The notes below the pieces were generated by a model. The model searched no databases. It had not been told where the DNA came from and worked only from the letters and a program-made list of their open reading frames with translations. The position numbers and the translations under genes were made by a program. Of a DNA stretch of 40,170 nt, positions 1-40,170 are shown in pieces. The stretch covers positions 1-40,170 of the forward strand of contig JAENYU010000022.1 in assembly GCA_016841625.1 (NCBI GenBank). Reading direction: 5' to 3'. This DNA comes from Methanobacteriota archaeon (GTDB lineage: Archaea > Halobacteriota > Methanosarcinia > Methanosarcinales > Methanosarcinaceae). Numbering within the stretch: position 1 is the first letter of the stretch; every line of letters begins with the position of its first letter.

Positions 1-177
1 CCCACCTGCCAGCCTTCGGCTGTCGAGGAAGGAGTCTTCTGCTTTTAAAGATAAACTTTCTCTTTCCGGAATCCGAAAAGAGGGAATTAAACTGCCCGGA
101 AAGGAGCGAAAAGACAGGGAAAAATCCGGGGGATAAAAGGGAGAATACAATTATATTCAAAAAACACACGATATAAA

Positions 178-963
178 ATGATGCAGGATGAAATAATCAG
201 GTATGAAAATATCGGAATCATATACAACAAAAAAACGGTTCTCTCAGATTTTTCCCTGCGTATCGGCAGGGGAGAAAAAATCCTGCTAAAAGGAAAATCC
301 GGAACTGGAAAGTCCACCCTGTTCAAAATACTCCTGGGATTCGAAAAGCCGGCAGAAGGCACACTCTATTTTAAAAACAGGAAAATGAACCATGCCCTTG
401 CCTGGCAGATTCGAAAAGAGGTCGCCTATGTCTGCCAGGAAACGGATCTGGGAGAAGGCCCTGTAAAGAACCTCCTCGATGAGATATTTTCCTATCCCCC
501 AAATAGGGACAAAAAGGATCCTGAAAAACTGTACCGGCTCATGCAAGACCTCGAACTGGAAGAAGACATCCTTGAGAAAAATTTTGAAGATCTTTCGGGA
601 GGGGAAAAGCAGAGGGTCGGAATCCTGATCGCCCTCATGCTGGAAAGAGAGATATTCCTCCTTGATGAAGCCACTTCAGCCCTTGATTCCGAACTCAAGA
701 AAAAAGTAGCAGATTACTTCCTGGAACAGGAAGAATTGACCCTTTATATCATTTCCCATGACCGGGAATGGGAAAGGGACGGCGTGAAAGTTGTGGAACT
801 CAAAGGAAACGAGATCAACAGAAACGGATTCAAGGTAAACGAAACCAAAGGAAATGAAACCAAAGGAAATGAAATCAAAGGAAATGAAATCAAAGGAAAT
901 GAAACCAAAGGAAGCACGCTTCCTGAAAAATTAAATGATAAGGATAAAGGTAGGGGAGTTTGA
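178..963 (+). CDS. ABC transporter ATPase, FetA-like
   Basis: This is the ATP-hydrolysing subunit of an ABC transporter, 261 aa. A Walker A motif (GKSGTGKST, residues 39-47), the signature LSGGEKQR (about 139-146), a Walker B FLLDEATSALDS and an H-loop ISHD are all present. The permease gene starts 1 nt after its stop, and that permease is of the FetB/YbbM (UPF0014) type, so the pair resembles E. coli FetAB, implicated in iron export; the substrate here is an inference. The odd part is the C-terminus. After the H-loop region the protein continues in about eight five-residue units of the type E-[TI]-K-G-N, coded by a 15-nt tandem repeat. This tail is not a usual part of the family. ATG 178 and ATG 181 are both possible starts. 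Confidence 0.85.
   Translation: MMQDEIIRYENIGIIYNKKTVLSDFSLRIGRGEKILLKGKSGTGKSTLFKILLGFEKPAEGTLYFKNRKMNHALAWQIRKEVAYVCQETDLGEGPVKNLLDEIFSYPPNRDKKDPEKLYRLMQDLELEEDILEKNFEDLSGGEKQRVGILIALMLEREIFLLDEATSALDSELKKKVADYFLEQEELTLYIISHDREWERDGVKVVELKGNEINRNGFKVNETKGNETKGNEIKGNEIKGNETKGSTLPEKLNDKDKGRGV
796..915 (+). repeat. 15-nt tandem repeat, about 8 units, in frame
   Basis: Units of the form GAAACCAAAGGAAAT repeat every 15 nt. The five units at 841-915 are nearly identical and the three at 796-840 are degenerate. The period is a multiple of three, so the ATPase frame is kept and a charged, polar tail is encoded. Confidence 0.9.
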
Positions 964-964
964 G

Positions 965-1789
965 ATGGAGATTCCTGACATACCAGTCCTGTCCCTGATT
1001 TTCTGTTTTTTACTGCTCGCGGTTCCCCTGACGATCAGTTATGCAATAAAGCTGAACATAATCCACGTAACAGCCGTTTCGGTAACCAGGATGACTACAC
1101 AGCTTTTCCTTGTGGGGATTTTCCTGACCTTTATTTTCGACCTGAACAACGGGCTCCTGAACCTGGCCTGGTTACTGATGATGGTGTTTACGGCAACCTA
1201 CACGACCATACGGAACGTGGACTTGAAGATGGAAAAACTCTTTTTCCCCATGCTTGTGTCCTTTGCAGTTGCAAACCTGAGCGTGGTTTTATACTTCAAC
1301 GAATTCGTGCTTGACCTTGAAAAGCTTCTGGAAGCCCGCTACCTGATCCCCATAGGAGGCATGATACTTGGCAATTCCCTGCGGGGCAACGTGGTAGGGA
1401 TAGGGGGATTCTATGAGGACATTAGGAGAAACGAAAACCGGTACCTTTACAACCTCTCCCTCGGGGCAAAAAAATACGAGGCTCTCCTTCCCTATATCCG
1501 CAAATGCCTTCGCTCGGCTCTCCGGCCCACCCTTGCAAACATCGCGACCGCAGGGCTGGTCTTCCTTCCGGGACTTATGACAGGGCAGATCCTGGGCGGC
1601 GCAAGCCCGATCCTTGCAATCAAATATCAGATCTCGATAATGATTGCAATCTACGTTTCAACGGTCATGAGCACAACCTTTTGCATCCTGAGCACCATAC
1701 AGACTACCTTTGATGAATACGGGCTCATAAGAAAGGAAATATACAAGGAAAAAAAGAGAAAAAAGGAATACGGGCATCATGGCCACTGA
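965..1789 (+). CDS. ABC transporter permease, FetB-like (UPF0014)
   Basis: An integral membrane protein of 274 aa with about seven hydrophobic segments, matching the FetB/YbbM family in length. Recognisable stretches are the region around RMTTQLFLVGIF, the central PIGGMILGNSLRG and the later FLPGLMTGQILGGASP, all typical of this family. I chose ATG 965 because it lies 1 nt after the ATPase stop with AGGGGAG just upstream; an in-frame upstream extension would run into the ATPase gene. With the preceding ATPase it forms a two-gene exporter unit at the cell membrane. Iron or another metal is the likely substrate by family, but this is not shown by the sequence. The C-terminus is Lys-rich and ends in a short His-rich sequence. 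Confidence 0.85.
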   Translation: MEIPDIPVLSLIFCFLLLAVPLTISYAIKLNIIHVTAVSVTRMTTQLFLVGIFLTFIFDLNNGLLNLAWLLMMVFTATYTTIRNVDLKMEKLFFPMLVSFAVANLSVVLYFNEFVLDLEKLLEARYLIPIGGMILGNSLRGNVVGIGGFYEDIRRNENRYLYNLSLGAKKYEALLPYIRKCLRSALRPTLANIATAGLVFLPGLMTGQILGGASPILAIKYQISIMIAIYVSTVMSTTFCILSTIQTTFDEYGLIRKEIYKEKKRKKEYGHHGH

Positions 1790-1952
1790 ATGATCACTGA
1801 AAGGGTAATGAATATATTACGAACAGGCACTGAATAATTACTGAACGAGCACGAAACGGCAAGCTCTGCTCCGAAAAGCGAACAAAACACTGAGAAAAGG
1901 CAAAGTCCGTACAGAAGTTGCGCAGGGAGGAAAGTCCTCCCAGATTCGAAAG

Positions 1953-2345
1953 TTAAACGTAGCCGGTAATATCCTGCCCTATAGGCGTAGTTTTCTTTAT
2001 GCAGTCCTCCCCGTATTCTATCATGTTCTCAACCGCACCTTTCAGAATAGACGGATAGATCTGCCCGACCTGTTCCCACAAAGGCTTCCCATGACAGAAA
2101 ATCTTGAATGTTGGGGTCCCCTGCACCCCATACCTCTCCGCCGTCCAGGGGCTCGTTGCAATGTTAATCCGGACAAAGACCGCTGAATCCCTGAATTCCT
2201 TAGAGTAGTCTGCAAAATAGGGTTCCATCACTTTACAGAAAGGACAACCAGGACTGTAGAACATTACAATAGCAGGTTTTCCAGCGCTTTCTACGAGGTT
2301 TCCCCAGGTCGAATCCTCGGCTTCAATCACATAACTTTCATCCAA
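1953..2345 (-). CDS. Thioredoxin-family protein (CPFC)
   Basis: A 130-aa single-domain thioredoxin fold protein. The redox motif is C34-P-F-C37 after MFYSPG, and the cis-proline is in QGTPTF (about residue 78). CPFC differs from the CGPC of ordinary thioredoxins and is nearer to glutaredoxin-like or DsbA-like centres, so the exact partner and redox potential cannot be inferred. No signal peptide is visible, so it should be cytoplasmic. It stands alone on the minus strand; GGGGTG about 11 nt before the ATG is a possible ribosome site. Confidence 0.8.
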   Translation of the reverse strand: MDESYVIEAEDSTWGNLVESAGKPAIVMFYSPGCPFCKVMEPYFADYSKEFRDSAVFVRINIATSPWTAERYGVQGTPTFKIFCHGKPLWEQVGQIYPSILKGAVENMIEYGEDCIKKTTPIGQDITGYV

Positions 2346-2656
2346 TTATAGCACCCCAGCATAAATAAGCCAAAAAGAATTTGAAAATACTATGCCAATA
2401 ATATGTGGATTCCATCTATTAAAATATGTCTCGTAAAAAGAAGAGGGGAAAACCAAAAGAAGAAGAACGAAAAAGGGGGCATAAAAAAGATGGAAAACGT
2501 AAAAAGGAATGTAAAAACGATTTGAACAGAACCGCTAGATTAACAGTTCTGTATTTTCCGGGTTCAAGACCCGCAAAGGAGCTGAAATTTCGGTTTTTGT
2601 ACCCTGAAAGATGTTGGTTTCAAATCCTGGAGAGAAAAAGAAGCTCCTCAAAAAGC
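2346..2656. other. Intergenic region, no gene seen
   Basis: This 311-nt gap between two minus-strand genes holds an A/G-rich stretch (about 2430-2520) and, nearer 2560-2625, short sequences that look like the T-arm of a tRNA but lack the rest of a tRNA. I see no supported gene in it. The thioredoxin promoter must lie in its left part. Confidence 0.6.
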
Positions 2657-3010
2657 TCAAGCCTCATCTTCTTCATACTCGGGATTCATAATCTCGTTGT
2701 AGCATTCACTACAGATGTAATTCTCCTCGGTATGCACGCAAAGATCAACTTTGGGACCGCTAGGCTTCGATATGGCTTCCCTGAATACATAGAATCTCTC
2801 ATTGAATTCTATTGGCTGTGCGCACCTTCCGCATACAAAGGGGGGATTCTCAACAGCATCAATTGCGCACTCGATACATATCAGATCAGACTTGTCCCCA
2901 TGGACTTCCTTGAATGTGATTGGCTTCATATCGAGACTTGTGTCTACCACAACTACATCTTCCAGAAGCTTCTGACCACATATACTACATATATTACAAT
3001 AATCCGTCAT
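2657..3010 (-). CDS. Small zinc protein with LIM-like cysteine pairs
   Basis: A 117-aa cytoplasmic protein with no family that I can name. It has paired cysteines at C8/C11, C45/C48, C60/C63 and C100/C103, with C5, C91 and H93 as extra possible ligands. The spacing suggests two successive zinc-binding modules, LIM-like or double zinc ribbon. The C-terminus is acidic. I chose ATG 3010 because GGAGG lies 9 nt upstream; a longer frame to 3097 has no comparable ribosome site. A role in protein contact or nucleic-acid binding is possible but not shown. Confidence 0.6.
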   Translation of the reverse strand: MTDYCNICSICGQKLLEDVVVVDTSLDMKPITFKEVHGDKSDLICIECAIDAVENPPFVCGRCAQPIEFNERFYVFREAISKPSGPKVDLCVHTEENYICSECYNEIMNPEYEEDEA

Positions 3011-3440
3011 TATGTTGCCTCCATTTTGAAGAGGATTCTTTGCCAAAACCTTTTCAGAGCCTGCAAGAGGCTTTGTGCCTGCCGCACTTTCGCTCATTTG
3101 ATCACCATCGTTCCTGTTTATTGGTATTTGATTCCAGACTTTCGAACTTCGTCATTTTGCAATTTTTCAACTTTCTTATTCACCTGCAAATGACCTGGAT
3201 CCGGAACCATATTTTAGCTATATTCAAGCACTTCCAGGCGCTTAATCAAGGGAAATGTCAACCTGACCGAAGTGGAGAAACCTGATACGAGGAAGACATA
3301 TAAATTTTTATTTAGATGTGTGGGAAGAAACGCTTTAAGCTCAGGGGTCAAAGCATCTTAAGAAATCTGCCGGAAATCCGGACTTTCGGTCACTATTATC
3401 AACTTCCCTATGTAAATATACGTTTTGAAACTATATACAG

Positions 3441-3471
3441 TTATTCATTTTATCCGAATTTGAATGAATAA
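3441..3471. promoter_or_regulatory. 9-bp inverted repeat, possible operator
   Basis: TTATTCATT at 3441-3449 and its exact complement AATGAATAA at 3463-3471 flank 13 nt. It sits in AT-rich intergenic DNA between divergent genes, where a dimeric regulator site is plausible. Chance palindromes are common in AT-rich DNA, so this is only a candidate. Confidence 0.3.
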
Positions 3472-3527
3472 TAACATAAATAATAATTATAAATCAAACC
3501 CGGAAGGACGCTCCGGAAAAAACAAAT

Positions 3528-3638
3528 CCCACAAAATCAAACAAAAAACTCACAAAATTAAACAAAAAAAGTTCACGAAATTAAACAAAAAAAGCTCACA
3601 AAATTAAACAAAAAAAGCTCACAAAATTAAACAAAACC
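3528..3638. repeat. 21-23-nt tandem repeat, 5 units
   Basis: CTCACAAAATTAAAC followed by a run of A recurs with CAC at 3530, 3551, 3574, 3597 and 3620. The period is 23 except for the first, shorter unit. It lies upstream of the HARP gene. Confidence 0.85.
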
Positions 3639-3824
3639 GAGAAACGGGATAAATAAACGGGATAAATGAGACAAAGAATTTATCATTCCTTGTTCAATAG
3701 ATAAAGGGGGAAGAAAAACACGGATCCTTGCTTCAAAAAATTCAGGCGAGACTTCTCCTGGAGAAACTTCTCTTAATTGTTTCCCGAATTTAGAAAATAC
3801 GGATCACTCAACAGGACTGAAAAA

Positions 3825-4574
3825 ATGCTCAAGCAAAGATTTGTGCTGGACACCACCGCACTGACGGACCTGCAGACCCGGGAGGTTATGGGTTATGCTG
3901 CCCTTTGTGAGGGGATGAAGGCGATCCTTGACCTGATAGCCGAAGCCCGCCTGCAGTTCGGGATAAGCTGTTATGTACCCTACCCTTCGGTCTACAAGGA
4001 GATGTACGAATTTGCCAGCCGAAACGGCTGCGACCGGGAAGTCATAGCAAAAATCGACACCTGGCTTGTGAAAAAGTCCCCTGATAGGTACCAGGTGGAC
4101 GTGACATCGCAGATCTTCCACGAATATGTGGCTTACATGCGGGAGAGGATTAACCGGGGGATGGGGGTAGCAGAAGATGCGATATGGGAAGCTTCAACAG
4201 AATGCCTCTTTATGGAAAACCCGCAGAATAAGAAGAAGGAATACAGGAAAGAGGTGGAGAGGGAGGTCATAGGCGGGATAATCGGGAAATTCCGGAACAA
4301 GTACCGGGCAGCGCTGCGCTACGGAATCCTGGACAGTGCCCCCGATATCGATGTCCTGATCCTGGCCAAGGAACTGGACGCTGCGGTGGTTGCAAGTGAT
4401 TACGGGATCGAAAAGTGGGCGGAACAACTGGGAGTCCGTTTCGTGCCCGCGAACACATTTCCGATGATGATCAAGGAATACCTTAGACACGGTCCGGAAA
4501 GGGGAAAAGAGGTAGGGCCGGTAAACGAAATAAAAAAGAAGAACGAACAAAATGAAGATACGGATTTCATATAA
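3825..4574 (+). CDS. HARP-type PIN protein (RNA ligase partner, MJ_0548 family)
   Basis: A 249-aa PIN-like nuclease of the family first called 'RNA ligase partner' and later shown in Aquifex (Aq_880) to be a minimal protein-only RNase P (HARP). The start [10 protein letters not shown] places an Asp at residue 9, and D170, D174 and D192 are spaced 4 and 18 apart. As I recall, this is the spacing of the Aquifex catalytic Asp residues 138, 142 and 160. The central segment (about 85-160) is helical and charged, as in the family. In archaea, HARP coexists with RNA-based RNase P and is reported not to be the main activity. I chose ATG 3825 because the family begins near FVLDTT. The last ~26 residues are a charged tail. 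Confidence 0.85.
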
Positions 4575-4669
4575 ATTTCCGGCGTTTTAAGTTATCCAGC
4601 ATCAAAATTTTGCCACCACTTCAGTTTACTGTAAATTTTGCATATAGAGGAATAGCCGGGGGGAAAAAT

Positions 4670-5914
4670 TTGAGAAATATCGTCATTGAAGAGTTGAAAG
4701 CTTCTGAAGTCTATAGGCAAAGGGTAGAAGTCGTCGAGCGAAAAGGGCTTGGACATCCTGATTATATCTGCGACGCGATCATGGAACAGGTCTCGGTCCG
4801 CCTTTCGGCAGAGTACCTGAAAAACTTCGGGGCAATCCTCCACCACAACATTGACAAGGGCCTGCTCGTGGCAGGAGAAGTCGAGGGAAAATTTGGGGGA
4901 GGCAAAGTCACAAGCCCCATGCGGCTCATCTTCGGGGACCGCGCGACCTTCGAAGCGGGGGGTGTAGAAATTGACGTACCGGGTATTGCGGTGGACACTG
5001 CAAAGCAGTGGCTTTCCGAAAACCTCCGCTTCGTGGACCCTGAAAGCCTCTTTTACCAGGTGGAACTGAAAAAAGGCTCTGCCGAACTCACGGACATTTT
5101 CAGCAGGGGAGGGAAAATTCTGGGGGCAAATGACACGTCGGCTGCCGTGGGTTATGCTCCCCTCAGTTCCACGGAAAGGCTGATGCTCGAATGCGAACGC
5201 CACCTGAACTCCGGGAAGTTCAAGAAAGAATACCCGGAATCCGGGGAAGATATCAAGGTAATGGGGCTCAGGCACGATAAGGACATCCACCTGACCGTTG
5301 CCATGCCCCTCATGGACCGCTTTGTGGAATCAGAAGCCGATTATTTCAAAAAGAGAGGGGAACTGCAAGGAAAGATTGAGGAATTTGCTGCGGACTTTGC
5401 AGAAAAAGAAGGGGCAGAGGTAGAGGCAAGATCAGAAAATTCCATTGCCCTGAATACCTCGGTTTCCCTGAACACTCTTGACGTCCCCGGAAGAGGCCTG
5501 GAAGGGGTTTATACCACAGTTACGGGCACTTCTGCCGAAGATGCAGACTGCGGGCAGGTAGGGCGTGGAAACCGGGTAAACGGCGTCATACCCCTGAACC
5601 GGCCGGTAAGCAGTGAAGCCGCTGCCGGGAAAAACCCGGTGAGCCATATAGGGAAAATTTACAACCTGCTAACCCACAGGATCGCGGACAGGATCTACAG
5701 GCAGGTCCCTGATATTGCGGAAGTTTACGTCTGGCTCCTGAGCGAAATCGGGACCCCCATCGACAGGCCACAGATTGCAACCGCCCAGCTTATCATGAAA
5801 AAGGGGTCTTCAGGGGACGTAGAAAAGGAAGCCGCAGAGGTCATAGAAAAAGAGCTTGAAAACATCCAGGAATTTTGCATGGAACTTGCGGCAGGAAAGA
5901 TTCCAATTTGCTAA
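4670..5914 (+). CDS. mat: Archaeal S-adenosylmethionine synthetase
   Basis: Makes S-adenosylmethionine from methionine and ATP in the cytoplasm. It belongs to the archaeal MAT family, which is very divergent from bacterial MetK. Hallmarks are VERKGLGHPDYICDAI near the N-terminus and CGQVGRGNRVNGVIPLNRP in the C-terminal half. The length of 414 aa is close to the family norm of about 400. No ATG fits: archaeal MATs begin M-x-N-I-x-V-E-E-L, and here that point is TTG 4670 with a run of G about 6 nt upstream. An upstream ATG at 4610 would add 20 unrelated residues. Confidence 0.93.
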   Translation: MRNIVIEELKASEVYRQRVEVVERKGLGHPDYICDAIMEQVSVRLSAEYLKNFGAILHHNIDKGLLVAGEVEGKFGGGKVTSPMRLIFGDRATFEAGGVEIDVPGIAVDTAKQWLSENLRFVDPESLFYQVELKKGSAELTDIFSRGGKILGANDTSAAVGYAPLSSTERLMLECERHLNSGKFKKEYPESGEDIKVMGLRHDKDIHLTVAMPLMDRFVESEADYFKKRGELQGKIEEFAADFAEKEGAEVEARSENSIALNTSVSLNTLDVPGRGLEGVYTTVTGTSAEDADCGQVGRGNRVNGVIPLNRPVSSEAAAGKNPVSHIGKIYNLLTHRIADRIYRQVPDIAEVYVWLLSEIGTPIDRPQIATAQLIMKKGSSGDVEKEAAEVIEKELENIQEFCMELAAGKIPIC

Positions 5915-5942
5915 AATTCCCGAAAATTCCCGAAAATTCCCG
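5913..5942. repeat. 10-nt tandem repeat, 3 units
   Basis: AAAATTCCCG is repeated exactly three times between the convergent ends of mat and the prenyltransferase gene, starting at the mat stop codon. Confidence 0.8.
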
Positions 5943-5957
5943 AAAATATCTAAAAGC

Positions 5958-6827
5958 TCATGCCCCAGCAACGAAAGCGATCAGGGCAAAGAGCATGGCA
6001 ATCTTGAACATTTTAGAGGATTTCGTAGGGGAGTCCTTTACCAGGAGCTGGTAAATGGCTACCAGGAAGCCCAGGTCAGCCAGGGAGACAAGGTAGAGAT
6101 AACGCATACCCAGGATTGACATAAAGTAAGGGAGAGGGCTTAATAACACGGCCAGAAATCCGATAAGTACCGCAAGGTACCCCGCTTTTTTTGCCCCGAT
6201 CCTGAGCGGCAGGGTGTCGGCACCTTCCTGCCTGTCCCCTTCCATGTCTTCAATGTCCTTTACGATTTCCCGGGCCGTAATGGCAAGGCCAGCGAGCAGG
6301 AAAAGGACAAAGAGCACTTCAAGCCCCTGAACCCCGAAAACCGAAGCCCCGAACAGAAAGGTCGAGCCGGTAAGGTAACCTATGCTCAGGTTTCCGAATA
6401 AGGGGGTGCTTTTCAGGGTTTTCGAGTAAAAGATCAGGAGCAGAGAATTGAAAAGGGCAATGAAACCGCAGACCGGGTTAATCGAAAAAGCAAGGATCGT
6501 ACCCAGGGCAAAGAGAAGGTAGGAAAAATAAAGGGCTTCCTTTGCACCCACCCTTCCCGAGGGGATGGGCCGTTCAGGGCGGTTGATGGAATCGATTTTG
6601 ATATCGAAAAAATCATTGATAGCGTTTCCTGCCCCTGAAACGAAAAAAACAACAAGGAATACAAAAAAAACATCAAGGAAAGGAAAGGGGCCAAGATTAT
6701 ACGAACTCGAGGGGTCCGAAGTAAGGATATTGAAAGTGATCAGCGTCCCGATAACAGCTGCAAACCCTGCCATAAGACAGTTTCCGTACCTCATCAGTTC
6801 CAGGTATGTGTGTACTCCGGCAGACAT
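5958..6827 (-). CDS. UbiA-type geranylgeranylglyceryl phosphate prenyltransferase
   Basis: A membrane prenyltransferase of 289 aa, most likely digeranylgeranylglyceryl phosphate synthase, which adds the second C20 chain in archaeal ether lipid synthesis. The first Asp-rich motif NDFFDIKID is followed by [12 protein letters not shown], characteristic of this branch. The second Asp-rich motif lies in [17 protein letters not shown]. Eight or nine hydrophobic segments are visible. I chose ATG 6827, giving an N-terminus [16 protein letters not shown] like the family. A TATA-like sequence on the minus strand about 30 nt upstream suggests an almost leaderless mRNA. A start 20 codons upstream is possible but less likely. 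Confidence 0.88.
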
Positions 6828-6972
6828 CACAACAAAGCAGCATTGTACAGTATTAAAAGTATCGGAACTGTTCGGCCGAAACCGCAATCTCCCAAAAAAA
6901 ATTAAGAACCAGGCTCTTAAATTGAAGCCGGTTTTTTGGCCCCGGGCCTCTTTCCGGGAAATCCCGCGAACT

Positions 6973-7890
6973 TCACCGCTTTATTTTTACCGCAAGCATC
7001 CTGTCAAGGGCTTCTTTTGCCCTTGCCCTGACATCTTCAGGGACGGCCACAACACTCTGCATGTTCTCAAGGGATGCAAGGAGATTTTCGAGGTTGACCA
7101 TCTTCATGCTGGGGCAGCATGCGTATTCGTTAATGCAGTAAAACGTCTTTTCGGGAGCTGCCTTTAAAAGCGCATGTATCAGCCCGCATTCGGTCCCGAC
7201 GATGAATTCCCGGGCTTTTGACTCTTTTGCGTACATGACCATACCCCTGGTGCTTGCCACCTTTTCAGCAAGTTCGAGGACTTCGGGACGGCACTCGGGG
7301 TGAGCAATGAAGTCGGCTCCGGGGTGTACCTCTTTCATCCTCAGGACGTCCTCCCTGAGGATCTGGTGGTGCGTCGGGCAGTGCCCTTCCCAGGGGATAA
7401 TTTTCTTATCCGTGTGAACCGCTACATAGGCTGCAAGGTTCTTGTCCGGCACAAAAATGACTTCATCGGCGTCAAGGGAATTAACCACTTCCACGGCGTT
7501 TGCCGAGGTGCAGCAGATGTAGGACTCCGCCTTGATCGCTGCCGAGCTGTTAACATAGCAGACCACAGGGGCGTCAGGATGCATTTCTTTAAGCTTCCGA
7601 AGACCGGTCATATCCACCATGTCAGCCATGGCGCAGCCTGCGTCTATTTCCGGCAACAGCACGGTTTTGTCCGGGCAGAGGATAGCGGCACTTTCTCCCA
7701 TGAAATGGACGCCGCAAAACACGATTACATCCGCACCCTGGCGGACGGCTTCCTGGCTCAAGCCCAGGGAATCTCCCACAAAATCCGCAACATCCTGTAC
7801 TTCAGGGCGGGAATAGTAATGAGCAAGAATCACTGCATTTCGTTTTTTCTTCAACTCTTTGATCCGTTCTATAAGCTCTGCTTGCTGCAT
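6973..7890 (-). CDS. nadA: Quinolinate synthase
   Basis: Condenses iminoaspartate with dihydroxyacetone phosphate to quinolinate in NAD synthesis, using a [4Fe-4S] cluster. The protein is 305 aa, the normal archaeal length. The three cluster cysteines are visible in the family contexts: C86 ([11 protein letters not shown]), C171 (WEGHCPTHH), and C258 or C259 (YACCPSMK). [19 protein letters not shown] near the N-terminus is also characteristic. nadX lies upstream on the same strand, separated by 438 nt with its own promoter and operator candidate, so the two may be transcribed separately. nadC completes the pathway on the opposite strand. Confidence 0.97.
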
Positions 7891-7957
7891 GGGACCACCG
7901 AAAATTTTTGAAAGGAATATGATTTGAAAATATAATTTGCGATTTCGTTACAATTTA

Positions 7958-7996
7958 TGAAGTCAATTTGTGAAGTTAATTTATGAAGTCAATTTA
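7958..7996. repeat. 13-nt tandem repeat, 3 units
   Basis: TGAAGTCAATTTA-like units at 7958, 7971 and 7984, with single-base differences. They lie in the predicted nadA leader, 68-106 nt before the start codon. Confidence 0.8.
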
Positions 7997-8080
7997 TAAG
8001 CTTGTGATTTCATCAAAGCCATGTTAGCGCAAAAGGGAACGCGGTCAACAGGGTGCTGCACGCGCACATGCAATCAGTTC

Positions 8081-8120
8081 AGTTAAGCGTACCTGCTTAA
8101 CTCTCCCGAAGTATATAATG
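8081..8120 (-). promoter_or_regulatory. nadA promoter with inverted-repeat operator candidate
   Basis: On the minus strand, TTATATAC (complement of 8111-8118) is a good archaeal TATA box. About 26 nt downstream, centred near 8091, is the perfect inverted repeat AGTTAAGC-N6-GCTTAACT (8081-8102). An operator over the start site is a classical repressor position in archaea. The regulator is unknown, and the start site is inferred from TATA spacing. Confidence 0.5.
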
Positions 8121-8270
8121 CTTATGAACAGAGCGCTTTGCTGTCCGAAACTGCCCGTAAAGGATGCGTTTTATGGCTGCAAGGATGTGTTATAACATAT
8201 AACTGCATAAACACACAACACAAAATATAAAATAAGAGTGATGGCCGGAAGAGCCAATCGGACAATTATG

Positions 8271-8322
8271 TAAAGAGGTATGCTAAAGAGGTATTCTAAA
8301 GAGGCATGCTAAAGAAGTTTTG
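8271..8322. repeat. 13-nt tandem repeat, 4 units
   Basis: TAAAGAGGTATGC-like units start at 8271, 8284, 8297 and 8310. The array lies directly downstream of the nadX stop codon. Confidence 0.85.
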
Positions 8323-8328
8323 TCTTTT

Positions 8329-9144
8329 TCAGGTCCCGATCTGGAAAGGATTCACTATCTTTTTTAAAGTGGAAATCGCAGAAAGGGCAGCAAGATAGCT
8401 GGTACGGGGGTTCTCCGGTGAAGGAAGGTTTTCAACTCGGGTAGAAAAACTGCCAAAATCCCCTTCCACCCTGACCTCGTGGACGTTCCGGGAAAGGGTA
8501 GGGTCGGCAATGACTTTGACCTTCGTTCGATCAAAACCAATTCCTGCGAGGCTGATCGTTGCTGAGACATTCACATTTGCAGGGAAAGCCTTCACGGCTT
8601 CGGAAGCCGGGCCTTCAAAAATTACGGTTTCGGTGTCGATATTTTTGAGGTCTATGCCCTGTTCCACAACAAAAGGAGCCCCTTCAAGCCCTGAAGGAGG
8701 TTTCCTGGTGGTAAGGGTAACGGTGGAGATATCTGCAGCAGATGCGGAGATCAGCCCATCTATTCCGACCACTGCACCCGAAGGGAAGTAGAGTTTGCGG
8801 TTGAACTTCCTGGCAAGCCCGAAGACTTTCTCTCTGAGTTCCCGGTCCGCAAAAGCGCCGACACTCAGGACAATGACGTCACATCCTGCTTCAAGGGCTT
8901 GCGGAACGATTTCCCTGACCGCTCTATGGGAAGCGCATTCAATTAACAGGTCCACATTCTGTACAAGTTTTTCAAGCTCCATATACTGAGGCTTACACGT
9001 ATTCAACGAAACCGCCAGATCCAGAGCTTTGCTTTTCGTAGAGTCGCAGAGCCCGCACATTTCAACATCCACTGCTCCTTCATCAACCGCCCTGCAAATC
9101 TGCCCGCCAATAAACCCACAGCCAACAATTCCGACTTTCAGCAT
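8329..9144 (-). CDS. nadX: L-aspartate dehydrogenase
   Basis: Oxidises L-aspartate to iminoaspartate with NAD(P), replacing bacterial L-aspartate oxidase (NadB) as the first step of NAD synthesis. It has 271 aa. A Rossmann motif GIVGCGFIGG opens the protein. The C-terminal half contains the family region SATISLAGIGFDRTKVKVIADP followed by NVHEVRVEGDFG, where the conserved His lies. The end ENPRTSYLAALSAI is also typical. It is divergent from nadC (330-nt gap) and upstream of nadA, so all three genes of the quinolinate route are clustered here. Confidence 0.95.
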   Translation of the reverse strand: MLKVGIVGCGFIGGQICRAVDEGAVDVEMCGLCDSTKSKALDLAVSLNTCKPQYMELEKLVQNVDLLIECASHRAVREIVPQALEAGCDVIVLSVGAFADRELREKVFGLARKFNRKLYFPSGAVVGIDGLISASAADISTVTLTTRKPPSGLEGAPFVVEQGIDLKNIDTETVIFEGPASEAVKAFPANVNVSATISLAGIGFDRTKVKVIADPTLSRNVHEVRVEGDFGSFSTRVENLPSPENPRTSYLAALSAISTLKKIVNPFQIGT

Positions 9145-9474
9145 TGCAAACTCCTGAAAAAATAATCAATGAATCCGATATTTTCCATATAAAAAGCTCT
9201 CTGAAGCCCCAAGTAGAGGGCTAGTTGAGGGGTATTGTATATTCTCACCCCCTTTAAACTTTCTGTTGTCAGGTTTGTCATATGTGCTTCTTATTTATTC
9301 TCACGATACGCAAAACGAAAACGTCAACTAACCAGATCATCAACTAACCAGATCATCAACTAACCAGATCATCAGCCGATGAAAATGTCAACTAACCAAA
9401 TCATCAGGAACCTGATGAAAACTCCCGCACCCCTTATAAATCCCAGGCGACATAGGGTAGCGTGGGTAAATATT
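9145..9474. other. Divergent nadX-nadC promoter region
   Basis: This 330-nt region carries the promoters of nadX (minus) and nadC (plus). CTTATAAAT near 9433-9441 is a good TATA box for nadC, giving a leader of about 15 nt. A 16-nt array occupies 9324-9403, immediately upstream of that TATA box. I see no gene in it. Confidence 0.6.
9324..9403. repeat. 16-nt tandem repeat upstream of nadC
   Basis: TCAACTAACCAGATCA is exact at 9324, 9340 and 9356. The slot 9372-9387 is diverged, and the phase resumes at 9388 with one change. Five units in a strict 16-nt register end about 30 nt before the nadC TATA box. Confidence 0.9.
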
Positions 9475-10323
9475 ATGCTTATAAAAGATATCGAACGCTT
9501 TATAGAGGAAGATCTGGGATATGACGATGTTTCATGCACCATCGTACCTGATAAACTTTCAGAAGCGGTTATTTTCACAAAAGAAGATTGCACGGTTGCC
9601 GGGATAAGGGAAGCTTTGGCAATCTTTTCTTACCTCGGGATCCGGGCCGAAACCGATCTAAAAGACGGGGACAGGCTCAGGGCGGGAGACATCATTTTTC
9701 GGCTCAGGGCAGGTGCCGTATCCATTCTGCGGGGAGAACGCCTGGCTTTGAACTTCCTCGGGCACCTGAGCGGGATTGCAACGCTGACCAGAAATTGCGT
9801 GGACATTACCAGGAAACATTCGGAGCACACCAGAGTGGCATGCACGAGAAAGACCACGCCCGGTATCCGGAAATTTGAGAAGATGGCTGTTGTTGCCGGG
9901 GGGGGAGACCCGCACAGGTTCAACCTCTCAGACTCGGTCATGATAAAAGACAACCACATCAAACTCATGGGAATCGAAGCTGCAATAAAGACAGCCCGAA
10001 AGACGAGCTTTACCCGGAAAATAGAAGTAGAGGTCGAATCCGCGGAAGACGCAGTCCTGGCTGCAGGGATGGGTGCGGACATAATCATGCTCGACAACAT
10101 GCAGCCGGAAGAAATCCGAAACTCCCTGAAAGCACTGGAAGAAAAAGGGCTGAAGGACAAGGTTCTGGTCGAAGCCTCGGGCGGGATTTCAGGAGATAAC
10201 CTTGAAGAGTACGCAAAAACCGGGGTAGATGTCATATCAATGGGTTCCCTAATCCACAGGGCCAGGTGGATAGACATCAGCCTTGAAATAGTCAATTCAG
10301 GGGATACGAGGAGTCCTGAATAA
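9475..10323 (+). CDS. nadC: Nicotinate-nucleotide pyrophosphorylase
   Basis: Converts quinolinate and PRPP to nicotinate mononucleotide, CO2 and pyrophosphate. The protein is 282 aa, normal for the family. The hallmark TRKTTPGIRKFEKMAVVAGGGDPHR, shown here only by its key parts TRKTTPG and GGGDPHR, carries the phosphoribosyl and carboxylate contacts. MIKDNHIKL, EVEVES and the closing VEASGGIS and SMGSLIH segments are also as expected. I chose ATG 9475 because the enzyme normally starts a few residues before the ERFIEEDLGYDD segment; in-frame upstream codons fall within repeat DNA. Confidence 0.96.
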   Translation: MLIKDIERFIEEDLGYDDVSCTIVPDKLSEAVIFTKEDCTVAGIREALAIFSYLGIRAETDLKDGDRLRAGDIIFRLRAGAVSILRGERLALNFLGHLSGIATLTRNCVDITRKHSEHTRVACTRKTTPGIRKFEKMAVVAGGGDPHRFNLSDSVMIKDNHIKLMGIEAAIKTARKTSFTRKIEVEVESAEDAVLAAGMGADIIMLDNMQPEEIRNSLKALEEKGLKDKVLVEASGGISGDNLEEYAKTGVDVISMGSLIHRARWIDISLEIVNSGDTRSPE

Positions 10324-10798
10324 ACCTCCTTGATTCACCTTTTAAACTATTTATTATTCTCCATTTTTTCCACCTAATCCTTTCGAGAAATAGTTCTTAC
10401 AATTTTATTCCATCTAATCCTTTAGACAAGGATTTCTTGCCATTTTTTGCACCTGGTTTTTAATTCCGAGTAGAATTTTTCACTATTTTTAGCTAATTAT
10501 CTCGTTCCCTTTCGGAGCAAACTCTTTACCCTCCTGCCCTGTTCTTAAAAACGGAATAATACCGAAAAATAAAAAAGGAAAATATAAGGATAGGAAAAGG
10601 GATAATGGTTAAAAAAATATAGAAGAATAAAATAGCCAGATAAAACATTAAATGGAAATAAAAAAACGAAAAGAGGAAAAGATCATAAACTTTATATCTG
10701 GTTTTGTTGAAGATAAACAAGATCATAAATCAAAAAAAAATTGAGAAAGAAAATGACCCCATAAAAAATCTTTTTTATAAAAACCTGAGGTAGCAGAA
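10324..10798. other. Intergenic region, AT-rich
   Basis: In this 475-nt gap I see no gene. Two imperfect copies of CCANCTAATCCTTT lie at about 10370-10430. TTTATATC near 10690 and TTTATAAAA near 10775 are possible TATA boxes for the next gene. Confidence 0.5.
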
Positions 10799-12058
10799 GT
10801 GAAACTAAAAAGGATCCATATACCTTTTCTGTGTGCATTTTTCATCCTGCTGATGCTCGGCGGCGCGGCATCGGCCAGAGCGGTAGTATATGAAGGGGAT
10901 ATCGAGGAAGGAGACGGATACCAGCTGAACAACTACTTGATTGAAATCACTGATGTCTTTGTTGAAGCAAATACCGCCTCTTACTACGTGTACGAAAGGG
11001 AAAAGAAAATTGATGACGGGCTACTGGACATAAACGAGAGTTTCGAGTTTGATTTCGACGATAAAGGAGAAGTCCAGGTTCGCCTGAAGTCCGTACATTC
11101 GGGAGTAGTACCCAGAGCCACGGTCGAGATCACGATGTCCAATTACAACATAGGAGACCTCTACATAAATGATCTCGTTGACGGTGGCTATTCCTCGGCA
11201 AGCTTTGCAGGGGACCCCGAAATTGAAATAACAAAGAAAATCGACAAATCCGAAATCGGGATAGGGGAAACCATAACCGTAACGGTTAATGCAAAGAATA
11301 TCGGAGACGATGCCGCAAACAACGTGTTATTTACGGATCCCAAGCAGGAACACTTTGTCCTGGAAAAGACAACATACGAAGTCACGGGTGCAGTCTCGGA
11401 AATTGATGTAGGGGAATCGATACCTATATACATATATGAATTAAAGGCAACAGAAGCAGGGACCTTCGACCTCAAACCGGTCACTGCAAGTTATACGAAC
11501 AGTGCATCTCAGGCTTACCATTCAAGTTCGAATGCCCCGAAAATAACCATAAACGAAGGGAATAAAAAGAGCGCCCAGGTCGAAATTTCAATGGACGTGG
11601 ACCTGAAGTCCGTAGAAAGAAACGGAAAAATTATCTCAACCATCATCCTCAGGAATACAGGTGACGCTGCCGCAGAGGCTGTCCGGCTGGACATTACGCT
11701 TCCCCAGGGTCTCGAATATGAAGGAGGAGACAAAGACATTGAGACCATAGGCGGAAGCCCCAGGATCTTTATCGACACTCTCCAGGCAAACAACGACAAG
11801 GAGTACAGCTACGTATTAAAAGCAAACGAAGTGGGCACCTACACCATTGCAGGAGAGCTTTCGTACGAGTATAACAATGGGGTGGACACCGAAAATATAA
11901 AAGAAAGCGCAGAGGTGAAGACCTCCAGCATTTACGTGACAAAAGGCAAGTTCGATTACCTCTTTGAACAGCCTGTGTACGTATACGTAATCCTCCTCCT
12001 GGTCCTTGGAGCAGTCGGAGTGCATATATACAGAAGGCACAAAGAATACAAATACTAA
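10799..12058 (+). CDS. Secreted, C-terminally anchored protein with CARDB/DUF11-like domains
   Basis: A 419-aa cell-surface protein of unknown function. It has a signal peptide (about residues 1-27, cleavage near ASARA). Two beta-rich repeats follow: about 140-240, opening with DKSEIGIGETITVTVNAKN, and about 255-375, with VERNGKIISTIILRNTGDA. Both resemble the CARDB/DUF11 adhesion-type fold common in archaeal envelope proteins. A single C-terminal transmembrane helix (about 394-411) precedes a short basic tail, so the bulk should face outside. The start is GTG 10799, with GAGGT 6 nt upstream. Next comes a tubulin-like gene, 152 nt downstream, probably a separate unit. Confidence 0.7.
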   Translation: MKLKRIHIPFLCAFFILLMLGGAASARAVVYEGDIEEGDGYQLNNYLIEITDVFVEANTASYYVYEREKKIDDGLLDINESFEFDFDDKGEVQVRLKSVHSGVVPRATVEITMSNYNIGDLYINDLVDGGYSSASFAGDPEIEITKKIDKSEIGIGETITVTVNAKNIGDDAANNVLFTDPKQEHFVLEKTTYEVTGAVSEIDVGESIPIYIYELKATEAGTFDLKPVTASYTNSASQAYHSSSNAPKITINEGNKKSAQVEISMDVDLKSVERNGKIISTIILRNTGDAAAEAVRLDITLPQGLEYEGGDKDIETIGGSPRIFIDTLQANNDKEYSYVLKANEVGTYTIAGELSYEYNNGVDTENIKESAEVKTSSIYVTKGKFDYLFEQPVYVYVILLLVLGAVGVHIYRRHKEYKY

Positions 12059-12210
12059 GAGATTCATTATTGAGGGAAATTATCAACTCCATAATATTTA
12101 ATAAAAGTATTCGAGGATTATCTCAGGCATCGCAGGCTTATCGCGGTAAAAAAAGCGTGAATAACCCCGGACAGGAAAAATGCTAACATACCCTAAAATG
12201 GAGGAGTTTC

Positions 12211-13323
12211 TTGCTCAACATACTGGTGATAGGAAACGGGCAGTGTGGAAACAGAATCCTTGATTCTGTTAACAAACATGCATTCGGCGGGGGTAAAAGC
12301 GGCAAGCTTGTCAAATTTTACTCCAAGCAAAAATTCAAGAGCAACGTGCAAACCATTGCCTTCAACACTGCTGTCAATGACTTAAAAGAAATGAAATTCA
12401 CAAAAGCAAAGGACAGAGTCCACATCCCCCACCTGCACGGCGTCGGCGCAAACCGGAACATAGGAAAGCGGGTCTTTGAAGAGAAAAAAGAAATGATCAT
12501 GCGCCAGATCGAAGAGAAGGGCAATTTCGATATTGCCTTTGTGGTAACCTCGGCTTCCGGAGGCACAGGTTCTTCTTTTACACCCCTTCTCGTAAAAGAG
12601 ATGAAAGAGCGTTACGATTATCCGGTTTACTGTGTCGTGGTCCTGCCTTTCAGGGAAGAAGGGACTCTCTACCTCCAGAACGCTGCATTCTCCCTCCGGG
12701 AACTCCGCCAGAGCGGAGCGGACGGGGTCATCCTTGCGGACAACCAGTACCTGAAAAACATCGGCGGCAGCATCCAGGAAGCCTATAACGGGATCAACGA
12801 CATGATCGCCGAGCGCATCCTCTTCCTGCTCGATGCCCTGGACAGCGAAATGATGATGGTAACAGACCTCGGAGACTTTAAGACGGTCATGAGCGGAGGC
12901 GCAGGCCTTGCAACCATCGGCTTTTTCAGGGCTGAGAAGGAGACACCGATCAAAACAGCCATCCAGAATGCCCTTTCCCCCACAGGCCTCCTCTTTTCCA
13001 CGGACGTCTATGATGAAGCAAGCCGGGCAATGGTCATCATCAAGGGCGACCGAAAATACCTGAGCATCGACGACATCTCAAGTGAAATCGAGAAACTTTC
13101 CGGAGCTGTAGGACACGTCTTCAAAGGTATAGTAGTGCGGAACGGGGAATACCCCCAGGTCCTTTCGGTCCTCACCCTGGAATCCGCCCACGAGCTCGAA
13201 GAACTCTACAGTGTAGCCGTCCAGGCAATTCACCATGAAAAAGCAAAAAAGCAGAGGGTGGAGGAAGCAGCCGAACTGGATAAAACTTTTTCCCAGATCG
13301 AAGGTCTGGAACCCGAATACTAA
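12211..13323 (+). CDS. Tubulin/FtsZ-superfamily GTPase, CetZ-like
   Basis: A 370-aa predicted filament-forming GTPase. The N-terminus reads ILVIGNGQCGNRI, with Q11-C12-G13-N14 placed as in eukaryotic tubulin rather than the G-Q-A-G-G of FtsZ/CetZ. The G-box is SASGGTGSS. The T7 region VTDLGDFKTVMSGGAGLATIGF keeps the two Asp residues and the KTVMS strand of FtsZ, but the usual Asn is replaced. It is therefore not the division FtsZ; a shape or envelope role as in CetZ is possible. The start is TTG 12211 with GGAGGA about 5 nt upstream; no ATG fits. I call the superfamily with confidence and the subgroup only tentatively. Confidence 0.75.
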   Translation: MLNILVIGNGQCGNRILDSVNKHAFGGGKSGKLVKFYSKQKFKSNVQTIAFNTAVNDLKEMKFTKAKDRVHIPHLHGVGANRNIGKRVFEEKKEMIMRQIEEKGNFDIAFVVTSASGGTGSSFTPLLVKEMKERYDYPVYCVVVLPFREEGTLYLQNAAFSLRELRQSGADGVILADNQYLKNIGGSIQEAYNGINDMIAERILFLLDALDSEMMMVTDLGDFKTVMSGGAGLATIGFFRAEKETPIKTAIQNALSPTGLLFSTDVYDEASRAMVIIKGDRKYLSIDDISSEIEKLSGAVGHVFKGIVVRNGEYPQVLSVLTLESAHELEELYSVAVQAIHHEKAKKQRVEEAAELDKTFSQIEGLEPEY

Positions 13324-13761
13324 AAAGAATTATAAAGTAGGATACAGAAAGAAAAATACTGAAGGCAAATAAACAAAAACCTGACAATAAACCGAATAAT
13401 AATACCAAAAACGGTGGAAAGCCTTTTCAAGCTTTCCTATCCCCAGCTTTGTTTTTTGAAACTCCTGTTCTGCTTTTGCAACATTTTTTAAAAATTTTTA
13501 AAAAACGGTTTCTGAAAACTGTCCGTTTACCTTTTTTGAAAATTTCAATCTAGTTATTTCAATCTAGTTATTTCAATCTGGTTATTTCAATCTGGTTTAT
13601 CTCAATCTGGTGATCTCGATCTGGTAATCTCAATCTGGTAATCTCAATCTGGTAATCTCAATCTGGTAATCTCAATCTGGTAATCTCAATCTGGTTTGTC
13701 ACTTTAGCTTGCTGGAACCATGTGCCTGAATTTTGAACTTAAGGTCATGTGCCTGAACTTT
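13324..13761. other. Convergent intergenic region
   Basis: A 438-nt gap between the ends of the tubulin-like gene (plus) and the ABC ATPase gene (minus). It contains T-rich stretches near 13480-13545, likely terminators for the plus-strand gene, and a large 14-nt array (13546-13700). I see no gene in it. Confidence 0.6.
13546..13700. repeat. 14-nt tandem repeat, about 11 units
   Basis: CAATCTGGTAATCT-like units run without spacers, with one 15-nt unit at 13588. The left units (CAATCTAGTTATTT) grade into the right ones, as expected for a slippage-expanded array. It is the longest tandem array in the window. Confidence 0.95.
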
Positions 13762-14517
13762 TCATCCTACCGGGATTACAAGCCTGAAGCCTTTAAAGGA
13801 TTCCACCATAACCGGCAGACCGTACACTGTTTCTATAACTTCAGGAGTGATAATTTCAGGCCCTCCCCTGGCATAGATTTCCCCATTCCTGATGATAAGG
13901 AAACTGTCAGCGTAGCGGAGGGCCAGGTTGATGTCGTGCATGGTCAGGACTACGGAGATGCCCTGGGCTTTTGCGATCCCCCGGATGGTATCCAGGATAT
14001 CGACCTGGTTTTTGAGGTCCAGGTTGCTGGTGGGTTCGTCAAGGAGGATGATTTCGGGTTCCTGGACAAGGGCTCTTGCAATTGCCACCTTTTGAAGTTC
14101 ACCCCCGCTCAACTGATCTATATAGCGAAGAGCCAGTTCTTCGAGACCCAACATTTTTACCGTTTCCTCAACGATTTCCCGGTCCCGGGCTTTCACGCTC
14201 CAGCCAAGTCGGGGCTTGCGGCCCAGGAGAATTGCGTCAAAGGCCGTAAGCATCCCCGTTTCCGAACGCTGGGCAACGTAGCCGAGCCTCTTTGCGATCT
14301 CGTCCCTGCCAAGGGTGTGCAGGTTTTCCCCCTGCACCATGACAAAACCCCTTTTAGGCTTCAGGATCGAGTTTATACAACGGAGAAGCGTGGACTTCCC
14401 GACCCCGTTAGGGCCAAGCACGACCGTTACTTCTCCGGGCAGGACTCCAAAATCAACAGCTTTCAAGATTTCCCTTGTGCCGTAATCAAAACCAAGATTT
14501 TGAACTTCAAGCATCAA
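13762..14517 (-). CDS. FecE/BtuD-type ABC transporter ATPase
   Basis: ATPase of a type II importer for iron-siderophore, corrinoid or haem-like ligands, 251 aa. Motifs in order: Walker A GPNGVGKST, Q-loop in GYVAQR, signature LSGGELQK, Walker B IILLDEPTSNLDL, H-loop LTMHD. Its ATG overlaps the stop of the permease gene by 4 nt (ATGA), so the subunits are translationally coupled. The order is binding protein, permease, ATPase. Which ligand is carried cannot be read from the sequence; iron chelate or cobamide are the main options. Confidence 0.9.
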   Translation of the reverse strand: MMLEVQNLGFDYGTREILKAVDFGVLPGEVTVVLGPNGVGKSTLLRCINSILKPKRGFVMVQGENLHTLGRDEIAKRLGYVAQRSETGMLTAFDAILLGRKPRLGWSVKARDREIVEETVKMLGLEELALRYIDQLSGGELQKVAIARALVQEPEIILLDEPTSNLDLKNQVDILDTIRGIAKAQGISVVLTMHDINLALRYADSFLIIRNGEIYARGGPEIITPEVIETVYGLPVMVESFKGFRLVIPVG

Positions 14518-15746
14518 TGTCTAAACCCCCTGACAAGCAGGTAGAGGAAAAGGGGCGCTCCCATGAACGCAGTCAGGATGGCGACAGGAAGCACATGCGG
14601 CTCCATCAACATCCGGGCTGCGGTGTCCGACCCGAGCAGCAAAAGCCCGCCCACAAGGCAGGATGCCGGGAGCAGGAAGCGCTGGTCATCCCCCACGAAA
14701 CGGCGGGAGATATGCGGGCAGACAAGCCCCACAAAACCGATAACACCAAGGAAAGCAACAATAAATGAAGTTACCAGGGAAGCTACGAGCATACCCCAGA
14801 GCCGGATCTTCTCCACGTCCACCCCGAGCCCTTTGGCGGTCTCGTCCCCGGCGTCAATAGCGTTGTAATTCCAGCAGTTCAGGTAGAAATACAACATTGA
14901 AGGAAGCACCACTGCCGAGATGATCGCAAGGTCGCCCCAGTCAGCCCTCCCTACATCCCCGAAGGACCAGAAGACAACCGCTGCGAGCTGGACATCATCC
15001 GCGAAATACTGCAGGAACATCGTCCCTGCCGTAAAGAGGGAAGAAAGAGCAACCCCCGTCAGGATCATCACTTCGGGAGAGGCTCCCTTATACTTTGCAA
15101 TCGCCAGCAGTATGAAGGTCGTAAGCATGGAGAAAAGGAAGGCAACGGTGGTGGTGATGTAAGGGTTGTTCAGCATTACCGCATCAGCCCCGGTGCTCCG
15201 CATGGTACCCGAGCCGAGTACGATCACGGAAAAAGCCGCCCCGAAGGCAGCTGCATGCGAGATCCCCAGGGTGTAAGGCGAACCCAGGGGGTTCCTGAGA
15301 ATGGACTGCAAGGAAGCCCCGGCAACCGAAAGCCCCACCCCTGCCACAATTGCAGTGAGAGCCCTCGGAAGGCGGATCTGCCAGATAATCGTGTTCGAAT
15401 TGCCCAGGTCCTCTCCGAGAAGCACTCTCGCGACATCCGTGACGGAGACGTCTGCGGCTCCGACAGCTATTGAATGAAGAAAGAGCAGGATAAGCAGGAG
15501 AATTGAGAGGAAAATAAATGTGAATTTCCTCCCTATATACCTGGAGTAGGCGGAAGAAAATGTATCCCCGGCTAATTTTAGCCCGGATTCGTTTGCCTTA
15601 TTCATTCCAGCAGTCTTGGTCTGGTCCATTGTAGCAGCCTTTTTTGAATTAGTTAAATTAAAGGAGAGTTGAGGAGGAGAGTTACCGGGGGCTTTTGAGC
15701 CCTTATCCGGGTCACTCAAGGGAAAGTTTTCCGAAACCTCCGTCAA
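14514..15746 (-). CDS. FecCD/BtuC-type ABC transporter permease
   Basis: Membrane subunit of the importer, with about ten hydrophobic segments and the family stretch IRLPRALTAIVAGVGLSVAG leading to LRNPLGSPYTLGISHAAAFGAA, then GFVGLVCPHISRRFVG near the end. The longest frame begins at TTG 15746, overlaps the binding-protein gene by 35 nt and gives 410 aa with about 70 hydrophilic residues before the first helix. Family members are about 330-360 aa, so an internal ATG (15629 or 15605) may be the true start. None of the candidates has a clear ribosome site. Confidence 0.85.
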   Translation of the reverse strand: MTEVSENFPLSDPDKGSKAPGNSPPQLSFNLTNSKKAATMDQTKTAGMNKANESGLKLAGDTFSSAYSRYIGRKFTFIFLSILLLILLFLHSIAVGAADVSVTDVARVLLGEDLGNSNTIIWQIRLPRALTAIVAGVGLSVAGASLQSILRNPLGSPYTLGISHAAAFGAAFSVIVLGSGTMRSTGADAVMLNNPYITTTVAFLFSMLTTFILLAIAKYKGASPEVMILTGVALSSLFTAGTMFLQYFADDVQLAAVVFWSFGDVGRADWGDLAIISAVVLPSMLYFYLNCWNYNAIDAGDETAKGLGVDVEKIRLWGMLVASLVTSFIVAFLGVIGFVGLVCPHISRRFVGDDQRFLLPASCLVGGLLLLGSDTAARMLMEPHVLPVAILTAFMGAPLFLYLLVRGFRH

Positions 15747-16872
15747 AACCGATTTCCATCATTTCATATATGGGTTGGCCCAGCAGGAAGGTATAGATTT
15801 CATCGGCTTTGGCCACAGGGTCAACGTCCTCGAACTCTTCAGGATAAATTACGCTACCCACATAGTAAGACGCAGCGAGCACCGAGCCGTGGTTTGAAGA
15901 GTACCAGTTGTAAGGCAGGACCCCGTAGACCTCCCCCTTCTTCACCGCAGTCAGGCTCTGGTAGGCAGGGTCTTCTTTAAGCTCATCCAGAGCTGAAGGT
16001 GTGGTCTGGTAAGTGGACAGGTCAACGAAAAGAATGTCCGGGTCCCATTCCATTATGGCTTCCTTGGAGGCATCGGCGTGGTCCGTACCCATCTCTCCTG
16101 CAACATTCTTTGCATTTATGAACATGAAAGGCGGATAGGTGGGTTCTGTGGATTGGAAACCATGCGGGCCCGCGTAGGCAATTCCACCCACGTAAACACT
16201 CTTTTTCTCCTCGTCAGGGATATTCACAGTCCGGGACTCCAGGTCGACAATAGCAGCATCAAAGAATTCGACTACTTCTTCTGCCCTTTCCTCCCTGTCC
16301 ATGACCTCACCCATGATCCTGAGGGAGCTGTACATGTCTTCACGGTAGACACCGAGGTTCCCGTAATTAAGCGCGACCACCGGGATGCCGGTCCTTGCCG
16401 AAAGCTCGTCAGCATCACCTGGAGACGTCAACTGAGTCCAGAAAATCACATCAGGCCCGATTGCAACTATCTTTTCGGGATCGGTTTTCCCGCGGAATTC
16501 CCCGATCAGGGGCATTTCCTGGAGCCAGGGGTTTGCTATTGCGTAGGGGCGACGGTTTTCATCCTTCCGGAGTTCGATGTCCTCTACCCCCACAACAGCG
16601 TCCTGGACTTCCAGATAGCAAAGGTAGCGAAGAGCCCCTGCCCCCTGGCAGACGACTTTATCAGGGTTTTTCGGGACGGTTACTGTCCGCCCAAGTCCAT
16701 CCGTGATCGTAATCATTTCCTTGCCCGAACCGACCTCAGAACTTTCGGCAGCTTTGTGCCCGCTTTCATCTCCGGCATCTGCCTCGGAAGAAGAGCCTAC
16801 ACACCCGGCTGATGCACATGCCACCACCAGAGCAAGTACGAGGAGAACGCCCAGATATTTATTATGAATCAC
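15712..16872 (-). CDS. ABC importer substrate-binding lipoprotein, FecB/BtuF-type
   Basis: An extracytoplasmic binding protein of 386 aa. The N-terminus is a lipoprotein signal: hydrophobic helix, then ASAGC as lipobox, then a Ser/Glu/Asp-rich linker. The mature part begins ITITDGLGRTVTVPKNPDKVVC and has the two-lobe TroA/FecB pattern, including KIVAIGPDVIFW and WDPDILFVDLS. I chose GTG 16872, with GGAG 9 nt upstream; a TTG three codons earlier is possible. It is the first gene of the importer operon. The family includes binders of ferric siderophores and cobamides, and I cannot tell which applies. Confidence 0.88.
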   Translation of the reverse strand: MIHNKYLGVLLVLALVVACASAGCVGSSSEADAGDESGHKAAESSEVGSGKEMITITDGLGRTVTVPKNPDKVVCQGAGALRYLCYLEVQDAVVGVEDIELRKDENRRPYAIANPWLQEMPLIGEFRGKTDPEKIVAIGPDVIFWTQLTSPGDADELSARTGIPVVALNYGNLGVYREDMYSSLRIMGEVMDREERAEEVVEFFDAAIVDLESRTVNIPDEEKKSVYVGGIAYAGPHGFQSTEPTYPPFMFINAKNVAGEMGTDHADASKEAIMEWDPDILFVDLSTYQTTPSALDELKEDPAYQSLTAVKKGEVYGVLPYNWYSSNHGSVLAASYYVGSVIYPEEFEDVDPVAKADEIYTFLLGQPIYEMMEIGFDGGFGKLSLE

Positions 16873-17439
16873 ACAAACCAACTCCAGATTTCACAAGCAA
16901 AACATATTTTTCATGACCGGACGAAAGTCCGTATCATATTTTCACCAGAACCTGCAACAATCATATGCAGATAAAAATTCTTATGTACATAAATATAAGA
17001 ATTTAAATTTTAGTAATACCAAGTTACATTGATAAAGGTTTTAATGTATAAAACTTACGATTTAAATAGATATTAATGGAAATTAATGCACAATAAATGA
17101 GTAACAGTAATAAACACCGTTAACGAAAAAAACCTGAGTATTAAAATTAGAGTATAAAAAGAAAAGAGATGAATATGGAAACAAGCTCCTGCAGAAAAAA
17201 GAGAATGCCTGGCAAAAAACAAAATTAAGGACTAAAAAGGCAGAGGGGGAAGACAGAAACCGAAAGGAAAAAGGAACAGGGATAACGGGAACAAAAGAGA
17301 AGACAGGAACAGAAACAAAGGAACAGAGGAGAAACGCAAACAAAATCAGCAATTTTCCCTAAAAAAGAATAAAAAAAGGCCGCTTGCCGGTAAGGCAAAC
17401 CGACCTTCAAAAAACAAAATCCGAATTATTTTTCGGAAA
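16873..17439. other. Intergenic region, A-rich
   Basis: This 567-nt gap lies between rpsO and the importer operon, both minus. Its right end holds the rpsO terminator; the left part (about 16930-17090) is AT-rich and should contain the importer promoter. The middle (17100-17350) is A-rich with no gene that I can support. Confidence 0.6.
17360..17400 (-). terminator. rpsO terminator hairpin
   Basis: On the minus strand TTGCC-TTACC-GGCAA (17398-17384) is followed by GCGGCC and a run of seven T, then a second T-rich stretch. It lies about 40 nt after the rpsO stop. Confidence 0.6.
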
Positions 17440-17898
17440 TTACCTGGAGATCATCATTTCAGCGGTCTCAGGCTTATAGAGCCATTCCTTGGGAAGTACC
17501 TTTTCCTGGTGGTAGTACTTAACAAGCCTGCGGATCTTGGATTCGGTCAGCTGGAGAGAACGCTTGTTGTGGACGTCCTTCTTGTTGATTGCAAGGTGCT
17601 TCCTGAGTCCGAGGGCCTTGACGATCAGGTTGTAGAGGTCTTCGGGGACACTTGGAGCAACGTTGTTTTCCTTGAGGATGGCTGTGACCTTCTTGCCTGT
17701 AAGAAGTTTCACATCAGGGACTCCGTAGCGGTCTCTCAGGATCATTCCGATTTCTGAGGTCGCTGCGCCCTGTTTCCAGAGATCAAGTATGACTCCGGTT
17801 GCTTCTTCTGCACTTACCTTGCACCACTCGGGGGACTCGGTCCTATTGGGTCTTGTAGATGAAGACTTACCTTTACTTCTGGTATGCATTTTAGCCAT
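17440..17898 (-). CDS. rpsO: 30S ribosomal protein S15
   Basis: Archaeal/eukaryotic-type S15 (S13e), 152 aa, a primary 16S rRNA-binding protein of the small subunit. The basic N-terminus [17 protein letters not shown], the segment [17 protein letters not shown] and the closing RIRR-like run [17 protein letters not shown] with WLYKP are all typical. AGGAGAA precedes the ATG by about 7 nt. It appears to be a single-gene unit with its own terminator. Sequence and length are unremarkable for the family. Confidence 0.97.
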
Positions 17899-18484
17899 GT
17901 ATCATTCTCCTGATATCGATTGATCAGCGCCCGGAGGTCCATGTTCCAGGCTTAAGTTATATCTTTACCGATTATAACGGACCAATTACACCGATCGGGA
18001 GATTTTTTTTCCGTCACAGCAACTACTGCCGCATGACTTTTTACAGGATAAGTATTCCTGAATAAAGCGTGAGTTTTTCGGTAAAAGCGACTCTAGTAGG
18101 CACAGCATGTAATATATACTTTGTGTTGAAGGAAAATACAGAGGACGCGGCGGCAGAACATTTTTTCAGAGCTGGAAAAGATATTATTTCAGCACTCTTC
18201 AAGAGTACCGCCCTTATTTAAAAGCCCCAAAGGCCAGCCGGGTATGCCCGGAAGTCTGCCCGGAGATAGGAGCTTCTTAAAGTCAGATCTTTTTGCCTGA
18301 ATTCAGATCTATAGCGAGGCAGGAGTTTTGCAAGAAGACAGGAACCTGGAGAGGGAAAAAAATTGGAGAGGGAGAGAACTTGGAGAGGGAAAAAAATTGG
18401 AGAGGGAGAGAACTTGGGGAGGCAGAGAACGTGGGGAGGCAGAGAACTTGGAGAGGGAGGGGGGCAAGAAGCTTTTCCCGGGGC
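17899..18484. other. Intergenic region with 17-nt repeat array
   Basis: A 586-nt region between the rpsO start and the end of the pilin-like operon (both minus). The left half should contain the rpsO promoter (AT-rich at about 17955-17980). The right half is occupied by a purine-rich 17-nt array ending about 20 nt from the operon stop. I see no gene in it. Confidence 0.6.
18346..18464. repeat. 17-nt tandem repeat, 7 units
   Basis: TTGGAGAGGGAGAGAAC and variants begin at 18346, 18363, 18380, 18397, 18414, 18431 and 18448. Two variants alternate in the first four units, so a 34-nt higher-order duplication is visible. The strand is purine-only over long runs. Confidence 0.95.
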
Positions 18485-19729
18485 TCAGGAAGGGGGCCAG
18501 AGGCTCAGGACTATCCGCGCCCCCCCCGGATTAACCTGCCTGTAAATCGATTCCACCTGAGCATCTCTGAGGGCCTGTACCTCTGAGAAATCTTCAGCCG
18601 CAACCATGCCCGAAATGGTCTGGTTGATTTCCCCGGAAAACTCGGCTTCAAGCTCTGTCCTTATTTCTCCCTCAAGAACGGCGAGCAGGAGGTCCTGAAG
18701 TACCGGAAGGTCGGAGGCTGAAACATTCTCGGGACTGATTCCGGATTCAAGTTTAAAATCGGCTTCAAGCAGTTCCGCGAAAAAAACCAGGAACACTTCT
18801 TCCGGACTTTCGGAGCTCACCGCCCCGGGATTTTCAGGGACGCCATAGAGCAGCGTCTGCATGGACTCATCTGCCTCCTCCCCGAAAACCGAGCCGAAAT
18901 ATTCCGATGGGAAAAGAAGTTCCGACACCGCCCTGGCCCCTTCAAGAGCAGCGGCATCAAGGACGAAATCAAAATCCATAGAAAGGTTTTCCGCAGCCTC
19001 TGCATCGGAAGTATTGAGGGAACTTTCAAGGACGGAATCACTTACACAGTTGAAGATGGCTTCTCTTGAAGGAGCATAGGTGTTAGGAGGCATGGAAAGC
19101 TTTGCACTTTGCCGGATCGCAGAGGCAGGAGCTTCATCCCCGATGACAAGTTCGCTCCCGAGGGGAAAAGCTTTCACGGGATACCAGTATGCCTCAAAGC
19201 GGTAGGAGAACCTCCCTGCCAGTTCCCGGTCCAGGTAAGCCGTGACAACATCCGAAGCCTGTGCGTTATAATCGGCAGCAAGGGGATTGAGAGGAACTGG
19301 AGAACCGCTGTCCGAAAGCATAAGGGAAAGGGCAAGGTATTCTGCAGTCAGGTCGGCAAAAGTCCGGTGCTTCTGCTCTTTTCCGAAAAGGGTGCGCACA
19401 GGACTTTCAACCACGGAATTTTCGGGCAGTTCAAGCCCTAAAACCGAAAAAGGAGAGATTTCATAATCGAAATCTTCAAACTTGCAGGAGAGAAATGTCT
19501 CCAGCAGGTGGGAGTCCATTTCGGAACCTGCCGTGTAATAAGCCGCTTCATACTGCCCCTCTGCTTGCAGGGAAGGCATGAGCAGAACCCCTGCAAGCGA
19601 GATCAGCACAAGCAAAAATAGGGCATCAAAGACCGTGGAATAACCGGAAGAATCCCATATCCGGATTTTTCTGCGTTCCGGAATTTTCCCTATCATCCGG
19701 CCCAGGAACATCCATTTCCTATCTGTCAA
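18485..19729 (-). CDS. N-terminally anchored pilin-like protein D
   Basis: A 414-aa protein of unknown function, fourth in a minus-strand cluster. A basic N-terminus (KIPERRKIRIW) and the sequence DSSGYSTVFD (D26) precede one transmembrane helix (about residues 32-52). The rest is an acidic, Ser/Glu-rich extracellular-type domain. The layout recalls haloarchaeal TadE- or pilin-like proteins with a short D/R-x-S motif before the helix; I recall similar DUF7284 proteins, but the link is unconfirmed. The start is TTG 19729 with GGAGGGT 8 nt upstream. The 130-nt gap before it contains possible promoter sequence. Confidence 0.6.
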   Translation of the reverse strand: MTDRKWMFLGRMIGKIPERRKIRIWDSSGYSTVFDALFLLVLISLAGVLLMPSLQAEGQYEAAYYTAGSEMDSHLLETFLSCKFEDFDYEISPFSVLGLELPENSVVESPVRTLFGKEQKHRTFADLTAEYLALSLMLSDSGSPVPLNPLAADYNAQASDVVTAYLDRELAGRFSYRFEAYWYPVKAFPLGSELVIGDEAPASAIRQSAKLSMPPNTYAPSREAIFNCVSDSVLESSLNTSDAEAAENLSMDFDFVLDAAALEGARAVSELLFPSEYFGSVFGEEADESMQTLLYGVPENPGAVSSESPEEVFLVFFAELLEADFKLESGISPENVSASDLPVLQDLLLAVLEGEIRTELEAEFSGEINQTISGMVAAEDFSEVQALRDAQVESIYRQVNPGGARIVLSLWPPS

Positions 19730-19859
19730 TTATTCCGACCCTCCAATAATCTTATCCAATGCTCTTCGGCGCCCCACTACTCATTTATTTAAATCAGATC
19801 CATTTTAATCGGATCCAGAAACCATATCCAGAGTATTTAATTTGCTCCGGCCCCCTTAT

Positions 19860-20495
19860 TCAAACCCACCCCGGCTGATAGAGTACAACTGTGAGAGTCC
19901 CCGGAACCGATTCTGCAGGGTTCAATTCGATGACCACCGGTATGGAAGTAGCTATACGGTCCGTATCTTCAAGGAAAAAAACAGGGTCTCTGTCATCGGG
20001 TATGATCTTCCACTCCCATTTTCCATCCAGAGTCCTGACCTCAATCAGGAACACATAATTTCCCGAAAAAGCCGCAAAGAGCCGTTCCCTTTCCACTTCC
20101 CCCCCGGGGCCTGAAAGTCCGCCGAGAACCTCGGCAGAGAGGAGGTTAGGGTTTCCAGCCCTCAGGGCAGGGGCTCCGGCAAGGGACTCCGCCAGGAGAG
20201 AAGCGCTTTCGTAGTGTTCAAGGGCAAAGGAGCGGTCCTCGTAGCCCAGATAACCCTGGGAGAGCAAGGCGGCAAAGACAACAAAACCGATTACCGCAAG
20301 AGCTGTGGAAAGGAGGTCAGCCTGAGGTTCGAGCACCCCGCTTTCGTCCCGGAACAGCCTGGAAAAGGGTTTTCCGGAAAGCTTCCCTGGAAATGTTCCT
20401 AAAAATTTTCCAGGAAGCTTCCCGCTAACAAAAGAAAAATCATTGATAGATGAGGATACACGCAAAACCCGAAACCTCCTCCCCTTCCTTAACAT
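19860..20495 (-). CDS. N-terminally anchored pilin-like protein C
   Basis: A 211-aa protein of unknown function. A long basic N-terminal segment with repeated G-K-L-P-G/G-T-F-P-G-like patches leads to RDESGVLEPQADLLS (D50), followed by a transmembrane helix (about 62-80) and a ~120-residue outer domain with SIPVVIELNPAES and a C-terminal VVLYQPG. The motif before the helix matches that of its neighbours. ATG 20495 overlaps gene B by 56 nt. A TTG at 20465, 9 nt after a perfect GGAGGAGG, is an equally good start and would cut the overlap to 26 nt. Confidence 0.6.
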   Translation of the reverse strand: MLRKGRRFRVLRVSSSINDFSFVSGKLPGKFLGTFPGKLSGKPFSRLFRDESGVLEPQADLLSTALAVIGFVVFAALLSQGYLGYEDRSFALEHYESASLLAESLAGAPALRAGNPNLLSAEVLGGLSGPGGEVERERLFAAFSGNYVFLIEVRTLDGKWEWKIIPDDRDPVFFLEDTDRIATSIPVVIELNPAESVPGTLTVVLYQPGWV

Positions 20496-21072
20496 AAATG
20501 AATTCCTTCTTTATCGAGACATCTTTAGCAACATCCAGCTCCTTTTCCTCAGCACCGACAGCCGAAAGATACTTCGTTATTTCCGAATAGTCCGCAGGCA
20601 AAGGGTCTTCTTCGCCCCCTTCTGCCCCGAACCTGTCCAGGAGCTTTTCCCGCAGAGCAGTTTCATTTAAAGGCAAAACCCTGAAAGCAAAAGGTTTTAC
20701 TGCCCGGACTGTTTTTCCGTCAATTTCAGTTTCCAGCCTGACATATTCTCCGGAGACGTAAGCCTCGACTCCCCGCTCGAAAGGAGAAACATGAAACCGG
20801 CTAAATCCTTCAAAATGGTAGAAGACCTCAGAGGGCTCCTCCTGAAAACTTTCGGCTCCAAGCTCATCCACGGCAGCTTTGAAGCCCCTGGCAGCGGCAT
20901 CAAGTTCCTCCCCGGCTTCAAGACTTATGAAACCGGCCCCCAGCTGGAAAAGAGCTGCAAAAAGGACGGCACTTGCAAGGATAAGAGCCGCTTTCGAGAT
21001 CAGGAAATCAGCCCATGCGGATTCGTCCTCCAGAATTTTCCTCCCCGAATGCCCCCCGATCCTGAGAGTCAT
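20440..21072 (-). CDS. N-terminally anchored pilin-like protein B
   Basis: A 210-aa protein of unknown function. EDESAWADFL (D16) precedes a transmembrane helix (about 24-47). The outer part begins EELDAAARGFKAAVDELG, a possible helix, then becomes beta-rich. The ATG overlaps the stop of gene A by 4 nt (ATGA), showing tight coupling. Like A, C and D it has a short cytoplasmic head, one helix and an outer domain, so the four proteins could assemble together at the membrane. No catalytic motif is seen. Confidence 0.6.
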   Translation of the reverse strand: MTLRIGGHSGRKILEDESAWADFLISKAALILASAVLFAALFQLGAGFISLEAGEELDAAARGFKAAVDELGAESFQEEPSEVFYHFEGFSRFHVSPFERGVEAYVSGEYVRLETEIDGKTVRAVKPFAFRVLPLNETALREKLLDRFGAEGGEEDPLPADYSEITKYLSAVGAEEKELDVAKDVSIKKEFIYVKEGEEVSGFACILIYQ

Positions 21073-21665
21073 ACCCCACTCCCCGATTCTTCATCTGCGT
21101 CTTCATCTGCGTCTTCATCTGCGTCTTCATCTACTTCCTGCAAACCTTCACCTTCGCTTTCGAAAACCAGAACGAATAACCTCCCCGTCTCAGGCTCAAT
21201 TGCAGTTTCAAGAACCAGCCTGTGCCGTCCGGGGGCAAAAATTGCAGGCCCTTTCATAGTCGGACCCGAAAAGCTTGCGGATGAGGCGTAAAAACTGTCC
21301 CTTCTTCCCGTGCTTACATAATAATTATGGGCATCTGCCGGCCATTCTCCTTCCCTTCCCGGAAGGGCTCCAAAACCGACTTTTACATTATAAGGAACCC
21401 TGAACTCAAGAGTGATTTCACTGCCTGCCCCCCGAAGTGAGAGCTGTTCGGCCGCAGCTGTGAGTTTAGAAACTTCAGCCGCAACTTCCCGATCCCTATC
21501 TTCTACCATAAACCCGGAGAGGGAAATTGAGGAAAGCAAAAGGAGCGCGGCAAAAAGCAAAGCTCCCACCGAAAGCCTGAAAGGCAGTCCGAAGACTGCG
21601 GACTCGTCACCCGAAATGGATGCGTCGACAATCGAAACCTGAACAGCCGTAACTCTACCCCCCAC
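21069..21665 (-). CDS. N-terminally anchored pilin-like protein A
   Basis: A 198-aa protein of unknown function, first gene of the cluster. GDESAVFGLPFRLS (D20) precedes a transmembrane helix (about 32-52). A beta-rich outer domain follows, with an aromatic-rich segment around NYYVSTGRRDSFYASSAS. The C-terminal tail contains (D-E-D-A)n coded by a 12-nt repeat. The start is GTG 21665, with AGGG 9 nt upstream; a TATA box lies at 21716-21726. Its neighbours B, C and D share the head-motif-helix layout. Confidence 0.6.
   Translation of the reverse strand: MGGRVTAVQVSIVDASISGDESAVFGLPFRLSVGALLFAALLLLSSISLSGFMVEDRDREVAAEVSKLTAAAEQLSLRGAGSEITLEFRVPYNVKVGFGALPGREGEWPADAHNYYVSTGRRDSFYASSASFSGPTMKGPAIFAPGRHRLVLETAIEPETGRLFVLVFESEGEGLQEVDEDADEDADEDADEESGSGV
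21089..21136 (-). repeat. 12-nt tandem repeat in gene A, 4 units
   Basis: CTTCATCTGCGT (plus strand) repeats at 21089, 21101 and 21113, with a diverged fourth unit at 21125. In gene A's frame it encodes an acidic DADE-type repeat, and the period keeps the frame. Confidence 0.9.
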
Positions 21666-21715
21666 TCATTGAATCCCTGAAATTCCTGAATAAGAATATA
21701 CAAACTTTGCGATAT

Positions 21716-21731
21716 GTATATAAAAATTTTT
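21716..21731 (-). promoter_or_regulatory. TATA box of the pilin-like operon
   Basis: On the minus strand TTTTTATATAC lies about 50-65 nt before the gene A start codon, which predicts a leader of roughly 30 nt. It is an inference from sequence only. Confidence 0.45.
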
Positions 21732-21798
21732 ACAGCTAAAAAAGTTTTGGTAATAATTGGAATGTTGGTAAGAAAATAGAAATAAACGAAAATTGAAA

Positions 21799-21846
21799 GA
21801 AGAAGAAGAAGAAGAAGAAGAAGAAGAAGAAGAAGAAGAAGAAGAA
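21799..21846. repeat. (GAA)16 trinucleotide tract
   Basis: Sixteen uninterrupted GAA triplets (TTC on the transcribed minus strand) lie between the hisS stop and the TATA box of the pilin-like operon. Uninterrupted tracts of this length are prone to slippage. Confidence 0.97.
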
Positions 21847-21951
21847 GGGAAGGGGAACAAAGAAAGTAGAAAGAGGGAGAGGAATAAAGAAAATCGAAAA
21901 AAATCGAAAAAGATATGTAATAAAATATTAGAGAGAAAAAGTCCTGCGGTT

Positions 21952-23187
21952 TTACTGCCGCGAGACCTTCCTGATGACTTCTTCTACCGTAAGAAGCTCC
22001 TGCTCCCCGGATTCCATGTCTTTCAGGGTGAGCTTCCCGGCTTCGAGCTCTTTTTCCCCTACGATTACCACGTAGTCGGCATCGATGTTGTTTGCGAAAG
22101 TGAGCTGGGTCTTGAAGTTGCGCTCCATCAGGTCTACATGCACGGGCACGTATTCTCTTAGCTTGTTCGCGAGTTTGATGGCTTCCAGGTGGGTTACGGG
22201 CTTTGAGACCAGTACCAGTTTCTTAGGTTCTTCGGGCTCGAGCTCGCAGATTTCCATGATCCTATCAAAGCCGATCCCGAAGCCCGTTGAAGGCACGTCG
22301 CCGCCGCCAAAAAGCTGGATCAGCCGGTAGGAACCACCCCCGCAGACCTGCTTCTGGGCGCCCAGGCCTTCGCCGTAGACCTCAAAGACCATTCCGGTGT
22401 AATAATCAAGCCCCCGGGCAATCCCGAAGTCCAGGGAATACTCAACGCCGTATGCGTCAAGGAGCTCTAGGGTCTTTTCGAAGCTTTCGAGTTCCGGGAT
22501 GTTTCCTACGATTTCTTTTACCTGGGGGAGGATTCCCTTGCCTTCCAGTTTGATCAGCCTGAACAGCTTTGATTTCAGGGCTTCGCTGGAACCGATATCT
22601 TCGAGCAGGGTTTCGAGCCCTTCATACTCTTTCTTGTCCACAAGCCGCATTATCTTGCCCACGGTCTCGGAGTCAAGTTCCTGCAAAATAGTGCGGATCA
22701 CGGACAGGTTCCCGATTTTCAGGTCACCTTTGATCCCTGCAGCCTTTAACATTGCATTTGCCAGGGCAATTACCTCGGCATCGGAATCAGGCTTGCTGCT
22801 CCCTATAAGCTCTACCCCGAACTGCCAGAATTCCCTGAAACGACCCTTTTGAGGGCGCTCGTAGCGGAAGCAGTTTTCAAAATAGAACAGCTTCAGGGGT
22901 TTTGGGAGGGCCTGCAGTTCATTTACATACATGCGCATGACAGGAGCCGTGAGTTCGGGCCTGAGGGTCATGTCCCTGCCACCCTTGTCCTTGAAATTGT
23001 AGAGTTCGCCTACGATCCCTTCCCCTGATTTCAGGGTGAAGAGGTCCAGATGTTCGAACGTGGGAGTAATGACCTCGCTGTAGTCCCAGTTGCGGGCAAC
23101 ATTCCTCATTATGCTTTCCACGTACCTTCTCCGGGAAGTGTCGGCAGGTAAAAAATCCCGGGTCCCTCTTGGCCTATTGACTGTCAT
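21952..23187 (-). CDS. hisS: Histidyl-tRNA synthetase
   Basis: Class II aminoacyl-tRNA synthetase charging tRNA-His, 411 aa, normal length. Motif 1 surrounds [12 protein letters not shown]; motif 2 is [20 protein letters not shown]; the histidine-specific loop is [15 protein letters not shown]; motif 3 is [11 protein letters not shown]. The C-terminal anticodon-binding domain starts near LVLVSKPV. I chose ATG 23187 ([12 protein letters not shown]) because AGGTG lies 9 nt upstream; a second ATG four codons earlier lacks this. T-rich sequence follows the stop on the minus strand and probably ends transcription. Confidence 0.97.
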
Positions 23188-23646
23188 TTTTAAATGCACC
23201 TGAATTCGATCGAATTAAACGAAATTATCAGTAGATGAAATTTATCTGTAAATGAAACAACCGGTAAATGAAATTTATCTTAGATAAATAGTCGGTAAAC
23301 AGAATGTATCTTTGATAAATAATCTGTGAATGAAATATTATGTAAACCAATATTATGTAAACGGGATAATGCACAAATGGATTTTGGATGTTAGTTGTTA
23401 AAAACAAGCTATTTTACTTTTTCGATGTTTGCCACAAACTCGTAAGCATAAGAGCATCGAAAGTTCATGAAACCCCGGATATAACACGGAGATAATATAT
23501 TAATTTTGTAAAATAAAGTAGAATGGATTCCAACAGACACATTTTTCGAGATCAAACAATCTTAAAGCAAATAAAGGCAAGTTTAAACCTACTAATATAA
23601 TAAACAACTTAATATACCTGATTCGCCGTAAATATTTGCGATTAAC
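23188..23646. other. Divergent hisS-cobD promoter region
   Basis: This 459-nt AT-rich gap between divergent genes has imperfect copies of GTAAATGAAATTTATCT in its left part (23225-23300) and TATA-like sequence near 23595-23620 that may serve cobD. I see no gene and no riboswitch in it. Confidence 0.5.
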
Positions 23647-25137
23647 GTGTCAGAGCAAAGAAGTGTACCTTTAAGGGAGCATCTGCTGAATCTGGAACCC
23701 TGCCGGCATGGAGGGCTTATCCAGGAAACTTCGGAGAAATACGGGATCCCCGAAAGTGAAATTCTCGATTTTAGTGCAAACTTTAACCCGTTGGGAAGCC
23801 CCTTTGAATATCCGGGAAGTGGACTGGACTTTGATGAGATTATTAAAAAGAGTCTGGGAAAACTTCTGGAATACCCTGACAACAGGTATCTGGAGTTCCG
23901 GAAAGCTGCTGCAAAATTCGTGGAGCTTGGAGTCTCCCCCGAGAATATCATCCCGGGAAACGGCTCGACGGAAATCATCCGGCTCCTTGTCGAATGTGTG
24001 CTTGAGAAGGGAGACAAAGTCCTCATCCCATGGCCCACGTTCGGAGAATACGAAATGCAGTGCCGGATAATGGGGGCTGAGATCGAATACCCCGCCCAGG
24101 AAGAAATCGAAACCCTTCCGGACGAGATACTGGAAAAGGCAAAAATCCTATTTATCTGCAACCCGAACAATCCCACAGGAAAGCTGCGCAGCAGAGAGCA
24201 GTTGAAAGCCCTTGCAGAGCGCTGCAAGGCCCACAAAACTCTACTTTATGTAGATGAAGCCTTTATCGACCTTTCTGACCCCTCCCAGAGTGTGGCAGAC
24301 CTCACGGCTTCCAACGAATATATCTTTGTGATGCGTTCGCTTACCAAAGCCTTTGCAATTCCTGGTATCAGGATGGGCTTTGGGATTGCTTCCCCCAGAA
24401 TGGCTGGAATCCTGAACACGGCCCGGCTTTCCTGGAACCTCGGGACAATCGCAAATGCAATCGGAACCACCCTCCTGAACATAGAAGGCGGAACCCATAA
24501 CCCCTACCTTGAAGAAGCGAGGGCTATGATCCTGGAAGAAGGAGCAAAGTTCAAGGCAAAACTGGACAGGATCCGGGGCTTTGAGGCAGGAGAGGTGAAC
24601 ACCAACTACATCTTTGTCGATATCAGCAAGTTCATGCTTGATTCCGGGGAACTGAGCGAACGCCTGGCAGCCCGTGGGGTCCTTGTCAGGGACTGTTCCA
24701 ACTTCCAGTGCCTGGGCAAGGATTTCATAAGAGTTGCAGTCCGGCCTGCCGAAGAAAACGAGAAGCTCATAGCCGCAATCGGAGATTTGATCACCGAGTG
24801 GGGCAGGGAACAGGCTAAGCAGGAACTCCAGCATGTGATTGAGAAAGCGGCCGAGGAGGGAATCGGAGGCAGGAAGACCTGTGAATACTACCCCTGTCAT
24901 TTCAAAGGCCAGAACTGCACTTTCTGCTTCTGTCCGTTCTACCCCTGTGAGGACGAAAGGACAGGTGGGAAATGGATCCAGAGTTCCAGAGGCGGAAAGG
25001 TCTGGAGTTGCGTAGACTGCCACCTGGTCCACAAAACGGAAATCGCCCAGCAGGTCCTGGACTGCCTCATGCATGAAGGTGATACCGACGAGCTCGTGAA
25101 AGTTGCCTGGAAAAAGGTGATGGAGCCCATTTTATGA
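23647..25137 (+). CDS. cobD: L-threonine-O-3-phosphate decarboxylase with Cys-rich C-terminal domain
   Basis: Makes (R)-1-aminopropan-2-ol phosphate, the linker of the cobamide nucleotide loop. The first ~385 residues are a PLP-dependent class I aminotransferase fold: LDFSANFNPLG near the N-terminus, NPNNPTGKL, DEAFIDLS and the PLP lysine K234 in SLTKAFAIPGIRMGFG. Residues beyond ~400 add a domain with about twelve cysteines (TCEYYPC, CTFCFCPFYPC, WSCVDCHLVH). The M. mazei homologue MM2060 is, as I recall, a bifunctional L-threonine kinase/decarboxylase with this extra domain. GTG 23647 is the start. The cbiB ATG overlaps the stop by 4 nt. Confidence 0.92.
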   Translation: MSEQRSVPLREHLLNLEPCRHGGLIQETSEKYGIPESEILDFSANFNPLGSPFEYPGSGLDFDEIIKKSLGKLLEYPDNRYLEFRKAAAKFVELGVSPENIIPGNGSTEIIRLLVECVLEKGDKVLIPWPTFGEYEMQCRIMGAEIEYPAQEEIETLPDEILEKAKILFICNPNNPTGKLRSREQLKALAERCKAHKTLLYVDEAFIDLSDPSQSVADLTASNEYIFVMRSLTKAFAIPGIRMGFGIASPRMAGILNTARLSWNLGTIANAIGTTLLNIEGGTHNPYLEEARAMILEEGAKFKAKLDRIRGFEAGEVNTNYIFVDISKFMLDSGELSERLAARGVLVRDCSNFQCLGKDFIRVAVRPAEENEKLIAAIGDLITEWGREQAKQELQHVIEKAAEEGIGGRKTCEYYPCHFKGQNCTFCFCPFYPCEDERTGGKWIQSSRGGKVWSCVDCHLVHKTEIAQQVLDCLMHEGDTDELVKVAWKKVMEPIL

Positions 25138-26132
25138 TCATTCCGGACAGCGGACATCTTGCGCTGGTACTCCTGCTCGCCGCGGCTCTCGACGTTGTGT
25201 TCGGGGAGCCCCCGGCAGCCGCACATCCCGTAGTCTGGATAGGGAAACTGATCAGCACCCTGAAAAAGGCGGCCCCAAAAACCCACCGGAAGCTATACGG
25301 GATTGGAATGGCGCTTTCCTGTGTGCTCTTTGCAGCCCTGCTGGGTTATTCGGTGATCTATATTGCAGGTCTTCCATGGATGCCGGGAATTCTCGGACTT
25401 CTGATAGAAGCTTATTTCCTGAAAGCAACCTTTGCCATCCGCTGTCTTCTCACCCCTGCCAGGGATATATACAAAAACCTTGAGAAAGGGAAGCTGGAAG
25501 CTGTCAGGGAACTGCTCCCTATCTACGTTAGCCGGAACCCTGCAAAACTGAACAGGACCCAGATGTCATCGGCAGTTGTGGAGTCTGTTTCCGAGAATTT
25601 CGTGGACGGAATCCTGAGCCCGATATTCTATTATGCCCTTTTCGGGGAGCTCGGCTTAGTAGCCGCATACGCGTACAAAGCAATAAATACCCTGGACTCA
25701 ATGGTAGGGTACAAAACCGAACCGTACAGGGAACTCGGATACTTTTCAGCAAAGTCCGACGATGTACTTAACTGGATCCCTGCCCGGATTTCCGTGCTTT
25801 TTATCCTAATCGCAGCCTTTATTATCGCTTTATTCCCAAGAAACGAAGGGAAGTTCAGTCCCCTTGAAAGCCTAAAAAGCGCTATAAAAGACGGAGCAAA
25901 TACCCCCTCTCCAAATTCCGGATATCCCATGGCAGCTACTGCCGGGGCTCTCGGGGTGAAGCTCGAAAAGCCTGACAATTATGTGCTTGGAGCTGCGTAT
26001 TCCCCCACGGAAGTAAAAGATATAAAAAGGGTATCCCAATTGATAGCAATCGCATCAGGGGTCTCACTTGCCTTCTTTGCGGCAGTGATCCAGATCATGG
26101 GGGTCCAGTTATCAGCGAATCTGTATATGTGA
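25134..26132 (+). CDS. cbiB: Adenosylcobinamide-phosphate synthase
   Basis: Amide ligase of the membrane that joins aminopropanol phosphate to adenosylcobyric acid. It is 332 aa, with five to six hydrophobic segments and the family sequences LDVVFGEPPAAAHPVVWIG near the N-terminus, VSENFVDGILSPIFYYALFG in the middle and PNSGYPMAATAGALGVKLEK later, given here in part. Its substrate is the product of the overlapping cobD gene, and cobS, cobY and cobZ follow, so this operon segment covers late cobamide assembly. Confidence 0.95.
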   Translation: MIIPDSGHLALVLLLAAALDVVFGEPPAAAHPVVWIGKLISTLKKAAPKTHRKLYGIGMALSCVLFAALLGYSVIYIAGLPWMPGILGLLIEAYFLKATFAIRCLLTPARDIYKNLEKGKLEAVRELLPIYVSRNPAKLNRTQMSSAVVESVSENFVDGILSPIFYYALFGELGLVAAYAYKAINTLDSMVGYKTEPYRELGYFSAKSDDVLNWIPARISVLFILIAAFIIALFPRNEGKFSPLESLKSAIKDGANTPSPNSGYPMAATAGALGVKLEKPDNYVLGAAYSPTEVKDIKRVSQLIAIASGVSLAFFAAVIQIMGVQLSANLYM

Positions 26133-26498
26133 TTCTGCAGAACCCGGATATTATTAACCCGGATAATATTACCTGATTTAATAGTTACCCGGATATTATT
26201 TATCTGAAGATTGTTTACCCGGATATAGTAACACTGTGAATAATATGTATGAACCCGGTCAGAATTTTTACGAAAAACCAGGATTCCAAAGGATTCAGGA
26301 AACCCGGATCATGTTTCCCCAGCAGAAATTCCCGACAATTATTGACAGTGTGGAAGCCATATGTTTAAACCTGGGATATCAACTGACAATTATCAACCGG
26401 AATAAACATTTAAGCTTATATCAACCGTTTTGATATACAACCAGAATAAACATTTAAAACCTATATCAACCGTTTTGATAACTCCCGAAGTGATCATT
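26133..26498. other. cbiB-cobZ intergenic region with a duplicated segment
   Basis: This 366-nt gap breaks the cob cluster. It has imperfect ACCCGGATATTATT copies (about 26145-26230) and a direct duplication of about 42 bp (26394-26480) just before cobZ. I see no gene in it. Confidence 0.6.
26394..26480 (+). repeat. Direct duplication of about 42 bp upstream of cobZ
   Basis: 26394-26435 and 26438-26480 both run from CAACCNGAATAAACATTTAA to TATATCAACCGTTTTGATA, with small differences between them. Each copy contains AT-rich, TATA-like sequence, so a promoter or operator may have been doubled. Confidence 0.85.
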
Positions 26499-27041
26499 AT
26501 GAAGTTATCCGATATTGAGGAGAGGGACCTGAAAAAAGGGCAGCCTGAACATATAGAGGAAAAAGCTACTATTGACATCCTCGACGTTCTGGCAGAAGAA
26601 GGTATCAGCGTACAGAACCTTGCAGATACGGCTCTCGAAATGTACGTCCCGCACCCGGGGCTTGAGACCAGGGAAAAAGCCGAGGCATTGTTTAAAAGGG
26701 AACTCAAATTCGCCCTTTCGGACCCGAACCTCTGCCTCCTGATCTACTCGGGAATTTTGCTGGAAAGAGAAGGCAGAGCCGGGACCCTTCCGAACCTTAG
26801 CAAAAAATCCTATGAAAAAGACCTGTCTTTTATCATCGCAGACGAGGTGCTGGGCAACAGCATCGCTAACTACATTAGCGGGTCCAAAGGAACTTTTGAA
26901 TTCGTGAGGTTCGATAAGCAAAAACCGGGAATCCTTGCAAGGCTCGGGCCTTTCATGGATGACGTGATCGGAGGGTTGATAGGAGGCGTATCTTCCAACA
27001 TGTATTCGCGAGGTATGACAGACTGTAAGAGCAGTGACTGA
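26499..27041 (+). CDS. cobZ: Alpha-ribazole-5'-phosphate phosphatase, archaeal type
   Basis: Removes the phosphate from alpha-ribazole phosphate or from cobalamin phosphate in the last steps of cobamide synthesis, replacing bacterial CobC. The 180-aa protein resembles the PgpA-like CobZ described in M. mazei: an N-terminal helical [21 protein letters not shown] segment and [38 protein letters not shown] (given here by its parts). I chose ATG 26499, four nt after AGTGATC; an upstream ATG is inside the duplicated DNA. Position between cbiB and cobS supports the call. Confidence 0.85.
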
Positions 27042-27061
27042 AAAAACGGACGGTGAAGCAG

Positions 27062-27904
27062 ATGAATTCTTATCTACTTGCTTTTAAGTCGGGCTTTGGA
27101 TTCCTTTCCACGATTCCAGTGGGCATCAGCATGGAAGGGATCGACGCGCTTATGAAAAAAATCTACTTTTACCCCGTTGTGGGAGCCGTACTCGGACTGC
27201 TCATCGGGGCAGCCGCATATATCGGGCAGGCAGTTTTTCCAGATTCTATAATTGCCGCCCTGATTATGGCATTTACATACTACCTTACAGGCTTCAATCA
27301 CCTTGACGGGGTTACGGATATCGGGGACGGTTTCATGGCCCACGGGTCCCCTGAAAAGAAGATAAAGGCTTTGAAAGACACAACCCTTGGGACCGGAGGG
27401 GTGTCTACATGTATTCTTTTGTTGTTAATGTTTTACGCTTCGATAAGGGCTGTGCAGGCCGAAGGCACAGTTGCTTTCGGGTCAGATCTTCCCTTGCTAA
27501 TGTTTTCAGCCCTGTTTATAGCAGAGGTCAGCGCCAAACAGTCCATGCTCACCATTGCAGCATTCGGAAAGCCCATACCTCCTCAGGGAGATCAGGCATA
27601 TCCTGGCCTTGGAAGCATGACCATAGACGGTGCAACTAAAACGAATTTCATAATAGGTCTTGTTTTCGGAGCGGTTGTATGTTTCCTGCCCTTCGGAATC
27701 ATCGGATTGCTTCCATACCTCGCAGCCTGCGGCTCGGCCCTGGTGCTCCTGAACCGGAGCTATGCCCATTTCGGGGGCCTGAATGGAGACGGGATCGGTA
27801 TGGCAAACGAACTTGGCAGGGTGGTTGCCCTGATTACTATCGCAGTTATCCTGAAATTATCTATAAACGGAAACCCGGGAGGATTTGAATGGACGCTATT
27901 GTAA
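27062..27904 (+). CDS. cobS: Adenosylcobinamide-GDP ribazoletransferase
   Basis: Membrane cobalamin-phosphate synthase that joins adenosylcobinamide-GDP to alpha-ribazole (phosphate). It is 280 aa with about seven hydrophobic segments. The metal-binding motif [17 protein letters not shown] is intact, and [13 protein letters not shown] and [13 protein letters not shown] are also family features. I chose ATG 27062 with GGTGA 5 nt upstream over the in-frame GTG 27053. Its 3' end overlaps cobY by 16 nt, so the two are probably coupled. Confidence 0.94.
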
Positions 27905-28500
27905 TGGCAGGAGGAATGGGCCAGAGGCTCGGGATTGGGGAAAAACCCTGTATTGAACTGCTTGGAAAACCACTTATTTCTTACGTAATCGATACCTTGA
28001 GGAGCGCAAAGAATATAGACAAGATCTTCGTAGCAGTCTCACCGGTCACTCCCAAGACCGAAATCATGCTCCTGGAACGCTATAAAGGCGAAGTCGGGGT
28101 GATCCGGACCTTTGGCGGGAATTACGTGGGAGACATGATCCATGCCGTGGAAACTTCCGGGGCAAAGGGCCCCGCAATGATTATCATGTCGGACCTGCCC
28201 CTTCTTGACTCAGGAATGATAGACTCGGTTATCGAGAAGTATAAGGAAGCAGGGACTCCGGCCCTATCGGTTTATGTCCCGATCAACGTCTGCAAGGAAG
28301 CAGGGATCCGGCCGGATACCGTCTTTAACAAGGAAGGAAAACTAATCGTGCCGGCGGGAGTGAACATTCTGGACAGTTCGAATATCAGACAAGAACAGGA
28401 AGACTTTAATCTGATACTGAATAATCCCAAACTAGCAATGAATGTGAATACTGTTAAGGACCTGCAGCGCTGCAAGGAACTGCTGCAAGGTGTAAATTAA
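27889..28500 (+). CDS. cobY: Adenosylcobinamide-phosphate guanylyltransferase, archaeal
   Basis: Transfers GMP from GTP to adenosylcobinamide phosphate. Archaea use CobY, a MobA-like nucleotidyltransferase, instead of bacterial CobU. The 203-aa protein opens with [20 protein letters not shown], the GTP loop, and has MSDLPLLD, a metal-binding Asp segment. It completes the cobamide cluster, overlapping cobS. A suf gene begins only 5 nt after its stop. Confidence 0.94.
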
Positions 28501-28505
28501 AAAAA

Positions 28506-29255
28506 TTGCTAGAGGTGTCATATATTCTAACCTTAAAAAACCTGGAATTATGCCGTGATGGAAAAAAGATCCTGCGCGGGGTCAACCTGGAAATTGGAAA
28601 CCAGGAGATCCACAGCATTATTGGTGCAAACGGTGCGGGAAAAAGTACGCTTGCCTATACCCTAATGGGACTTCAGGGCTACGAAAAGAAGGGAGGCAGC
28701 ATTATTTTTGACGGGGAAAACATCGCGGAACTCTCAATCACGGAACGTGCAAGAAAAGGTATAACCCTTGCCTGGCAGGAACCAGCCCGCTTCGAAGGGC
28801 TCAAAGTCAGGGACTACCTTGCAATCGGAGCAAGAGGCAACGGCGGCATCACGGAAGAGGAGCTAAAAGACGCCCTCTGCAAAGTCGACCTGAACCCCGA
28901 AAAGTACCTGGACAGGGAAGTAGGGGAAGCCCTCAGCGGAGGCGAAAGGAAAAGGATCGAACTTGCCTCCATCATCACCATGAAACCGAGACTTGCCATC
29001 CTCGACGAACCTGACTCGGGAATCGACGTAGTCTCCCTGAAGGAAATCGTAAGCCTGATTCGGGCTCTCAAGGAAAACGGCTCTTCGGTGCTTGTGATCA
29101 CACACAGAGAAGAGATCGCAGCTGCCTCGGACAAAGCATCCCTCATGTGTGAAGGGTCGATCCTGAGGAGTGGAGACCCCATGGAGATCAGCGAATTTTT
29201 CAAAAGCAGGTGCATCCCCTGTGACAACAGGGTATATCCCCTAAAGGAGAACTGA
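28506..29255 (+). CDS. sufC: SufC-type Fe-S assembly ATPase
   Basis: Soluble ABC-type ATPase of Fe-S cluster assembly, 249 aa at most. Walker A GANGAGKST, Q-loop WQEPARFEG, signature LSGGERKR and Walker B LAILDEPDSGID are intact and of SufC type. It pairs with the SufB-like gene 2 nt downstream; methanogens carry just this minimal SufCB system. The start is unusual. TTG 28506 and GTG 28515 lack ribosome sites, while AGAGGTG (28511-28517) is well placed for ATT 28524, where the protein would begin ILTLKNLEL. I give the longest form. Confidence 0.9.
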   Translation: MLEVSYILTLKNLELCRDGKKILRGVNLEIGNQEIHSIIGANGAGKSTLAYTLMGLQGYEKKGGSIIFDGENIAELSITERARKGITLAWQEPARFEGLKVRDYLAIGARGNGGITEEELKDALCKVDLNPEKYLDREVGEALSGGERKRIELASIITMKPRLAILDEPDSGIDVVSLKEIVSLIRALKENGSSVLVITHREEIAAASDKASLMCEGSILRSGDPMEISEFFKSRCIPCDNRVYPLKEN

Positions 29256-29257
29256 CG

Positions 29258-30220
29258 ATGGCCCGGACAAAACTTGACATGATCTCAAAAGAAGAGGAAG
29301 ACATGACCGCAGCCTATGCTGCGGCCGGGGGAAACTCAGAAGTCCTGCACAATCACGAAATGTCCAGCCTCGTAGTTAGCGGGAACAAAGTGCTCAGCGC
29401 AAACGGGACCGAAGGGATTGTACTTGAAAAAAAGGAAACCGAACATGGCGTAGACATCAAAATGACCATCAAGAAAGGGTACAAAATCCCCCTCCCGGTC
29501 CACCTCTGCTTCGGTTTGATCCCGAAAGACGGAATCCAGGAAATTCAGATGGACTTCGTAGCCGAAGAGGATTCCGAAGTAGAGCTTATCGCCCACTGCA
29601 CCTTCCCGAATGCTGTAAAGGTCATCCATAAAATGGACGCTAAGATGGTCATCGGAAAGAATGCGTCCGTAAAATATACCGAGACCCACTTTCACGGCCC
29701 CCACGGTGGAATCCAGGTGCTCCCGAAAGCCTATGTTAAGATCGAAGAGGGGGGCAACTACTCCACGAACTTCTCCCTTATTTCGGGGAGAGTAGGGTTC
29801 CTTGAGTTTGACTACAGCGTGGATGCGGGAAAGGATTCCATCTGCGAAATGGTCACAAAGGTCTACGGGAAAGCCGACGATAAGATCAGGATTCTTGAGA
29901 AAATCGCCCTGAACGGGGAAAACGCCCGGAGTGTTATCAAAAGCAGGCTTGCAATCACTGACGATGCCGTATCCGAATTCAGGGGAATCACGGAAGGCCA
30001 CGCCGCCATGGCCCGCGGGCACGTAGACTGCATGGAAGTCATCCAGGGCAACGCAAAAGCCGAAGCTGTGCCCATCGTCCGCGTCGACCACCCTCTTGCT
30101 AAGGTCACTCACGAAGCAGCCATAGGCTGTGTGGATAAAAAGGAAGTCGAGACCCTCATGGCCCGCGGCCTTGACGAAGACGACGCAATTGACATCATTG
30201 TGAAGGGAATGCTTGCCTGA
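29258..30220 (+). CDS. sufB: SufB/SufD-family Fe-S scaffold protein
   Basis: Scaffold component of the minimal SufCB system, 320 aa, shorter than bacterial SufB. The right-handed beta-helix region runs through the centre, and the C-terminal domain ends with DHPLAKVTHEAAIGCVDKKEV, then an LMARGLDEDDA helix, as in the family. HFHGPHGG near residue 145 is conserved in the archaeal branch. GGAGAA lies 6 nt before ATG 29258, and the gene starts 2 nt after the sufC stop, so co-translation is likely. Confidence 0.9.
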   Translation: MARTKLDMISKEEEDMTAAYAAAGGNSEVLHNHEMSSLVVSGNKVLSANGTEGIVLEKKETEHGVDIKMTIKKGYKIPLPVHLCFGLIPKDGIQEIQMDFVAEEDSEVELIAHCTFPNAVKVIHKMDAKMVIGKNASVKYTETHFHGPHGGIQVLPKAYVKIEEGGNYSTNFSLISGRVGFLEFDYSVDAGKDSICEMVTKVYGKADDKIRILEKIALNGENARSVIKSRLAITDDAVSEFRGITEGHAAMARGHVDCMEVIQGNAKAEAVPIVRVDHPLAKVTHEAAIGCVDKKEVETLMARGLDEDDAIDIIVKGMLA

Positions 30221-30323
30221 GGGCAGTATTCTCCATTTTCACCCCGGCAGGAATTCGAATTCCATACCACCAGCCGGAAAGGATTCGATTTATTGAAAAG
30301 GATTCAAAACAGGAGTTGAAAAC

Positions 30324-30689
30324 ATAAACAGCTATGTTGCCATCCTCGGAAAAAAGTATTCTGAGAAAAACCTCCAGCTGATAACAGGCAAAAAGGACGT
30401 ATGTTCCCACATAGAGAACATCGGCGAAGAAACGCTGCTTCTATGCGAAGTCATCGAAGAACCCTTTAAACTCCCTTACATGCTGGAAAAATTTTACACC
30501 ATGCAGATTAAGAACGAAAAAGCCTTTCAGTTTTCCCTGCTCAGGGTACAGGTCGATGCTGACCTGAGGATGCACGAGGACATCCAGATGTACCAGCAGA
30601 GAAAGTACGTGGCAGAAACCCTTGAAAAACTGCTCTACGGGGAACTGATGCTCGGGGGAGATGTCCCGGAAATCGAAGATAGTTATTGA
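30324..30689 (+). CDS. Unknown 121-aa protein, apparent ATA start
   Basis: A soluble protein of unknown function downstream of sufB. The open frame runs from 30297 to 30689 without ATG, GTG or TTG before ATG 30480, yet the sequence before 30480 is clearly coding-like (SYVAILGKKYSEKNLQLITG and ETLLLCEVIEE). AGGAG at 30311-30315 lies 8 nt before ATA 30324, which would start M-N-S-Y-V-A. So the true protein is probably 121 aa initiated at ATA, or the ATG has mutated. The short form from ATG 30480 (69 aa) is the conservative alternative. A YQQRKYVAETLEKLLYGEL helix near the end is notable. Confidence 0.55.
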   Translation: MNSYVAILGKKYSEKNLQLITGKKDVCSHIENIGEETLLLCEVIEEPFKLPYMLEKFYTMQIKNEKAFQFSLLRVQVDADLRMHEDIQMYQQRKYVAETLEKLLYGELMLGGDVPEIEDSY

Positions 30690-30753
30690 ACTGCCTTTTT
30701 AGGAATACCGTTCTTAAATTCGATCATTTCCATATTCGGCATTTCAGTTAAAC

Positions 30754-30820
30754 CATCCATTAAGAAACCTTTTCATCATCCATTAAGAAACCTTTTCATC
30801 ATCCATTCAGAAACCTTATT
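30754..30820. repeat. 23-nt tandem repeat, 3 units
   Basis: CATCCATTAAGAAACCTTTT plus CAT is exact at 30754 and 30777, and diverged at 30800. It lies after the 121-aa gene. Confidence 0.9.
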
Positions 30821-31595
30821 ATCCCCTTTTTACAGGCCCATATTCAAAAAAACGGCTCTTTTTTCGGCCCGGGTTTCAAAAGCTCCTCATTCTTCTGCTC
30901 ACGTTTCAAAAACCCCCAATTTTCGACCAGCATATAAAAGAAGCTTTTTGTTTTTTCACCCAATTTGGGATAAAATAAACTGATTTTCCGTTTTATACCC
31001 GGATGAATTCCTTTTTATCAGTCTATAGTCAGGAAAACTTCCCATTTGCTGTCCGTAATCCGGAAAAAAATCCGGCAATTCATTTTGTTTTTGCCGTCCA
31101 TATTTACATATTTTTACATTCGGTTTCAATTCTACCCATATTTCAGGGATCTTAGATTCAGGAGCTGCTTAATCATAAAAGAAGCAGCTAAATCTCATTT
31201 TCACGGACGAAGATGTATATTGCTGAAAAAATAAATTTGGTAGGAATATAAATAAATACATTGATCCAAAAGATATTAAACGGGGTAAATTAAAGCCCGG
31301 GAAACCAAAACTATCCGACAAAATTTCGACAGAAAGCCATCAGGGAATATAAGGGAAACGAACCGGAAGACCTGCAAGGTCCGCAATATTATGCAAAAAA
31401 CATGCGGGAAACATGCAGAAAATCCCGGTTCGTAAAAAGAATTCACCGGTAATCAGATATTACAGACGGAGAGGGGGATGATACCGGAGCAGAGATTAGC
31501 CAGCACATATCTTAGTGGGAACTGTAGAGCCGGTATTGGAAAACAGGGTTCCTGGAAAAAACCGGGATGGAAAAGCCGGAATGAGGAAAACCCAA

Positions 31596-31660
31596 AAAGG
31601 GGAGAATCCAGAAAGGGGAGAATCCAGAAAGGGAAGAATCCAGAAAGGGGAGAGCCCACT
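31596..31660. repeat. 16-nt tandem repeat, 4 units
   Basis: AAAGGGGAGAATCCAG is exact at 31596 and 31612, has one change at 31628, and is diverged at 31644. It probably lies within the mtbC leader RNA. Confidence 0.9.
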
Positions 31661-31750
31661 GAAAAGAAAGTAAAGAAATCATTTAACGGGGGGATAGACA
31701 CTTTTCCGGGAAGAAGACATTCACGCCGAAGAACGGGAGAGCAGGAAGAT

Positions 31751-31802
31751 CCTCACGCCTGTAGAGGCACTCATACTGAGCCATTAAGGCATCTGAGTGA
31801 GG
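31751..31802 (+). promoter_or_regulatory. Structured segment of the mtbC leader
   Basis: CCTCAC (31751-31756) can pair with GTGAGG (31797-31802). Inside, GCCT-GTAG-AGGC forms a hairpin and GCC-ATTAA-GGC another. CACTCA (31768-31773) can alternatively pair with TGAGTG (31794-31799), competing with the outer stem. A two-state leader element is possible but unproven. Confidence 0.35.
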
Positions 31803-31861
31803 AATAACTGAGTCATTGAGGCATCCCACCCTAATGACATGAGCCTGAAAGGAGGTTTAAA

Positions 31862-32512
31862 ATGGCAAGCAAAGAAGAACTGATACAGGAACTATCAGAT
31901 GCAGTCATATCCTGCAAGAAAGACAGGGTACTTGAGGCCGTAGAAAAGGCAAAAGGGGTAATGGAACCGGCTGAGATTATCGAAAAAGGACTTGCAGCCG
32001 GAATGAACGAGGTAGGTACCCTTTTTGAGAGAGGGAAACTCTTTCTGCCCCATGTTATGATGGCCGCAGACGCCATGACGGCAGGGGTCCAGGTGCTTGA
32101 GGCCGAAATGCCTGTGGGAGAACAGAAAAAGAAAATGGGGGTTATCGTGAACGGGACTGTGGAGGGGGACGTGCACGACATAGGCAAGTCCATTGTCTCC
32201 ACCATGCTCCAATCCGCGGGCTTTGAAGTACATGACATAGGTAGGGACGTCCCGATACGGAACTTTGTTGAAAAGGCAAAGGAAGTTAATGCTAACATGA
32301 TAGGACTTTCTGCCCTTATGACCACCACGATGCCGGGACAAAAAGAAGTTATCGAGCTCCTCAAGGAAGAAGGAATGAGGGACAGAGTAAAAGTCATGGT
32401 AGGTGGTGCCCCTGCGACCCAGGCCTGGGCTGACAAGATTGGCGCAGACTGTTATGCAGAAAACGCAAGTGAAGCCGTTGCAAAGGCAAAGGAGCTCATA
32501 GTCGGGAAGTAA
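31862..32512 (+). CDS. mtbC: Dimethylamine corrinoid protein
   Basis: Small corrinoid protein that receives the methyl group from dimethylamine via MtbB and passes it towards coenzyme M through MtbA. The 216-aa protein has the N-terminal four-helix cap (about 1-90) with FERGKLFLPHVMMAADAM, and the B12-binding Rossmann domain with D103-x-H105-x-x-G108, H105 being the cobalt ligand, then TPG-like segments and GGAPATQAWADKIGADCY. AAAGGAGG lies 8 nt before the ATG, a near-perfect ribosome site. mtbB follows after 33 nt. Assignment to dimethylamine rests on the adjacent MtbB. Confidence 0.93.
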   Translation: MASKEELIQELSDAVISCKKDRVLEAVEKAKGVMEPAEIIEKGLAAGMNEVGTLFERGKLFLPHVMMAADAMTAGVQVLEAEMPVGEQKKKMGVIVNGTVEGDVHDIGKSIVSTMLQSAGFEVHDIGRDVPIRNFVEKAKEVNANMIGLSALMTTTMPGQKEVIELLKEEGMRDRVKVMVGGAPATQAWADKIGADCYAENASEAVAKAKELIVGK

Positions 32513-32545
32513 TGAACCGTATTTTCTGAAAGGAGGTGAAAGAAA

Positions 32546-33949
32546 ATGGCAACGGAGTATGCGTTAAGAATGGGAGATGGGATGAGGATCTCCCTGACAA
32601 AAGAAAAGATTCTGGAGGAACTTGAGGCAGGATCTGCTGACGCGGCAGACCTCGGCGAAATCCCTACCCTCAGCGGCAATAAAATCGAAAAGCTTGCAGA
32701 GATTCTCATGATGCCCGGGAAAGCCGTAAGTGTGGAACAGGGCATGGAAGTTCCTGTGACCCACGACATAGGGACCCTCAGGATCGACGGGGACCAGGGA
32801 AACAGCGGGGTAGGAATTCCCACAAGCCGCCTTGCGGGGTGCATGCTGCACGAGAGGGCCTTTGGCGCTGACACCATGGAACTCGGGCACATTGACTACA
32901 GTTTCAAGCCGGTAAAGCCGGTGGTTGCAAACGAGACCCAGGCCATGGAAGTCTGCCAGCAGAACATGATCATCCCCCTGTTTTACGGGGCAATGCCTAA
33001 CATGGGGCTTTACTATACCCCGGACGGGCCTTTTGAAAACCCGGGAGACCTCATGAAAGCTTTTAAAATCCAGGAAGCTCGGGAGTCTATGGAGCATGCA
33101 GCAGAGCACCTGACCAGGGACACCGTGTGGGTCATGCAGAGGCTTATGGCAAGTGGGGCTGACGGAGTAAACTTCGATACCACCGCTGCAGCCGGGGACG
33201 CGGACATGTTCGGGACCCTCCACGCAGTCGAAACCCTGAGAAAGGAGTTCCCAAAAATGTACATAGAAGTGGGCATGGCCGGGGAGATCGTACTTGGGAT
33301 GCATGGGGAACTCGAATACGACGGCAAAATCCTTGCGGGCATATGGCCGCACCAGCAGGCACCCCTTGCCGCAAAAGCCGGGGCGAACGTCTTTGGGCCG
33401 GTCTGTAACACCAACACCAGCAAGACTTCTGCCTGGAACCTGGCAAGAGCGGTTACCTTCATGAAGGCAGCTGTCGAAGCCTCCCCGATCCCCTGCCATG
33501 TGGACATGGGAATGGGGGTTGGCGGAATCCCGATGCTTGAGACCCCACCAATAGACGCCGTGACCAGGGCCAGCAAGGCAATGGTAGAGGTTGCAGGCGT
33601 AGACGGCATATAGATAGGGGTCGGCGACCCGCTGGGTATGCCGATTTCTCATATCATGGCCTCCGGCATGACCGGGATCAGGGCAGCAGGGGACCTTGTC
33701 GCAAGAATGCAGTTCTCAAAGAACATGAGGATTAAAGAGGCAAAGGAATACGTCGCAAAGAAGCTCGGAGTCGATACCATGGACCTCTCGGACGAATACG
33801 TCATGAGGGAACTTCGGGAAGAGCTGGACATCGGCGTGATCACCTCCGTACCGACTGCTGCAAAGGGGATCGCCGCAAAGATGAACATAGAAAAACTCCT
33901 TGAAATTGAGATCAACTCCTGTGACCTCTTCAGGAGACAGATTGCATAA
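32546..33949 (+). CDS. mtbB: Dimethylamine methyltransferase, pyrrolysine at residue 356
   Basis: Transfers a methyl group from dimethylamine to the corrinoid of MtbC, giving methylamine. The frame is interrupted only by TAG at 33611-33613, codon 356, and the MtbB family continues after it ([18 protein letters not shown] and on). Position 356 is where I recall pyrrolysine in MtbB, so TAG is read as pyrrolysine, not as a stop. The full protein is 467 aa, the family length; ending at TAG would remove the last 112 residues. AAAGGAGGTGA precedes the ATG. Residue identity and the TIM-barrel-type sequence are typical throughout. Confidence 0.95.
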
Positions 33950-34021
33950 TTGGGAAACCTGAGAATGGTTTAGCGCAAATAAATTAATGGAAAAAATATC
34001 CGGGAAAACAGATATAGACGA

Positions 34022-34031
34022 TTATATAAAA
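34022..34031 (+). promoter_or_regulatory. Candidate mttB TATA box
   Basis: TTATATAAAA is the best archaeal TATA box in the mtbB-mttB gap. It predicts transcription from about 34052 and a leader near 550 nt. Confidence 0.45.
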
Positions 34032-34155
34032 TAAAAATCGATCGAGAATTATAAAACTCTCTGTTATATGTAGGGGGAGGAAGGGGGCAAGATCCACAAA
34101 GGGAGCAGGATTTTGGCTGAAAAGTGACACAGTTCTCCAGTATAACCGCTTAAAC

Positions 34156-34206
34156 GAAGAAACTAAAAGAAGAAACTAAAAGAAGAAACTAAAAGAAGAA
34201 ACTAAG
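34156..34206. repeat. 13-nt tandem repeat, 4 units
   Basis: GAAGAAACTAAAA is exact at 34156, 34169 and 34182, and slightly changed at 34195. It lies in the predicted mttB leader, 395-445 nt before the start codon. Confidence 0.92.
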
Positions 34207-34336
34207 CTGAGAACCGGGCTTCTTAAAAAATATCGGAAAAACGGATAGTTTAGGCCATAAAAAAGGAAAGAAACTGAAAAGCAGAAGTGGGGGAGAACTG
34301 AATTTTAGGGGCATTTATACTTTGAACTTTCAGATG

Positions 34337-34369
34337 CAGCCAGCAACGCAACCTGCAACTGGCAGGCTG
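34337..34369 (+). promoter_or_regulatory. mttB leader hairpins
   Basis: CAGCC (34337-34341) pairs with GGCTG (34365-34369), and CCTGC-AACTG-GCAGG (34352-34366) forms a hairpin that overlaps the same region, so the two are alternatives. It is of unknown function. Confidence 0.3.
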
Positions 34370-34600
34370 GAAGGGCTTTGCAAATAACAGGCTTTAGTGA
34401 ATCCCGGCTTCGTTAAACCCAGGCCCTGAAGCCAATTTTGAGCTACCGCAACAGAAAACAGAGAATATTCCTTCTGCGAGTCCCGATAAAACCGAATATG
34501 CGTAAAAGCAAATATGCAACATAATCCCCGGACTTGCCCGCAGCAGATGAAAGCCGAATAGACACAAAAGAAAAAAATCAGAAAGAAAAGGAGAGAGAAA

Positions 34601-36088
34601 ATGGCACAATGTAATGCGTTTGCAGGATCTAATGCGCTCAATGGTGTTGAACTGGGCTTATTCACCTTAGACGAGCTCAAAGCGATCCATTACGCCACAA
34701 TGGAAGTTTTAATGAACCCGGGGATCCAGGTATCGGACCCGGAAGCAAGGCAGGTATTCAAGGAAAACGGCTGTGAGGTTGATGAGAAGACCCAGGTCGT
34801 GAAAATTCCCGAGTATCTTGTAAGGAGAGCTCTTCAGCTCGCACCGTCCAGGTTCGTGCTCTGGGGCCGCGACAAGAAATACAACACTGTCCAGGAATCC
34901 GGAGGGAAGGTACACTGGACCTGCTTCGGTACCGGGGTCAAGATGTGCAGGTACGAAGACGGCAAGTACAGGACCGTCGACTCGGTTGAGAAGGATATCG
35001 CAGACATTGCAAAAGTCTGTGACTGGACCGAAAACATCGACTATTTCTCCCTGCCTGTGTCTGCAAGGGACTGGGCAGGCAAAGGGGCTCAGGATGTGCA
35101 TGAGACCCTTACTCCGATTGCAAACACTGCAAAGCACTTCCACCACATCGACCCCGTAGGCGAGAACGTCGAGTACTACTGGGACATTGCAAAAGCTTAC
35201 TACGGCGGGGACGAGGAAGAAGCCAGGAAGAAACCGATCTTCTCCATGCTGCTCTGTCCGACCAGCCCGCTGGAACTCAGCGTCAACGCCTGCCAGGTCA
35301 TCATCAAGGGTGCACGCTTCGGGATTCCGGTAAACGTCCTGAGTATGGCAATGTCCGGAGGTTCCTCACCTGTCTATCTTGCAGGAACCCTTGTTACCCA
35401 CAACGCCGAAGTCCTCTCAGGAATCGTACTCGCCGAGCTTACGGTACCCGGAGCTCCTGTCTGGTACGGAAGTTCCACAACCACCTTCGACCTGAAGAAA
35501 GGAACAGCGCCTGTGGGATCGCCGGAACTCGGGATGATCAGCGCCGCAGTTGCAAAGCTGGCACAGTTCTACGGCCTCCCATCCTATGTGGCAGGCACTT
35601 AGGCAGACTCCAAGATCCCGGACAACCAGGCAGGGCACGAAAAGACCATGACCTGTCTGCTACCCGCACTTTCGGGCGCCAACACAATTTACGGTGCCGG
35701 GATGCTTGAGCTCGGAATGACTTTTTCCCTGGAACAGGTGGTAATTGACAACGACATCATCAAGATGGTAAAGAAGGCAATGCAGGGAATTCCGGTTACC
35801 ACCGAGACCCTGTCAGTCGAATCCATCCAGAAAGTAGGCATCGGAAACAACTTCCTGGCCCTCAAGCAGACCAGGCTGCTTGTAGACTACCCGTCAGACC
35901 CGATGCTCATCGACAGGCAGATGTTCGGAGACTGGGAGCATGCAGGTTCGAAAGACCTTGCAGCCGTGGCAAACGAGAAGGTCACGGACATCCTGAAAAA
36001 CCATGAGGTCCCGCCAATTGATGCAGACCTTCTCAAGGACATGCAGGCAGTCGTGGACAGGGCTGACAAAGCATTCAGGGAGGGATAA
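34601..36088 (+). CDS. mttB: Trimethylamine methyltransferase, pyrrolysine at residue 334
   Basis: Transfers a methyl group from trimethylamine to the corrinoid of MttC. The protein is 495 aa, with the MttB-family opening and the core [20 protein letters not shown] and [21 protein letters not shown] at 35600-35602 is codon 334, the pyrrolysine position I recall for MttB, and the frame stays open with family sequence for another 161 codons. GGAGAGAG lies 5 nt before the ATG. mttC starts 2 nt after the stop, its ribosome site being inside the mttB end, so the two are co-translated. Confidence 0.95.
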
Positions 36089-36090
36089 AA

Positions 36091-36744
36091 ATGGCAAGCA
36101 AGGAAGAAATCATCGCCAAAGCAAAAGAAGCAATTACCGAATATGATGAGGAAATGGCAGAAGAAGCCGCAAACGAGACCCTCAAGGAAGGAATCGACCC
36201 TGTGGAAGTCATCGAGCACGGCTTTACGGCAGGCATGCAGGAAGTGGGAGACCAGTTCGAACAGGGGATAGTTTTCCTTCCCCACGTGCTTGCTGCAGCC
36301 GAGGCAATGAAAGCAGGAATCGAAGTTATGAAACCGGAGATGGAGAGAAGGAAATCCAAAACCGAAAAGAAAGGAACAATCGTCATCGGGACCATCGAAG
36401 GGGACATCCACTCCATAGGAAAGGACATCGTTGCTTCCATGCTCAACATTGCAGGCTTTGAAGTGATCGATCTAGGAAGAGACGTGCCTATCAAGACCTT
36501 CATTGAAAAGGCAAAAGAACTCAAACCCGACTTCGTTGCGAGCTCTGCCCTCATGACCACCACCATGGTTAACCAGATCCAGATTGAGGAACAGCTCAAA
36601 GAAGCAGGCATCCGCGGCCATGTAAGTACAATGGTTGGGGGGGCTCCGGTTACCCAGGACTGGGCTAACAAGATAGGGGCCGACCTCTACGGGGAAAATG
36701 CCACCGACGCGGTAAACAAAGTAAAAGCCGCATTGGGCTTCTAA
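36091..36744 (+). CDS. mttC: Trimethylamine corrinoid protein
   Basis: Corrinoid carrier for the trimethylamine methyl group, paired with MttB. It has 217 aa, with the cap helices and FEQGIVFLPHVLAAAEAMKAG, then GDIHSIGKDIV with D105-x-H107-x-x-G110, H107 being the lower cobalt ligand. GGGAGGG is 7 nt upstream of the ATG and overlaps the mttB stop. It is clearly a homologue of the MtbC encoded upstream. The next gene, mttP, is separated by 147 nt holding an unusual stem-loop. Confidence 0.93.
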   Translation: MASKEEIIAKAKEAITEYDEEMAEEAANETLKEGIDPVEVIEHGFTAGMQEVGDQFEQGIVFLPHVLAAAEAMKAGIEVMKPEMERRKSKTEKKGTIVIGTIEGDIHSIGKDIVASMLNIAGFEVIDLGRDVPIKTFIEKAKELKPDFVASSALMTTTMVNQIQIEEQLKEAGIRGHVSTMVGGAPVTQDWANKIGADLYGENATDAVNKVKAALGF

Positions 36745-36756
36745 AAAAATTAAAGA

Positions 36757-36836
36757 GCAGGAAGTCCCCGGAAAATTCAGGGCAATTCCAGGCAGGCTCT
36801 GATAGAGAAGACTGGAATTGCCCCCGGGCATCCTGC
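36757..36836 (+). promoter_or_regulatory. Large nested stem-loop between mttC and mttP
   Basis: Three arm pairs nest without crossing: GCAGGA (36757-36762) with TCCTGC (36831-36836); CCCGG (36767-36771) with CCGGG (36824-36828); and GGGCAATTCCA (36780-36790) with TGGAATTGCCC (36813-36823), an exact 11-bp arm. Inside the loop, CTCT-GAT-AGAG (36797-36807) adds a small hairpin. It lies in the same transcriptional direction just after mttC and 55 nt before mttP, suiting a processing site, attenuator or mRNA stabiliser. Confidence 0.75.
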
Positions 36837-36891
36837 CCCTTAAAGAATCAGGTCATGAAAATGAATCAGGTCATAAAAGGGAGGAGTTGGA

Positions 36892-37938
36892 GTGGATCTG
36901 AAAGCTTTGAAAAAACAGGAAAGTAAACGAAAAATCAGTAAAGGGTATATGTGGGCCCTTTTCTGTGCCGTATTCTGGGGAATCTGGTACCTGCCGGGCA
37001 CTGTTGTCTGGGTGCTGAACCCCTTTGACGAAATGTACGGAGCCGTTGCAGAGACAAACGGAGATGCGGTATCCCTGGTTGTAACTGCAGTCCTGATCAC
37101 CGCATTCAATGCACTTACGGTCATGCTTGCCCTCATGGTCTGGAACGGGGTGCTGCAAAAATTCGGGGAACTGGGCCGGACCTTAAAGGAATTCCATCCC
37201 TGTTCCAAGTGGTTCTTCCTTGCCTCGATCTTCGGGGGACCGGTAGCGATTCTGGGGTCATTTATGGCCATGGGTTTCATAGGCGGGGCATTTGCCGCGG
37301 TCGCTGCCCTTCTCTACCCGGTGGTCGGATCCGTGCTTGCGTATTACTGGTACGGGGAAAAAATTACAAAGAGAGCTGCAATCGGAATTGTAGTCATTAT
37401 TATTGGCGGGATCACAATCTTTGGCGGCGGGCTTATTACCGAGCTTGGTGCAGGAGAAGTGCCCTGGATCGGGTACCTCGGCGGACTGATGGCAGCTGCC
37501 GGATGGGGAATTGAAGGAGCAATCGCAGGCAAAGGGCTCGACATCTCCGAACCTGATGTGGGGCTAACCCTCAGGTTCCTGGGGGAAAACATAATCTGGT
37601 GGATCATTATCGTGCCCATTCTGGCAATAGTCGGCTTCCCGATGTATTCCTTTGCAATCCAGGCATTTGAGCCTCTGACGCTGCTAGTCCTGATTTTTGC
37701 AGGGATCACCTTCGGGTTCTGTTATGTTTCCTGGTACAAGTCTTTCCCCCTGATAGGAGTCGGGAGAGGACAGGGTATAGGAAACCTCTACGGACTCTGT
37801 GCCATTATCTTCATCTTCCTCTTCTTCGGAGATGTGCCCCAGTGGACAATCCTGCTTGGAGGTGCGCTCTGTGTTGCCGGGAGTTTTATCATGTTCACGG
37901 AAGAAGCCGGAGAACTTGAAACCCTGAGAGGTGAGTGA
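36892..37938 (+). CDS. mttP: Putative trimethylamine permease
   Basis: An integral membrane protein of 348 aa with about ten hydrophobic segments, taken to import trimethylamine because it sits in the mttB-mttC operon as the known MttP. The family is related to drug/metabolite (EamA-type) transporters. GYMWALFCAVFWGIWYLPGT near the N-terminus and SWYKSFPLIGVGRGQGIGNLYG towards the C-terminus are its recognisable parts. The start is GTG 36892 with GGAGG about 6 nt upstream. An 18-nt direct duplication (36846-36881) ends just before that site. Substrate is inferred from context. Confidence 0.88.
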   Translation: MDLKALKKQESKRKISKGYMWALFCAVFWGIWYLPGTVVWVLNPFDEMYGAVAETNGDAVSLVVTAVLITAFNALTVMLALMVWNGVLQKFGELGRTLKEFHPCSKWFFLASIFGGPVAILGSFMAMGFIGGAFAAVAALLYPVVGSVLAYYWYGEKITKRAAIGIVVIIIGGITIFGGGLITELGAGEVPWIGYLGGLMAAAGWGIEGAIAGKGLDISEPDVGLTLRFLGENIIWWIIIVPILAIVGFPMYSFAIQAFEPLTLLVLIFAGITFGFCYVSWYKSFPLIGVGRGQGIGNLYGLCAIIFIFLFFGDVPQWTILLGGALCVAGSFIMFTEEAGELETLRGE

Positions 37939-37939
37939 G

Positions 37940-38233
37940 ATGGGGAACCGACCGCTAAAATTCAGGATCCTGGAAATTTACCTGGACGAAAAAGAACACT
38001 GGAACTATGAAATAGTTTCAAAGATCCAGGAAGAGTACGACATGAAGGGAGATTACCACAGGGACAGCATAAACTTCGACATTATCGAACTGGCATCCGG
38101 AGGAATGCTGAAAGATATTGAGCAAAAAGTGGATGAAGAGGGGATCTACAAGAAAGGTTTCCTTCTGCACAAGTACGTGATCACAGACTTCGGGAAAGTC
38201 CGGGGTTCGGACGCATGTCTCAGATACGTGTAA
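37940..38233 (+). CDS. Small winged-helix-like protein after mttP
   Basis: A 97-aa soluble protein starting 1 nt after the mttP stop, with GAGGTGA 5 nt before ATG 37940. The sequence RILEIYLDEKEHWNYEIVSKIQEEY followed by SINFDIIELASGGML resembles the helix arrangement of a winged helix (PadR or similar), and a late KYVITDFGKVRG could be the wing. No strong family match is visible by eye, so a regulatory role is only an inference. Its coupling to mttP suggests that it acts with the transport or sensing of trimethylamine. Confidence 0.7.
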   Translation: MGNRPLKFRILEIYLDEKEHWNYEIVSKIQEEYDMKGDYHRDSINFDIIELASGGMLKDIEQKVDEEGIYKKGFLLHKYVITDFGKVRGSDACLRYV

Positions 38234-38254
38234 AAGTGAAACGGAGGGGTTAAT

Positions 38255-38404
38255 ATGGTACAAACAGAAGCCGCAATGGAAGCCTACAATGCTTACTGGG
38301 CAAATTCCTTCATACCTGCCGGGGACATCATGTGGATGGTCCTGATCCTGATCCTGGCAGTGATTGCACTCTGGCAGGCAAGGACCTTCGTATCTCAATT
38401 CTGA
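38255..38404 (+). CDS. 49-aa single-span membrane protein
   Basis: Too short for normal gene finding but well supported. ACGGAGG lies about 8 nt before ATG 38255; it sits 21 nt after the 97-aa gene, and the frame ends at TGA 38404. Residues 1-24 are hydrophilic and aromatic (AYNAYWANSFIPAGD). Residues 25-41 (IMWMVLILILAVIALW) form one membrane helix, and the tail is QARTFVSQF. It could be a small subunit of MttP. Such small partners are common for transporters, but no evidence fixes its role. Confidence 0.65.
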   Translation: MVQTEAAMEAYNAYWANSFIPAGDIMWMVLILILAVIALWQARTFVSQF

Positions 38405-38522
38405 GCTTTCGGCAAAGTTCCAGGTTACCGGAAAAAAATCTAAGCTCCGGTGAAGTTCTGAGCATTCAGGAAAAAACAAAAAAATGTTGAAGACGGTTCC
38501 GACAACTCCTTCAAATCAAATA

Positions 38523-38580
38523 CTGCCGGGAAGAATACCCTCAAGAATGAAGGGCTCGTTGTCCCTCTGCCCCCCGGCAG
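38523..38580 (+). terminator. Long inverted repeat after the mtt operon
   Basis: CTGCCGGG (38523-38530) matches CCCGGCAG (38573-38580) exactly, and CCCT (38538-38541) with AGGG (38551-38554) pairs inside. It lies between convergent genes, where an end-of-transcript structure would serve both strands. No strong T-run follows on the plus strand, so a stabilising 3' structure is as likely as a terminator. Confidence 0.45.
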
Positions 38581-38651
38581 AGCGGAGCTTATGCCCTCAG
38601 GGAATGGAGACAGGGTCTGGCTGAACAAAATGCATATAGCTTGCAGAAAGT

Positions 38652-39335
38652 TCACAGGAGGTACCAGTCCGTGTCGTCAACCGAAAGGTCTTCCCGGAGA
38701 CCAACCTTCCTCTCGGGGAGCTTTAAAGCTTCTGCAATCGCGTCGGAAAAGTCCTGCAGGTACTCTTTGCAGGAAAGACTGTTATAGACGAAGGATTTTT
38801 CAGGCTGGAGCATTTCCCGGATCGTAGATTCCCGGGGGATCACGTCAACTTCCACATCCACTATTTCCAGGGCTTTTTCCATGGCAGTCCGGAAATCTCC
38901 GATGCAATAGGCGATCCGGTGTCCGTAATTATCCCGGGTCTTTTCGAGATAAAGGGCAAGCCTTTCACTTTCGATTTTTATAAAATCCCTTTTTATCTGC
39001 GTCACGTTACATTTTCCCATCATGAATTTGTAGTGCATGAAAGGGTACTGAGTGTCAAGTTCCCTTGGGGCAACCCCGCAGGTCCCGAAAGTCACAACGT
39101 GCACATCCTCGGGTTTTGCAAGCCCGAAGATGATCCTGTCGAATTTTTTATGGGATGGGCTTTCATGGTAGGGTTTTCTTTTTGCACAGGGGACAAAAAT
39201 GCAGAGTTCCCTGAAAGGGGCTTCGTATTCATTCAAAATCCACTCGTTAGCCCTTACCATGTCCGGGTGATAAATTATCCTCTCGGAATCAAGAGGCTCA
39301 GAAGAACGTTCATCTTCAGGAATAATCGGCTTCAT
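38652..39335 (-). CDS. Stand-alone archaeosine-synthase-like domain (DUF5591)
   Basis: A 227-aa protein carrying V-P-C50-A-K-R-K54-P-Y-H-E-S59-P-S-H62, which fits the ArcS core motif PC-X3-KPY-X2-S-X2-H. In archaea, ArcS modifies preQ0-tRNA towards archaeosine at position 15 of tRNA. Full ArcS also has a tRNA-guanine-transglycosylase-like domain and a PUA domain, neither of which fits in 227 aa. This is therefore a single-domain paralogue or partner, not the complete enzyme. VVTFGTCGVAPRELD and RIAYCIGDFRTAMEKA follow the motif. ATG 39335 follows GGAAG; a TATA box about 30 nt upstream suggests a very short leader. Confidence 0.75.
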   Translation of the reverse strand: MKPIIPEDERSSEPLDSERIIYHPDMVRANEWILNEYEAPFRELCIFVPCAKRKPYHESPSHKKFDRIIFGLAKPEDVHVVTFGTCGVAPRELDTQYPFMHYKFMMGKCNVTQIKRDFIKIESERLALYLEKTRDNYGHRIAYCIGDFRTAMEKALEIVDVEVDVIPRESTIREMLQPEKSFVYNSLSCKEYLQDFSDAIAEALKLPERKVGLREDLSVDDTDWYLL

Positions 39336-39360
39336 AACTTCCGGAAGCTATTGATCAGAT

Positions 39361-39378
39361 AAATTATATATATAATTT
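39361..39378 (-). promoter_or_regulatory. TATA box of the ArcS-like gene
   Basis: ATTATATATATAATTT is a nearly symmetrical TATA element, 26-43 nt before the ArcS-like start codon. Together with the AT-rich 39470-39485 region it forms the divergent promoter DNA shared with the TrmB-type gene. Confidence 0.45.
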
Positions 39379-39614
39379 TGTGATTGAGCATGGAGATTGG
39401 GGATGTGAGCTTTTGTGCAAACAGCGCAAAACAATAATATAATAAAAGAGCCAAAAAGTATTAACATAAATAAGTTTATAAATATATTCAGCAACGATGG
39501 TAACTGGGAAACAAAATTGCTGCTCAAGCACATTCCTGAGTACAATTTCAAGTCAGTACCAAGGGTGAGAACATAGAAAAACCTGAAAAAAAACAAACTG
39601 CTAATGGTGGTCTT

Positions 39615-40022
39615 ATGGTAAATTCAATTCATGAGATGATAAGAGCAAGCTTCAGGTGCGAGGACATGGTAAAATGTGTGCTTGGTTTGAAGTCCCTTGA
39701 CATCGACGCATACAAAGCCCTGCTCACTTCCGGCCCCCAGACAGCAGAAAAACTGGGTGAAATCCTCAACAGGGAAAGAAGCACCGCATACCGTTCCCTT
39801 CAAAACCTGATAGCCTGTGGAATTGTTTACCGGGAAACCCACTCCATCGAAAGCGGGGGATACTATTACGAATACGTTGCGATAGAACCCCAGGAAATGA
39901 AAACGATGGTCAAGAAAAACGTGGATGAATGGTATACCCAGATGAACGATTTGATTGAAAAAATGGATGACAAAATGAATGACCTCATCATGAGAACGGA
40001 CGATGAGGGAGAATGTACCTGA
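39615..40022 (+). CDS. TrmB-type winged-helix regulator
   Basis: A 135-aa DNA-binding protein. The helix-turn-helix spans about residues 35-75, with SGPQTAEKLGEILNRERSTAYRSLQNLIACGI, given here by its parts TAEKLGEIL and RSTAYRSLQNL; the wing is the following aromatic strand SGGYYYEYVAIE. The C-terminal third is a coiled-coil-like helix (MNDLIEKMDDKMNDL), probably for dimerisation. The sugar-binding part of true TrmB is absent, so it is a short family member. The start has GGTGG close upstream, and TTTATAAATA near 39476 is a possible TATA box. Target unknown; the methylamine operons are nearby candidates. Confidence 0.75.
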   Translation: MVNSIHEMIRASFRCEDMVKCVLGLKSLDIDAYKALLTSGPQTAEKLGEILNRERSTAYRSLQNLIACGIVYRETHSIESGGYYYEYVAIEPQEMKTMVKKNVDEWYTQMNDLIEKMDDKMNDLIMRTDDEGECT

Positions 40023-40112
40023 AAACTCCACTATAAAAAAGAGGAAGATCCCGAAAGAATTCCGGGAAAGAAAAAAGGAATTTTAAGAAGGAAAAAAAAG
40101 AAAGGAAAGCAA

Positions 40113-40170
40113 CCCGAAAAAGAATTTCGGTAAGCCCGAAAAAGAATTTCGGTAAGCCCGAAAAAGAATT
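40113..40170. repeat. 22-nt tandem repeat at the window end
   Basis: CCCGAAAAAGAATTTCGG plus TAAG repeats at 40113 and 40135, and a partial third copy at 40157 runs off the window. Each unit contains the imperfect palindrome CCGAAA/TTTCGG. Confidence 0.9.

Follow-up and report, generated by a model that had tools for sequence, protein, structure and literature searches.

Among described systems, the closest to the genes analysed here is the haloarchaeal pilB2/C2 regulon, which stands beside cetZ2; published work treats it as a regulon for a type IV pilus and predicts several pilins in it (PMC9856176, PMC4858521). This pilus has no known role (PMC9856176). Haloarchaeal operons containing DUF7284 have the order DUF7310-DUF7311-pilB-pilC-DUF7283-DUF7285-DUF7284-DUF7286, and they would correspond to the pilB2/C2 regulon, judging from gene content and neighbours and not from a named sequence. 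The order A'-pilB-pilC-B'-C' (the primes denote the haloarchaeal counterparts of the genes A, B and C listed below) is found in 10 of the 13 haloarchaeal loci fetched. At one locus (L146) the genes A-B-C-D-E, E being DUF7286, are contiguous, without pilB and pilC. A tubulin-like gene adjoins at least the loci L145, L150, L154 and L163. The two traits given for subclade 4F by Makarova et al. 2016, i.e., a coiled-coil protein and an ATPase with a Cys-rich extension (PMC4858521), both fit the haloarchaeal operon; since H. volcanii PilB2 was nevertheless placed in 4C by Legerme and Pohlschroder (PMC6491452), the subclade label is left open here.

Two other archaeal systems are relevant for comparison: (i) the Haloferax PilB3-C3/PilA adhesion pili, whose pilins are encoded apart from pilB/pilC (PMC4858521); (ii) the archaellum (ArlI/ArlJ), which is alike in its type IV filament machinery. 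A literature search for DUF7284 retrieved no paper.

The window, i.e., the whole stretch of 40,170 nucleotides that was analysed, comes from a Methanosarcina-like genome of 3.76 Mb (G000). Its features of interest are the following (in the motifs, a slash follows the last motif residue):

21952..23199, minus strand: hisS (histidyl-tRNA synthetase), conserved neighbour upstream, outside the machine.
21069..21665, minus strand: gene A, 198 aa, GTG start; N-terminal anchor (DESA/VFG...) and outer domain, with an acidic low-complexity tail.
20440..21072, minus strand: gene B, 210 aa; pilin-like architecture, with an invariant Trp at +1 after Ala/Gly.
19860..20495, minus strand: gene C, 211 aa; DESG/VLEP with a conserved Glu-Pro; DUF7285 homologue.
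18485..19729, minus strand: gene D, 414 aa, TTG start; large and pilin-like, with DSSG/YST ahead of the helix; DUF7284 homologue.
17440..17898, minus strand: rps15 (ribosomal protein S15), conserved neighbour downstream, outside the machine.

An earlier sequence-only reading had described a four-gene set of pilin-like proteins here. All four open reading frames are indeed present on the minus strand, with the overlaps it had noted, which amount to 4 bases (ATGA) between A and B and to 56 bases between B and C; the gap from C to D is of about 130 bases. The shared motif D-[ES]-S-[AG] is also found as described: DESA in A, DESA in B, DESG in C and DSSG in D, each directly before a single N-terminal hydrophobic helix. 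The four proteins have scant similarity among themselves. A codon comparison with one Methanosarcina relative gave dN/dS values of 0.39, 0.37, 0.28 and 0.25 for A, B, C and D, respectively (0.13 for HisS). The four genes, at 0.25-0.39, are therefore all constrained (purifying selection). No Rfam family overlaps the A-D region, and A-D have no match in NCBIfam. Relatives of DUF7284 are absent from the plasmid records.

The family assignment of A-D was approached with Pfam models and with hhalign, i.e., by profile-profile comparison of the methanogen A-D profiles with haloarchaeal alignments. The window copies of D and C score 22.7 bits against DUF7284 and 17.5 bits against DUF7285, respectively, both below the curated cut-off of 27. 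The kinship of D with DUF7284 nevertheless holds, since orthologues of the same family exceed the cut-off in many Methanosarcinaceae, with E down to 1e-16. As for C, 19 of 23 orthologues match DUF7285 at E<=0.1 and one Methanocella-like orthologue reaches 39.2 bits, above the cut-off; 6 of 22 orthologues of A match DUF7311. The hhalign values are 99.8% (E 1.5e-29) for D vs. DUF7284-type, 99% (E 4e-18) for C vs. DUF7285-type and 95.5% (E 1e-8) for A vs. DUF7311-type, and all off-diagonal pairs are insignificant. B was insignificant at first; with a profile of the deeper B sequences, DUF7283-type is matched weakly, at 71% (E 3.6e-5), and the other types far less. By sequence comparison, D is thus assigned to the relatives of DUF7284, C to those of DUF7285 and A to the homologues of DUF7311, and B is probably a DUF7283 homologue, mainly by its position. 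The likeness to haloarchaeal DUF7284/DUF7285 proteins, pointed out in the earlier reading, is borne out by both Pfam and hhalign. A TadE-like identity, which had also been proposed, is rejected: with Pfam, TadE is matched neither by A-D nor by the A, B and C orthologues. Membership of Pilin_N (the PilA kind) was rejected on the same grounds.

Conservation was followed in 60 relatives, 29 of which contain D in a protein search with D. The order A-B-C-D-rps15 occurs in nearly all Methanosarcinaceae loci on long enough contigs, and hisS is usually just ahead of A, overlapping it in some genera of the family. A-B-C-D also form a block in Methanocella-like genomes and in two further families of the order, where hisS and rps15 do not flank it; identity falls there to 21-25% and the N-terminal motif is retained. 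A-D are thus a real and conserved set whose order is kept, and the expectation that the genes stay together in relatives is confirmed. The methanogen order A-B-C-D is collinear with the haloarchaeal one, in which pilB and pilC stand inserted after DUF7311. The archaeal type IV pilin set was therefore rightly proposed as a class, the homologues being encoded in haloarchaea within one operon that also includes the ATPase PilB and the platform protein PilC.

The sequence-only reading had noticed that no ATPase or platform protein is present, which is right for the window and wrong for the genome, where another contig (C56) encodes an 863-aa PilB ATPase followed by a 645-aa PilC platform protein. 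The genome has three other ATPases: one on C49, which appears to be of the archaellum type, and two PilB3-like ones on C42 and C35. The C56 ATPase is a divergent fourth. With a haloarchaeal PilB as query it obtains 255 bits vs. 107 bits for its C35 paralogue. The C56 PilC is below detection with the Pfam model T2SSF; it is found at 187 bits with a haloarchaeal PilC, and only in this way, being missed by the C35 and C42 PilC queries. A maximum-likelihood tree was built from 55 ATPases. A branch with 100/100 support sets the C56-type ATPases, together with the DUF7284-linked ones of haloarchaea, apart from those of archaella and other pili; at this split the program warns that long branches meet. 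The first 150 residues contain 5-8 Cys in C56-type ATPases vs. 0-2 in the other three of the genome. The methanogen ATPases may already be part of the 2016 census (PMC4858521); the claim is therefore limited to the link between A-D and the motor, which was worked out independently here.

The distribution of D and of the C56-type PilC among the 60 relatives is nearly identical: both are present in 28 genomes, D only in 1 and neither in 31 (Fisher p = 3e-16, a value inflated by shared ancestry, which it ignores). The 28 genomes with a C56-type PilC are all the D-positive ones except G010, which has no motor and of B, C and D retains only fragments, located ahead of rps15. Within four genera whose genomes are near-complete (g5, g7, g8 and g19), losses of D and of the motor are matched. 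In a wider sample of the family, several genomes have broken motors, including G253, in which D is partial, and G267 and G377, in which D is not detected with a DUF7284 model that is insensitive; G189 and G295 have the motor and are negative with this same insensitive model. DUF7286 (E) was detected in all of 15 D-positive genomes and in none of 5 D-negative ones. In the host genome E is a 1395-aa protein encoded on a third contig (C48); elsewhere it adjoins D, in Methanocella-like and haloarchaeal genomes, or lies near hisS, in some Methanosarcinaceae (G007, G198).

The comparison with the three described systems leads to the following: (i) the haloarchaeal pilB2/C2 system has homologues of A, C, D, E and PilB/PilC in the same relative order and an ATPase with a Cys-containing N-terminal extension, but in Methanosarcina the motor is on another contig, E on a third and A-D between hisS and rps15; (ii) a PilB3-like system with Pilin_N pilins exists here on C42, but A-D fall outside Pilin_N and have a motor from a different clade; (iii) the archaellum ATPase forms a separate clade and the A-D set is without archaellins. 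DUF7310 and the cetZ neighbour are both present beside haloarchaeal loci. Next to those methanogen motor loci that were examined, neither a DUF7310 gene nor a cetZ-like gene was noticed, and the GGGTGSG tubulin motif is absent near them.

A Gly or Ala at -1 is a requirement of class III (prepilin) signals. The last motif residue (-1) is Ala or Gly in all 188 sequences considered (A 42/42, B 49/49, C 49/49, D 48/48), and at -4 almost all relatives of A-D have D, N or E, mostly Asp. The loose prepilin consensus from -2 to +2, known from the FlaFind literature, fits C in 48/49 sequences, D in 26/48, A in 6/42 and B in 0/49, the latter having its invariant Trp at +1. Three pilins of the pilB3-like system of this genome have SESG/VS, NRSA/VS and NDRA/VS. 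Two A24 prepilin peptidase genes are present in the genome (contigs C4 and C7). No obvious Gly/Ala site is seen in haloarchaeal DUF7311 and DUF7283; since A and B moreover rarely or never fit the consensus, both may stay uncleaved. The motif shared by A-D is thus real, the processing of A and B is putative, and C appears as the best pilin candidate of the set by its sequence.

Predicted structures (AlphaFold2) were compared with solved ones for B and D. The B model combines an N-terminal helix of 57 residues with a beta domain (pLDDT 83.9), i.e., the general plan of type IV pilins as far as a prediction can tell; the D model has an N-terminal helix and a mixed domain (pLDDT 70). Foldseek retrieved no significant solved structure in the PDB for either model, and no solved pilin. 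The structural check proposed earlier thus gives a pilin-like plan for B without a solved counterpart, and this lack of a match for the two models speaks neither for nor against a pilin fold. Nothing informative came from searching PDB sequences with profiles of C and A.

Homology, gene order, matching distribution and motor phylogeny together make it highly probable that A-D provide the pilin-like subunits for a pilB2/C2-type type IV pilus, whose genes are distributed over three loci, i.e., A-D, the motor on C56 and E on C48. The sequence-only interpretation is supported overall, with the reserve that the surface structure, which it had thought possibly undescribed, is not wholly so: it would be the split counterpart of the haloarchaeal regulon (PMC9856176, PMC4858521). 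As to processing, assembly, filament and function, the following model may be proposed. A-D would be inserted into the membrane via their N-terminal helix. A peptidase of the PibD/FlaK type would cut the short cytoplasmic head after the conserved Gly/Ala, at least in C and probably in D. ATP hydrolysis by PilB would drive PilC, which would lift the helices into a bundle, and the outer domains would cross the S-layer, bearing the large surface protein E (DUF7286). Within the fibre A-D are most likely minor or initiating pilins, given that they all differ, that each has a single copy and that the PilA (Pilin_N) kind is not among them; a major pilin of the PilA type (arCOG02981) may be supplied from elsewhere.

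The main rival to this pilus is a short pseudopilus- or stator-like envelope complex, also driven by the C56 motor, which would serve secretion or S-layer anchoring without making a long filament. ArlF and ArlG provide S-layer anchoring in the archaellum. The absence of a Pilin_N/PilA protein in the set, the atypical cleavage sites of A and B and the large size of D and E are all in line with such a complex; yet descriptions of the haloarchaeal counterpart speak of a type IV pilus regulon and of several predicted pilins (PMC9856176, PMC4858521), and major pilins acting in trans are common in archaea (PMC4858521), so that a short complex is possible but on balance unlikely. In a related proposal, put forward tentatively and rather improbable, A-D and the 1395-aa E form a distinct envelope machine, either a short pseudopilus or an adhesive tip lacking a PilA-type fibre, with a possible role in contacts to partner cells or surfaces. 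It may be added that such a machine would use a pilus motor clade that is not tied to any function in methanogens.

Instead of being dedicated to C56, A-D could also be pilins in shared use by further motors, namely the orphan pilB/pilC on C35 or the pilB3-type system on C42. The C35 pilB/pilC was tried first as a partner because no pilins adjoin it, and in Haloferax pilin sets are documented to be used across systems (PMC6491452). This first candidate was rejected: the C35-type PilC is distributed independently of D (11 of 29 D-positive vs. 11 of 31 D-negative genomes, p = 1.0), the third gene of its locus occurs in only 11 of 60 genomes, and it is the C56-type PilC that D matches almost exactly. 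A motor other than C56 is thus quite unlikely. It is still far less credible that A-D are unrelated single-pass membrane proteins with a chance motif, or TadE-like proteins. The little likeness of A-D to one another, and the B and D models that match no solved pilin, go in this direction; but the Ala/Gly is invariant across four families, the order is conserved over several families, the homologous operon holds pilB/pilC and Pfam finds no TadE domain. Chance and TadE-like origins are thus strongly disfavoured.

Methanosarcina cells aggregate and exchange electrons with bacteria, and their surfaces are important for both. With the proposed three-locus pilus, an orphan cluster conserved across Methanosarcinaceae gains a motor and a machine, and pilus subunits and motor are seen to stand on separate loci and yet to be lost together. 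A 2025 review of Methanosarcina cell surfaces discusses archaella as cell appendage, and in its text the terms for pili concern only archaella, bacterial e-pili and references (PMC12369344). DUF7284 and DUF7286 were also detected in a control genome, that of Methanosarcina acetivorans, and the prediction is therefore testable in a tractable species.

The placement of A-B-C-D between hisS and rps15 is specific to Methanosarcinaceae within the sample examined, since two other families of the order, f2 and f5, retain the four genes away from this site (loci L061, L062 and L064-L068). Three further loci are considered:

L146:8043-13427, haloarchaeal genome, contiguous homologues of A, B, C, D and DUF7286
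L207:10240-11227, genome G010, frameshifted remnants of B, C and D
L013:6003-11229, contig C35 of G000, second orphan pilB/pilC motor locus

The methanogen arrangement is similar to that of L146: in both, A and B are not separated by pilB/pilC. Genome G010, which bears the remnants, has lost the C56-type motor (i.e., PilB ATPase and PilC platform). It must be noticed that the degraded, frameshifted B, C and D immediately precede rps15 in this genome.

The C35 locus contains pilB (834 aa), a two-domain pilC and a membrane protein of 211 aa, the gene of which is present in only 11 of the 60 relatives. No pilin gene was found around this pilB/pilC pair.

Three repeats are localized in and around A-D:

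window 21797-21847, hisS-A intergenic region, perfect (AAG)17 microsatellite
window 21088-21132, inside gene A, perfect 12-bp repeat
window 18342-18459, tandem repeat, 17/34-bp unit, ~7 or 3.4 copies

The 12-bp repeat codes for the acidic tail of A, DEDADEDADE, and is absent from other genera. The 17/34-bp repeat lies directly beyond the end of gene D. The microsatellite could affect spacing or expression.
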